Position numbers and translations under genes: made by a program. Shown piece after piece: positions 1 through 40,367 of a DNA stretch of 40,367 nt. Numbering within the stretch: the first letter of the stretch is position 1; each line of letters opens with the position of its first letter. The notes below the pieces were generated by a model. The model was not told where the DNA came from, ran no database searches, and worked only from the letters and a program-made list of their open reading frames with translations. The stretch is from Clostridia bacterium (GTDB lineage: Bacteria > Bacillota > Clostridia > Oscillospirales > CAG-272), in contig JAFTKO010000019.1 in NCBI GenBank assembly GCA_017453205.1, positions 1-40,367 on the forward strand. Direction: 5' to 3'.

Positions 1-14
1 TGTACTTCTCTCTT

Positions 15-32
15 GTTGTTCAATTTTCAAAG
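15..32 (-). promoter_or_regulatory. boxA-like rRNA leader motif
   Basis: On the minus strand this reads CTTTGAAAATTGAACAAC, closely resembling the CTTTGAAAACT...AACAA leader found just upstream of 16S rRNA genes in Firmicutes (boxA/NusB antitermination region). It lies downstream of two tandem consensus promoters pointing the same way. The rRNA gene itself would lie to the left of the window, so the assignment is inference. Confidence 0.5.
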
Positions 33-71
33 ATCATTTTTCGTCAACCCGCTTCGCGCGTCGACCTTTCT

Positions 72-100
72 ATTATACCACTTTTTTGAGGGTTTGTCAA
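72..100 (-). promoter_or_regulatory. Proximal consensus promoter (putative rrn P2)
   Basis: On the minus strand TTGACA (95-100) is followed by a 17-base spacer and TATAAT (72-77), a perfect vegetative sigma-A promoter. It fires leftward out of the window. Together with a second identical-type promoter about 110 bp upstream and the boxA-like leader downstream, the arrangement matches tandem rRNA operon promoters. Confidence 0.75.
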
Positions 101-183
101 GACCTTTTTTAAACTTTTTTAAAAGTTTTTTCGGCTCTCTTCCTCTCTCTTCAGCGGGCTCGTCCCTTCCGGACAGCTTGTTT

Positions 184-212
184 ATTATACTACTTTTCTT
201 TTGTTTTGTCAA
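184..212 (-). promoter_or_regulatory. Distal consensus promoter (putative rrn P1)
   Basis: On the minus strand TTGACA (207-212), a 17-base spacer and TATAAT (184-189) form a second perfect sigma-A promoter in tandem with that at 72-100. Both point out of the left edge. Confidence 0.75.
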
Positions 213-430
213 GATCTTTTTTTCATTTTTCTTCTTTTTGTCTCTTCCTACAATTTACATTGGACATTCTGTATGACATCATAGTCAAAAAGTATACAAT
301 TTTGCCAAACGTTTCTCTTTTTTTCACAAACCCGATCCTTTATTTTTGGTGATTAAGTTCATTTGTTGGAATAAATGTATAAAATACAATTTTGACCGAA
401 ATACTAATTTTAAAAAACGGAGGCGCATTT
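213..430. other. Non-coding spacer between leftward promoters and the DUF421 gene
   Basis: A T- and A-rich spacer without a credible gene. A promoter for the rightward DUF421 gene should lie here; TATAAA (378-383) and TACAAT (385-390) are possible -10 boxes, but no convincing -35 box sits at the right distance, so no promoter is called. The ribosome binding site GGAGG is at about 419-423, ahead of the ATG at 431. Confidence 0.5.
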
Positions 431-1138
431 ATGACGACCATTTTGATACGCACACTGATCGTCTATTTGGTACTGATCGCAACCATGCGCCTGATGGGCA
501 AAAGGCAGATCGGAGAATTGGAGGTCACCGATCTCGTCACCACGCTCTTGATCTCGGAGATTGCCTCGCTTCCCATTACCAACCAAGAGATCCCCGTTTC
601 CTACGCTGTAATCCCCATGATCACGTTGCTGTTTTTGGAGGTACTCTCCTCGGTCGTGCTTATTCGGTTTCCGTCGCTGAAAAAATTGGTATCGGCAAGC
701 CCGACCGTGATCATCCGCAACGGAGAGTTGAACCAGCGCGCCTTAAGAGAATTGCGCATCTCGATGGACGAGCTGATGAGCGAGATCCGACAACAAGGCT
801 TGACCAGCCTCGAGCAAGTAGATTGTGCGATTTTGGAGAAGAACGGCAAGTTGACGGTACTTCCCAAAGCCAAGTATGCAACACCGACCGCCGAGCAGTT
901 GGGGATTGAAGTCAAAGACGAACCGTTGATGCACATTGTCTACTGCAACGGTAGCTTTAGTAAACAAGGATTACAGCTGATAGAAAAGGACCGTATGTGG
1001 CTGGAAGCAAAGCTAAAAAAACAAAAGCTGGATATCCGCGAGCTTTTTTGTGTCATGGCAGACGAGACAGGAAATATTATTCCTCTGAAAAAAGCCGAAG
1101 AAAAGACAGTACGAAAGGAGAAAATCGAAAGCTCATGA
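431..1138 (+). CDS. DUF421 (YetF-type) membrane protein
   Basis: A 235-residue protein of the DUF421/YetF family. The start is the ATG at 431, preceded by GGAGG at good spacing; an upstream in-frame TTG has no such site. The N-terminus (MTTILIRTLIVYLVLIATMRLMGKRQIGELE in outline) shows the family hallmark: a hydrophobic helix followed by RLMGKRQIGEL and then DLVTTLLISEIASLPI, with a third hydrophobic segment near residues 55-75, and a soluble C-terminal half of roughly 150 residues. DUF421 proteins are common in spore formers, but their biochemical role is not settled. The stop overlaps the start of the next gene by ATGA, indicating translational coupling. Confidence 0.9.
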   Translation: MTTILIRTLIVYLVLIATMRLMGKRQIGELEVTDLVTTLLISEIASLPITNQEIPVSYAVIPMITLLFLEVLSSVVLIRFPSLKKLVSASPTVIIRNGELNQRALRELRISMDELMSEIRQQGLTSLEQVDCAILEKNGKLTVLPKAKYATPTAEQLGIEVKDEPLMHIVYCNGSFSKQGLQLIEKDRMWLEAKLKKQKLDIRELFCVMADETGNIIPLKKAEEKTVRKEKIESS

Positions 1139-1503
1139 AATCACTCACAGTTTCGATCGTTCTCTTTTTCCTTATGCTTTCTTGCATCATTTTCAATTCC
1201 ATATATATAAATGAAGTGTTTTCGGAAATGAACGCCCTTCTCGACGCTCTGCCGGATGCGGGAGACACGCATTGTGCGGAGTCTGCCGCGAAAATTTGCG
1301 ACTACTGGGAAGCACGTGTGGATACGGTGGGACTTTCGGTGGGTTACACCGTCGTCGACCGCGTCAGCGAACAAGCCGCCACCGTGCTTGCGTGCGCCAA
1401 CTGCGGGGATCTTTACGGGTTGCGCACCGCGGTGGCGCTGTTACGCGATGCCCTCGGAGATATGCGACGGTTGGAGGAGTTTTCGATCGGGAATTTGCTA
1501 TAA
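1135..1503 (+). CDS. DUF4363 family protein
   Basis: A 122-residue protein starting at the ATG of an ATGA overlap with the DUF421 gene, with AAGGAG about 15 bases upstream. It has one N-terminal hydrophobic segment (residues about 5-22, signal anchor or signal peptide) followed by a helical, partly acidic extracellular part. Size, topology and position next to DUF421 fit the DUF4363 family, which regularly follows DUF421 genes in Clostridia. No catalytic motif is visible and the function is unknown; a joint membrane complex with the DUF421 protein is an inference from coupling. Confidence 0.75.
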   Translation: MKSLTVSIVLFFLMLSCIIFNSIYINEVFSEMNALLDALPDAGDTHCAESAAKICDYWEARVDTVGLSVGYTVVDRVSEQAATVLACANCGDLYGLRTAVALLRDALGDMRRLEEFSIGNLL

Positions 1504-1529
1504 AACACAAACACCTTTGTCAAAAAGCA

Positions 1530-1555
1530 GAGTGCCGCACTTTCGCGCGGCACTC
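1530..1555. terminator. Bidirectional terminator hairpin
   Basis: GAGTGCCGC (1530-1538) pairs perfectly with GCGGCACTC (1547-1555) across an 8-base loop. A T-rich stretch follows on the plus strand, and a short T run on the minus strand. It sits between the converging DUF4363 and FeoB-associated genes. Confidence 0.8.
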
Positions 1556-1561
1556 CAAATT

Positions 1562-1744
1562 TTATTTCTTTTCATTTGTTTTATGGCATTGTCCTTGCAT
1601 AGCGCAATTGGCACAGCCACAACCGCAGGAGCTCTTTCCTGCCTTTTTGTTTTTGATGAGGCTCACCACAAGCGCGCCCAAAATCACGATCAGCACTGCG
1701 CAAACGGCAATGGTACCGATATTATTCATGAACCATGTCAGCAT
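1562..1744 (-). CDS. FeoB-associated Cys-rich membrane protein
   Basis: A 60-residue protein directly downstream of feoB on the same strand. It has an N-terminal transmembrane helix (about residues 8-30, with NNIGTIAVCAVLIVILGALVV-like composition), a short basic linker, then a Cys cluster (CGCGCANC, then a further Cys in GQC) and a charged tail. This matches the FeoB-associated Cys-rich family, comparable in position and size to the third Feo component in other bacteria. The cysteines could bind iron or another metal at the membrane; the exact role in Fe(II) uptake is not established. Confidence 0.88.
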   Translation of the reverse strand: MLTWFMNNIGTIAVCAVLIVILGALVVSLIKNKKAGKSSCGCGCANCAMQGQCHKTNEKK

Positions 1745-1776
1745 AAAAGTCTCCTTTCGGTCGTTTCAAATGATTT

Positions 1777-4251
1777 TTAAGAAAGCTTTTTGGACAACTT
1801 GGTCGATTCCTTATACGGTCTCACCAACATAAATACCATCGCGGCAAGGCAAACAAACGCCACAATTACGCCGAGGATATTCACGTTGCCCGTAAAGAGC
1901 ATACCGAACTGATAGATCATAAGAGATACGATGTAAGCAAAGATGCACTGGTAAGCAATTGCAAAGGCAGTCCACTTTGCGTTGTTCATCTCGCGGCGGA
2001 TCGCACCCATCGCTGCAAAGCAAGGCGCGCACAGCAAGTTGAACACCAAGAAAGACATTCCTGCCAGCTTGCCAAGACCCGTAAAGTCGGTGATACCGAA
2101 TACGGCAACGACTTCTTCCTTTGCAACCAAGCCCATGATAGTAGCCACGGTTGCGGTGGAATCGTTGAAGCCGAGAGGCGCAAAGATCCAAGAAACAGCA
2201 CTGCCGATGATATCCAGTACACTCTTGCCGCCTTCGGGCAATTCCAGATAGAAGCCGAAGGAACCGTTTGCAACACCAAACACGGTGCCAAGCCAAATGA
2301 TAATAGTGGAAAGCAGAATGATGGTGCCCGCCTTTTTAATAAAGGACCAGCCGCGTTCCCACATGGAACGGAGCACATTGCCAACCGTAGGCAGATGGTA
2401 TGCGGGGAGCTCCATTACGAAAGGAGCAGGATCGCCCGCGAACATCTTGGTCTTTTTCAGAATGATACCCGAAACAAGGATAGCGGCAATTCCGATAAAG
2501 TAACAAACGGGAGCCAACCACCAGCCTTTTTTGGGACCGCCGAACAGTGCCGCGGTAATCATTGCAATGATCGGGAGCTTTGCGCCGCAAGGAATAAAGG
2601 TGGTCGTCATAATGGTCATACGGCGGTCGCGTTCATTCTCAATGGTACGGCTCGCCATGATACCGGGCACGCCGCAACCGGTACCGACCAGCATGGGGAT
2701 AAAGGATTTGCCCGACAGACCGAAACGGCGGAAAATACGGTCGAGCACGAAGGCGATACGCGACATATAACCGCAAGCCTCCAAGAATGCAAGCATAATA
2801 AAGAGCACCAGCATTTGAGGAACAAAGCCAAGAACAGCACCCACACCGCCGACGATACCGTCAAGGATCAAGCTCTCCAGCCAATCGGCACAGTTGATGG
2901 CATCAAGACCGTTCCCCACAAGCACGGGAATACCGGGAATCCACCAACCGTAATCGTCCTCGGGTGCAGGCTCGTTGTAGCCGTATCCGTAAGCAGTTTC
3001 AATAGCGGCAGTCAGATCGGCACCGGTCGCAGACACCTCGACCGTCTCAAAGGTCTCCTCGTCCTCTACCTCCCACGTCACCGTGTCGGTGTCGGCGATC
3101 TGTGCATCCAAAGCAACCAAAGCAGACTTGACATCATCGGCGTTAATCTCCTCGGCGCCGAGGGCATCCTCAACAGCCGAAACGTCAATGCCCTTATCGG
3201 CAGCATCGGCAACAAATGCACTAATGATGTCATTGGCACCGGCGTATTCGTCGGCGGCTTCGGCATATGCGTCGGAGCCCTTGCCAAAGAGGAAGAAGCC
3301 GTCACCGAACAAACCGTCGTTGGTCCAGTCGGTCACAAAGGTCCCCACGGTGGAAACCGAAATGTAATATACAAGGAACATGATCACCGCGAAGATCGGC
3401 AGCGCCAACCAACGGTTGGTCACAACGCGGTCGATTTTATCCGAGGTGGTCAGCTTTCCTGCGCTCTTCTTTTTGTAGCATCCCTTAATCACATTTGCGA
3501 TGTAAATGTAACGCTCATTGGTAATGATGCTTTCGGCATCATCGTCCAACTCTTTCTCGGCAGCGCTGATGTCGCTTTCGATATGACCGAGCACCTCCGG
3601 GGAGAGCTTGAGCTGATCCATGACCTTGTCGTCACGCTCAAACAGTTTGATGGCATACCATCTCTGTTGCTCCGCAGGCAGATCATGCACCGAGACCTCC
3701 TCGATGTGTGCGAGCGCATGCTCCACGGGACCTGAGAAAGTGTGCATGGGAACGGTCTTACCGCTCTTTGCTGCTTCCAAAGCCGCCTCAGCAGCCTCCA
3801 TCACACCCTTGTTTTTGAGCGCGGAGATCTCCACAACCTTGCAACCGAGTGCACGGGAAAGCTCTTGAATATTGATTTTATCACCGTTTTTCTCAACAAT
3901 ATCCATCATGTTGATGGCAACCACCACGGGAATGCCCAGTTCGGTCAACTGTGTGGTCAAATAAAGATTGCGCTCGAGGTTGGTTCCGTCCACCAGATTC
4001 AAAATAGCATCGGGACGCTCGCCGACAAGATAGTTTCTTGCAACAACTTCTTCAAGCGTATAGGGGGACAGCGAATAGATACCGGGAAGGTCGGTGATCA
4101 CCACACCGTCATGCTTTTTCAGCTTTCCTTCCTTCTTTTCAACAGTAACACCGGGCCAGTTGCCGACGAATTGGTTAGAACCCGTCAAAGCATTGAACAA
4201 TGTGGTCTTACCGCAGTTGGGGTTGCCCGCAAGGGCGATCCTGTAATTCAT
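1777..4251 (-). CDS. feoB: Ferrous iron transport protein B
   Basis: An 824-residue FeoB, the GTP-dependent Fe(II) permease of the inner membrane. The N-terminal G domain shows G1 GNPNCGKTT (9-17), G3 DLPG (54-57), G4 NMMD (114-117) and a G5-like SALK (143-146). A helical GDI-like region follows, then membrane segments from about residue 281 with the Gate motifs, including EACGYMSR (491-498), GTGCGVPG (523-530) and CAPCFAAMGA (741-750). Between the first membrane helix and the second there is an unusually long acidic, Ala-rich insertion (about residues 320-437), which explains the length above the usual 650-720 residues. Start ATG at 4251 has AGGAATG-type spacing from GAAAGG. A palindromic operator lies 27-44 bp upstream. 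Confidence 0.97.
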   Translation of the reverse strand: MNYRIALAGNPNCGKTTLFNALTGSNQFVGNWPGVTVEKKEGKLKKHDGVVITDLPGIYSLSPYTLEEVVARNYLVGERPDAILNLVDGTNLERNLYLTTQLTELGIPVVVAINMMDIVEKNGDKINIQELSRALGCKVVEISALKNKGVMEAAEAALEAAKSGKTVPMHTFSGPVEHALAHIEEVSVHDLPAEQQRWYAIKLFERDDKVMDQLKLSPEVLGHIESDISAAEKELDDDAESIITNERYIYIANVIKGCYKKKSAGKLTTSDKIDRVVTNRWLALPIFAVIMFLVYYISVSTVGTFVTDWTNDGLFGDGFFLFGKGSDAYAEAADEYAGANDIISAFVADAADKGIDVSAVEDALGAEEINADDVKSALVALDAQIADTDTVTWEVEDEETFETVEVSATGADLTAAIETAYGYGYNEPAPEDDYGWWIPGIPVLVGNGLDAINCADWLESLILDGIVGGVGAVLGFVPQMLVLFIMLAFLEACGYMSRIAFVLDRIFRRFGLSGKSFIPMLVGTGCGVPGIMASRTIENERDRRMTIMTTTFIPCGAKLPIIAMITAALFGGPKKGWWLAPVCYFIGIAAILVSGIILKKTKMFAGDPAPFVMELPAYHLPTVGNVLRSMWERGWSFIKKAGTIILLSTIIIWLGTVFGVANGSFGFYLELPEGGKSVLDIIGSAVSWIFAPLGFNDSTATVATIMGLVAKEEVVAVFGITDFTGLGKLAGMSFLVFNLLCAPCFAAMGAIRREMNNAKWTAFAIAYQCIFAYIVSLMIYQFGMLFTGNVNILGVIVAFVCLAAMVFMLVRPYKESTKLSKKLS

Positions 4252-4277
4252 GGATTTACATTCCTTTCTGTATTTTG

Positions 4278-4295
4278 GGTTAGCATTCGCTAACC
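4278..4295. promoter_or_regulatory. Palindromic operator upstream of feoB
   Basis: GGTTAGC, four bases (attc), GCTAACC: a perfect 7-bp inverted repeat. The same GTTAGC-N4-GCTAAC core recurs at the feo promoter (4848-4863). It resembles the DtxR/IdeR-type box with its TTAGG-TTAGC / GCTAA-CCTAA halves. The identity of the repressor is inference; the palindrome and its recurrence are seen. Confidence 0.65.
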
Positions 4296-4303
4296 TCGTG
4301 TTT

Positions 4304-4327
4304 GAAAAAAATCGGGGATCCTCCCCG
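4304..4327 (-). terminator. Small intrinsic terminator between feoA and feoB
   Basis: On the minus strand CGGGGA (4322-4327), a 3-base loop, TCCCCG (4313-4318), followed by ATTTTTTTC. It would terminate or attenuate transcripts leaving the feoA pair before feoB. Confidence 0.65.
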
Positions 4328-4340
4328 GATAACGGGCGAC

Positions 4341-4562
4341 TTATTCGACCTCGATCAACTCCGCATCGGCTTTGCGCAAGGACAGCTCATAGCCGCGCAC
4401 AGTGATCTCGATGGGATCTCCCAAGGGAGCAACCTTGCGGATATAAATCTCCACACCGCGTGTAATGCCCATGTCCATGATGCGGCGCTTCAGTGCACCT
4501 TCGCCATGAAGCTTGACAACCTTGACGGTGTCTCCGATTTTTGCCTGCTTCAATGTGTTCAT
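4341..4562 (-). CDS. feoA: Ferrous iron transport protein A (second copy)
   Basis: A 73-residue FeoA, a small cytosolic SH3-like beta-barrel protein that supports FeoB. The family pattern is clear: LKQAKIGDTVKVVKL near the start, ALKRRIMDMGITRGVEI in the middle, VAPLGDPIEITVRGYELSLRKADAELI at the end. A G-rich site (GGGGAAGGG) lies just ahead of the ATG. It is 17 bp downstream of the other feoA gene and 89 bp upstream of feoB, with a terminator hairpin in that gap. Confidence 0.95.
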   Translation of the reverse strand: MNTLKQAKIGDTVKVVKLHGEGALKRRIMDMGITRGVEIYIRKVAPLGDPIEITVRGYELSLRKADAELIEVE

Positions 4563-4579
4563 AGCCCTTCCCCTTTCCT

Positions 4580-4792
4580 TTAAATAAAGATGCGTGCAGC
4601 CATCTCTCGGCTGATCGCAACGCGAGCCTCCTTGACGTTGACAATCAGGTTTCCGGCAATGGTGTTGATGATCGTCACCGTACTGCCAACCACAAAGCCA
4701 AGATCCTCCAAATGCTTTTTGACCTCGGGAGAACCGCCGATGCGTTTGATAATATTGGTTTCGCCAACACTTGCAAGTGTCAAAGGCATCAT
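4580..4792 (-). CDS. feoA: Ferrous iron transport protein A (first copy)
   Basis: A 70-residue FeoA paralogue. I chose the ATG at 4792 (or the adjacent ATG at 4789) because GGAGGT lies 8 bases upstream; an earlier in-frame ATG at 4828 would add an atypical charged leader and lacks such a site. Motifs: MPLTLASVGETNIIKRI, LEDLGFVVGSTVTIIN, VNVKEARVAISREMAARI, all usual for FeoA. Two consecutive FeoA genes before feoB are common in Clostridia and may form a heteromeric regulator of FeoB. This is the first gene after the feo promoter. Confidence 0.92.
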   Translation of the reverse strand: MMPLTLASVGETNIIKRIGGSPEVKKHLEDLGFVVGSTVTIINTIAGNLIVNVKEARVAISREMAARIFI

Positions 4793-4847
4793 TACCCTCG
4801 ACCTCCTTTCAACATCACCGCAGATCAAAAAATCCGCGAAAATCAGA

Positions 4848-4863
4848 GTTAGCCCGCGCTAAC
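4848..4863. promoter_or_regulatory. Palindromic operator at the feo promoter
   Basis: GTTAGC, ccgc, GCTAAC: a perfect 6-bp inverted repeat positioned just downstream of the -10 box (4871-4876), where the transcription start should be. A bound repressor would block initiation. The same palindrome lies upstream of feoB. An iron-responsive DtxR-like repressor is the simplest reading (inference). Confidence 0.7.
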
Positions 4864-4870
4864 CACGAGA

Positions 4871-4899
4871 ATTATACACCTTTTGCCAGCATTTGTCAA
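4871..4899 (-). promoter_or_regulatory. Consensus promoter of the feo operon
   Basis: Minus strand TTGACA (4894-4899), 17-base spacer, TATAAT (4871-4876). The palindrome at 4848-4863 follows directly. Confidence 0.88.
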
Positions 4900-4974
4900 G
4901 TGGTTTTATAAAAAAAATTTAAATTTAAGGAAATTTTTTGTGTGCGGGAAAGAGATCTCCGATTTCTTTGCGAA

Positions 4975-5021
4975 AAAAATACAAAAGCAACCGCAAGCTT
5001 CGCGATCGCTTTTGTATTTTT
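4975..5021 (-). terminator. Terminator hairpin after the sugar isomerase operon
   Basis: A perfect 14-bp inverted repeat (4975-4988 with 5008-5021) with a 19-base loop. Both arms end in A/T runs, giving a T run on either strand. It closes the leftward operon ending at 5042 and separates it from the feo promoter. Confidence 0.75.
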
Positions 5022-5041
5022 CAGTTTATGTAATAGATGGG

Positions 5042-5920
5042 TTATTCTTGAATATAATGTTTCAAATTTTGGAGTCCGCGCGAGATTCCCGCCAAACAAT
5101 CGTCATTGCCCTCATACTCAATGGTCAAGTAGGCATCGTACCCGGCGCGCTTGAGGATGGCAACACATTGCTCCACAGGGATGTCTCCGTCACCGATGGC
5201 ACAGCCCGAAAGCACACGGCAGGCACGGGTGGAAAAGACCTTCTCCCCCTCCTTCGGGGTATATCCGAACGAATGGATGTGAAAATCCTTTGCATGGGCA
5301 TGAATGGCATAAGGCGCCAAACGCGACACCGCCTTCATCGAATCCTCGTCAACACAGGCAAAGTTGCCGATGTCGACCAAAAGTGCGTAATTCTCATGAT
5401 CCACTGCATAAAAGAGCCGTTCCACGCGGTCGCTGTCCTGCGCGATATACCCGTGGTTCTCACTGCAGGTGCGAATCCCCTTTTCTTGCGCGTAAGCGGT
5501 AATCTTACGCGCGTTTTGGGCGATCACGGGCAGCATTCTTTCAAACCCGATCAATCGTTCCCCCACCTTTTCGGAATAGCATACGTCATGGCGCAAAATA
5601 CTCGCTCCCATCGCAGCGGCAACATCCACCTGTCCGCAAAGACGCGCAACCTCCCGGGCATCCTCTTCCTCCGAACCCCGAAAAAGGTTTGCACCGATGG
5701 TATAGGCAACAATCTCTACCCCATACCGCTCTGCCTCCTTACGAATCTCAGCGGCATATGCGAGTTGATCAGCAAGCGTCGGTGCGGAATTGGGCATCAG
5801 ATCGGTAAAGTCGATCCCCGCAAAGTCCATCTCGGCGGCTTTCTTTACCACATCAAGCTGTGTCATCTTTCCCGCCTTGATGTACTGTTGGAAAGAGTAA
5901 GAGCTGACCGCGAGCTTCAT
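5042..5920 (-). CDS. Sugar phosphate isomerase/epimerase (TIM barrel)
   Basis: A 292-residue protein of the xylose isomerase-like TIM barrel superfamily. It starts MKLAVSSYSF and contains barrel elements such as FAGIDFTDL, ILRHDVCYSEK, CSENHGYIAQD (metal-ligand Glu/His region near residue 155), LLVDIGNFACVDED, HAHAKDFHIH and YLTIEYEGNDD at the end. Relatives include inosose dehydratases, hydroxypyruvate isomerases, tagatose epimerases and 3-keto-glycoside-processing enzymes, so the substrate cannot be named. Its start overlaps the stop of the Gfo/Idh/MocA gene by 4 bp, so the two proteins are translationally coupled and probably act on the same oxidised sugar or inositol. Confidence 0.85.
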   Translation of the reverse strand: MKLAVSSYSFQQYIKAGKMTQLDVVKKAAEMDFAGIDFTDLMPNSAPTLADQLAYAAEIRKEAERYGVEIVAYTIGANLFRGSEEEDAREVARLCGQVDVAAAMGASILRHDVCYSEKVGERLIGFERMLPVIAQNARKITAYAQEKGIRTCSENHGYIAQDSDRVERLFYAVDHENYALLVDIGNFACVDEDSMKAVSRLAPYAIHAHAKDFHIHSFGYTPKEGEKVFSTRACRVLSGCAIGDGDIPVEQCVAILKRAGYDAYLTIEYEGNDDCLAGISRGLQNLKHYIQE

Positions 5921-6981
5921 TGTGCGATCACCACCTCGTGTCCGCTTTCCGCCGAACGGTAGATCGCGGTCAAGATCCGCATCAGCTCCACACCGTCCTC
6001 CGCGGGGTTCATACAGGAAGTACCGTTACGTACACAATCCACAAAGTGTGCAATCTCATCTTGGAACGCATCCATATTGAAGCCCGTCTTTCCGACCAAA
6101 GAAACAGCCGAGAGGTAACCATTGGTCTCGGTAAACAGCTCGACCTCATCCGCCATCTTGACACCGCCCTTGGTTCCGAACAGTTGTACGCTGTTCTCTT
6201 CCTTGGCAACGTTGAGGCTGAAGCTCATTTCGATCGACAGCACGGAGCCGTTATCAAAGCGCACCGTAGCGGTTGCAAGATCCTCGCAGTCACAAATATC
6301 GTGATCGGTGGCACTTGCCGAAACATAAGACTTGGGCGTTTTGACATTGGGACGGTTGCCAAGCTTATGGAAGGTCGCACCATACACCGAGGTGACCCGC
6401 GGCTTGCCCAAAAGATAGCGCACAAGATCAATGGAGTGTACGCCGAGATCGATCAAAGGACCGCCGCCCGAGCGTGCTTTTTCTCCAAACCAACCGCAGG
6501 GGTTCCCGTTACGGCGAAGGTTGACAGCTTTTGCATAGTAGACTTCACCCAAGGTGTCGCTGTCATTCATATCCTTGACGATTTTGCAGTCTTTACCAAA
6601 ACGACGGACAAAGCCGATCATCAAAAGCTTTCCGTTCTTTTCCGCCGCGGCTTTCATTTCCTCAGCCTCTTCGACATTCAGCGCCATCGGCTTTTCACAA
6701 AGCACGTGCTTGCCCGCATTCAGTGCCATAATGGTACAGGGGGCGTGCGCGCTGTTCCAGGTACAAACGCTCACCGCCTCCAATTCGGGAAGCGCCTTGA
6801 GCATTTCCGCCTCATCGGTGTACAGGCGGGTAATGCCGTATTTTTCGCCCATTTTCTTCAATTGCTTTTCGTTGATGTCGCAGAATGCGTACAGCTCCAC
6901 GTTAGGGTTGGCACGGTAAGCATCAATGTGTGATTTTGAAATACTGCCAACACCGATGACGGCAACCTTTAATTTTTCCAT
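5917..6981 (-). CDS. Gfo/Idh/MocA family oxidoreductase
   Basis: A 354-residue NAD(P)-dependent dehydrogenase. The N-terminal Rossmann fold begins VAVIGVGSISKSHIDAY (glycine-rich loop, residues about 7-22), with the family EKPMALNVEEAEEM segment near residue 96 that carries the conserved Lys. The C-terminal alpha/beta domain includes GGGPLIDLGVHSIDLVRYLLG, the family's catalytic His region. Such enzymes oxidise or reduce sugars and inositols. AAGGAG precedes the ATG by 8 bases. The gene lies between two TIM-barrel isomerases in one operon, suggesting an oxidation-isomerisation pathway. Confidence 0.93.
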   Translation of the reverse strand: MEKLKVAVIGVGSISKSHIDAYRANPNVELYAFCDINEKQLKKMGEKYGITRLYTDEAEMLKALPELEAVSVCTWNSAHAPCTIMALNAGKHVLCEKPMALNVEEAEEMKAAAEKNGKLLMIGFVRRFGKDCKIVKDMNDSDTLGEVYYAKAVNLRRNGNPCGWFGEKARSGGGPLIDLGVHSIDLVRYLLGKPRVTSVYGATFHKLGNRPNVKTPKSYVSASATDHDICDCEDLATATVRFDNGSVLSIEMSFSLNVAKEENSVQLFGTKGGVKMADEVELFTETNGYLSAVSLVGKTGFNMDAFQDEIAHFVDCVRNGTSCMNPAEDGVELMRILTAIYRSAESGHEVVIAQ

Positions 6982-7005
6982 AAAAATTTCTCCTTTTACT
7001 TGCTA

Positions 7006-7857
7006 TTATTGACCGATGATACTCAACAGGTGATTTTTAGCGGTAAGAATATCCGCTGCAGGATCGGAGCCGACCTCACGCTCGATGGTTAGGAAGCCGC
7101 GATAGCCGATGTCGTCCAGCGCATTCAGATACGCATTGAAATCTACACTTCCCTCTCCCAACGGAACCTCACGGAAGAATTCGATACCCTCTATATCCTC
7201 GGGCTTTGGCGTAACTCGGTAAATATACTCGGGGTTGGTACGGTACAGCATCACACCGTCCTTGGCGTGGGTATGAACAATGTAATCCTTGAGGTTATAA
7301 ACGGCTTGCACGGGGTCATCTCCTGTCACCATGACAAGGTTTGCGGGATCGAGATTGACCGCCACGCCGGTGGAATGCAAACCGTCCAAAAACTTTTTGA
7401 GCACCGCCGAGGTCTCGGGACCGGTCTCAATGGCAAAATGTGCGCCGAGACTGTCGGCATAACGGCTCAACTCAAAGCAAGCCTGTTGCATGATCCCGTA
7501 ACGCTCGACCGTGGGATCCTCGGGAACGACACCGATATGCGTGGTCACCACGTCTGTCTCCAAATCCTTTGCCAAATCAAGAATACGTTTGGACTTTTCG
7601 ATCAGCTCGGGGTTCAGCTCGGGGTTGAAAAAGCCTCTGCCGAGATCTCCGCAGAGCGCCGAGAATTTGAGACCGTATGATTTGACCATATCCAACAGCT
7701 CACGACGCTTGGCGGGAGTCAGATTTTCGGGAACGTTTTCCCCTTTGACCGCATACATTTGGATTCCTTGCGCGCCCAGCTCCGCGGCCTTTCGGATCGC
7801 TGTCTCCGTGTCCGTTCGGAAGGAGTCAATAATAACTCCAATGGGAAATTGGTACAT
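7006..7857 (-). CDS. Sugar phosphate isomerase/epimerase (TIM barrel)
   Basis: A 283-residue xylose isomerase-like barrel protein, first gene of the leftward operon. Landmarks are LGAQGIQMYAVKGE, VVTTHIGVVPEDP, FAIETGPETSAVLKKFL (metal-binding Glu), VNLDPANLVMV, HTHAKDGVML and LTIEREVGSDP. It differs strongly from the isomerase at 5042-5920, so this is not a recent duplication. AGGTGG precedes the ATG. A role in converting a keto-sugar or inositol intermediate fits the context; the exact substrate is unknown. Confidence 0.87.
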   Translation of the reverse strand: MYQFPIGVIIDSFRTDTETAIRKAAELGAQGIQMYAVKGENVPENLTPAKRRELLDMVKSYGLKFSALCGDLGRGFFNPELNPELIEKSKRILDLAKDLETDVVTTHIGVVPEDPTVERYGIMQQACFELSRYADSLGAHFAIETGPETSAVLKKFLDGLHSTGVAVNLDPANLVMVTGDDPVQAVYNLKDYIVHTHAKDGVMLYRTNPEYIYRVTPKPEDIEGIEFFREVPLGEGSVDFNAYLNALDDIGYRGFLTIEREVGSDPAADILTAKNHLLSIIGQ

Positions 7858-7897
7858 GATTTTATTCCACCTTTCTTATTTTATTTCAAAATTGCTG

Positions 7898-7926
7898 TTG
7901 CCTTTTGGCTAATTCTATTGTATAAT
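7898..7926 (+). promoter_or_regulatory. Promoter of the AraC regulator gene
   Basis: TTGCCT (7898-7903), 17-base spacer, TATAAT (7921-7926). Its -10 box overlaps the -10 box of the opposing operon promoter. Confidence 0.75.
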
Positions 7927-7945
7927 AAAAATAACGGCTTGTCAA
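7917..7945 (-). promoter_or_regulatory. Promoter of the sugar isomerase/dehydrogenase operon
   Basis: Minus strand TTGACA (7940-7945), 17-base spacer, TACAAT (7917-7922). It overlaps face to face with the AraC gene promoter, so the two probably compete for polymerase. Confidence 0.8.
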
Positions 7946-7948
7946 GCC
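7936..7948. promoter_or_regulatory. Palindrome over the operon -35 box
   Basis: GGCTTG-t-CAAGCC is a perfect 13-bp inverted repeat covering the -35 box of the leftward promoter and lying just downstream of the AraC -10 box. It could be an operator for the adjacent regulator, although AraC proteins more often bind direct repeats. Confidence 0.4.
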
Positions 7949-7994
7949 AATATTTTTGCCCGTCGGTAACACAATCTTGCTATTTGAGGTGGTT

Positions 7995-8828
7995 ATGAAC
8001 ATTTACGAAACACACGTCATAAAGAACCCGCAGCTCCCTTTTATTTTTCACTGTTATTTTCAACGTTTCCCGCATCGCGGGTTTGGACAGGCAAACTGGC
8101 ATGAGAACATTGAAATTATCCTTGTTATTAACGGAAAAGGGACTATCATGAGCGATACCGACCGTATCGCCGTTGAACGTGGCGATATCGTCATCATCAA
8201 TACCAACCGCCTGCACAACTTTGCCGCACGAGATGAGGCACTTGCCTACCGTTGTCTGATCGTGGACCGTTCCTTTTGCCTCTCCAACCATTTTGACACC
8301 AATGCCATTGAGTTTGACAAGCACTTTCGTGATGCGGAGATCGAACGATTGCTCAACCGTCTCACCGAGGAATATACCCTCCCCTCCGACACACCTTACC
8401 GTACACAAACCATCCGTGCAACGGTTTTGGAGATCATGGCGATTCTCTGCCGTGCTCACAGCCGCCCCGCCCCGTCCGACCAAAATGACAAAGGGATCCT
8501 CGCCGCCATCAAACAGGCAATCGGCTATATCCGCTCCGAAAGCCACCGCGACATCGCCCTTGATGACATTGCCGTGTTTGTGGGATTGAGTAAATACCAC
8601 TTTGCACGTGAATTTCACCGTGTTACGGGTTACACCTTTGTTTCCTACCTCAATCTCACCCGCTGTGAAAAAGCCAAACAGCTCCTTGCCGAAAACAGCA
8701 TGTCGATCGGCGACATCGGTCATGTCTGCGGCTTTGTCAATCGCTCCTATTTCACCCGTACCTTTCGCGCCTATGTGGGTATGCTTCCAAGCGTCTACCG
8801 CGAGTCTCACCAAAGTCCCCAAAATTGA
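7995..8828 (+). CDS. AraC family transcriptional regulator
   Basis: A 277-residue regulator. The ATG at 7995 follows GAGGTGG and gives the usual family length; an earlier in-frame start lacks a ribosome site. The N-terminal half is a cupin-like effector domain (HENIEIILVINGKGTIM, then VERGDIVIINTNRLHNF). The C-terminal 100 residues hold two helix-turn-helix motifs: IALDDIAVFVGLSKYHFAREF and SIGDIGHVCGFVNRSYFTRTF, ending in the GMLPSVYRE stretch. It is divergent from the isomerase/dehydrogenase operon and shares overlapping promoters with it, so it most likely controls that operon in response to a sugar. Confidence 0.93.
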   Translation: MNIYETHVIKNPQLPFIFHCYFQRFPHRGFGQANWHENIEIILVINGKGTIMSDTDRIAVERGDIVIINTNRLHNFAARDEALAYRCLIVDRSFCLSNHFDTNAIEFDKHFRDAEIERLLNRLTEEYTLPSDTPYRTQTIRATVLEIMAILCRAHSRPAPSDQNDKGILAAIKQAIGYIRSESHRDIALDDIAVFVGLSKYHFAREFHRVTGYTFVSYLNLTRCEKAKQLLAENSMSIGDIGHVCGFVNRSYFTRTFRAYVGMLPSVYRESHQSPQN

Positions 8829-8852
8829 GCCATGGATAAATTTGAAAAGCCG

Positions 8853-8881
8853 TTGACAATTCCCCCACAATAAGATATAAT
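8853..8881 (+). promoter_or_regulatory. Promoter of the phosphohexomutase gene
   Basis: TTGACA (8853-8858), 17-base spacer, TATAAT (8876-8881), 37 bp ahead of the ATG. Confidence 0.85.
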
Positions 8882-8917
8882 TGTGAATATCGATATCTCC
8901 GAAAGGATGTGCAAACC

Positions 8918-10363
8918 ATGAAGCAAATCACCAAAAATGCCCCCGCCATTCGTTTTGGCACAGGCGGCTGGCGCGGAATTATCGGCGATGATTTTATCAA
9001 ATCCAATATTCAACGTGTCGCCTACGCCGTCTGCCTGCTTGCAAAGGAGGAAAATAGAACCGAAAAACCGATCGTCATCGGATACGACCGCCGCTTTCTG
9101 TCGGCAACGGCGGTCAAATGGATCGCCGAGGTCATGAACGGCATGGGGCTTCGCGTCATTTTAATGGAGCGCAGTACCCCCACCCCGCTGATCATGTTTT
9201 TGGTACAGCACCATGAGCTGCACTACGGCATTGAGGTCACGGCAAGCCACAATCCCTCCGAATACAACGGCATCAAACTGATCGTGGATGAGGGACGGGA
9301 CGCCCCCGTGGAGACCACCGCACGGCTGGAAGCGCTGATCGATGTACATTTTGATGACGAGCTCCCTCTCCTCCCCGAAAGTGAAGCCGTTGCGCAAGGC
9401 TTGATCAATCGCGTTCACGCACCGTTCAACGATTTCATCGACCATATCCTTTCCAAGCTCAATCAAAACGCTGTAAAGGAGCGCGGATTGCGCATCCTGT
9501 TCGATCCCATGCACGGCTCGGGTATTTTCCCGCTGATGGTCATTCTGCAAACGCTGCGTTGCACGGTCGACCTCATTAACGACAACAAGGACGCTTACTT
9601 TGGCGGCGGAACCCCCGCGCCCACAGCAAGCCGACTGATGGACCTGCGCAACCGTGTGGTGGACGGCGGCTATGACCTCGGCATTGCCTTTGACGGCGAC
9701 GGTGACCGACTCGGCGTGGTGGACGAAAACGGCAATTACATTGATGCCAACGAGATCCTGTGTCTGCTTTACGATTACCTGCACCGTGTCAAGGGCTGGA
9801 AAGGTCCCGTGGTGCGCAACCTTGCCACCACACATCTCTTGGATCGCATTGCCGAGTCCTTTGGAGAAAAATGCTACGAGGTACCCATCGGCTTTAAGTA
9901 TATCTCCTCTGCCATCGACCGCTACGACGCGGTACTGGGCGGCGAGTCCTCGGGCGGGTTGACCGTGCGCGGACACATTCACGGAAAAGACTCGATCTAC
10001 GCAGCATCGCTGTTTATCGAGATGGTGTGTACCACCAAGAAAACGCCTGCACAGCTGATGAACGATTTGGAGGAGCGCTTCGGACATTTTGAAATGGTAG
10101 AATCCAACCTCACTTTCCCACAGGAGCAAAAAGCCGAAATTCACCGCCTGCTGATGGTGGAAAAGCGTCTGCCCGCCTTTGACGGGGCAACGGTGGAACG
10201 CGTGGGCTATGAGGATGGCTGTAAGGTCTACTTTAGTGACGGTTCGTTTGTCATCTGCCGTTTTTCGGGCACCGAACCGCTGTTGCGCATCTTTGCCGAA
10301 GCCTGTGAGCGCGAAATTGCCGAAAGTTATATCCGTGCGTTTCGGGAAATGGTGATCGGCTGA
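8918..10363 (+). CDS. Phosphoglucomutase/phosphomannomutase family protein
   Basis: A 481-residue alpha-D-phosphohexomutase. ATG 8918 is preferred over a GTG at 8909 because GAAAGGA ends about 10 bases before it. Domain order is typical: RFGTGGWRGIIGDDF at the N-terminus, the phosphoserine loop TASHNPSEYNGIK (active Ser about residue 110), the Mg-binding loop FDGDGDRLG, the sugar-binding GGESSGG loop and the C-terminal phosphate loop RFSGTEPLLRI. The enzyme interconverts hexose 1- and 6-phosphates; glucose, mannose or glucosamine specificity cannot be read from sequence. It is monocistronic, with its own promoter and terminator. Confidence 0.93.
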   Translation: MKQITKNAPAIRFGTGGWRGIIGDDFIKSNIQRVAYAVCLLAKEENRTEKPIVIGYDRRFLSATAVKWIAEVMNGMGLRVILMERSTPTPLIMFLVQHHELHYGIEVTASHNPSEYNGIKLIVDEGRDAPVETTARLEALIDVHFDDELPLLPESEAVAQGLINRVHAPFNDFIDHILSKLNQNAVKERGLRILFDPMHGSGIFPLMVILQTLRCTVDLINDNKDAYFGGGTPAPTASRLMDLRNRVVDGGYDLGIAFDGDGDRLGVVDENGNYIDANEILCLLYDYLHRVKGWKGPVVRNLATTHLLDRIAESFGEKCYEVPIGFKYISSAIDRYDAVLGGESSGGLTVRGHIHGKDSIYAASLFIEMVCTTKKTPAQLMNDLEERFGHFEMVESNLTFPQEQKAEIHRLLMVEKRLPAFDGATVERVGYEDGCKVYFSDGSFVICRFSGTEPLLRIFAEACEREIAESYIRAFREMVIG

Positions 10364-10384
10364 GAACCGAAAAAAAATAAAAAC

Positions 10385-10425
10385 AGGGTTCGCCCGATGC
10401 GTTTTGAATGCATTGGGCGAACCCT
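10385..10425. terminator. Strong bidirectional terminator
   Basis: AGGGTTCGCCC at 10385-10395 pairs with GGGCGAACCCT at 10415-10425, extended by a partly paired GATGC/TGCAT inner stem. T-rich tracts flank it in both directions. It serves the converging phosphohexomutase and glycerophosphodiesterase genes. Confidence 0.9.
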
Positions 10426-10429
10426 ACTT

Positions 10430-11221
10430 TTATCTGTAATTCAATTTTTTGAGGATCCGATCTGCCTCATAGATATTGTTCGAGGTAAACATTTTACACC
10501 CGTAATCGATCGCCTTTCGGTAATTCTCCTCGGTATCGGCAATACAGACACAGGGAATGATGCCATACTGTAAGCAATAGTCAAAATTCGCTTTAAAGTC
10601 AAGTGGACTCTTCCCTTTCTCGTCGGCATACATACAGCACCAGTCAAACAGCTCCTCCCACGGCGTCTCGGTCGCATCCTTCGACTTGGGCGCCCCGCAG
10701 ATTCCCTGTCCGTGAATCGGGAAGCGGTGACCGTGACCGTAATAAATATGTTCCAGTACCCGTGCGCTGAAGGAGTTTATCATCGAACGCTTCTCCATAC
10801 CGTATTGCTCGATCAACGCAATCAGCCTGTCCGCGGTCGCAAAGGCAAATGCATCCCCAACCTCGGCGGGATAGTCCTTGAGCTCCCAATTTACAAGCAA
10901 GTCGGTATCTTTGATCCATTCCAAAAACTCGACCACAGTGGGAATCTTGACCCCCTCAAAAAGGGGATCAAACAACCGTCCCGCGTCAAGCTCGCGCACC
11001 TCGGCAAGCGACATTTCGTCTACGTTGCGATCGACACCGCAGGTGCGTAAAGCATTGCGGTCGTGCATGATGATCAGCTCCCCGTCGCGGGTCATGTGGA
11101 TATCGGTTTCGATCATATCTACCCCTAACGCCAGCGCCGCCTCAAATGCAGGCATTGTGTTTTCGGGATACTTGAGCTTATCGCCTCGATGCGCCGCCAG
11201 AATGATTCTTTTTCCGTCCAT
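10430..11221 (-). CDS. Glycerophosphodiester phosphodiesterase
   Basis: A 263-residue GDPD-family TIM barrel that hydrolyses glycerophosphodiesters to glycerol 3-phosphate and an alcohol. I start at the ATG at 11221 (MDGKRIILAAHRG), preceded by GGGAG; longer open sequence upstream crosses the promoter and encodes an implausible Arg-rich leader. Motifs: AAHRGDKLKYPENTMPAF with the catalytic HRG..PENT signature, METDIHMTRDGELIIMHD with the Glu-x-Asp metal ligands and second catalytic His, then LVNWELKDY. No signal peptide is seen, so it is cytosolic, probably recycling phospholipid head groups. Confidence 0.93.
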   Translation of the reverse strand: MDGKRIILAAHRGDKLKYPENTMPAFEAALALGVDMIETDIHMTRDGELIIMHDRNALRTCGVDRNVDEMSLAEVRELDAGRLFDPLFEGVKIPTVVEFLEWIKDTDLLVNWELKDYPAEVGDAFAFATADRLIALIEQYGMEKRSMINSFSARVLEHIYYGHGHRFPIHGQGICGAPKSKDATETPWEELFDWCCMYADEKGKSPLDFKANFDYCLQYGIIPCVCIADTEENYRKAIDYGCKMFTSNNIYEADRILKKLNYR

Positions 11222-11258
11222 CCGTCCAATCTCCCTTTCTCGGATATCTCTTGCAATC

Positions 11259-11287
11259 ATTGTAACACAAAAAAGGATATTTTTCAA
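11259..11287 (-). promoter_or_regulatory. Promoter of the glycerophosphodiesterase gene
   Basis: Minus strand TTGAAA (11282-11287), 17-base spacer, TACAAT (11259-11264), 38 bp ahead of the ATG. Confidence 0.75.
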
Positions 11288-11330
11288 GATACGGCGCCAT
11301 AATTGGCAAATGCGCAAAAGTGCAAACCGC

Positions 11331-12248
11331 TCAAAAGTCTTTCGTCTCCTCGGAAGTCTCTTTCTCGGTCTCGTGATAATTGAAGCGCCCCACCGTTCCG
11401 TTGACCGTGGAGATATAGGCAAAGGTGTCATCATATTTACGAATGATACGTTCAAATTCCACCACCTGTCGGCGGTTGACCACGCAGATCAGCATAGCAC
11501 GCTCAGTGTTGCTGTACATACCGCGTGCGTTTAGCACCGTACAACCGTGGTGCAAGGTCTCCATCAGCTCGCGGGAAAGCGCCTCGGGATGCGTGGTCAC
11601 CACCTCGAATTTCGCGGCGGTACGCGCACCCTTGATCAAACCGTCGCTGACCCAACTGCAAATCAGATTGTAAATGATGCAAAGGATGACCGCTTGATAA
11701 TCCATGCCGTAAACAAAAAACGAGATCCCGGCGATGAGAGCATTGAGAATAAAGATCAGCCAAACCGTGTCGTACTCCGGCTTTTTGTGGTTGATAAACG
11801 CGGCAATGATGTCCACACCGCCCGTCGAACCGCCCATGCGAAGCGCCACGCTGTAAAAGACACCGTAAAAGAAACCACCCGCCACCGCCGCAAGAATCGC
11901 TCCGCCGCCGTCCTCGGCATAAAAGGCGATCGCCGAAAAATCCAGATTGCCAAACAATATGCTTGACACCGAAAACGAAAGTACAAACGTCAGCGTCCGC
12001 AAAGCATAGCGCCGATTGAGAACAAACCACGCCACGATCAGCATAGGCAGATTGATGATGATTGCCATGTATCCGATATTGAACCCAAACAAATACTGTA
12101 CCATGGTGGCAAGACCGTTCAGTCCCGACGGTGCAAATGCGTTCGGAAATACAAAAATCTCATAGATTAACGCAGACGACGCCGCCAATAATGCCGTAAC
12201 AATATATTGCACCAACGGCTTTTGTATGGTTTTTTGAAAAAAATTCAT
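11331..12248 (-). CDS. YitT family membrane protein
   Basis: A 305-residue protein with about five to six N-terminal membrane helices (residues about 14-215) followed by a C-terminal DUF2179 domain. Recognisable features are FVFPNAFAPSGLNGLATMVQYLFGFNIGY in outline near the start, RMGGSTGGVDIIAAFINHK in the middle, and FEVVTTHPEALSRELMETLHHGCTVLNARGMY at the start of the DUF2179 part. Family function is unknown. The ATG overlaps the stop of the upstream acetyltransferase gene by 4 bp. The last residues are acidic and Glu/Thr-rich. Confidence 0.92.
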   Translation of the reverse strand: MNFFQKTIQKPLVQYIVTALLAASSALIYEIFVFPNAFAPSGLNGLATMVQYLFGFNIGYMAIIINLPMLIVAWFVLNRRYALRTLTFVLSFSVSSILFGNLDFSAIAFYAEDGGGAILAAVAGGFFYGVFYSVALRMGGSTGGVDIIAAFINHKKPEYDTVWLIFILNALIAGISFFVYGMDYQAVILCIIYNLICSWVSDGLIKGARTAAKFEVVTTHPEALSRELMETLHHGCTVLNARGMYSNTERAMLICVVNRRQVVEFERIIRKYDDTFAYISTVNGTVGRFNYHETEKETSEETKDF

Positions 12249-12775
12249 GCCAAATCTCCCCTTATATATTCTTTCTTATATACATACCGATACAAGGTTG
12301 CGATCACGGCATCGGGATCGGGCAACAGCTTTGGAGTGCTCATCAGCACCAACCGCACGGGGGCGCTGTCCTTGCGATAGGGCGGTTGCATATAGGGAAC
12401 ACGGTTACAAACAAAGCCGTTTCGCTCATAAAAGGCAATGCGTCTTGCCGCCAATTCGATCTCGGGCGTCTCAGCTTCGAGCACCACCGTACCAAAGCGC
12501 TCCGCGACTAAGCGAATCGCCCTGCCGCCATAGCCGCAATTGCGATACTCGGCACAGATCACGAAATGCTCTGCAAAGGCAAACCCATCAAACACCCACA
12601 CCGAAATAAAGCCGACATGTGTTCCGTTTTCCACGATGTGAAACAACGTATAGCACGGCTCCTCCAAAAGTGCGAGCGCGTCGCCATAATCACGAATTTC
12701 GTCGCGGATAAAGCTCGCCTCCATTTGTTGATAGATATCGTCAAACTCATCACTTTTTATTTTGATCAATTCCAT
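12245..12775 (-). CDS. GNAT family N-acetyltransferase
   Basis: A 176-residue acetyltransferase-fold protein starting at MELIKIKSDEF (ATG 12775, with AGGGATGG upstream); a longer start would run into non-coding sequence. The acetyl-CoA loop is EYRNCGYGGRAIRLVAERF, a recognisable R/Q-x-x-G-x-G/A variant (NCGYGGRA), followed by VVLEAETPE and the AARRIAFYERNGF helix typical of GNAT enzymes. The substrate is unknown. It is coupled by ATGA overlap to the YitT gene. Confidence 0.9.
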   Translation of the reverse strand: MELIKIKSDEFDDIYQQMEASFIRDEIRDYGDALALLEEPCYTLFHIVENGTHVGFISVWVFDGFAFAEHFVICAEYRNCGYGGRAIRLVAERFGTVVLEAETPEIELAARRIAFYERNGFVCNRVPYMQPPYRKDSAPVRLVLMSTPKLLPDPDAVIATLYRYVYKKEYIRGDLA

Positions 12776-12936
12776 TTTTCTACCATCCCTCAAACGCTTG
12801 ATATCTGAAATGATTGTTGAGATGCGGTTATGCTCTCTTTTTTTGTCATTATTTCCTTTTTTCCATTGCAATATGAAAATTTATCGCTTTCTTCCGGCTC
12901 CGAAATATCGATTGCTCGCCTCAAACCGTTCTCATA

Positions 12937-14115
12937 TCATCCATTCACCTTTCTCACGTTCATCGCCCGATTGACGGTCTCGGACATTACAAGCATCAAA
13001 AGCACGAACACGGCAAGATAGCACGGGAATAAAGCAATGTTGATATGCTCGGCGATCAAGCCAAACACGGGCGGCATCAACGTACTGCCCGTATAGGCGC
13101 TTGCCATTTGGATGCCCACTATGGCATGGGAATTTTCCTTGCCGAAATTGCTTGGCGTAGAGTGAATGATGGACGGATACACCGGCGCGCCGCCGATCCC
13201 CGCAACGATCAATCCGATCAACGCCGTGACCGATACTCCTACGGGAAGCAGAATCAGAACCACACCGACAAGCATCACGATCACCCCACAACGGATCATG
13301 ACGCGGTCACCCAAACGATCGGCAATAAAACCGCAAAGGAAGCGCCCGACCGTGATTCCCAAATAAAACAGCGAGGCAAAGGTGGCGGCAGTTTGACTGT
13401 CGATGCCACGCGATTGCACAAGATAGGTACTTGCCCAAAGACCGGCGGTGCTCTCAAAGGCGCAGTAGGCGAAAAAACAAAGCAGAATTGCTTTCACGCC
13501 GCGGATACGAACCGCACCACGCAAACCCAGAGGCGCCTCGGCAACCTCGGTCTGTGCATCGCGCACCTGTTTTTTCTTCCAAAGGGGAAGTGTCACAAAT
13601 AAAAGGAATGTCAAAAGCATTTGGATCACAGACACAATGCCGTAGCCTGTCCGCCAACCGTGTCCGGCCCCGATCGCCCAACCCATGATGTAAGGGCTGA
13701 CCGACGCACCGACACCCCAAAAGCAGTGCAACCAGCTCATGTGCTTGGAGGTAAGGTGCAGCGCCACATAATTGTTCAACGCAGCATCAACGGCACCTGC
13801 GCCAAGCCCATAGGGGATTGCCAGAATACAAAGCACAACAAAGGAGCCGGAAAGCGCAAAGCCCAACAATGCCCCCGCGGTCATCAGCACACTGATCGCC
13901 GTCACAAGCCCCGCGCCCAATTTACGCGTCAGCCTGTCGGAAAGCAGGCTCGACACAATGGTCCCCGCAGAAATGATCATGGAAACCATCCCCGCGTAGG
14001 AAACGGGAACGGCAAATTCGCTAACCATCAAGGGCCATGCCGACCCTAACAGCGAGTCGGGCAGTCCGAGACTGATAAACGACAAATAAATCAAAGCCAA
14101 TAAAATCGAAAACAT
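12937..14115 (-). CDS. MFS transporter
   Basis: A 392-residue major facilitator superfamily protein with about 12 hydrophobic helices. The N-terminal half carries the family loop between helices 2 and 3 (SDRLTRKLGAGLV, a DRxxRKxG-like motif A), and the C-terminal half repeats it as ADRLGDRVMIRCG. GLGAGAVDAALNNYVA and LHCFWGVGASVSPYIMG fit the FucP/sugar-type or YfmO-like MFS groups. The substrate is not predictable. AAAGGA precedes the ATG. A truncated SGNH-type gene start ends 20 bp upstream. Confidence 0.92.
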   Translation of the reverse strand: MFSILLALIYLSFISLGLPDSLLGSAWPLMVSEFAVPVSYAGMVSMIISAGTIVSSLLSDRLTRKLGAGLVTAISVLMTAGALLGFALSGSFVVLCILAIPYGLGAGAVDAALNNYVALHLTSKHMSWLHCFWGVGASVSPYIMGWAIGAGHGWRTGYGIVSVIQMLLTFLLFVTLPLWKKKQVRDAQTEVAEAPLGLRGAVRIRGVKAILLCFFAYCAFESTAGLWASTYLVQSRGIDSQTAATFASLFYLGITVGRFLCGFIADRLGDRVMIRCGVIVMLVGVVLILLPVGVSVTALIGLIVAGIGGAPVYPSIIHSTPSNFGKENSHAIVGIQMASAYTGSTLMPPVFGLIAEHINIALFPCYLAVFVLLMLVMSETVNRAMNVRKVNG

Positions 14116-14135
14116 ATGTCCGTCCTTTCTTACCG

Positions 14136-14306
14136 TTATTCTATCACCGACCGTATTTGATCCGCATATGCGTTTTCAAGACCAAGCGATGAAATCTTTT
14201 GCGGCAATTCCCCAAAATCCTTTCCATTCACCAGCGTCAACGCTTCCAACAGCTTTGGCAGGTTGTTGTAATAGGTGTAGCTGTTGCCGATAAACAGAAT
14301 TTTCAT
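14136..14306 (-). pseudogene. Truncated SGNH/DUF4886-like gene start
   Basis: A 56-codon frame, MKILFIGNSYTYYNNLPKLL and onward to SVIE, with a strong AGGAGG site 11 bases upstream. The start is the block I motif of SGNH hydrolases in the DUF4886 group (KILFIGNSYTYYN...P..L...), including the GNS nucleophile region. Full-length members have roughly 200-300 residues, so this is only the first 30 residues joined to an unrelated 26-residue tail (GELPQKISSLGLENAYADQI). It is most likely the residue of an internal deletion. Whether the short peptide is made is unknown. Confidence 0.6.
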
Positions 14307-14424
14307 ATTCCTTTTTCCTCCTGTAGCCTATGATCGATCTTCGGCACATACGCTTCGTTGATCTGCAACTATGCGGGGTGCGTGCGGAAACAAACTCCTC
14401 CCCCGTTGTTTGTGTTCAATCGCT

Positions 14425-14994
14425 TTAAAGCAAAAACTCCCCCGTATTTTCTTTCAAAAAACAAACGATCATTTGTATCTTATCGGTCTTGTGTGCGATA
14501 TAAAACCGTTGTTTCCAATTTTCATCCACTAAACGACTTTGCGTAATGTTAGTGCGCACCAAGGTCTTGCCTTGTATTACACACTCCAAGTTACGGTCAT
14601 TGACACTCACCTGTACATAGCACTCACCCAATTCATAAACAAATTCGTTTTCCATATGTTTTTGACGGAATTGACAAGTATACCCGTGATCAACCAAAAA
14701 TTGAAATTGCCGTACAACATATTCATAGTAGTATACCATCGGATCATTCGCTTGTTTATCTTTTTTTCTTTTTACCAAATAACAGATAATTCCAACAATC
14801 GGAAAAACAATCATTCCCCCAACAAGCATCAGCAATTCAAAAGGGATATCCTCAAGGCTCTCCCGCGGCAACAGGAACCCAATCCCCAAGCCCGCAATGA
14901 TAATCAACCAAACAATCCCCACTTCTACCAAGCCATCAAGCAGTGCGTTTTTCCAATTGCAACCGGTCTCTTTTCTATCTTTTTTGGACTTCAC
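14425..14994 (-). CDS. Two-helix membrane protein with immunity-like domain
   Basis: A 189-residue protein I do not recognise with certainty. It has a basic N-terminus, two transmembrane helices (about residues 25-43 and 54-72), a Lys-rich cytosolic stretch and a soluble C-terminal domain of about 105 residues. The phrase FQFLVDHGYTCQFRQKHMEN followed by EFVYELGECYVQVSVNDRNLECVIQ has the shape of small immunity-type domains found beside polymorphic toxins. No toxin gene is present. It ends the leftward array of small A+T-rich genes and is coupled to the next gene by ATGA overlap. Confidence 0.7.
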   Translation of the reverse strand: MKSKKDRKETGCNWKNALLDGLVEVGIVWLIIIAGLGIGFLLPRESLEDIPFELLMLVGGMIVFPIVGIICYLVKRKKDKQANDPMVYYYEYVVRQFQFLVDHGYTCQFRQKHMENEFVYELGECYVQVSVNDRNLECVIQGKTLVRTNITQSRLVDENWKQRFYIAHKTDKIQMIVCFLKENTGEFLL

Positions 14995-15482
14995 GGCAGT
15001 CTCCTCCCGTTCCCCTTGGAAATATTCGTGTAATCCATACGTATTTCATATCCGTAATGATGTAAAATATCTCTCACCTTTTTCTCCTGTTTCTCCGTTG
15101 CCATTGCAATGATGATCTCTTTGGAAGCGGCGCTAACGATATAAGCCTCCACGCAACAGGTTCCCCCTTGAAAATCAAAGACCTCTGTTTGTTTTTTTAC
15201 AATGGAAATGACCTCATGCTTTTGTATGACAGTCTTTTTCAATAAACTCTTGTAAATCATCTTGTGCTCATCAATTTCCCAATAAGTAAAACCGTATCTG
15301 AGCACGACATAAGCAGACATGATGGTACAGACAAACAACATGATAGAAAACACAATTCCGGTTGTCATATGAATCTTTGGCAAATATATAGCCGTAGCCA
15401 CGCCCAACACAAAAAATATGATTAGGAAAATTGCGGTAACAATCGACGCAGCAATGTTGTCATATCCTCTGTATTTTTTCAT
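14991..15482 (-). CDS. Two-helix membrane protein with PH-like domain
   Basis: A 163-residue protein starting at MKKYRGYDNIA (ATG 15482, AAGGAG 6 bases upstream). A second ATG at 15539 overlaps the upstream stop by ATGA and would add 19 residues; the ribosome site favours the shorter form. Two transmembrane helices (about residues 10-34 and 43-62) are followed by a soluble part beginning YWEIDEHKMIYKSLLKKTVI, which looks like a bacterial pleckstrin-homology domain of the YcxB or bPH type. Function is unknown. Its stop overlaps the start of the 14425-14994 gene. Confidence 0.65.
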   Translation of the reverse strand: MKKYRGYDNIAASIVTAIFLIIFFVLGVATAIYLPKIHMTTGIVFSIMLFVCTIMSAYVVLRYGFTYWEIDEHKMIYKSLLKKTVIQKHEVISIVKKQTEVFDFQGGTCCVEAYIVSAASKEIIIAMATEKQEKKVRDILHHYGYEIRMDYTNISKGNGRRLP

Positions 15483-15535
15483 AATATCTCCTTTCCAAAC
15501 AAGCGTTTGCCGATACACCAATATCTCATCGCTTG

Positions 15536-15913
15536 TCATACGCTTTCAAGCAACCGCAACAATCCCCGCATAAAAGATGACAAAACACTTTGATCCGCAA
15601 GAAAAGTAAAGGTTAAGCTATGTTCTTTCGCATCCGCATATACTGTTCCGCGAATTTCAAGACTTCCCGTTTTATTCAATTCAAAAAGGACTTTACTGCC
15701 ATAGCAAATATCACACAACTCCACCGTCTTTCTTTGAAAATCATATAATTCTTGTAATTCGCAAACAAACTGCCTAAACTTTTTGATGTCATATTCGCAC
15801 TCTCCCACTCCCGAAAAAGCTCCGGAACCGGAAACCACCAAAAGGTGAAAGGTCGTATTATATGGATTTCCTCTTTTGACCTCGTTGGGATAGACTTGAA
15901 AGTCATCGATCAC
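15536..15913 (-). CDS. WapI-like immunity-type protein
   Basis: A soluble protein of at least 125 residues. GTG at 15913 is the first standard start, but it has no ribosome site; AGGAG (15956-15960) lies far upstream and sits 6 bases before an in-frame ATA at 15947-15949 that would give a more natural N-terminus (xKAELLYLGNSIVIDDFQ). The sequence SGSGAFSGVGECEYDIKKFRQF and the ending TFTFLADQSVLSSFMRGLLRLL are reminiscent of WapI-family and related immunity proteins. No cognate toxin is visible. The assignment is from remembered pattern and is tentative. Confidence 0.6.
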   Translation of the reverse strand: MIDDFQVYPNEVKRGNPYNTTFHLLVVSGSGAFSGVGECEYDIKKFRQFVCELQELYDFQRKTVELCDICYGSKVLFELNKTGSLEIRGTVYADAKEHSLTFTFLADQSVLSSFMRGLLRLLESV

Positions 15914-16003
15914 GATCGAATTGCCAAGATATAAAAGTTCTGCTTTTATTGTAATCTCCTTATCAGTTAAATTAAGGAAGTAAAGGCTTAAATTAAAACA
16001 AGG

Positions 16004-16357
16004 TTATTTTTTTGAAAGTGCAATCAATTCTTCCTTTGTAAACTCCTTATATCGGTTGTTTTGAAACATCGAGGTAGTAGTGTCGGATAGATTTCGCATA
16101 AGTGATTTAAGATTGATTTCTTTTGGGAACTCGATAAAATTACCGTTTTTATCTTCCGACCGATGAACACAAAAAATAAATTGACCGTTTTCCCAATCCA
16201 TATCAAATGTATTCGCTACCGACAAAGGATCCTTCTGATCTTCAATCATTTTTTCGTAAATAAACTCAAACAAGGCTTCCTTGCCTATTTTTATCAATCG
16301 AACGCTGTTTTCGTTTAATATGTTCTTGCTTTTCATTTTGTTTTTTATTATTTTCAT
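16004..16357 (-). CDS. Small soluble hypothetical protein
   Basis: A 117-residue, charged protein without signal or membrane segments. The ATG at 16357 lies 2 bp after the stop of the upstream gene, with a weak GGAG 13 bases ahead. FEFIYEKMIEDQKDPLSVANTFDMDW is the most distinctive part. I do not recognise the family. Its size, strand and spacing fit the other members of the small-gene array. Base composition is strongly A+T rich. Confidence 0.6.
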   Translation of the reverse strand: MKIIKNKMKSKNILNENSVRLIKIGKEALFEFIYEKMIEDQKDPLSVANTFDMDWENGQFIFCVHRSEDKNGNFIEFPKEINLKSLMRNLSDTTTSMFQNNRYKEFTKEELIALSKK

Positions 16358-16359
16358 TT

Positions 16360-16836
16360 TTAGCACTTTTCTCCATAGGTTTGAGACATTCCGTGTGTAC
16401 ACCCAACCTTGTTTATCATAAAATCACATAATTTCTCTTGTACGGTAGACTCTTTATTTTTGCCATGGAACAGACGAACAAACAGAATATACATGCCAAC
16501 ACATATCAAGCACAGCAATATAAGAGGTAAAATAACAATAATCCCCAAAACCGTTATCATTTTTTGTAACAAATTTTTTCTTTTATTTGGTTTATCATTC
16601 CATGGCACAGTTACAATTTTTCCGTTAATGACAGAACCACCGTTTTCATCGGTCGTAACCCTTGCTCGATATAAAATTCTGCCGCCGTGATTACTGTCTA
16701 TTTGCAAATCAAAATCGTTTTGGATGTGTTCGAATTTAAAATTTGATTGATCGGCATTCTTTTTTATTCTTTCAATAACATCGCCAAAAGAAGAAACACA
16801 GTAAAACACAAAAGCCCCATCCTTTGTTTTTTTCAT
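16360..16836 (-). CDS. Single-pass membrane hypothetical protein
   Basis: A 158-residue protein starting at MKKTKDGAFVFYCVSSFGDV (ATG 16836, AAGGAG 6 bases upstream). A soluble N-terminal domain of about 90 residues (FEHIQNDFDLQIDSNHGGRILYRA) is followed by one strong membrane helix (about residues 93-121) and a basic Cys-containing tail. I do not recognise the family. The region just ahead of its start contains a degenerate copy of the rlmD 3' end (16852-16877), whose frame runs on into the ribosome site. Confidence 0.6.
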   Translation of the reverse strand: MKKTKDGAFVFYCVSSFGDVIERIKKNADQSNFKFEHIQNDFDLQIDSNHGGRILYRARVTTDENGGSVINGKIVTVPWNDKPNKRKNLLQKMITVLGIIVILPLILLCLICVGMYILFVRLFHGKNKESTVQEKLCDFMINKVGCTHGMSQTYGEKC

Positions 16837-16851
16837 CGATACTCCTTTCTC

Positions 16852-16877
16852 ATGAGACAAACAACACTTTCAAAATG
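16852..16877 (-). repeat. rlmD 3'-end repeat, copy C (degenerate)
   Basis: Compared with copy B (17494-17519) 21 of 26 bases match. In the right frame it encodes HFESVVCL, against HVESVVCL in RlmD. It precedes the gene at 16360-16836. Confidence 0.65.
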
Positions 16878-16890
16878 GGCAAAAGATTTA

Positions 16891-17127
16891 TCAATATGTA
16901 TATGTAATAAAACCGTCAACCCAAAAGGTTTTATCAATGAATTTTGGTTTGAAAATCCGAAACACTTTTTTAAGCCTAAAACCTTCTTTTGTATCGCAAA
17001 ATCCTACCTTTCGTTTCAGTTTTTCAATTGTATCAACTGCATTTTCTTTTGAAGTGTATATTCCTATATCTTTCCGCTCAAAGTGAGTACCTAATTTGTA
17101 TTTGTGAGTAACTTTATAAAGAATCAT
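16891..17127 (-). CDS. Small DUF7336-like protein
   Basis: A 78-residue protein, MILYKVTHKYKLGTHFERKD and so on, with GIYTSKENAVDTIEKLKRKVGFCD and a Phe/Trp-rich end (FWVDGFITY). The pattern of a beta strand, 'IGIYTSKENA' and a closing 'GF' strand fits the small DUF7336 family often encoded in toxin-immunity neighbourhoods. GGAG is 8 bases before the ATG, inside the end of the upstream gene, which it overlaps by 14 bp. Function is unknown. Confidence 0.65.
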   Translation of the reverse strand: MILYKVTHKYKLGTHFERKDIGIYTSKENAVDTIEKLKRKVGFCDTKEGFRLKKVFRIFKPKFIDKTFWVDGFITYTY

Positions 17128-17470
17128 TTTTTATTCTCCAACCGAATTTATCTTTGAAGTCATCAAAGCACTTTTTACAAATCCAATACCGCATATCTTT
17201 TGTACAATAAAATTCGCACTCAATATCCGTCATTGCCTTATCCCAACAAAAATCACAATGCTCATGCCAAAAATGCTGTATTTTTTCACCTTGGAGATAG
17301 TTTTTGGCGTTAGGAAAATGTTTCATGTGGTCTAAGGCATTCTTCAAAACAGTTTGATAAAATGCATTTTTCTCAACATATGCCTGTTCCCAAAATTTGG
17401 GGAAAGTTATTTTATAAAGAACTGCATTTGTCAAATATTCTTCTTGCCCATTAAGTCTCCAATCTTCCAT
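17114..17470 (-). CDS. Cys/His-rich protein, possible zinc binder
   Basis: A 118-residue soluble protein starting MEDWRLNGQEEYLTNAVLYK (ATG 17470, AAGGAG 8 bases upstream). The second half carries HFWHEHCDFCWDKAM, then CEFYCTKDMRYWICKKCFDDF, i.e. two CxxC-type pairs plus His that could form a zinc ribbon. Similar proteins are widespread in Firmicutes as unnamed small proteins; I know of no proven function. The sequence directly upstream (17494-17519) is a copy of the rlmD 3' end. Confidence 0.7.
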   Translation of the reverse strand: MEDWRLNGQEEYLTNAVLYKITFPKFWEQAYVEKNAFYQTVLKNALDHMKHFPNAKNYLQGEKIQHFWHEHCDFCWDKAMTDIECEFYCTKDMRYWICKKCFDDFKDKFGWRIKNDSL

Positions 17471-17493
17471 GGTAAATTCTCCTTTACTTTTTT

Positions 17494-17519
17494 GTGAGAC
17501 AAACGACACTCTCGACATG
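17494..17519 (-). repeat. rlmD 3'-end repeat, copy B
   Basis: 24 of 26 bases match the true 3' end of rlmD (18366-18391). In frame it encodes HVESVVCLTKK and a stop, exactly the RlmD C-terminus, but nothing upstream of the His codon resembles rlmD. The homology boundary at this codon is what an attachment-site core would give. Confidence 0.85.
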
Positions 17520-17586
17520 GGTCATAAGACCAAAAGGTCTCAAAATCGGTCAAAAACGGGGGTTGTAATACCTTAAAGTCTCAAAT

Positions 17587-18162
17587 TTAGGAGAGGTCAT
17601 AAGACGTATATCCGCTATCGATAATGGCTTGCCTTAATGCTTCAAAACGTTTTCTTTTTCCGCCCACTAAAAGGCTATTACTTTTTTTGAAAACGAAAAG
17701 GCTTCTGAACATAAACTTAATCGAAACGCTTGACGAATAAAATTTGAAATACCATTTTGTAATATCTCGTTCTGCTACGCAAGATGCAGTTGGACCATTC
17801 ATTGCGCAATCCTCGTAACTAATGAAATGCTTTCTGTCAAATTCGTCGGAATAAGTAATACCTTCATTAATGATGTGAACAATGCTTGTATCATTCATTT
17901 CAAGCTCGGTTAACCCTTTTTGCTGTTCATGCACAAACTCCAAAGCATAGAAATATATATCTTGATCTTCCCACTCGCCCGCTTCTCTTTTTCCGTTTAG
18001 ATATGTATGGTATCCCCATTGGCAGGACTCAATCTCAAGCGTATCGGAATTGTAATGAATAATGATTTTATTGTTTTCTAAGCTGATATTCAGAACAGCA
18101 TCGCTTAAATCATCGTACAATTCTTCGATGCTTTTGTAATTTCGATGATAAACTTTATACAA
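17587..18162 (-). CDS. Hypothetical immunity-like protein
   Basis: A 191-residue soluble protein. The only in-frame start near the ribosome site is TTG at 18162, with AAAGGAG about 15 bases upstream; an in-frame stop lies just before. Regions: a beta-rich first half (IIIHYNSDTLEIESCQWGYH), a middle with WEDQDIYFYALEFVHEQQ and an end KRKRFEALRQAIIDSGYTSYDLS, a C-terminal form seen in several small Firmicute families of immunity type. Function is unknown. It is the cassette closest to rlmD. Confidence 0.65.
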   Translation of the reverse strand: MYKVYHRNYKSIEELYDDLSDAVLNISLENNKIIIHYNSDTLEIESCQWGYHTYLNGKREAGEWEDQDIYFYALEFVHEQQKGLTELEMNDTSIVHIINEGITYSDEFDRKHFISYEDCAMNGPTASCVAERDITKWYFKFYSSSVSIKFMFRSLFVFKKSNSLLVGGKRKRFEALRQAIIDSGYTSYDLS

Positions 18163-18355
18163 CTTTTCGTTACTTTACTCCTTTCGATATGTTATACTAA
18201 ACTGCTGTAAAATGTTTTTTCGAGTTTTGCTCAAAATCATCATTTGTCCCAACGCAAAATTGGAGCATTTTTGGATTTTGAACACCGCTTTTTTTAAATT
18301 TAATTAAGAACCACTCAAAAAGGCTAGATTTTGCCCATTTTAAGCCGATTTTGGC

Positions 18356-19744
18356 TCATTTTTTCGTGAGACACACGACACTCTCGACGTGTCCTGTCCT
18401 TGGAAACATATCCACCGGTGTCACCTCACCGATCTCATACCCTAACTCTTTGAATATCACACAATCCCTTGCCAGCGTATCGGGATTACAGGAAACGTAG
18501 ACCACCTTGGGAAACTTCCGCTCCGCAATGTATTCGATCAGCTCGGACGTACTGCCCTTGCGCGGAGGATCAAACACCACCGTGGTATTGGCGGGATCAA
18601 TCGCGCCACGTGACGCCTCGGCGTTGGCAAGTAGCTTTCTCGCATCGGATGCGTCGCCGCAATAAAAGGATACGTGCGCAATGCCGTTGCGCTTGGCATT
18701 CTCGGCGGCGCATTTCACCGCTTCGTCCACAATCTCAATGCCGATAACCTCTTTAGCACAATCTGCCATCGAGAGCCCGATGGTACCAATGCCGCAGTAG
18801 AGATCCAACAGTGTCTCATTGCCTGTCAACCGCGCTTTTTCCTTGGCAATTCCGTAAAGCAGCTCGCAGGCGTTATGATTGACTTGATAAAACGCTCCCG
18901 CCGAAATGCGAAACCGCAGTCCGCACAGCTCGTCCTCGATCCACTCTCGCCCCGCCAAAAGACGGTATCGCTCCCCCAGCACCACATTGGTGTTCTCGGT
19001 GTTGACATTGACAAGAACGCTTTTGACGTTGGGAAAATTTGCGGTCAAGCCGTCGGCAAGCGCAGACTCATGCGGCAGTTTTTCCCCGTTGAGTACCAAA
19101 CAGACCATGACCTCGCCCGTCACCGCCCCATAACGCAAATAGATATGGCGCAACAAGCCGGCACGCTTCTCTTCTTCATAGGCTTTGATTTTATTCTCGT
19201 CGCAAAACCGACAGATGTACGCCGTCAGCTCGCCAAACACGGACGGCTGAAGCTTGCAGTCATCCGCCGGAACAATGCGGTGTGTGCCCGTGGCAAAAAA
19301 ACCCGCCTCCATGCCCTCTTTGCCGTTGCGGACGGGATACTGCGCCTTATTACGGTAGCCGCAAAGCTCCCCCGTATGTCTCACAGACGCAACCTTGATA
19401 TCACCAAGCCCCGCCTTACGAAAAGCGTTTTGCACATACGCGCGTTTCAGCTCGAGCTCATGCTCGTATTTGACATGGCGATAGACACACCCGCCGCACC
19501 CCGCCGCGCGGCAATCTGCCTCACAACGCAGAGGGGACGGAACGAGGATTTTTTCGATCCTCGCCACCAAATAGTTTTTATTAACTTTGATCACACGGGC
19601 GTCAATGACATCCCCCGTCACGGCATCGCGCACAAACACGACTTGACCGCGTCCCGCGTCGGCAGTCGGCAGATGTGCCACACCGCAACCGAGATTATTG
19701 ATCTCCTCTACATCCAACCGAACGATCTCATTCTTGCGCATCAC
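18356..19744 (-). CDS. rlmD: 23S rRNA (uracil-5-)-methyltransferase RlmD/RumA family
   Basis: A 462-residue SAM-dependent RNA m5U methyltransferase. An N-terminal TRAM-type domain (VRLDVEEINNLGCGVAHL) is followed by the iron-sulfur cysteines (Cys83-Gly-Gly-Cys86 with Cys78 or Cys74, and Cys163), the SAM motif DLYCGIGTIGL (314-324), FDPPRKG (391-397) and the catalytic Cys419 in YVSCNPDTLARD. The C-terminus DMFPRTGHVESVVCLTKK is complete. The start is GTG 19744 (AAGGAG 8 bases upstream), with ATG 19741 as alternative; it overlaps the phosphoesterase stop. The 3' end is duplicated twice downstream, marking it as a probable integration site. RlmCD-type specificity for U747/U1939 is possible. Confidence 0.93.
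   Translation of the reverse strand: MMRKNEIVRLDVEEINNLGCGVAHLPTADAGRGQVVFVRDAVTGDVIDARVIKVNKNYLVARIEKILVPSPLRCEADCRAAGCGGCVYRHVKYEHELELKRAYVQNAFRKAGLGDIKVASVRHTGELCGYRNKAQYPVRNGKEGMEAGFFATGTHRIVPADDCKLQPSVFGELTAYICRFCDENKIKAYEEEKRAGLLRHIYLRYGAVTGEVMVCLVLNGEKLPHESALADGLTANFPNVKSVLVNVNTENTNVVLGERYRLLAGREWIEDELCGLRFRISAGAFYQVNHNACELLYGIAKEKARLTGNETLLDLYCGIGTIGLSMADCAKEVIGIEIVDEAVKCAAENAKRNGIAHVSFYCGDASDARKLLANAEASRGAIDPANTTVVFDPPRKGSTSELIEYIAERKFPKVVYVSCNPDTLARDCVIFKELGYEIGEVTPVDMFPRTGHVESVVCLTKK
18366..18391 (-). repeat. rlmD 3'-end repeat, copy A (in the intact gene)
   Basis: The genuine last codons of rlmD (from His452). This stretch corresponds to the segment known as the insertion target of serine-recombinase elements in the rum gene of streptococci (established for other species; applied here by analogy). 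Confidence 0.8.
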
Positions 19745-20412
19745 GCGTAAAACTCCTTGCCGGTTTCCAGGCAGACACAGCCAAGCTTGCCGCCCTCGCC
19801 CGCGCCACAGTCGATGAAAATACTGCCCTCACCGCGTTCGATCTTACCGCTCCGCGTGGGAACGTGGCCGACCACCACCGTGGCGTCCTCGATCAGCGCG
19901 TAGGAAGCATCCAGCGGCTCCGAGAAAAAGTCCTCGGGCTGATAGTCCCAAAGGTCGGTATCGGGATCGTAGTCGGCAATTCCCGCATGCATCAGTACAT
20001 AGCGCGCGCCGTCGATCTCGATCTCCTCAAACAAGGTCATATCCTCAAGATATTCGAGTACGCCCTCTCTCTCGTCCGTGGAAAGCCCACGGAAAGCGTC
20101 GAGCGTGGCTTGCCCACCGTCCTGTACCCATGCCGTCATCTCGGCGATATAGTCGGCGTCGGGCGCGGCACCGCTCTCCAGCATCTTCGCAAAGCCCTTG
20201 AGCATACGTGCGGCAAGAAAATCATGTTCTCCCGCCACGGGATAGACATTGACACGCACGCTCAAATCGGCAATCAAGTCCATCGCCTCTGTACCGTAGT
20301 CAACGACATCACCCAAAATATACATCACGTCGCTGTCCTTGAAATTGATCGCCGACAGGATCGCCTTGAATTTTTCATAGTTTCCGTGAATATCCGAAAT
20401 TACGTAGGTCAT
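19741..20412 (-). CDS. Metallophosphoesterase family protein
   Basis: A 223-residue calcineurin-like phosphoesterase. It starts MTYVISDIHGNYEKF with the first DxH metal motif, then ILGDVVDYGTEAMDL (GDxxDxG). The third motif is PVAGEHDFL, where GEHD replaces the usual GNHD/E; HAG and GHVPT supply the last ligands. The overall plan resembles bacterial serine/threonine phosphatases of the PrpA/ApaH-like type. ATG 20412 has GAGGAA 8 bases upstream. It sits between the Nif3-like gene and rlmD in a tightly packed operon. Confidence 0.9.
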   Translation of the reverse strand: MTYVISDIHGNYEKFKAILSAINFKDSDVMYILGDVVDYGTEAMDLIADLSVRVNVYPVAGEHDFLAARMLKGFAKMLESGAAPDADYIAEMTAWVQDGGQATLDAFRGLSTDEREGVLEYLEDMTLFEEIEIDGARYVLMHAGIADYDPDTDLWDYQPEDFFSEPLDASYALIEDATVVVGHVPTRSGKIERGEGSIFIDCGAGEGGKLGCVCLETGKEFYA

Positions 20413-20456
20413 AGTAGGTTCCTCTTTTTTTGAAAATTTATGATACAACAATTTGG

Positions 20457-21224
20457 TTACATCACCGTAACGGGGTTACTGTTGACGATATCAACGCAAA
20501 GTGTTCCGTCGGCTTCCAGCACCAGCTCTCGGATCCGCTTGCAAACAGGGTTTTCGGTGTAAAAATGCCCCGCCGCCAGCAAATTCATACCGCACTCGGG
20601 GGCATCGGTCAAGCAATTGTGCTTCAACTCACCTGTCAGATACGTGTCGGCTCCCGCCTTTACGGCAGCATCCACGTCACTTGATCCGCTCCCGCCGAGA
20701 ATCGCCACACGGCTGACAGTTCGTCCCGCATCCGATACCAATATCTGCTCCGCATCGGTCACCTTACGCACCAGCGATGCAAATGCCGCCAAGGTCAAGG
20801 GGCGTTTCAGCGCTCCGATGCGTCCGATCGTCTCACCGTTCTCTCCGAACGGGACCACGTCCTCAAGTCCGAGTTCCGCAGCAAGCGTATCGTTGACGCC
20901 GCCCTCCACTGCGTCAAGCCGCGTATGAAAGCTCATCGCCGTCACGCCCGCACGCAAAAGATCGATCACCTTTTTTGCAACATGGTTGTCGGGTTCGACC
21001 GCACGTAAGGGCGAAAAAATGAGCGGGTGGTGCGACACGATCACGTCATATCTGCCGTCGATCGCCGTTTGCGCGACCTTGGCAGTGATATCCAACGCCA
21101 CCAAAACCTTTTTCACCTCGGCATCCCGATCGGGACAGCACATCAGTCCGTCGTTATCCCACGCGCAGGAAAGCGACGGCGGTATCTTCTCATTCATAAA
21201 AGCATACAATTCTCGAACCGTCAT
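20457..21224 (-). CDS. Nif3-like dinuclear metal center protein
   Basis: A 255-residue NIF3/YqfO-family protein, which forms toroidal hexamers with a two-metal site; the cellular role is disputed (GTP cyclohydrolase I type 2 is a common but doubtful label). Metal-ligand motifs are IVSHHPLIF, SFHTRLDAVEGGVND, and the C-terminal GHFYTEN. It lacks the PII-like insert of longer members. The ATG overlaps the trmK stop by 4 bp, the usual trmK-nif3 pairing in Firmicutes. Confidence 0.93.
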   Translation of the reverse strand: MTVRELYAFMNEKIPPSLSCAWDNDGLMCCPDRDAEVKKVLVALDITAKVAQTAIDGRYDVIVSHHPLIFSPLRAVEPDNHVAKKVIDLLRAGVTAMSFHTRLDAVEGGVNDTLAAELGLEDVVPFGENGETIGRIGALKRPLTLAAFASLVRKVTDAEQILVSDAGRTVSRVAILGGSGSSDVDAAVKAGADTYLTGELKHNCLTDAPECGMNLLAAGHFYTENPVCKRIRELVLEADGTLCVDIVNSNPVTVM

Positions 21225-21901
21225 AACAACTCCTCCAAATTCTTTTTCATCCGTTCCTCAAAAGAGGTATCGGCGCGGCAGGAAAGCGATTTTCCGCGCA
21301 AAACGGCATCCAGTACCGATATTTCATGCCGCACAAAACCCTCAAACAGCGGAGGACACCTTTCGATATTGAGGCGTCCCACCGCCAGCTCTGTCTCACT
21401 GTACACGATGTTCTCCCCGCAATAGCGCGCGGCAATCGTCTGATAATATTTATCTTCAAAGGTGATCGTTTCGCCTGTAATGGCAAACCCGTTTTCGGTC
21501 AGCCATTTGCGCAAAACCGCAGCGCGCGACATCGGCTGTAGGATCAATCCGATACTCGGATCCTTTACCCACGGTGCCTCCGAAAGAATCTTGACAATGA
21601 GCTCACCGCCCATGCCGAAGATCAACACATCATCGGGGCAAAAATCCTTGACGCCGTGCAAACCGTCGGTCAGCCGCGTCTCTATCACATCGGTCAAGCC
21701 CGCCGCCGCAATATTGGCACGTGCCGAGTGGATAGGACCTTGATTGATATCACACGCCAACGCGCGGGATACCAATCCTTCCCGTACCAAATAGATCGGT
21801 AGATAAGCGTGGTCGGTCCCCACGTCAACGATGCGATCTCCCTTACGCAGATACGGCAAAGCACTGCATAACCGTGCTCCCGGAATTGTCACATTTTGCA
21901 A
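21221..21901 (-). CDS. trmK: tRNA (adenine(22)-N1)-methyltransferase
   Basis: A 226-residue TrmK-family enzyme that methylates A22 of certain tRNAs. Near the start it has RIVDVGTDHAYLPIYL (SAM-binding loop), then LACDINQGPIHSARANI, DVLIFGMGGELIV and LILQPM. The start is TTG at 21901, with AAAGGA about 10 bases upstream. It leads a four-gene leftward operon with nif3, phosphoesterase and rlmD. No promoter could be placed confidently in the upstream hairpin-containing spacer. Confidence 0.93.
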   Translation of the reverse strand: MQNVTIPGARLCSALPYLRKGDRIVDVGTDHAYLPIYLVREGLVSRALACDINQGPIHSARANIAAAGLTDVIETRLTDGLHGVKDFCPDDVLIFGMGGELIVKILSEAPWVKDPSIGLILQPMSRAAVLRKWLTENGFAITGETITFEDKYYQTIAARYCGENIVYSETELAVGRLNIERCPPLFEGFVRHEISVLDAVLRGKSLSCRADTSFEERMKKNLEELL

Positions 21902-21939
21902 AACGATTTTGTCCTTTCCGTAAATTTGTTTATGTTGGG

Positions 21940-21975
21940 GAGAGGGGAAAACTCTTGCAAGAGCTTTCCCCTCTC
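21940..21975. repeat. Long intergenic hairpin (REP-like)
   Basis: An 11-bp stem GAGAGGGGAAA/TTTCCCCTCTC encloses a second perfect 6-bp stem CTCTTG/CAAGAG. No T run follows on either strand, so it is not a classic terminator. It belongs with the similar hairpins at 28695 and 35352. Confidence 0.7.
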
Positions 21976-22051
21976 AAAGGCACCCCCATACCTCGTTTCA
22001 AACTTTTTTCAAAAGTGTTTTCCAAAACGGTGCGGGGGATCTGCAAAAAAA

Positions 22052-22258
22052 TTATGCTTTCTTTGCTGCCAAGAACTTGTTGATCTCTTCGATCAGCGCG
22101 TCGGCATCGGTGCCATGAACCGCACAAGCGTCCTCGACCGACTCACCGCGGGACGCGGGACAACCGAGGCAATGCATTCCGATCGCAAAAAAGAACTGTG
22201 CGGTCTCGGGCTCATAGTCCAAAATATCACCGATAATGGATTTTTTTGTAATGACCAT
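22052..22258 (-). CDS. DUF1858 domain protein
   Basis: A 68-residue protein, MVITKKSIIGDILDYEPETA, with FFFAIGMHCLGCPASRGESVEDACAVHG. The HCLGCPAS motif with two cysteines is the mark of the hybrid-cluster-protein-associated DUF1858 family, thought to be involved in redox or iron-sulfur chemistry, though the function is unproven. The start at ATG 22258 has AAGGAG close upstream; a longer reading frame would run into the promoter leader. It has its own consensus promoter and stands alone. Confidence 0.88.
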   Translation of the reverse strand: MVITKKSIIGDILDYEPETAQFFFAIGMHCLGCPASRGESVEDACAVHGTDADALIEEINKFLAAKKA

Positions 22259-22322
22259 TGTTTTTCTCTCCTTTTCTATTTTAAATTGGTTCGCAACGCC
22301 CGCTTTTGGGCGGCTCATGCTT

Positions 22323-22351
22323 ATTATACCCTAAAATGGTGCAGCTGTCAA
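22323..22351 (-). promoter_or_regulatory. Promoter of the DUF1858 gene
   Basis: Minus strand TTGACA (22346-22351), 17-base spacer, TATAAT (22323-22328). Confidence 0.85.
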
Positions 22352-22391
22352 TCTTTCCGCAGATTTTTTCAAAGAAAATTCCCGATTTCTC

Positions 22392-22420
22392 TTGCAATCT
22401 CTCAAATTATCATTTATAAT
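22392..22420 (+). promoter_or_regulatory. Promoter of the acetate kinase gene
   Basis: TTGCAA (22392-22397), 17-base spacer, TATAAT (22415-22420), leaving a leader of about 95 bases before the ATG. Confidence 0.75.
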
Positions 22421-22521
22421 ATAAGGTGACAGAAAATGCCTTGATCGGAAGATCACGGCATATCTAACTATTTATTACACTCCCGACCGAACACGGCGGG
22501 AACATTAGGAGGAAAAAAGAC

Positions 22522-23739
22522 ATGAAAATTTTGGTCGTTAACGCCGGAAGCTCGTCGCTGAAATACCAGCTGTTTGATATGACCGACCACAGCGTCCTCG
22601 CAAAGGGCATTTGCGAAAAAATCGGCATCACGCCCACCAGCGGTTCCATCACCCACAAGCGCCCCGGAGCGGAAAATTACACCAAGGAAACCCCCGTGCA
22701 GGATCACATTTCGGCAATCAACCTTGTGTTGAACACCTTGACCGATCCCGAGCTTGGCGTCATCGGCGACGTTTCCGAGATTGCGGCGGTCGGACATCGC
22801 TTTGTGCACGGCGGCACCAAGATCAAGGAGTCGGGCATTCTCAACGATGACATGATCGCTTACATCGAATCCATCATCCCCATCAATCCTCTGCACGGTC
22901 CCGCGTCGCTCAAGGGCTACCGCGCTTGTCTCCAAGCAATGCCCAATGTCCCCCATGTCGGCGTATTTGACAGTGCATTCTACGCCACCATGCCCGAGGC
23001 ATCCTATATGTACGCCGTTCCCTACGAATGGTATGAAAAATACAGCATTCGCCGCTACGGTTTCCATGGTACATCGCACCGCTATGTTTCCGCTGAGGCG
23101 GCAAAGCTGGTCGGCAAGCCGATTGAGGAACTGAAGATCATCACCTGCCACATCGGTTCGGGCTCTTCAATCACCGCTATCAAAAACGGCGTTGCCGTTG
23201 ACACCTCCATGGGCTTTACCCCCCAGGACGGTCTGCCCATGGGCACCCGTTGCGGCCCCATCGATCCCTCCATCGTTACTTTTATGATCCGTCAAGGACT
23301 CTCCGCAGATGAAATCGACAACATCCTCAATAAAAAGTCGGGACTCATCGGTGTTTCCGGTGTCTCCAGTGATGCACGTGAGGTTTGGGCTGCAGTGGAT
23401 CAAGGCAACAACCGCGCAAAGCTCGCCATGGATCTCGTCATTCACAACGCAAGAAAGCTGATCGGCAGCTATGTCGCGGAGATGAACGGTGTGGATGTCA
23501 TCGTCTTTACCGCAGGACTTGGCGAAAACGACAAGCTTGTTCGTCAAGGTATCGCTTCCAACCTCGAAGCACTCGGTGTAAAGATCAATGAGGAAGTCAA
23601 CATGAACGCGCCCAGAGGCTCCCTTGTCGACCTCACCGCAGAAGGCTCCAAGGTCAAGGTCTATGTCATTCCCACCGACGAGGAGCTCATGATCGCAAAG
23701 GATACCGAGCGCCTTGCCGTTGAATATTACAAAAAATAA
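22522..23739 (+). CDS. ackA: Acetate kinase
   Basis: A 405-residue acetate kinase that makes ATP from acetyl phosphate in mixed-acid fermentation. Signatures: MKILVVNAGSSSLKYQLFD (phosphate-binding start), GHRFVHGG, FDSAFYATMP, RRYGFHGTSHRYVS, CHIGSGSSITAI, DTSMGFTPQDGLPMGTRCG, and FTAGLGENDKLVRQ near the end. Length and motifs are complete. AGGAGG precedes the ATG. It has its own promoter and terminator; no phosphotransacetylase gene is adjacent. Confidence 0.97.
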   Translation: MKILVVNAGSSSLKYQLFDMTDHSVLAKGICEKIGITPTSGSITHKRPGAENYTKETPVQDHISAINLVLNTLTDPELGVIGDVSEIAAVGHRFVHGGTKIKESGILNDDMIAYIESIIPINPLHGPASLKGYRACLQAMPNVPHVGVFDSAFYATMPEASYMYAVPYEWYEKYSIRRYGFHGTSHRYVSAEAAKLVGKPIEELKIITCHIGSGSSITAIKNGVAVDTSMGFTPQDGLPMGTRCGPIDPSIVTFMIRQGLSADEIDNILNKKSGLIGVSGVSSDAREVWAAVDQGNNRAKLAMDLVIHNARKLIGSYVAEMNGVDVIVFTAGLGENDKLVRQGIASNLEALGVKINEEVNMNAPRGSLVDLTAEGSKVKVYVIPTDEELMIAKDTERLAVEYYKK

Positions 23740-23755
23740 GAATATCATTTATAAA

Positions 23756-23783
23756 TGGGAGAAGCTTTAAAAAACTTCTCCCA
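23756..23783. terminator. Terminator after acetate kinase
   Basis: TGGGAGAAG (23756-23764) pairs with CTTCTCCCA (23775-23783); a T-rich tract follows on the plus strand. It lies between converging genes. Confidence 0.8.
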
Positions 23784-23796
23784 TTCATATTTTTAT

Positions 23797-25326
23797 TTAT
23801 CTCTTTTTTCTAATATACCAAATGATGATGCCCGTCACGGCAACGGCAAGAGGCAAAAACAAGGCAAGGATCAATCCCCAAACAGCAAACTGTGCAATAC
23901 TCACCGAAAGATACGCGGTATCCATTGCGGCAGAGGCGATCGTAAGGGCGTCGCCGTCAGCGCCCGTCATCCAATTGAGCGCGGTCGTTGCCAGCTCAAA
24001 ATTACCGCCGTCGGCATAGCCGTTGCTGACTTGATCGGTCAGTGCATAGGGACTGGAAAGCCAAATGATCTTCGTCTCGCCCTGCTCGGCGATGACACCG
24101 ACATTGCAAACCGACTTTTCCTCATCGGCGACAAAGCTTTGGGAGGTCTCGTCATAGCGCATGACACGTCCCGCCTCCGAGGTATAGAGCCACGGTGTAA
24201 CGGTCACACCCTCGGGCATCTCTTCTGCCACAACAATATTGTGGGCGTAATAAGCGACGAACGAATCGACAAAGTCCCCCGATGCACTGTGCTGTGCGCG
24301 ATGCGTTTCAAAAATATAGGGATAGGTCGCGCTTGAATCGTAAAACGCATAATCGCTGTGGTTCTCGTACACGACATTGACCTCGTCCTCGAAGCCCATA
24401 CCGTAGGATGCAAGCACACTGTCCAAGTTGGTAAGCTTACCCGTAGCGTAATATGTGGTCAAAAACAGATCTCCGCCGTTTGCAAGATATGCCGCCAGCG
24501 CTTCCGCCTCTGCGGTTTCAAGATCAGCGGTCGGAGAATTGATCACGAGCACATCGCAATCGTCGGGTAAGGCCGACAGTGTCAGCGTGGTACGTACATC
24601 GTAACCGATTTGGGAAAGTGTATTTTCAAAGCGCGCGTCAAGTGTGGAGGTTCCGCTCCCCGTCAACACATATGCCACGGAAATCTGCTCACGAGTGACA
24701 AAGTTGATGGTATTGGTCACGCGGGAGTCCCCGTCAAAGTAGGCGGTGGTCGCCTCCACGAACTGCGCGGCATAGCTACCGGTGGAGTCGTAGCTGTTGC
24801 AATACTCGACCATCTCGACATATTCATCGTAGGTCATATTCATTTCAACCATCGAGTTGTAATAGTAGTACAGCGAAGCATTGTCGACGATACGGTAACG
24901 GCGGTTGCTCTTCACGATCACGCTCATGTTCGAGGGCCATTCCCCACCGTATGCGTTGATAAATGTCGCGTCGGAAGAACTGTCGATCACCTCGACCGTC
25001 ACTCGGTCGCTGAACTCTTCATAGCTTTTCAAAAATGCGTAAAGCTGTCCGTCCGCCGACGATTTGCCGCCATCACATACAAAATACAGTGTCACATCCT
25101 CATCAAGGGTTTGGAGCCAATCCTTGGTCGTCCCCGAAAGCTTGAAAGTCGCGGAGCCCGTGACATTGGGATTTGCGATACTTGCTGGTAATAAGCCCAC
25201 CAAGGCGTTGAGCAGAATACACACCGCCAAAAGCCCAAGCGTAACCATCGATGCAATCGCACCGACACGCGCGGTCCTTCCGTTGCCGAACAATGCGGCA
25301 TATGGTTGTTTGTTTTGATCTTTCAT
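23797..25326 (-). CDS. GldG-like ABC transporter auxiliary protein
   Basis: A 509-residue protein with an N-terminal membrane helix (about residues 24-46), a large extracytoplasmic part and a C-terminal helix (about 480-505) followed by a basic end. The middle contains ISVAYVLTGSGTSTLDA and DCDVLVINSPTADLETAEAEALAAYLANGGDLFLTT, which is the GldG/IFT52-like, DUF4350-style glutamine-amidotransferase-like fold. It is the last gene of a module with an ABC permease and ATPase. In gliding bacteria GldAFG is an ABC complex; in Clostridia the cargo is unknown. Confidence 0.85.
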   Translation of the reverse strand: MKDQNKQPYAALFGNGRTARVGAIASMVTLGLLAVCILLNALVGLLPASIANPNVTGSATFKLSGTTKDWLQTLDEDVTLYFVCDGGKSSADGQLYAFLKSYEEFSDRVTVEVIDSSSDATFINAYGGEWPSNMSVIVKSNRRYRIVDNASLYYYYNSMVEMNMTYDEYVEMVEYCNSYDSTGSYAAQFVEATTAYFDGDSRVTNTINFVTREQISVAYVLTGSGTSTLDARFENTLSQIGYDVRTTLTLSALPDDCDVLVINSPTADLETAEAEALAAYLANGGDLFLTTYYATGKLTNLDSVLASYGMGFEDEVNVVYENHSDYAFYDSSATYPYIFETHRAQHSASGDFVDSFVAYYAHNIVVAEEMPEGVTVTPWLYTSEAGRVMRYDETSQSFVADEEKSVCNVGVIAEQGETKIIWLSSPYALTDQVSNGYADGGNFELATTALNWMTGADGDALTIASAAMDTAYLSVSIAQFAVWGLILALFLPLAVAVTGIIIWYIRKKR

Positions 25327-25341
25327 GATGCGTTCCCCCTT

Positions 25342-26205
25342 TCACGCAAGGCGGCGTCTTTCCATCGATCGAACCGTCAAGAACAGGAAAAACGCAATAA
25401 AGGTCAGATAAAACACGGTAGCGGGAATACTGAAATGCCCGTAGGAAAATTCCCCAAAGCGCGAAAAGAGCGCCAATGCGTTGACAAAATTAGGAACAAG
25501 AGAAGCAAAAAGCTCGGCATTGATGATGTAAATGACCGATGTTGGCAAGATCAGCACCACTGCGGCGGCAAGCCCAAGATTGAGGTTCTTGGTCGTGCGC
25601 CAAATCAACACACCCGCAAGCAAGGCGGCAATCACGCAAACAATAAACGATCCGAGCGCACTTGTTGGAAAGAGTGCCGAAAAGGAATCCAAAAGGTAGA
25701 ATGCCAGCGCCGCGGCAATACTCAGCACCGCCGCCAAGATCTGGTTTTCGACCAAGGAGGAAACAAAGGTGCAAACAGCGATCAACGCCGCGCCAAGCAA
25801 AATGTAGCCGAACAATGCGGTATATGCCGCGGCAAGTGAGACACCGCCAAACGATGCGAGCAGCAACGGATAGAGCGCGGACACCAGCGTAGGGAGCAAA
25901 AAGAGCGTCAGCATGGCAAAAAACTTGCCCAACACGACCTCCCGCAAGCGGATCGGCAGGGAGTAAAGCAGTTGGTCGGTACGGCTGTGGCGTTCCTCGG
26001 CGATCGAACGCATAGTCAAAAGCGGGATCGTGATCAAAAGCACCCAGTGCATGGCGGTCAACGGATAGGAAAAATCCGCATAGCCCGACATCAAATTGAA
26101 AAACACGGTGAACACACCCATAAAAAACAGCAGGATCGCCATCATCGCGTAGCCGAACGGCCCGCTTAGATAGATCTTCATTTCCTTACGGTATATGGCA
26201 GACAT
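25342..26205 (-). CDS. ABC transporter permease (GldF-like)
   Basis: A 287-residue permease with about six membrane helices, starting MSAIYRKEMKIYLSGPFGY, typical of ABC-2/GldF subunits. TMRSIAEERHSRTDQLLYSLPIRL is the cytosolic loop after helix 2, with the E-E-R/K...T..LLYSLPI pattern of this family. It lies 7 bp downstream of the ATPase gene and 15 bp upstream of the GldG-like gene, so all three are co-expressed. Confidence 0.92.
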   Translation of the reverse strand: MSAIYRKEMKIYLSGPFGYAMMAILLFFMGVFTVFFNLMSGYADFSYPLTAMHWVLLITIPLLTMRSIAEERHSRTDQLLYSLPIRLREVVLGKFFAMLTLFLLPTLVSALYPLLLASFGGVSLAAAYTALFGYILLGAALIAVCTFVSSLVENQILAAVLSIAAALAFYLLDSFSALFPTSALGSFIVCVIAALLAGVLIWRTTKNLNLGLAAAVVLILPTSVIYIINAELFASLVPNFVNALALFSRFGEFSYGHFSIPATVFYLTFIAFFLFLTVRSMERRRLA

Positions 26206-26212
26206 ATCGGTT

Positions 26213-27235
26213 TTACTTCTCCTTTTCCTCGTCGATCAGCTCGTACTCCCCGTCACGCTCGGGAGCATCTTGCTTGCGTTGTTTCGTCTTTGCATCGGCC
26301 TCATCTCCCTCGGTCAGTAAAAGGAAGATGCTTTCCAGCGTTGCCTCCTCACGTTCCATGGAGATCACCGCGTAACGGCGGTCCGCCATTGCGAAAAAGA
26401 TACGGTCTCGCAACTCCTCCCTGCCCGCGGCAGTCACGGTCAAAGAGACTACGCCCTCCTCATGCGACGTCCCCACAGTGCAGGTCTCGATCTCGGGAAT
26501 CGCAGAAAGAACCTCGATCACACCCGCCTCGTCACCGCGGACCGAAAGCTTGATATGTGCGGCGGCATCGGACTTGCCTTGCAGCTCCTCAATCGGCGCG
26601 TTGGCGATCAGCTTGCCGTTCGAGAGGATCAGCACATGGTCGCACACCTCGCTGATCTCCGCAAGGATATGGCTGCTGATGATCACGGTCTTGAGCTCGC
26701 CCAGCTTGCGGATCAGTGCGCGAATCTCAATGATCTGCTTGGGATCGAGTCCTACCGTGGGCTCGTCAAGGATAATGATATCGGGATTTCCAAGCAGTGC
26801 CTGAGCAATGCCTACGCGCTGTCGGCAGCCCTTGGAAAGATTTTTGATGAGCCTGTCCTTCATATCGTCGATCTGTGTCAGCTCCATCACCTCATGTACC
26901 TGTCGGAGTGCGCGCTCGTAGGAGACGCCCTTTGCCTCGGCAACAAAACGCAAATATTCAAACGGCGTCATCTCGTTGTACAGCGGCGGGATCTCGGGCA
27001 GATACCCCACGCACTGTTTTGCCTTGATGGGTTCGTCGTAAATATCAAAGCCGTTGATTTTGACGGTACCCGATGTGGGCGCAAGACAACCTGTGATCAT
27101 GTTCATGGTCGTCGACTTTCCCGCCCCGTTCGGTCCCAAAAAGCCGTAGATCTTGCCGTTGTTGATCTTAAAGCTCAAGTGATCCACCGCCGTGCGTGCT
27201 CCGTAGACCTTTGTCAGTTCCTTGACTTCTATCAA
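26213..27235 (-). CDS. ABC transporter ATP-binding protein (GldA-like)
   Basis: A 340-residue ATPase. The start is TTG 27235 (LIEVKELTKVYG), with GGAGG 9 bases upstream; the longer reading frame would extend into the promoter. Motifs: Walker A GPNGAGKST, Q-loop region VGYLPEIPPLY, signature LSKGCRQRVGIAQ, Walker B IIILDEPTVGLDP, H-loop SSHIL. The C-terminal 110 residues form the regulatory extension usual for export-type ABC-2 ATPases and end in a charged tail. First gene of the module. Confidence 0.93.
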   Translation of the reverse strand: MIEVKELTKVYGARTAVDHLSFKINNGKIYGFLGPNGAGKSTTMNMITGCLAPTSGTVKINGFDIYDEPIKAKQCVGYLPEIPPLYNEMTPFEYLRFVAEAKGVSYERALRQVHEVMELTQIDDMKDRLIKNLSKGCRQRVGIAQALLGNPDIIILDEPTVGLDPKQIIEIRALIRKLGELKTVIISSHILAEISEVCDHVLILSNGKLIANAPIEELQGKSDAAAHIKLSVRGDEAGVIEVLSAIPEIETCTVGTSHEEGVVSLTVTAAGREELRDRIFFAMADRRYAVISMEREEATLESIFLLLTEGDEADAKTKQRKQDAPERDGEYELIDEEKEK

Positions 27236-27269
27236 TTTGAGAGTCCTCCGTATTTCGTAATTATATACA

Positions 27270-27299
27270 ATTATAAATGATAACATCGCTTTGTGTCAA
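27270..27299 (-). promoter_or_regulatory. Promoter of the GldA/F/G-like module
   Basis: Minus strand TTGACA (27294-27299), 18-base spacer, TATAAT (27270-27275). Confidence 0.78.
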
Positions 27300-27431
27300 G
27301 CGTTTGACGGGATTTTGAATATTTATTTTTGAAAAATTTCCAAAAACCCCATCAAAAAGCACAGCAATCCGCATTTTTCCAATGAAAATACGAAAAAAAT
27401 TATGAATTTTTCAAAAAAGAAGAAAAAACTA

Positions 27432-27460
27432 TTGCAAAATTCATAATTTTGGTGTAAAAT
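27432..27460 (+). promoter_or_regulatory. Promoter of efp
   Basis: TTGCAA (27432-27437), 17-base spacer, TAAAAT (27455-27460). The stretch 27300-27431 between the two divergent promoters is A/T-rich and holds no gene that I can see. Confidence 0.7.
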
Positions 27461-27530
27461 ATAAAGTGAGTGTAAGCCGGACAAACTTTGCCGGCACCAA
27501 ATTTGATTTATTTGCTTTTGGAGGTAAACC

Positions 27531-28091
27531 ATGGTAGTAGCTGGCGATTTTAAAAACGGCATTACTTTTGATGACGGACAGGGCAACGTCCTGCAGGTCA
27601 TCGAGTTTCAACACGTAAAACCCGGTAAGGGTGCGGCGTTCGTTCGCACCAAGCTGAAAAACGTGATCTCCGGTGCGGTTACGGAAAAAACCTTTAACCC
27701 CACCGACAAATTTGAAAACGCGTATATCGAAAGAAAGGATATGCAGTATTCCTACGACGACGGTGACCTGTACCACTTTATGGACACCGAGACCTGGGAA
27801 GAAACCCTCATCGCACACGACAAGGTGGGCGACAACTTCCGTTTTGTAAAAGAAGAAATGATGTGCAAGATCATTTCCTACAAGGGGAATGTCTTTGGTG
27901 TGGAGCCCCCCACATTCGTGGAGCTCGAGGTTACCGAAACCGATCCCGGCTTTGCAGGTAACACCGCAACCAACACCCTCAAGCCCGCAACGCTCGAGAC
28001 CGGTGCCGAAATCAAGGTTCCGCTCTTCATCAACGTGGGCGATATGCTCAAGATCGACACCAGAACCGGCGAGTATCTTTCCAGAGCTTAA
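27531..28091 (+). CDS. efp: Elongation factor P
   Basis: A 186-residue EF-P that relieves ribosome stalling at polyproline. The N-terminal KOW-like domain carries the loop [11 protein letters not shown], with Lys33 at the tip where the post-translational modification occurs in other species; two OB-fold domains follow and the end [17 protein letters not shown] is the family C-terminus. GGAGG precedes the ATG. Immediate neighbours carry no EpmA/B-type modification genes. Confidence 0.97.
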
Positions 28092-28102
28092 TCGAACAAC
28101 AA

Positions 28103-28141
28103 GGGGAAGACTTTGCAAGCCAAGGTTTTCCCCATTTTTAT
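28103..28141 (+). terminator. Terminator after efp
   Basis: GGGGAA...TTCCCC hairpin (28103-28133) with an inner ACTTTG/CAAGGT stem and a following ATTTTTAT. Confidence 0.8.
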
Positions 28142-28179
28142 ACCACTATTAAAATTACAGAAAGGATCGGTATTCCATT

Positions 28180-28686
28180 ATGAATCTGACCGAAAAATCG
28201 GCTTATCTCAAGGGCCTTGCCGACGGCCTCGAATATGACAAAACCACCAAGGAGGGCAAGATCATTGCCGCACTTCTCGATCTCGTGGACGAAATGGCAA
28301 AGGAGATCGCAGATATCCAAAGCGATATCGAGGACATTGACGAAGATCTTGATTATCTGAACGACTATGTGGAGGAGCTTGATGATGACCTCGAGGTCGT
28401 TGAAAACTTCCTTGACGACGAATATGAGCTTGACGATGACGAAGATGACGATGAGGACTACGCCGAGTACGATGACGAGGACTTTGAAGAGTGCGACGGC
28501 GATTGCACCTCCTGCGACGGTTGCGATTGCGGCGACGAGGACTACTACGAGATCGTTTGCCCCTCTTGCGGGGAAACCGTCTGCTTTGACGGCGAGCTTG
28601 ATCCCGAAAACCTCCTCTGCCCTGCCTGCGGCGAAAAATTCGGCTGCATTGTCGATGAGGACGACTATAAAAAGATCAACGAATAA
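28180..28686 (+). CDS. CD1247-type acidic zinc-ribbon protein
   Basis: A 168-residue protein. Residues 1-45 (EKSAYLKGLADGLEYDKTTKEGKII) match the CD1247 N-terminal domain of Clostridia. A helical, extremely acidic middle (about residues 46-120, runs of Asp/Glu) follows, then CTSCDGCDCGD and a zinc ribbon, CPSCGETVCFDGELDPENLLCPACGE. A role in DNA- or RNA-linked regulation is possible but unproven. It has AAAGGA upstream of the ATG and lies 88 bp after efp, beyond a terminator. Confidence 0.88.
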   Translation: MNLTEKSAYLKGLADGLEYDKTTKEGKIIAALLDLVDEMAKEIADIQSDIEDIDEDLDYLNDYVEELDDDLEVVENFLDDEYELDDDEDDDEDYAEYDDEDFEECDGDCTSCDGCDCGDEDYYEIVCPSCGETVCFDGELDPENLLCPACGEKFGCIVDEDDYKKINE

Positions 28687-28694
28687 AATGATAC

Positions 28695-28730
28695 TCTGAG
28701 GGAAACTTTTTACAAAAAGTTTCCCTCAGA
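28695..28730. repeat. Perfect 17-bp stem hairpin (REP-like)
   Basis: TCTGAGGGAAACTTTTT pairs with its exact complement 28714-28730 around a 2-base centre. It lies after the CD1247-type gene but lacks a clean T run, and the downstream sequence (CTCCTTTCAAAAACTTTT) resembles that after the hairpin at 21940. It may act as a terminator as well as being a repeat. Confidence 0.7.
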
Positions 28731-28792
28731 CTCCTTTCAAAAACTTTTATTTACCTTGCTTATAATATTGGCTATTGGTATAGGAGATAAAA

Positions 28793-29119
28793 ATGGATAA
28801 TTTAACAGTTGGAAACAGAATCCGTGAGGCACGACTCAAAAAGAAGTTTACTCAAGAACAAATCGCCGAAAAAGTAAAAATCAGTACTTATCATTACGGT
28901 CAAATAGAGCGGGGAGAGAAAAATCCAAGTTTAAGTGTATTCGTTTCAATCGCAGATGCACTGGATGTCTCTTCGGATTTTTTATTGCGTGATGAATTAT
29001 CAACAGGTAATATTTATGTGAATAATGAAATCGCACAAAAACTCGACCAACTTACGGTAAAACAAAGAGTCGGTGCTGTTGAAATTCTTGACGCATATAT
29101 CAAGGCAGTACTCCGTTAA
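28793..29119 (+). CDS. XRE family helix-turn-helix regulator
   Basis: A 108-residue DNA-binding protein. The HTH_3 domain fills residues 6-66 (IREARLKKKFTQEQIAEKVK, then STYHYGQIERGEKNPSLSVF, and IADALDVSSDFLL). The short C-terminal part (VNNEIAQKLDQLTVKQRVGAVEIL) probably dimerises. GGAG precedes the ATG. A TATAAT at 28761-28766 is a likely -10 box without a good -35. Composition is more A+T rich than its neighbours. It could be a remnant of a mobile element or a stand-alone regulator; the target is unknown. Confidence 0.9.
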   Translation: MDNLTVGNRIREARLKKKFTQEQIAEKVKISTYHYGQIERGEKNPSLSVFVSIADALDVSSDFLLRDELSTGNIYVNNEIAQKLDQLTVKQRVGAVEILDAYIKAVLR

Positions 29120-29132
29120 TATGTCATTTTTT

Positions 29133-29160
29133 AGAAGGTACTGAAAGCGCCTTCTTTTTG
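29133..29160 (+). terminator. Terminator after the XRE gene
   Basis: AGAAGG (29133-29138) pairs with CCTTCT (29150-29155), followed by a T run. Confidence 0.75.
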
Positions 29161-29209
29161 TCGAATACCTCTCTATTTGTAAATTGATTGATAAAAACGC
29201 AAAAAGCAC

Positions 29210-29238
29210 TTGAAAATCTTACCGATTAAGTGTATAAT
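29210..29238 (+). promoter_or_regulatory. Promoter of the pyridoxal kinase-like gene
   Basis: TTGAAA (29210-29215), 17-base spacer, TATAAT (29233-29238), followed by a 42-base leader. Confidence 0.8.
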
Positions 29239-29280
29239 AAAAAACGATACATCCAAATCCCACCGAAAGGACTTTTCCAT

Positions 29281-30168
29281 ATGTCCCCCACCACCCCGGC
29301 TTTCCCTCCGCGCGTTGCCGCGATCCACGACCTTTCCTGCTTTGGTCGCTGTGCGTTGACAGTCATCATGCCAACGCTCTCGGTCATGGGATATCAGGTC
29401 ATTCCCGTGCCGACGGCGTTGCTTTCCACACATACGGGAGGCTTTACCGATCTGCATTTTCGCGATCTGACCGCCGATATGGAGGCAATCACCGACCATT
29501 TTACGCGCCTTGGCACCACCTTTCGTGCCATTTACACGGGTTTTCTCGGCAGTGCCGAGCAGATTGAAACCGTGTCACATATCCTTGACCGCTTTGGTAC
29601 TCTTCCCGATGAAAACGGACAAGCACCGCTGATCTTGATCGATCCCGTCATGGGCGACGACGGTGAGCTCTACTCAACCTACACCCCCGAGCTGGTGCGC
29701 GGCATCCGTTCGCTTTCTTACCGTGCGCAGTTGCTCACCCCCAATCTCACCGAAGCCTGCATTTTGACCGATACCCCCTACCGCGATACGGCTGTCATGC
29801 GCCCCGAGGAAGCGCTTTCCTTTGCCGAGACGCTGTTGGAAAAGCTGACGGTGGTCACAAGCGGGCGTATTGTCATCACAGGCATTTCACTCTCGGACGG
29901 CACGCTTGCCAATCTCGGAAGAGACGCCGACGGCTCGCATTTTTGCATCCGACGTCCGCATGAGGTGCACTCCTATCCCGGAACCGGCGATCTGTTTGCG
30001 TCGGTCCTGCTCGGCGCTTTCCTACGCGGGGACAGTTTTCGGAACGCCTGTGCAGCCGCCGCGGAATTTACAAGCGAGGTCATCCACGCGTCAATTCCGA
30101 TCGCTACACCCGAACGTGAGGGAGTTGCACTGGAACCGATGCTTTGGAAGCTGATCCCGCAAAGATAA
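29281..30168 (+). CDS. Pyridoxal/pyridoxamine kinase family protein
   Basis: A 295-residue ribokinase-like enzyme of the PdxK/PdxY type, phosphorylating vitamin B6 forms. The ATG at 29281 follows GAAAGGA; an upstream in-frame start would overlap the promoter. Motifs: VAAIHDLSCFGRCALTVIMP at the N-terminus, IYTGFLGSAEQ, LIDPVMGDDGELY, LLTPNLTEACILTD, and the anion hole/catalytic Asp PGTGDLFASVLLGAFL near the end. It is transcribed from its own promoter and followed by a membrane-anchored gene. Confidence 0.92.
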   Translation: MSPTTPAFPPRVAAIHDLSCFGRCALTVIMPTLSVMGYQVIPVPTALLSTHTGGFTDLHFRDLTADMEAITDHFTRLGTTFRAIYTGFLGSAEQIETVSHILDRFGTLPDENGQAPLILIDPVMGDDGELYSTYTPELVRGIRSLSYRAQLLTPNLTEACILTDTPYRDTAVMRPEEALSFAETLLEKLTVVTSGRIVITGISLSDGTLANLGRDADGSHFCIRRPHEVHSYPGTGDLFASVLLGAFLRGDSFRNACAAAAEFTSEVIHASIPIATPEREGVALEPMLWKLIPQR

Positions 30169-30222
30169 CCGATATTTCCGCTCTCTTCTCCTCGGATCAC
30201 GAATTTGAAAGGAAACAAAACC

Positions 30223-30936
30223 ATGTCCGATTTTCGCAAACCCCGCATCGTGGGCAGAATCGTCAAAGGTCTGCTCGGGTTGTTTGTCCTTTTTGTCAAC
30301 GTACTGATTCTTTGGCGTGTCTTTTTCTCGGCGTCAATCCCCGACACTGTCAAGCCTCTGACCGTCAATGAACACCTCGCCACCGCTTACGAGCAATACG
30401 GCGACCGATTGACATTGCAATATCAGAACCAAAAATCGCTGACTTACGCCACGGATAATGCAGGTTATTTTGGTATCCCCGAGTATGTCTTTATCCCCGA
30501 GGCAAATCAAGTGCAGATCGTATTTCGCTACAACAAAAGCACGCTGGATCACCTTGCCGAGGACTACGGGCTTGCCGAAGTCCCCGAAAAATCGGGCGAG
30601 TGGTTTGACGTAACATTGGTCAAGTCGATCGATCTCACCCCCGACAACCGCGACGATAATCTCGATGTCTCTACGATCTCCACTGTGCGGTATCAGCCTA
30701 CCGCGTCCACACGCGAGGATACCTCCCTTTACACCTACTACCGCTTTGTATTTGACGGTGTCGTTTTGGAGGACGAGGCACTTGGGGTGTTTGTCGATGT
30801 CTACTACAAGGGCGACCTTGATTACACCAAAGAAGCATACGGTACGCTCTGCCTGTATGACGACCTATCGGAGTGGCTCGACTATAACCTGTCGAGCGCC
30901 GACCGCAAAGCACTGAAAGCCGCCACGGCACAATAA
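30223..30936 (+). CDS. Membrane-anchored hypothetical protein
   Basis: A 237-residue protein with a basic N-terminus and one hydrophobic helix (about residues 15-36), then a mixed extracytoplasmic domain of about 195 residues rich in beta-type stretches (VQIVFRYNKSTLDHLAEDYGL, YYRFVFDGVVLEDEALGVFVDVYY). I do not recognise a named family; clostridial homologues of similar layout are usually unnamed. AAAGGA precedes the ATG at 30223. It sits between the vitamin B6 kinase and the esterase genes. Confidence 0.75.
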   Translation: MSDFRKPRIVGRIVKGLLGLFVLFVNVLILWRVFFSASIPDTVKPLTVNEHLATAYEQYGDRLTLQYQNQKSLTYATDNAGYFGIPEYVFIPEANQVQIVFRYNKSTLDHLAEDYGLAEVPEKSGEWFDVTLVKSIDLTPDNRDDNLDVSTISTVRYQPTASTREDTSLYTYYRFVFDGVVLEDEALGVFVDVYYKGDLDYTKEAYGTLCLYDDLSEWLDYNLSSADRKALKAATAQ

Positions 30937-30969
30937 TCGAAACATCCAAAAGAAAGAAGGTATAGACAT

Positions 30970-31968
30970 ATGAATATTCCATACACACATGAAAGCATCC
31001 GTCTGACGGGACGTTGGGACAAACGCGACCCCCATGCAGCCGTTGCCACCGCCACCGGCTCCTACATCGAGTTTGCCTTTGAGGGCAAAATGGCGCTGGC
31101 ACATTTTGACGTGTTTACCAATGCTATCCCGCACTTGCACCTTTGGGTTCAACTGGATGGTGGAGATATGATCGAGACCGCCATCGACAGCCATTTGCGC
31201 ATCGTCGCAAAGGAGAACGGCACACACATCTGCCGCATCATCTACAAGGGAGGTACCGAAAACGCACGCCGTTGGTATGCGCCGCTGACGGGAAAGGTAT
31301 CGTTTGTCGGTGTACAGACCGAAAAACCGATCCCGATCCCCGCCGACAGGCGCCCCGTCATCGAATTTGTAGGTGACTCGATCACCGAGGGTGTGTTGAT
31401 CGACACGGATTTTGCTTACGACTGCGAGATCACCTCCTACAACGATCAAGATCACCGCGCGTTCCAAGACGATGTATGCGCCACCTACGCTTGGCGCACC
31501 GCCGAGGCGCTGAATTTGCGTCCTGTGTTCATGGGCTACGGCGCGGTAGGAGTGACGCGTGCGGGCATGGGCAATGTTCCTGCGGCACCCAAGGCGTACC
31601 ATTTTAACTTTGAAGGGTCTCCCATCACACACGCCCCCTCCGACTATGTGATGATCAACCACGGTGCCAATGACCGCAAATATGTCAAAGAACCCGAGGT
31701 CTATTTAGAAAAGTACGCTGAGTTGCTCGACACTGTCCGCACATACAACCCCAATGCTACGATCATTTCTCTCTCGCCGTTTTGCGGTGCATTCCACACC
31801 GAGCTTGGCGAAATGATCGAGCGCTACAACAACAAGAACGGCTGTCACGTTTATTACATTGACTCCAACGGTTGGATTCCCGTCGAGCCGCTTCATCCCA
31901 TGCGTGACGGTCACGCCGCCGTTGCCGAGCATCTGATCCCTCTTTTAAAAGAGATCGTCACAAAATGA
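30970..31968 (+). CDS. SGNH/GDSL hydrolase, CE2-like two-domain esterase
   Basis: A 332-residue intracellular (no signal peptide) esterase. Residues 1-120 form a beta-sandwich domain, and the SGNH domain begins at IEFVGDSITEG (nucleophile Ser137). NHGANDRKY carries the Asn (about residue 234), and LHPMRDGH gives the catalytic His309. Where most relatives have Asp three residues before this His, here it is Glu306 (VEPLHP). Carbohydrate esterase family 2 enzymes combine the same two domains and can use a Ser-His dyad. It may deacetylate sugars. Its stop overlaps the thiN start by ATGA. Confidence 0.88.
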   Translation: MNIPYTHESIRLTGRWDKRDPHAAVATATGSYIEFAFEGKMALAHFDVFTNAIPHLHLWVQLDGGDMIETAIDSHLRIVAKENGTHICRIIYKGGTENARRWYAPLTGKVSFVGVQTEKPIPIPADRRPVIEFVGDSITEGVLIDTDFAYDCEITSYNDQDHRAFQDDVCATYAWRTAEALNLRPVFMGYGAVGVTRAGMGNVPAAPKAYHFNFEGSPITHAPSDYVMINHGANDRKYVKEPEVYLEKYAELLDTVRTYNPNATIISLSPFCGAFHTELGEMIERYNNKNGCHVYYIDSNGWIPVEPLHPMRDGHAAVAEHLIPLLKEIVTK

Positions 31969-32588
31969 AAGCATTTATTTATACGGGCGGGACAATCCGA
32001 AAAGAAAATATCACCGAGCGCCCTCAAAAAGGTGATCTGATCATCGCCGCAGACGCAGGACTTTTGAATGCGCAAAAATTCGGTTTGACACCCGATATTC
32101 TGCTTGGAGATTTTGACTCTTTGGGGGAGCCCGATGTGCCGCAGGAGACCGAACTCATCCGTGTCCCCGCCGAAAAGGATGACACCGACACACAGCTTGC
32201 AGTACGTGTCGCTTTGGAACGCGGAGCAAAAGAGATCGTGCTCATCGGCGGCTTGGAGGGACGGCTCGACCACACGCTTTCCTCGTTGGCGATCCTGGAG
32301 GATCTTGACAAAAAGCATATTCACGCACACTTTACCAGTGGGCAGAACCGCGCGCGCTTTTTACGAAACAACAGCACGTTGATCCCACGCGGCGGGTTCC
32401 GCTATCTCTCGCTCATCGCCGCGGACGAACAGGTCAAGGGCGTAACCGTGGAGGGTTGCAAATATCCGCTCAAAAAAGCCAAGCTTTCGCGTCTGTGCCA
32501 ATACGCCGTCTCCAACGAGTTGACCGGTAACTGTGCGCTGATCGACGTGCACCGCGGCGGGCTTTGGATCATCGAAAGCAACGATTAA
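31965..32588 (+). CDS. thiN: Thiamine diphosphokinase
   Basis: A 207-residue TPP-forming kinase (ThiN/TPK). Key motifs are LIIAADAGLLNAQKFGLTPDILLGDFDSL, the DDTD motif in EKDDTDTQLAVRVAL, LIGGLEGRLDHTLSSLAIL, and the C-terminal thiamine-binding domain with YLSLIAADEQVKGVTVEG and LSRLCQYAVSNEL. It converts thiamine to its diphosphate. Coupled by ATGA to the esterase gene; no TPP riboswitch was seen upstream. Confidence 0.94.
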   Translation: MKAFIYTGGTIRKENITERPQKGDLIIAADAGLLNAQKFGLTPDILLGDFDSLGEPDVPQETELIRVPAEKDDTDTQLAVRVALERGAKEIVLIGGLEGRLDHTLSSLAILEDLDKKHIHAHFTSGQNRARFLRNNSTLIPRGGFRYLSLIAADEQVKGVTVEGCKYPLKKAKLSRLCQYAVSNELTGNCALIDVHRGGLWIIESND

Positions 32589-32634
32589 TGACAGACTGTT
32601 GACAAAAGAATGAACAAAATGGGAGACATTGGAT

Positions 32635-33111
32635 ATGAGGCTTTATTTGAAACAACGCTTTTTTTCGTGGGGCGACAAGTTCTCGGTTTACGATGAGTAC
32701 GGAAACGATCGCTATTACGTACAAGGCGAGGTCTTTTCTTGGGGCAAAAAATTGCACCTATACGACCTCGCAGGCAATGAATTGGCATTCGTCCGCCAAA
32801 AGGTCTTTTCCTTTTTGCCCAAATATGAAATTTTGCGCGGTAACACGCCGTTTGCGGAGGTGGTAAAGGAATTTACTTTCTTTCGCCATGAATATTACAT
32901 CCGCGGGCTGGATTGGCGCGTACACGGCGATTTCTTTGACCATTCCTACGAGATCACCTCGGGGAACCATGTCATCGCCGCGGTCTCCAAACAATGGTTT
33001 ACCCTCGGAGACGCCTATGAGATCGATATCGCTCCCGATATTGATCCCGTCACCGCACTTTCTGTCATCTTGGTCATTGACGCTTGCATCGAAGCACAAA
33101 ACAACGGATGA
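32635..33111 (+). CDS. LURP-one/tubby-like protein (YxjI family)
   Basis: A 158-residue protein starting MRLYLKQRFFSWGDKFSVYDEYGNDRYYV (in outline). The repeated beta-hairpin pattern, FSWGDKF...YYVQGEVFSWGKKLHLYDLAGNELAFVRQKVFS, is the LURP-one/tubby-C fold. The ATG at 32635 follows a GGGAGA site; an upstream TTG is in frame but less likely. A phospholipid-scramblase-like or membrane-lipid role has been suggested for the fold but not shown in bacteria. Confidence 0.9.
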   Translation: MRLYLKQRFFSWGDKFSVYDEYGNDRYYVQGEVFSWGKKLHLYDLAGNELAFVRQKVFSFLPKYEILRGNTPFAEVVKEFTFFRHEYYIRGLDWRVHGDFFDHSYEITSGNHVIAAVSKQWFTLGDAYEIDIAPDIDPVTALSVILVIDACIEAQNNG

Positions 33112-33121
33112 ATATATAATG

Positions 33122-33155
33122 ATACGGCGGAACTTTTTGAAAAGCTCCGCCGTAT
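33122..33155. terminator. Hairpin between converging genes
   Basis: ATACGGCGGA (33122-33131) pairs perfectly with TCCGCCGTAT (33146-33155), with an inner CTTTT/AAAAG stem. Placement between two convergent stops supports a shared terminator, though flanking T runs are short. Confidence 0.7.
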
Positions 33156-33162
33156 TCTTAAT

Positions 33163-34431
33163 TCATTTGATTTTTCTGCATTCGATGTAATAGCGTTTGT
33201 CGGCGGCGTGTCCCATGGAGAAGGTTTTACGGGGAAGCGCGCCGTCGAAAAGGACGGTGCGAAAGAGGTCGCTTTTGCCCATACCGTCAAAGAGGAATCC
33301 GACCGCGTCAGAGGCGTTGACGAGGGAACGAAGTGAATCCTCGCCGTGGATATAGTCGACCGTGACCTCGGGGTGACGGTGGGTATAATCCGTAAGAAAA
33401 GCTTGGAGCGTTCCCACGGTAAGTTGCAATGCGGGATGCGGAACAGTCAGATCAAACTCGTCGTTTTTGGTAATACAATGCAATACTTGCGGTGCCGCAT
33501 TGCCGGACAGGGATGCTGTGTAGACTTTCAATTCCTCCAAAAGCGCCTCGGGATCGCAGCCGAACACCACACGGTAAATCGGCTCAAATTGCAGAGCATC
33601 ATCGTGCAAATTCACAATCTCGGTCAACGCATAGCGTGCGGGATGCGCCTTTGCGGCTTCTTCGCCAATGGCTTCTTTGACCTGTTCGTAGACCGCCTTT
33701 GCGGTGGCGAGCGAGTGGTTTCCGTCCCCCACGGCAAACAACAACGGTGACAAAGCACCGTCACCGTAGCGTTCTTTCATCGCGGAGGGTGTTGCCAGAG
33801 AGGCAAGTGACTCCAGCACGGCGTCCTGTTCCTTTTTGGTCATGAGATGGGCACAAACGTGTCCCCCGCCCTGCATCAAATCAAAGTCATATAACGGCTC
33901 ACGTGTCTCACAAGCGGCAACCGTCGGTTCAATGACCGTGCGCACGGGATCATCGATGAGCAACATGACGTGCGGCAGCTCCAAAGACGCGTCGCGTCGG
34001 ATCGCCACACGGGGTGGGATGCGTTCCAGCACAGTCCCCTCGGTGGCACGGATCAGCGACGTCGCTCCCTTGCGGTAGTCGTAGCACTCAAGGTCGACCG
34101 CGCCGATGATGCCGCGACGCACCGTGCCGTCGGACTGCGTGCGGGAAAGACAGATCATGGCATCGGGATAGCCCTTGAGCGTGTCGGCAAGACGGCATTC
34201 CATTTCTCGGTTAATCGCACCGATACGCATCTCTGTCTCCGAAAGATAAACCTCGGGCAGGATCATGCCCAGCGTCGAGGGCGCATCCCCCACGGTGCTT
34301 TTTACCGCCTCCCAATATTGCGGCTCACTGGTGTATTGGTCACATGCGACCACTGCCCAACGCGTACCGTCAACCTTTGTAAAATCGGGCAGAAGAATTT
34401 CCGCCGTACCAAATCCAATCTCGTTTTTCAT
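33163..34431 (-). CDS. DUF1015 family protein
   Basis: A 422-residue protein starting MKNEIGFGTAEILLPDF (ATG 34431; GGGGAGG 7 bases upstream); the longer frame adds an unrelated leader that overlaps the phosphodiesterase end. Family hallmarks are RWAVVACDQYTSEPQYW, LLFAVGDGNHSLATAKAVYE and HPARYALTEIVNLHDDAL. DUF1015 genes are widespread in Clostridia; the biochemical activity is unknown, though neighbouring serine-biosynthesis genes in other genomes have led to proposals there. Not next to such genes here. Confidence 0.93.
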   Translation of the reverse strand: MKNEIGFGTAEILLPDFTKVDGTRWAVVACDQYTSEPQYWEAVKSTVGDAPSTLGMILPEVYLSETEMRIGAINREMECRLADTLKGYPDAMICLSRTQSDGTVRRGIIGAVDLECYDYRKGATSLIRATEGTVLERIPPRVAIRRDASLELPHVMLLIDDPVRTVIEPTVAACETREPLYDFDLMQGGGHVCAHLMTKKEQDAVLESLASLATPSAMKERYGDGALSPLLFAVGDGNHSLATAKAVYEQVKEAIGEEAAKAHPARYALTEIVNLHDDALQFEPIYRVVFGCDPEALLEELKVYTASLSGNAAPQVLHCITKNDEFDLTVPHPALQLTVGTLQAFLTDYTHRHPEVTVDYIHGEDSLRSLVNASDAVGFLFDGMGKSDLFRTVLFDGALPRKTFSMGHAADKRYYIECRKIK

Positions 34432-34462
34432 AAAAGCCTCCCCGAAAATGTACCTATACCAA

Positions 34463-35227
34463 TTAAAATTCGATCCGTCGAAGCGTTTTGACCTTTGTAT
34501 CTTCGAGCTCAAAGATCACCCCATTTGCACGAATGTCACCGTCGGCAACGTGAAAATGCACGGGCATAAATGTACGGAGTTTTTCTAACACCTGTTCTTT
34601 TGCCGTCCCGAGAATCCCGTTTTGAGGACCGCACATACCGAGGTCGGTCACGTATCCCGAGCCTTGCGGCAAGATCTGTGTATCGGCAGTGGGAACATGC
34701 GTATGCGTACCGAACATAACCGCGATGCGTCCGTCAAAATAATGTGCCATCGCCAGCTTTTCGCTGGTCGCCTCGGCATGAATGTCCATCACGGCAAAAT
34801 CGTAGCCCCCGCGCTCACGCTCCAAGATACGGTCGACCGTATCAAAAGGGCTGGCAAGCGGGTCCATATACACCCGACCGCACACATTGATGCAAAGGAG
34901 CTTCCAACCGTCCACACAAACCACCGTGTACCCGTTTCCCGGTGCCTCCGGCGGGTAATTGGCGGGACGGATGATCCTTGTCGCGTTTTCCAAAGCATCA
35001 TATATATCGCGCTTGCCGTAGGTGTGGTTACCGAGCGTGATCAGATCTACGCCCGTGTCCAACAGCGCCGCCGCGTCACGTGCGCAAATGCCGCGGATAT
35101 CGGAGGTGTTCTCGCCGTTTGCAATGACAAAATCGATCTTTTCGCGTTTTCTCAAATTCCACAAATGCGCCTGTAAATAGTCCACCGTCTGCGTTCCGAC
35201 AATATCTCCCAGCGCCAAAATTCGCAT
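34463..35227 (-). CDS. ymdB: YmdB family metallophosphoesterase
   Basis: A 254-residue member of the TIGR00282/YmdB family, cyclic-nucleotide phosphodiesterases that influence sporulation and biofilm decisions in Bacillus. Metal ligands: GDIVG (Asp8), ANGENT (Glu39, Asn40), TLGNHTY (Asn67, His68), DIHAEATSEK (His150 region), FGTHTHVPTAD (His175/His177 region). The DxH-type motif is replaced by GDIVG, as is usual in this family. It is expressed from its own promoter and followed 31 bp later by the DUF1015 gene. Confidence 0.93.
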   Translation of the reverse strand: MRILALGDIVGTQTVDYLQAHLWNLRKREKIDFVIANGENTSDIRGICARDAAALLDTGVDLITLGNHTYGKRDIYDALENATRIIRPANYPPEAPGNGYTVVCVDGWKLLCINVCGRVYMDPLASPFDTVDRILERERGGYDFAVMDIHAEATSEKLAMAHYFDGRIAVMFGTHTHVPTADTQILPQGSGYVTDLGMCGPQNGILGTAKEQVLEKLRTFMPVHFHVADGDIRANGVIFELEDTKVKTLRRIEF

Positions 35228-35269
35228 GTTTTCCGTATCCTCTGTTTCTAATTGGATTTATCATTTAAT

Positions 35270-35298
35270 ATCTTATCATATTTTCATCAAAAAGTCAA
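35270..35298 (-). promoter_or_regulatory. Promoter of the ymdB-DUF1015 operon
   Basis: Minus strand TTGACT (35293-35298), 17-base spacer, TAAGAT (35270-35275). Confidence 0.7.
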
Positions 35299-35351
35299 GA
35301 ACAACCTGCTTTAATAACACGGCAACAGCATTTACTATTAGAGTGTTTTTT

Positions 35352-35421
35352 GTGGGGAACTTTTGAGAAAAGTAAACATGGCAAGCCATGTTGTAAGCGG
35401 CAAAGCCGCCTCGTTCCCCAC
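35352..35421. repeat. Cloverleaf-like multi-hairpin element
   Basis: An outer 9-bp stem GTGGGGAAC (35352-35360) / GTTCCCCAC (35413-35421) encloses three perfect hairpins in turn: CTTTT/AAAAG (35360-35372), ACATGGC/GCCATGT (35376-35391) and GCGGC/GCCGC (35397-35409). No gene lies in this 295-bp spacer (35228-35522). The remaining sequence has a 10-bp direct repeat (35461 and 35501) and a GCTATT/AATAGC inverted repeat (35517-35534) that overlaps the ddl stop. Confidence 0.75.
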
Positions 35422-35522
35422 ACCCCTCAAAACCTTCAACGCATTTTATATCTTGGCATCATGGGAATGTCAGCGCCTCTGTCGATAGTTTTCTGACGGT
35501 ATGGGAATGTTTGTTCGCTATT

Positions 35523-36569
35523 CTAAACAATAGCTCCCGCATTCCCACGGACGATCCGCTCGCAAAGCTCGTTGTAGGAGATCCCCACGGTGGATGCCGC
35601 CATGGGAAGGAGGCTGGTGGGGGTCATACCGGGAAGAGAATTGGCTTCCAAACACCAAAGCTGCTCATTGGCATCCAGCAAAAAATCAAAACGGGCATAA
35701 TCACGCAAACGGAGCGCGTCAAACCCAAGCTTGGTCAATCTTGCGGCTTCGGCAACGACTTGATCCGAAACAGGCGCGGGGCAGATCTCGCGCGTGGTAC
35801 CTTGGTACTTGTTTTTGTAGTCGTAAAAACCTTCATGCGGGATGATCTCAACAAGAGGAAGTGTTTTCCCGTGCAAAATTCCAACGGTCAGCTCACGTCC
35901 GACGATCTTTTTCTCAACAATCACGCGGTCGCACCAACGTGCGGCTTCTTCAAGCGCTTGGTCGAGCTCTTCGGAGGTTTCAACGATCGACACCCCGACG
36001 CTCGAACCGCAGTCGCAGGGCTTGACCACGCACGGAATACCGATCTTCTCCTCCAACTCGGCGCGTGAGCCGTTGTGGATATCAAAGGCGATCCACGCGG
36101 GCGTAGGGATGCCCACGGCACAAAAAAGCTGCTTTGAGATTTCCTTATCCATGGCAAGCAAGCTGCCGACGTAACCCGAACCCGTATAGGAGATGCCGTG
36201 GGTGTCCAGTGTGGCTTGCAGTTGTCCGTTCTCACCCATGGACCCATGCAAGGCGATGAACACCTTATCCGCCATGGCACAAAGCTTTAACACATTGGCT
36301 CCGATCAGTGCATCTCCGTTTCCCGTGCGTTCACGAAGCGCGTCAAGATCGGGAACCGTCTCCGAGACCGTATATGCATCCAGCCCCTCAGAGCGAAAAA
36401 GCGTGTCGGGATCGGCAGGCAGATCGTGCAATCCCTCGTAAACATCCAGTAACAGCACGCGGTGACCGTTTTGCATCAGCGCGTTGGCAATCAAGCTGCC
36501 CGAGGTCAGCGAGACATCACGCTCGGGCGAAAATCCGCCCGCAAGAACTACGATTTTCAAATCATTCAA
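35523..36569 (-). CDS. ddl: D-alanine--D-alanine ligase
   Basis: A 348-residue ATP-grasp ligase making the D-Ala-D-Ala dipeptide for peptidoglycan. Motifs: VVLAGGFSPERDVSLTSG near the start (the Glu-Arg-Asp-Val-Ser loop), ALHGSMGENGQLQATLD, YTGSGYVGSLLAMDKEISK, GIPCVVKPCDCGSSVGVSI (ATP-binding loop), and the end ARFDFLLDANEQLWCLEANSLPGMTPTSLLP with the Mg-ligand Asn/Glu. Complete at both ends. The ATG is 24 bp downstream of prmC on the same strand, so both are probably co-transcribed. Confidence 0.96.
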   Translation of the reverse strand: MNDLKIVVLAGGFSPERDVSLTSGSLIANALMQNGHRVLLLDVYEGLHDLPADPDTLFRSEGLDAYTVSETVPDLDALRERTGNGDALIGANVLKLCAMADKVFIALHGSMGENGQLQATLDTHGISYTGSGYVGSLLAMDKEISKQLFCAVGIPTPAWIAFDIHNGSRAELEEKIGIPCVVKPCDCGSSVGVSIVETSEELDQALEEAARWCDRVIVEKKIVGRELTVGILHGKTLPLVEIIPHEGFYDYKNKYQGTTREICPAPVSDQVVAEAARLTKLGFDALRLRDYARFDFLLDANEQLWCLEANSLPGMTPTSLLPMAASTVGISYNELCERIVRGNAGAIV

Positions 36570-36593
36570 CCTCTTTTCGGTTTTTATTTCAGA

Positions 36594-37439
36594 TTATGTT
36601 TGGCAGGAAGAAAATGTGCGTTTTTTCAGCAACACCACGCGATCATTCCCACCGTAATCCTTGATAACGCGGCAATCGTCAAAACCCGCGGCGACACCGA
36701 TCTCTCGCACGGCATCGGCTTGGTCGTAGCCGATCTCAAACAGGAAAAATCCACCCGCTTTCAGATGCGCCGCCTGTTGCTCCACGATACGGCGATAAAA
36801 GATCAACCCGTCATCGCCGCCATCAAGCGCTACGCGCGGCTCGGCATCCAATTCGGGCGCCAAGCCTGCGAGATCGCGCTCGGGAATGTACGGAGGATTG
36901 GAAAGAATCGCATCAAACAGCACGCCATCGGGGAGACAGTGGGGCGTCAGCACGTCGGCACAAAGCGGAGCAAAGCGCTGACGCGCGCCGTTACGGACGG
37001 CATTGCGCTCGGCAAGTGCCAGTGTGTCGGGAAACTTTTCCACCGCCAACGCTTGGGTATCGGGACGCTCGGCAAGCACCGAGACCGCGATACATCCACT
37101 CCCCGTGCAAAGATCGGCAAAATACGCCCCCCGGGGCAAAAGCTTGATCGCTTCCTCCACCAAAATCTCGGTATCCGAACGCGGGATCAAACAGTCGGGG
37201 GATACCTCGTAGCTTTGGCGGTAAAATTGCCATTCGCCAAGCAAATATTGCAAGGGATAGCGCGCCGTGCGCCGCTCCGCAGCCTCCGCAAGGGCGGGTT
37301 TGTCATAGTCCCGCGCCGCTCCCAATCGCACCTCCTCGGCACGCACACCGCAAAAATGCTCGATCAAGAGCGCCGCGTCCCATTCCGCGCTCTCAATGCC
37401 CGCTTGTGTCAACCTTGCGCAAAGCTCCCGATAGGTCAC
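36594..37439 (-). CDS. prmC: Release factor glutamine methyltransferase
   Basis: A 281-residue PrmC/HemK, which N5-methylates the GGQ glutamine of release factors 1 and 2. The start is GTG 37439, with a G-rich site upstream. A helical N-terminal domain is followed by PLQYLLGEWQFYRQSYEVSPDCLIPRSDTEILVE, the SAM loop DLCTGSGCIAVSVLAE and the catalytic NPPYIPERDL. No prfA lies next to it in the window. Leads the ddl operon. Confidence 0.95.
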   Translation of the reverse strand: MTYRELCARLTQAGIESAEWDAALLIEHFCGVRAEEVRLGAARDYDKPALAEAAERRTARYPLQYLLGEWQFYRQSYEVSPDCLIPRSDTEILVEEAIKLLPRGAYFADLCTGSGCIAVSVLAERPDTQALAVEKFPDTLALAERNAVRNGARQRFAPLCADVLTPHCLPDGVLFDAILSNPPYIPERDLAGLAPELDAEPRVALDGGDDGLIFYRRIVEQQAAHLKAGGFFLFEIGYDQADAVREIGVAAGFDDCRVIKDYGGNDRVVLLKKRTFSSCQT

Positions 37440-37551
37440 GGTTCGCCCCCCTTTTCCATCTCAATTTTCATTTTCTACCGTATATCTTAACACAAAAGCG
37501 GCAAAAAGGAAAGACTTTTTGAAAAAAAATAAAAAAATTTTGCTTTTCCTC

Positions 37552-37579
37552 TTGAAATTTTCAAAAAAAATGGTATACT
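37552..37579 (+). promoter_or_regulatory. Promoter of the small membrane protein gene
   Basis: TTGAAA (37552-37557), 16-base spacer, TATACT (37574-37579). Confidence 0.6.
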
Positions 37580-37627
37580 GTAATTAAGTATCGTTCTATG
37601 TATGTTTTTGAAAGGAGCAAAAGCCCT

Positions 37628-37924
37628 ATGGAAAATCAAAATATCGTTGTTGTAAAAAAGAAAAGCACGTTTTGGACAGTGGTAAAGGTCCTGCTTGTTG
37701 TGGGCGCCGTCTGCCTGATTGCCGCAAAGATCTATCAAAAGTTCTTTAAGAAAAAGGAGACCGAGGCTTTGGAAGAAGCCGACGATCTGTCCGCACTCGA
37801 TATCGCGGAGAACTGCTGTGATGAGGAAGCCGCAGTCGAGGAAACGGCATTTGAGGTTCCCGCCGAGGCTGTCATCGCAAACGCCGAGGACATGGAAGTC
37901 ACCGCCGATACGGCAGAAGTGTAA
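37628..37924 (+). CDS. Small single-pass membrane protein with acidic tail
   Basis: A 98-residue protein from ATG 37628 (AAAGGAG about 10 bases upstream). A short basic N-terminus (VVVKKKSTFWTVVK) leads into one membrane helix (about residues 15-34), a Lys-rich patch (KKKE) and a strongly acidic, Ala/Glu-rich tail including ENCCDEE. It looks like a generic clostridial membrane-anchored protein; no family is recognised. It is followed by a terminator. Confidence 0.75.
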   Translation: MENQNIVVVKKKSTFWTVVKVLLVVGAVCLIAAKIYQKFFKKKETEALEEADDLSALDIAENCCDEEAAVEETAFEVPAEAVIANAEDMEVTADTAEV

Positions 37925-37936
37925 TGTTGATCATTC

Positions 37937-37974
37937 AAAACGGCTTCCCGTTTTGCGCGGGCAAGCCGTTTTTT
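37937..37974 (+). terminator. Terminator upstream of rbfA
   Basis: AAAACGGCTT (37937-37946) pairs with AAGCCGTTTT (37963-37972), with an inner CCG/CGG stem, and runs into six T's. Confidence 0.85.
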
Positions 37975-38011
37975 GCGTTACCGATTTTATCAAAAGGAGA
38001 GTGTACCCCCA

Positions 38012-38404
38012 ATGGCAAAATACAGAAGAGGCAGAATTAACGAGGAGATCCAAAAGGAAATGTCCTCAATTTTGCGCCGCGTAAAGGATCCCCGCGTCAG
38101 TGATGCGTTCATCAGCATCACCGCCGCCGACTGCACCGCCGATCTCAAATATGCAAAAATCTACTATTCCGCTCTGCAAGGCGACGCCAAGGAGGTCGCC
38201 GCGGGGCTCAAAGCCGCCAACGGTTTTATCCGTCGGGAGCTGGCACGTTCGCTCAATCTGCGCATGACACCCGAATTGACTTTTATCGCCGATACCTCGA
38301 TCTCCTACGGCGCGCACATTTCCTCGATCTTAGAAGGCTTGGAGATCAGCCCCGAGGAAGAGGACGAAGAAACCCTCGACAAGGACGGCGAAAGCAATGA
38401 CTGA
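38012..38404 (+). CDS. rbfA: Ribosome-binding factor A
   Basis: A 130-residue RbfA, which helps mature the 30S subunit. It starts MAKYRRGRINEEIQKEMSSI (ATG 38012; AAGGAG upstream) and shows the KH-like fold with RVKDPRVSDAFISITAADCT, DLKYAKIYYSAL and a FIRRELARSLNLRMTPELTF stretch. An acidic C-terminal tail follows. It lies upstream of an NrnA gene, the usual Firmicutes order, and its stop overlaps the nrnA start by 8 bp. No infB is adjacent in this window. Confidence 0.95.
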   Translation: MAKYRRGRINEEIQKEMSSILRRVKDPRVSDAFISITAADCTADLKYAKIYYSALQGDAKEVAAGLKAANGFIRRELARSLNLRMTPELTFIADTSISYGAHISSILEGLEISPEEEDEETLDKDGESND

Positions 38405-39386
38405 TTTTACCCCTTTGAGCTTTGAAGAAGTCATTGACCGTCTCTCCCCCGCCGCCGACACATTGATCCTCTTTCACCGCAATCCCGATGCCGACGCTGT
38501 GGGCTCGGCATTCGCCATGAAGCAGGTGCTTGCCGACCTCGGTTCTCGCGCTTGGTGCGTCTGCTCCGATGAGGTCCCCGCGCGTCTGCGCTTTTTGACC
38601 GACGGAGAACAGGAGAGCGTCCTCCCCGTGTCGATCCCAGCGGATTTTGAGGTGACACGTATCGTCAGCGTAGACACCGCCTCCCCCGCACAGCTCGGAA
38701 ATTTATATGAGCTTTATAAGGATAGGATCGATCTTATGGTCGATCACCACGGCATGGGCGAGCCCTACGCTCACCACTATATCCGTCCCGACGCCGCCGC
38801 GACCGGCGAGATCATGTTTGATCTCGTCAAACAGCTTGCCACCGAGGAGCGCGTGGTCATCACCGATGCTCTTTGCACCGATCTTTACGCTGCCATCAGC
38901 GCGGACACGGGTGGGTTCCGTTTTTCCAACGTGACCTCCGACACGCATCTGCGCGCCGCAGAGCTGTTGGCAAGCGGTATCGACTGCGCCGAGATCAACC
39001 ATCGGCTGTTCGACTGTAAAACGCAGGAACAGTTGCGCGCGCAAGCCGCAGGAATTTCCAATCTTCATCTGTTTGCCGACGGCAAGATCGCGGTGGTGAC
39101 CTTCCCCTATGCGCTCAAAGCCGCATTGGGGCTTTCCGATGAGCATTTGGACAATCTTGTCGATGTGGCGCGATCGCTGATCGGCGTTGAAATCGCAATC
39201 TCGATCCGTCAGCCCAAAGCCGAAGGCTTGTTCCGGGCGTCGGTACGCGCGTCCTGTGACTATGACGTTGCCGCGCTTTGTGCCAAATTCGGCGGCGGCG
39301 GACACAAACGCGCCGCAGGCTGTACCATCATCGCCGCGGACATGGACGACGCCATGCAAAAAATCACGTCCGAAATAAAAATTTGA
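38397..39386 (+). CDS. nrnA: DHH family phosphoesterase (NrnA type)
   Basis: A 329-residue bifunctional oligoribonuclease/pAp phosphatase-like enzyme. The DHH domain shows FHRNPDADAVGSAFAM (metal ligands), VDHHGMGEPYA (the DHH motif) and a SADTGGFRFSN loop; the C-terminal DHHA1 domain ends with KFGGGGHKRAAGCT. It degrades nano-RNAs and pAp. Translation is coupled to rbfA by the 8-bp overlap. Downstream is a hairpin that doubles as the spoIIR ribosome-site region. Confidence 0.94.
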   Translation: MTDFTPLSFEEVIDRLSPAADTLILFHRNPDADAVGSAFAMKQVLADLGSRAWCVCSDEVPARLRFLTDGEQESVLPVSIPADFEVTRIVSVDTASPAQLGNLYELYKDRIDLMVDHHGMGEPYAHHYIRPDAAATGEIMFDLVKQLATEERVVITDALCTDLYAAISADTGGFRFSNVTSDTHLRAAELLASGIDCAEINHRLFDCKTQEQLRAQAAGISNLHLFADGKIAVVTFPYALKAALGLSDEHLDNLVDVARSLIGVEIAISIRQPKAEGLFRASVRASCDYDVAALCAKFGGGGHKRAAGCTIIAADMDDAMQKITSEIKI

Positions 39387-39402
39387 TTTTTTTGAATAAA
39401 AC

Positions 39403-39457
39403 TCCTCCCGCACGGTAATGCTGATAGCATCACAAACCGAAAGGGAGGATTTTTATT
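39403..39457 (+). terminator. Terminator hairpin overlapping the spoIIR ribosome site
   Basis: TCCTCCC (39403-39409) pairs perfectly with GGGAGGA (39443-39449), which is immediately followed by TTTTTATT. Inside are GGT/ACC and ATGCT/AGCAT stems. GGGAGG is also the Shine-Dalgarno site for the spoIIR ATG at 39458, so the structure both ends nrnA transcripts and can mask the ribosome site. Confidence 0.8.
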
Positions 39458-40066
39458 ATGCAAAAAAGATTACTTACCGCAACTCTGGCTCTCTGCGCCG
39501 TTCTGTTATTTCTCGGTCTCTTTCCGGTACACGGTGAGGCAGAGATCTACGACACCGTGGTGCGCTTGCACGTGCTTGCAAACTCGGACAGCGACGAAGA
39601 TCAAGCCCTCAAGCTCCGTGTAAGAGACGCCGTGTTGGAGGTCACCTCGCCGCTCCTTGCAGATTGCACCTCGCAAGAAGAAGCACGCGCGCTGATCGAA
39701 GCGCACACCGACGACATCCGCACCGCCGCCGAAGCCGTCATTGCCGCCGAGGGACGCACCGACACCGTCAGCATTCTGCTTGGCGAAGAAGAATACCCCG
39801 AGCGCGACTACGACAGCTTTTGTTTCCCTGCGGGAACCTATCTCTCGTTGCGCGTCTGCATCGGTGACGCCGAGGGCAAAAACTGGTGGTGCTGTCTGTT
39901 CCCGCCGCTTTGTCTCGGAACGTCGACCGCCACGACCCAAGCTGCCGAAGAAGAATTTATTGCCGTCGGTTTGACACCGTCGCAGTACAAAATCATCACC
40001 GAAAGCGAAAAGCCCGTGTACAAGGTACGCTTTAAAATTTTGGAAGTGTTCCAAAGCCTTTGGTGA
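39458..40066 (+). CDS. spoIIR: Stage II sporulation protein R
   Basis: A 202-residue secreted signalling protein made in the forespore that triggers SpoIIGA-dependent processing of pro-sigma-E. Features are an N-terminal signal sequence (about residues 1-26), then VRLHVLANSDSDEDQALKLRVRDAV, and the family stretch CIGDAEGKNWWCCLFPPLCLG near residues 137-155. In Bacillus it is transcribed by sigma-F; I did not identify a sigma-F promoter, because the preceding hairpin fills the gap. It shows that the host belongs to a spore-forming lineage. Confidence 0.95.
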   Translation: MQKRLLTATLALCAVLLFLGLFPVHGEAEIYDTVVRLHVLANSDSDEDQALKLRVRDAVLEVTSPLLADCTSQEEARALIEAHTDDIRTAAEAVIAAEGRTDTVSILLGEEEYPERDYDSFCFPAGTYLSLRVCIGDAEGKNWWCCLFPPLCLGTSTATTQAAEEEFIAVGLTPSQYKIITESEKPVYKVRFKILEVFQSLW

Positions 40067-40077
40067 ATGTAAAAGAA

Positions 40078-40103
40078 ATCTCCCCGCCTGTTAACGGGGA
40101 GAT
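40078..40103 (+). terminator. Hairpin after spoIIR
   Basis: ATCTCCCCG (40078-40086) pairs with CGGGGAGAT (40095-40103). No long T run follows, but its position after the spoIIR stop suggests a terminator. Confidence 0.6.
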
Positions 40104-40154
40104 GAGATTGTAGACAAAACTAACAAGTTTCGTCAGTTTGCCGAAAGTTTTGGT

Positions 40155-40307
40155 CGAGCTTTTTCAAAAGCTCGCGCAGTGGAGGGCGCGAAGCCCTCCT
40201 CGCGCTCCGCAGAGCGCGAAATTTCCCTTTCGGCGCTGTGCCCACTTGTGGGCATCGGTCGCTTGCGACCTTTTCTTCTTTGCAAGCTTGCAATCGCTTG
40301 CGATTGC
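40155..40307. repeat. Array of consecutive perfect hairpins
   Basis: At least six perfect inverted repeats stand almost end to end: CGAGCTTTT/AAAAGCTCG (40155-40174), GGAGGGC/GCCCTCC (40181-40199), TCGCGCTC/GAGCGCGA (40200-40219), TGCCCAC/GTGGGCA (40239-40254), GGTCGC/GCGACC (40257-40270), the palindrome TTGCAAGCTTGCAA (40280-40293) and GCAATCGC/GCGATTGC (40290-40307). The stretch 40067-40367 otherwise holds no credible gene. Confidence 0.75.
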
Positions 40308-40367
40308 GGCGGAGCTTGCGTAGCCTTTTTTCATTTGCGCCTATATGGTCAAAGAAAAAGCGACTAA

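Follow-up and report, generated by a model that had tools for sequence, protein, structure and literature searches.

SCC elements at the staphylococcal rlmH gene carry ccr serine recombinases and span tens of kb, and CIMEs are integrase-less segments between att sites that are mobilized in trans. The serine-integrase elements of streptococci, as portrayed in excerpts of PMC4701971, leave repeats of 2–21 bp, one end being located in rumA and the opposite end in the gene for the serine integrase. Integrons are very rare, nearly absent, in Firmicutes, according to excerpts of PMC9024848. The locus described here lies behind rlmD in a member of the Clostridia. It is probably a gene-cassette array, short and partly decayed, that has its anchor at the 3′ end of rlmD and is moved, most likely, by a site-specific recombinase supplied in trans. 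No published description of such rlmD arrays was recognised in those parts of the literature that were searched.

The window is the whole stretch of DNA analysed, 40,367 nucleotides in length. Its platform gene is rlmD (P0001; 18356..19744, minus strand), a member of the 23S rRNA uracil-5-methyltransferase family with an intact frame and a stop codon at 18356–18358. The final coding bases of rlmD (HVESVVCLTK; 18364..18391, minus strand) constitute core copy 1. The original prediction held that this 3′ end occurs three times, as short attachment-like repeats and not as duplicated genes, and both points are borne out: the repeats sit between genes and exceed chance. The rlmD tail and the second copy agree at 24 of 26 bases, the second and third copies at 21 of 26, and rlmD and the third copy at 19 of 26. 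When the window is scanned with the rlmD tail, allowing up to 3 mismatches, 18366–18391 and 17494–17519 are the only matches (chance expectation 0.00 in 100 shuffles). A threshold of 19 or more identities to the second copy is reached at exactly three positions, the three repeats themselves, whereas 20 block shuffles gave 0.05 such positions on average. The repeats share the minus strand with rlmD. The assertion that nothing matches upstream of the core is nearly exact, but rlmD and the sites do have a TT(T) in common at −15 to −13 (98%, 97% and 51% in 65 rlmD/site pairs from relatives) and little beyond it. At the second copy the repeat extends about 65 bp further upstream (17520–17583), an extension that is missing at rlmD and kept in relatives. 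The third copy is degenerate (E-value 8.7e-4 with model R1 and 5e-4 with nhmmer).

The three repeats delimit serial segments, all encoded on the minus strand. Cassette 1 starts with a leader of about 200 bp (18163..18363) with a promoter-like end, which may function as a promoter; its start family is common to 38 of 89 cassettes. The cassette 1 gene, P0002 (17587..18162), has a TTG start and no assigned function, and is followed by site 1 (17492..17583), which comprises the conserved right end (17520–17583) and core copy 2 (17492–17519). Beyond it lie P0003 (cassette 2a; 17114..17470), which is Cys-rich and has homologues adjoining sites elsewhere, and P0004 (cassette 2b; 16891..17127), which has a weak DUF7336 match and forms a separate cassette in locus L121 but is here fused to P0003 with no intervening site. 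The degenerate site 2 (16850..16931) ends in core copy 3 (16850–16877). The segment 16878–17493, with two genes between its bounding repeats, most plausibly represents two cassettes that became fused when a deletion took out the intervening site. The distal gene P0005 (16360..16836) has a homologue that also follows the last site in genome G029 (L039). P0006–P0009 (14425..16402) are small AT-rich genes with no site left, and are possibly older cassettes. The array holds no recombinase, as originally claimed. No plasmid matches to 16900–18391 and no phage matches to 14300–18391 were found.

The site family is present in seven families of the class. In related genomes, rlmD is followed by cassette arrays. 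Most cassettes hold one gene, and each closes at the stop codon with a conserved right end of about 65 bp and a repeat of the rlmD tail, 28 bp long (the core). Among 89 unique cassettes from 75 loci, with a median segment length of 692 bp, no opposite-strand site was found, and the longest ORF is on the strand of rlmD in 85. The distance from the stop codon to the end of the next core has a median of 93 nt (IQR 88–98) in 86 of the 89. A complete rlmD tail lies within the stretch at 42 of the 75 loci, and coordinates are compatible in 8 of 11 further loci; at two tested loci, L108 and L138, the sites lie away from rlmD, which counts against an array of this kind. Of 22 first cassettes, 10 have a promoter-like start, but so do 28 of 67 internal ones, and a start confined to the array head, like the integron Pc, was rejected. 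Cores appear to resemble the rlmD of their own host slightly more than that of others (raw values 0.779 within and 0.734 between loci). Genome G059 is a striking single case of a core matching its host's own rlmD. A conserved RNA was likewise rejected: Rfam matches in 6 sources amount to two, both tRNAs in L051, and no consensus fold was found.

Cassette content turns over. Sister genomes keep rlmD and the distal flank while the content between them is swapped, in agreement with the predicted stepwise gain of segments behind rlmD. With a gene order that is not invariant and repeats that sit between genes, both refuting conditions set beforehand turned out in favour of the prediction. Cassette 1 of the window has 86.1% DNA identity over 711 bp to a cassette in a genome whose RlmD is 46.1% identical. 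Another cassette pair has 94.5% DNA identity over 362 bp with a host RlmD identity of 38.8%, and cassettes of G036 and G745, which belong to different orders, are 89.5% identical over 295 bp. Because cassette DNA identity far exceeds the relatedness of the hosts, these sequence comparisons show that cassettes cross between distant hosts. The core co-travels with the downstream gene: the core preceding a cassette is more similar in homologous cassette pairs (0.834 versus 0.720), with similarity increasing towards the gene. Against the cassette-array explanation, the inferred crossover draws on 65 pairs that are not independent of one another, and a small, non-significant excess is also seen for the core that follows the cassette (0.665 versus 0.621, p 0.08).

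Such exchange could also be the work of ordinary homologous recombination, which would shuffle cassettes by pairing through the sites (50–95 bp) and the leaders of about 200 bp, with no dedicated recombinase. Sites and starts are alike across hosts, the array genomes have no recombinase in common, and in L094/L132 the point at which identity stops lies within the right end and not within the core. Possible reshuffling through sites of about 95 bp is a point against a dedicated system. However, the units are core-bounded with one gene each, the core goes with the downstream gene, and the first docking, in several families, behind rlmD, which has only the core in common with the units, is left unexplained. 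Homologous recombination alone is a possible but unlikely account.

In the gene-cassette array, the mobile unit would consist of the core, an optional leader, usually one gene and the right end of about 65 bp. Crossover would, most likely, take place in the left-hand portion of the core, catalysed by a site-specific recombinase acting in trans. The free unit, presumably a circular intermediate, would insert into the rlmD tail or one of the internal sites, always in the same orientation, and the incoming core would re-encode the final RlmD codons and so preserve the end of the protein. Leaderless genes probably depend on transcription from rlmD or an upstream leader. Two observations weigh against this mechanism: no circle or junction was seen, and the arrays lack a recombinase, with none common to all 20 array genomes searched. 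Large serine recombinases were rejected as the common factor, PF07508 being present in 4 of 7 array genomes and PF00239 in 5 of 11.

As a special case of the cassette-array explanation, the mover could be a simple tyrosine recombinase of about 280 aa, here called B, which is encoded elsewhere in many array genomes and by two genes in the genome of the window. In the window's own family B is present in 9 of 16 genomes with sites and in 2 of 21 without (p 0.003), and in both of the latter, G002 and G015, a broken contig carries cassette-start-like DNA behind rlmD. B also occurs in G284, G245, G325, G510 and G537. Among NCBIfam models it scores best with that for XerA/integron-integrase, reaching 133.8 bits where the cut-off is 220. 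On the other hand, B is missing from 9 of the 20 array genomes searched, including G413 and G745 (98% completeness), and from 7 of 17 near genomes with sites. No site lies near B at the 15 genes examined; ten of these are followed by a clear palindrome of their own, ACATAAT-n-ATTATGT, and two by a poor one (judged by eye), an invertase-like arrangement. The association falls to p 0.05 when limited to genomes of at least 1.7 Mb. B is rather doubtful as the mover, but it stays among the rival explanations, without being accepted or rejected, because a recount shows its co-occurrence with sites; G059, which has one site and B, with no palindrome, as its sole PF00589 match, also speaks for keeping it. 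Movement by the host Xer recombinase is quite improbable. G413 and G745, two array genomes of 98% completeness, have an Xer-like protein as their sole PF00589 match, but the sites have no visible likeness to dif-type sites (judged by eye against the consensus), and the arrays are patchy whereas Xer is a housekeeping enzyme.

The original prediction linked the segments to the serine-recombinase elements of streptococci. Extended to CIME-like accretion, it would make them remnants of larger ICEs, IMEs or prophages serially integrated at rlmD, with their recombinases lost. In its favour, rumA, of the same target gene family, is a known serine-integrase target in streptococci (excerpts of PMC4701971), and large serine recombinases are present in some array genomes. 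However, the 56 cassette representatives contain no recombinase or conjugation families, whether a serine integrase gene as at one end of rumA ICEs or a ccr-type large serine recombinase. The 107 recombinase loci have neither site nor rlmD, the PF07508 loci among those inspected have no nearby site, and viral contigs (three patterns, 0 stretches), phages and plasmids gave no match with the patterns and queries tried. The rumA ICEs, in the same excerpts, exchange 3′ portions between rumA and the integrase gene, whereas at rlmD the 28-bp core rebuilds the C-terminus of the protein, no integrase gene is present, and the units are mostly single-gene with a dedicated right end at the stop codon; the streptococcal link is not upheld. 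As in SCC and composite islands, direct repeats from the 3′ end of a 23S rRNA methyltransferase gene (rlmD, not rlmH) delimit serial segments, but SCC carry ccr and span tens of kb, whereas the array has gene-sized units, no recombinase and a long common right end. Like CIMEs, the segments are integrase-less and att-flanked, and are proposed to move in trans; unlike CIMEs, they are gene-sized, and have a right end common to seven families, and no parent element was found. Remnants of larger elements are thus improbable. The att-site idea is partly supported, being correct in outline, with segments that look like gene cassettes and not like serine-recombinase ICE remnants.

In unit logic the arrays resemble those of integrons: tandem, mostly single-gene cassettes in one orientation, with a site at the stop codon and a fixed docking point, traded among distant hosts and with cargo mostly of no assigned function. 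That the array is nevertheless a genuine integron, or a CALIN, whose attC sites are atypical is most improbable, and partly refuted. Docking is at the coding 3′ end of rlmD, where the arrays begin, and not at an attI with a Pc promoter beside intI; no IntI lies beside the array. There is no attC-like conserved hairpin: across 18 sites, 4 consensus pairs were found, with no compensatory change in any of them (−0.24 kcal/mol), and the window site has fold z values of −0.59 and −0.41. At the sites of L039 and L051 an adjoining hairpin element brings the values to −2.3 and −3.2. All 7 tyrosine recombinases of array genomes that were scanned fall below integron-integrase cut-offs.

There is about an even chance that these arrays represent a second gene-cassette system in nature, separate from integrons, in which gut Clostridia form a network that trades single genes with a common 3′ site across families and orders and docks them behind rlmD, with the C-terminal RlmD codons rewritten by each first cassette and a recombinase, for which B is the leading candidate, acting in trans. 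The search for the enzyme is made concrete by the sites, the sister genomes and a named candidate, and model R1 may serve as a marker for harvesting small accessory genes with no assigned function from gut metagenomes. Such a system would be a second, independent case for how single genes acquire a recombination site at the stop codon. Integron-like gene trading is seen in these Clostridia on another platform, despite the near absence of integrons from Firmicutes reported in excerpts of PMC9024848.

The three copies of the rlmD tail described in the original prediction (18366-18391, 17494-17519 and 16852-16877) lie where it placed them, all on the minus strand like rlmD, with identities of 24/26, 21/26 and 19/26. 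With ≤3 mismatches allowed, the rlmD tail gave zero chance matches across 100 shuffles. The repeats exist as predicted, but they are longer than was claimed. Related loci, read in the orientation of rlmD, carry extra downstream copies, and upstream of each lies conserved sequence (TTTG...TCTTGACC plus ~40 bp) that is missing from rlmD itself. The 28-bp copy of the tail is here called the core, and the core with its conserved ~65-bp right end the site. Sites are of two forms: the long one contains the TATACCTTTTGG subrepeat twice, the short one once.

R1, a sequence-only profile built from an alignment of 18 site copies, matches 18/60 near genomes, counting the window's own; right-end sites are present in 17 of the 60, and G003 is matched at the rlmD tail alone. 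In the order-level sample R1 matches 17/394 genomes from five families, and in the class-level sample 4/391, the window's own counted in both; the remaining three of the latter come from two families outside the order. The site family thus spans seven families. A DNA pattern search of named genome contigs returned 62 stretches, overlapping in part with the numbered genomes, and every title is that of a Clostridia, Clostridiales or Oscillospiraceae MAG. By title, the RGIG contigs come from the gut of sheep, goat, roe deer, water deer, water buffalo or yak; SIG titles give no host.

Sites were found in 75 of 84 sequences scanned and delimit 106 segments, or 89 cassettes once exact duplicates are removed (the near-duplicate pair L032/L136 is still included). 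No opposite-strand site was found in the 75 sequences or 89 cassettes, and the longest ORF is on the strand of rlmD in 85/89. The median segment length is 692 bp (86 segments, 62 named stretches). The site begins at the stop codon of the gene, and the distance from stop codon to the end of the next core has a median of 93 nt (IQR 88-98; 86/89 cassettes), with two outliers of 331 and 490. The gene starts ≤25 nt from the core in 31/86. The ~200-bp starts of 38/89 cassettes (10/22 first, 28/67 internal) form one connected family, in which promoter-like leaders occur alongside hairpin-element starts. Cassettes have a median GC of 0.38, against 0.54 in rlmD. The cargo is mostly orphan: 56 representatives matched 21 Pfam families, one member apiece, including glycerate kinase, GH20, GH43, GIY-YIG and NERD, and no recombinase family was among these matches.

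A string of small hairpins is associated with L039:15106-15684 (minus strand) and the sequence upstream of it, its first arm being an inverted copy of the preceding core. Such strings also occur behind rlmD in L009, L011, L037, L041, L042, L045 and L051, and the first arm tracks core variants (e.g. L041, L042, L049). They are often followed by a gene for a 23S rRNA intervening-sequence-type protein (PF05635, 3.8e-25 in L039), relatives of which are found in 8 cassettes. The string looks like a separate element inserting just behind the core.

In the window, the interval from rlmD to the MFS gene is AT-rich (GC minimum 0.31 versus 0.50-0.56 across rlmD). Site 1, behind the first cassette gene (P0002), is intact, and site 2 is decayed. 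The two genes between them (P0003, P0004) share a 14-nt overlap. A site follows a P0003 homologue in L039, and P0004 homologues directly follow a site in L121 and L088; the window arrangement is therefore best interpreted as a fusion by deletion. P0005 is the distal neighbour both here and in G029. P0006-P0009 may be older cassettes; no remaining site was found in that stretch of the window. P0007 (15536-15913) matches the WapI-like immunity family PF24716 weakly (1.6e-4, below cut-off).

At 42/75 loci the retrieved stretch includes a complete, same-strand rlmD tail. A genome search covered 11 of the other 33 (L117 as control), many of the remaining 22 being at contig or stretch ends, and rlmD coordinates fit directly upstream in 8/11, two confirmed by sequence (L082 as L277, L113 as L330) and the others matched by contig position. 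The search found no rlmD match in the genome of L106. Sites are not behind rlmD in L108 and L138. In L108 a cassette with a core at either side (7113-7553) follows an ORF that reads as epimerase-like, a possible secondary docking site; in L138 the site follows a large ORF. L110 and L281 each have two rlmD-like genes with sites behind both. Eight contigs end 0.1-0.63 kb behind rlmD (G032:C41, G024:C111, G025:C175, G015:C124, G034:C58, G001:C54, G020:C39 and G002:C114), so MAG assemblies break at the repeat and arrays are probably undercounted. L047 (G017) and L048 (G014) share ~25 bp behind the rlmD stop and then carry different genes; 674 bp further on, L047 has a second tail-like copy in which 5 of 28 bases are mismatched. 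These are maybe a second array lineage with another site.

Sister genomes give the clearest view of cassette mobility. L094 and L132 are 96.8% identical over 1515 bp spanning rlmD and the first cassette, and diverge inside the next site. L125, by title the same MAG as L094, is 97% identical to L132 on either side of an extra ~0.66-kb unit. G413 and L132 match at 93.7% over 1093 bp of rlmD and 88.4% over 4334 bp of distal flank; between these the DNA matches are sites alone, up to 111 bp, and the interiors have one distant protein family in common. L109 and L106 are 93.0% identical over 5796 bp outward of the last site, with one 114-bp match before it.

Homologous cassettes also occur at different positions and in different neighbourhoods. 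Their proteins form 27 clusters of at least two, a few of which merely unite duplicate entries of one genome or ORFs that are doubtful; 49 proteins are singletons. Cassette DNA identity far exceeds host divergence: 94.5% over 362 bp for L129/L082 (RlmD 38.8%), 93.8% over 436 bp for another pair (51.9%), 89.5% over 295 bp for L051/L113 (29.7%; the genome of L113 is outside the order), and, for the first window cassette, 86.1% over 711 bp with L117 (46.1%) and 90.8% over 632 bp with L084 (32.4%), where low RlmD identities may be paralogue comparisons, a single rlmD match having been found in each of the genomes of L117, L129 and L113.

The place of exchange was examined in 65 homologous pairs beginning at the core, out of 100 pairs, against control pairs; the p-values are optimistic because pairs are non-independent. 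Identity of the preceding core is 0.834 versus 0.720 (p 0.0002); the excess is smaller for the following core, 0.665 versus 0.621 (45 pairs, p 0.08), and for the 22 nt upstream of the preceding core, 0.724 versus 0.671 (25 pairs). In the preceding core it increases toward the gene (core bases 1-10, 0.808 versus 0.749; 11-19, 0.829 versus 0.716; 20-28, 0.867 versus 0.690) and persists when rlmD-tail cores are paired with internal cores (0.839 versus 0.754, 30 pairs, p 0.0004). The right part of the core is thus part of the cassette that follows it, and the end of rlmD is re-encoded by the first cassette.

PF00589 matches 19 of 20 array genomes searched; G413 and G745, each 98% complete, have exactly one match, which is Xer-like. 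PF07508 was found in 4/7 and PF00239 in 5/11 array genomes. None of 107 recombinase loci contained a site or rlmD; a single core-like stretch, with 7 of 26 mismatches, occurred among them. Recombinase B, a ~280-aa simple tyrosine recombinase, is encoded in 11/20 array genomes, and in 10/17 near genomes with sites versus 7/43 without. This co-occurrence, 9/16 versus 2/21 in the window's own family (p 0.003, relatedness uncorrected; p 0.05, likewise uncorrected, in genomes ≥1.7 Mb), would fit B as the enzyme moving the cassettes, a rival reading of low probability. A palindrome of its own accompanies most of the B genes (clear by eye at 10/15), as it would for an invertase. B is possibly a phase-variation invertase that is nevertheless associated with arrays. 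The two own-family genomes with B and without sites have cassette-start-like DNA behind rlmD on a broken contig. B adjoins palindromes of the form ACATAAT-n-ATTATGT, with a second copy further along in L218; the window genome has B genes at G000:C42:119489-120334 (L213) and G000:C16:34979-35803 (L214).

SCC islands resemble the rlmD arrays in using the 3' end of a gene for a 23S rRNA methyltransferase; they differ in having a recombinase and large size, both of which the arrays lack. Integrons are defined by tandem cassettes, which are present here, and by an attC fold and attI platform, which were looked for here and not found; no integron integrase was among the recombinases scanned. Overall, the observations are probably explained by a cassette array anchored at rlmD and moved by site-specific recombination, an array that works like the cassette array of an integron.
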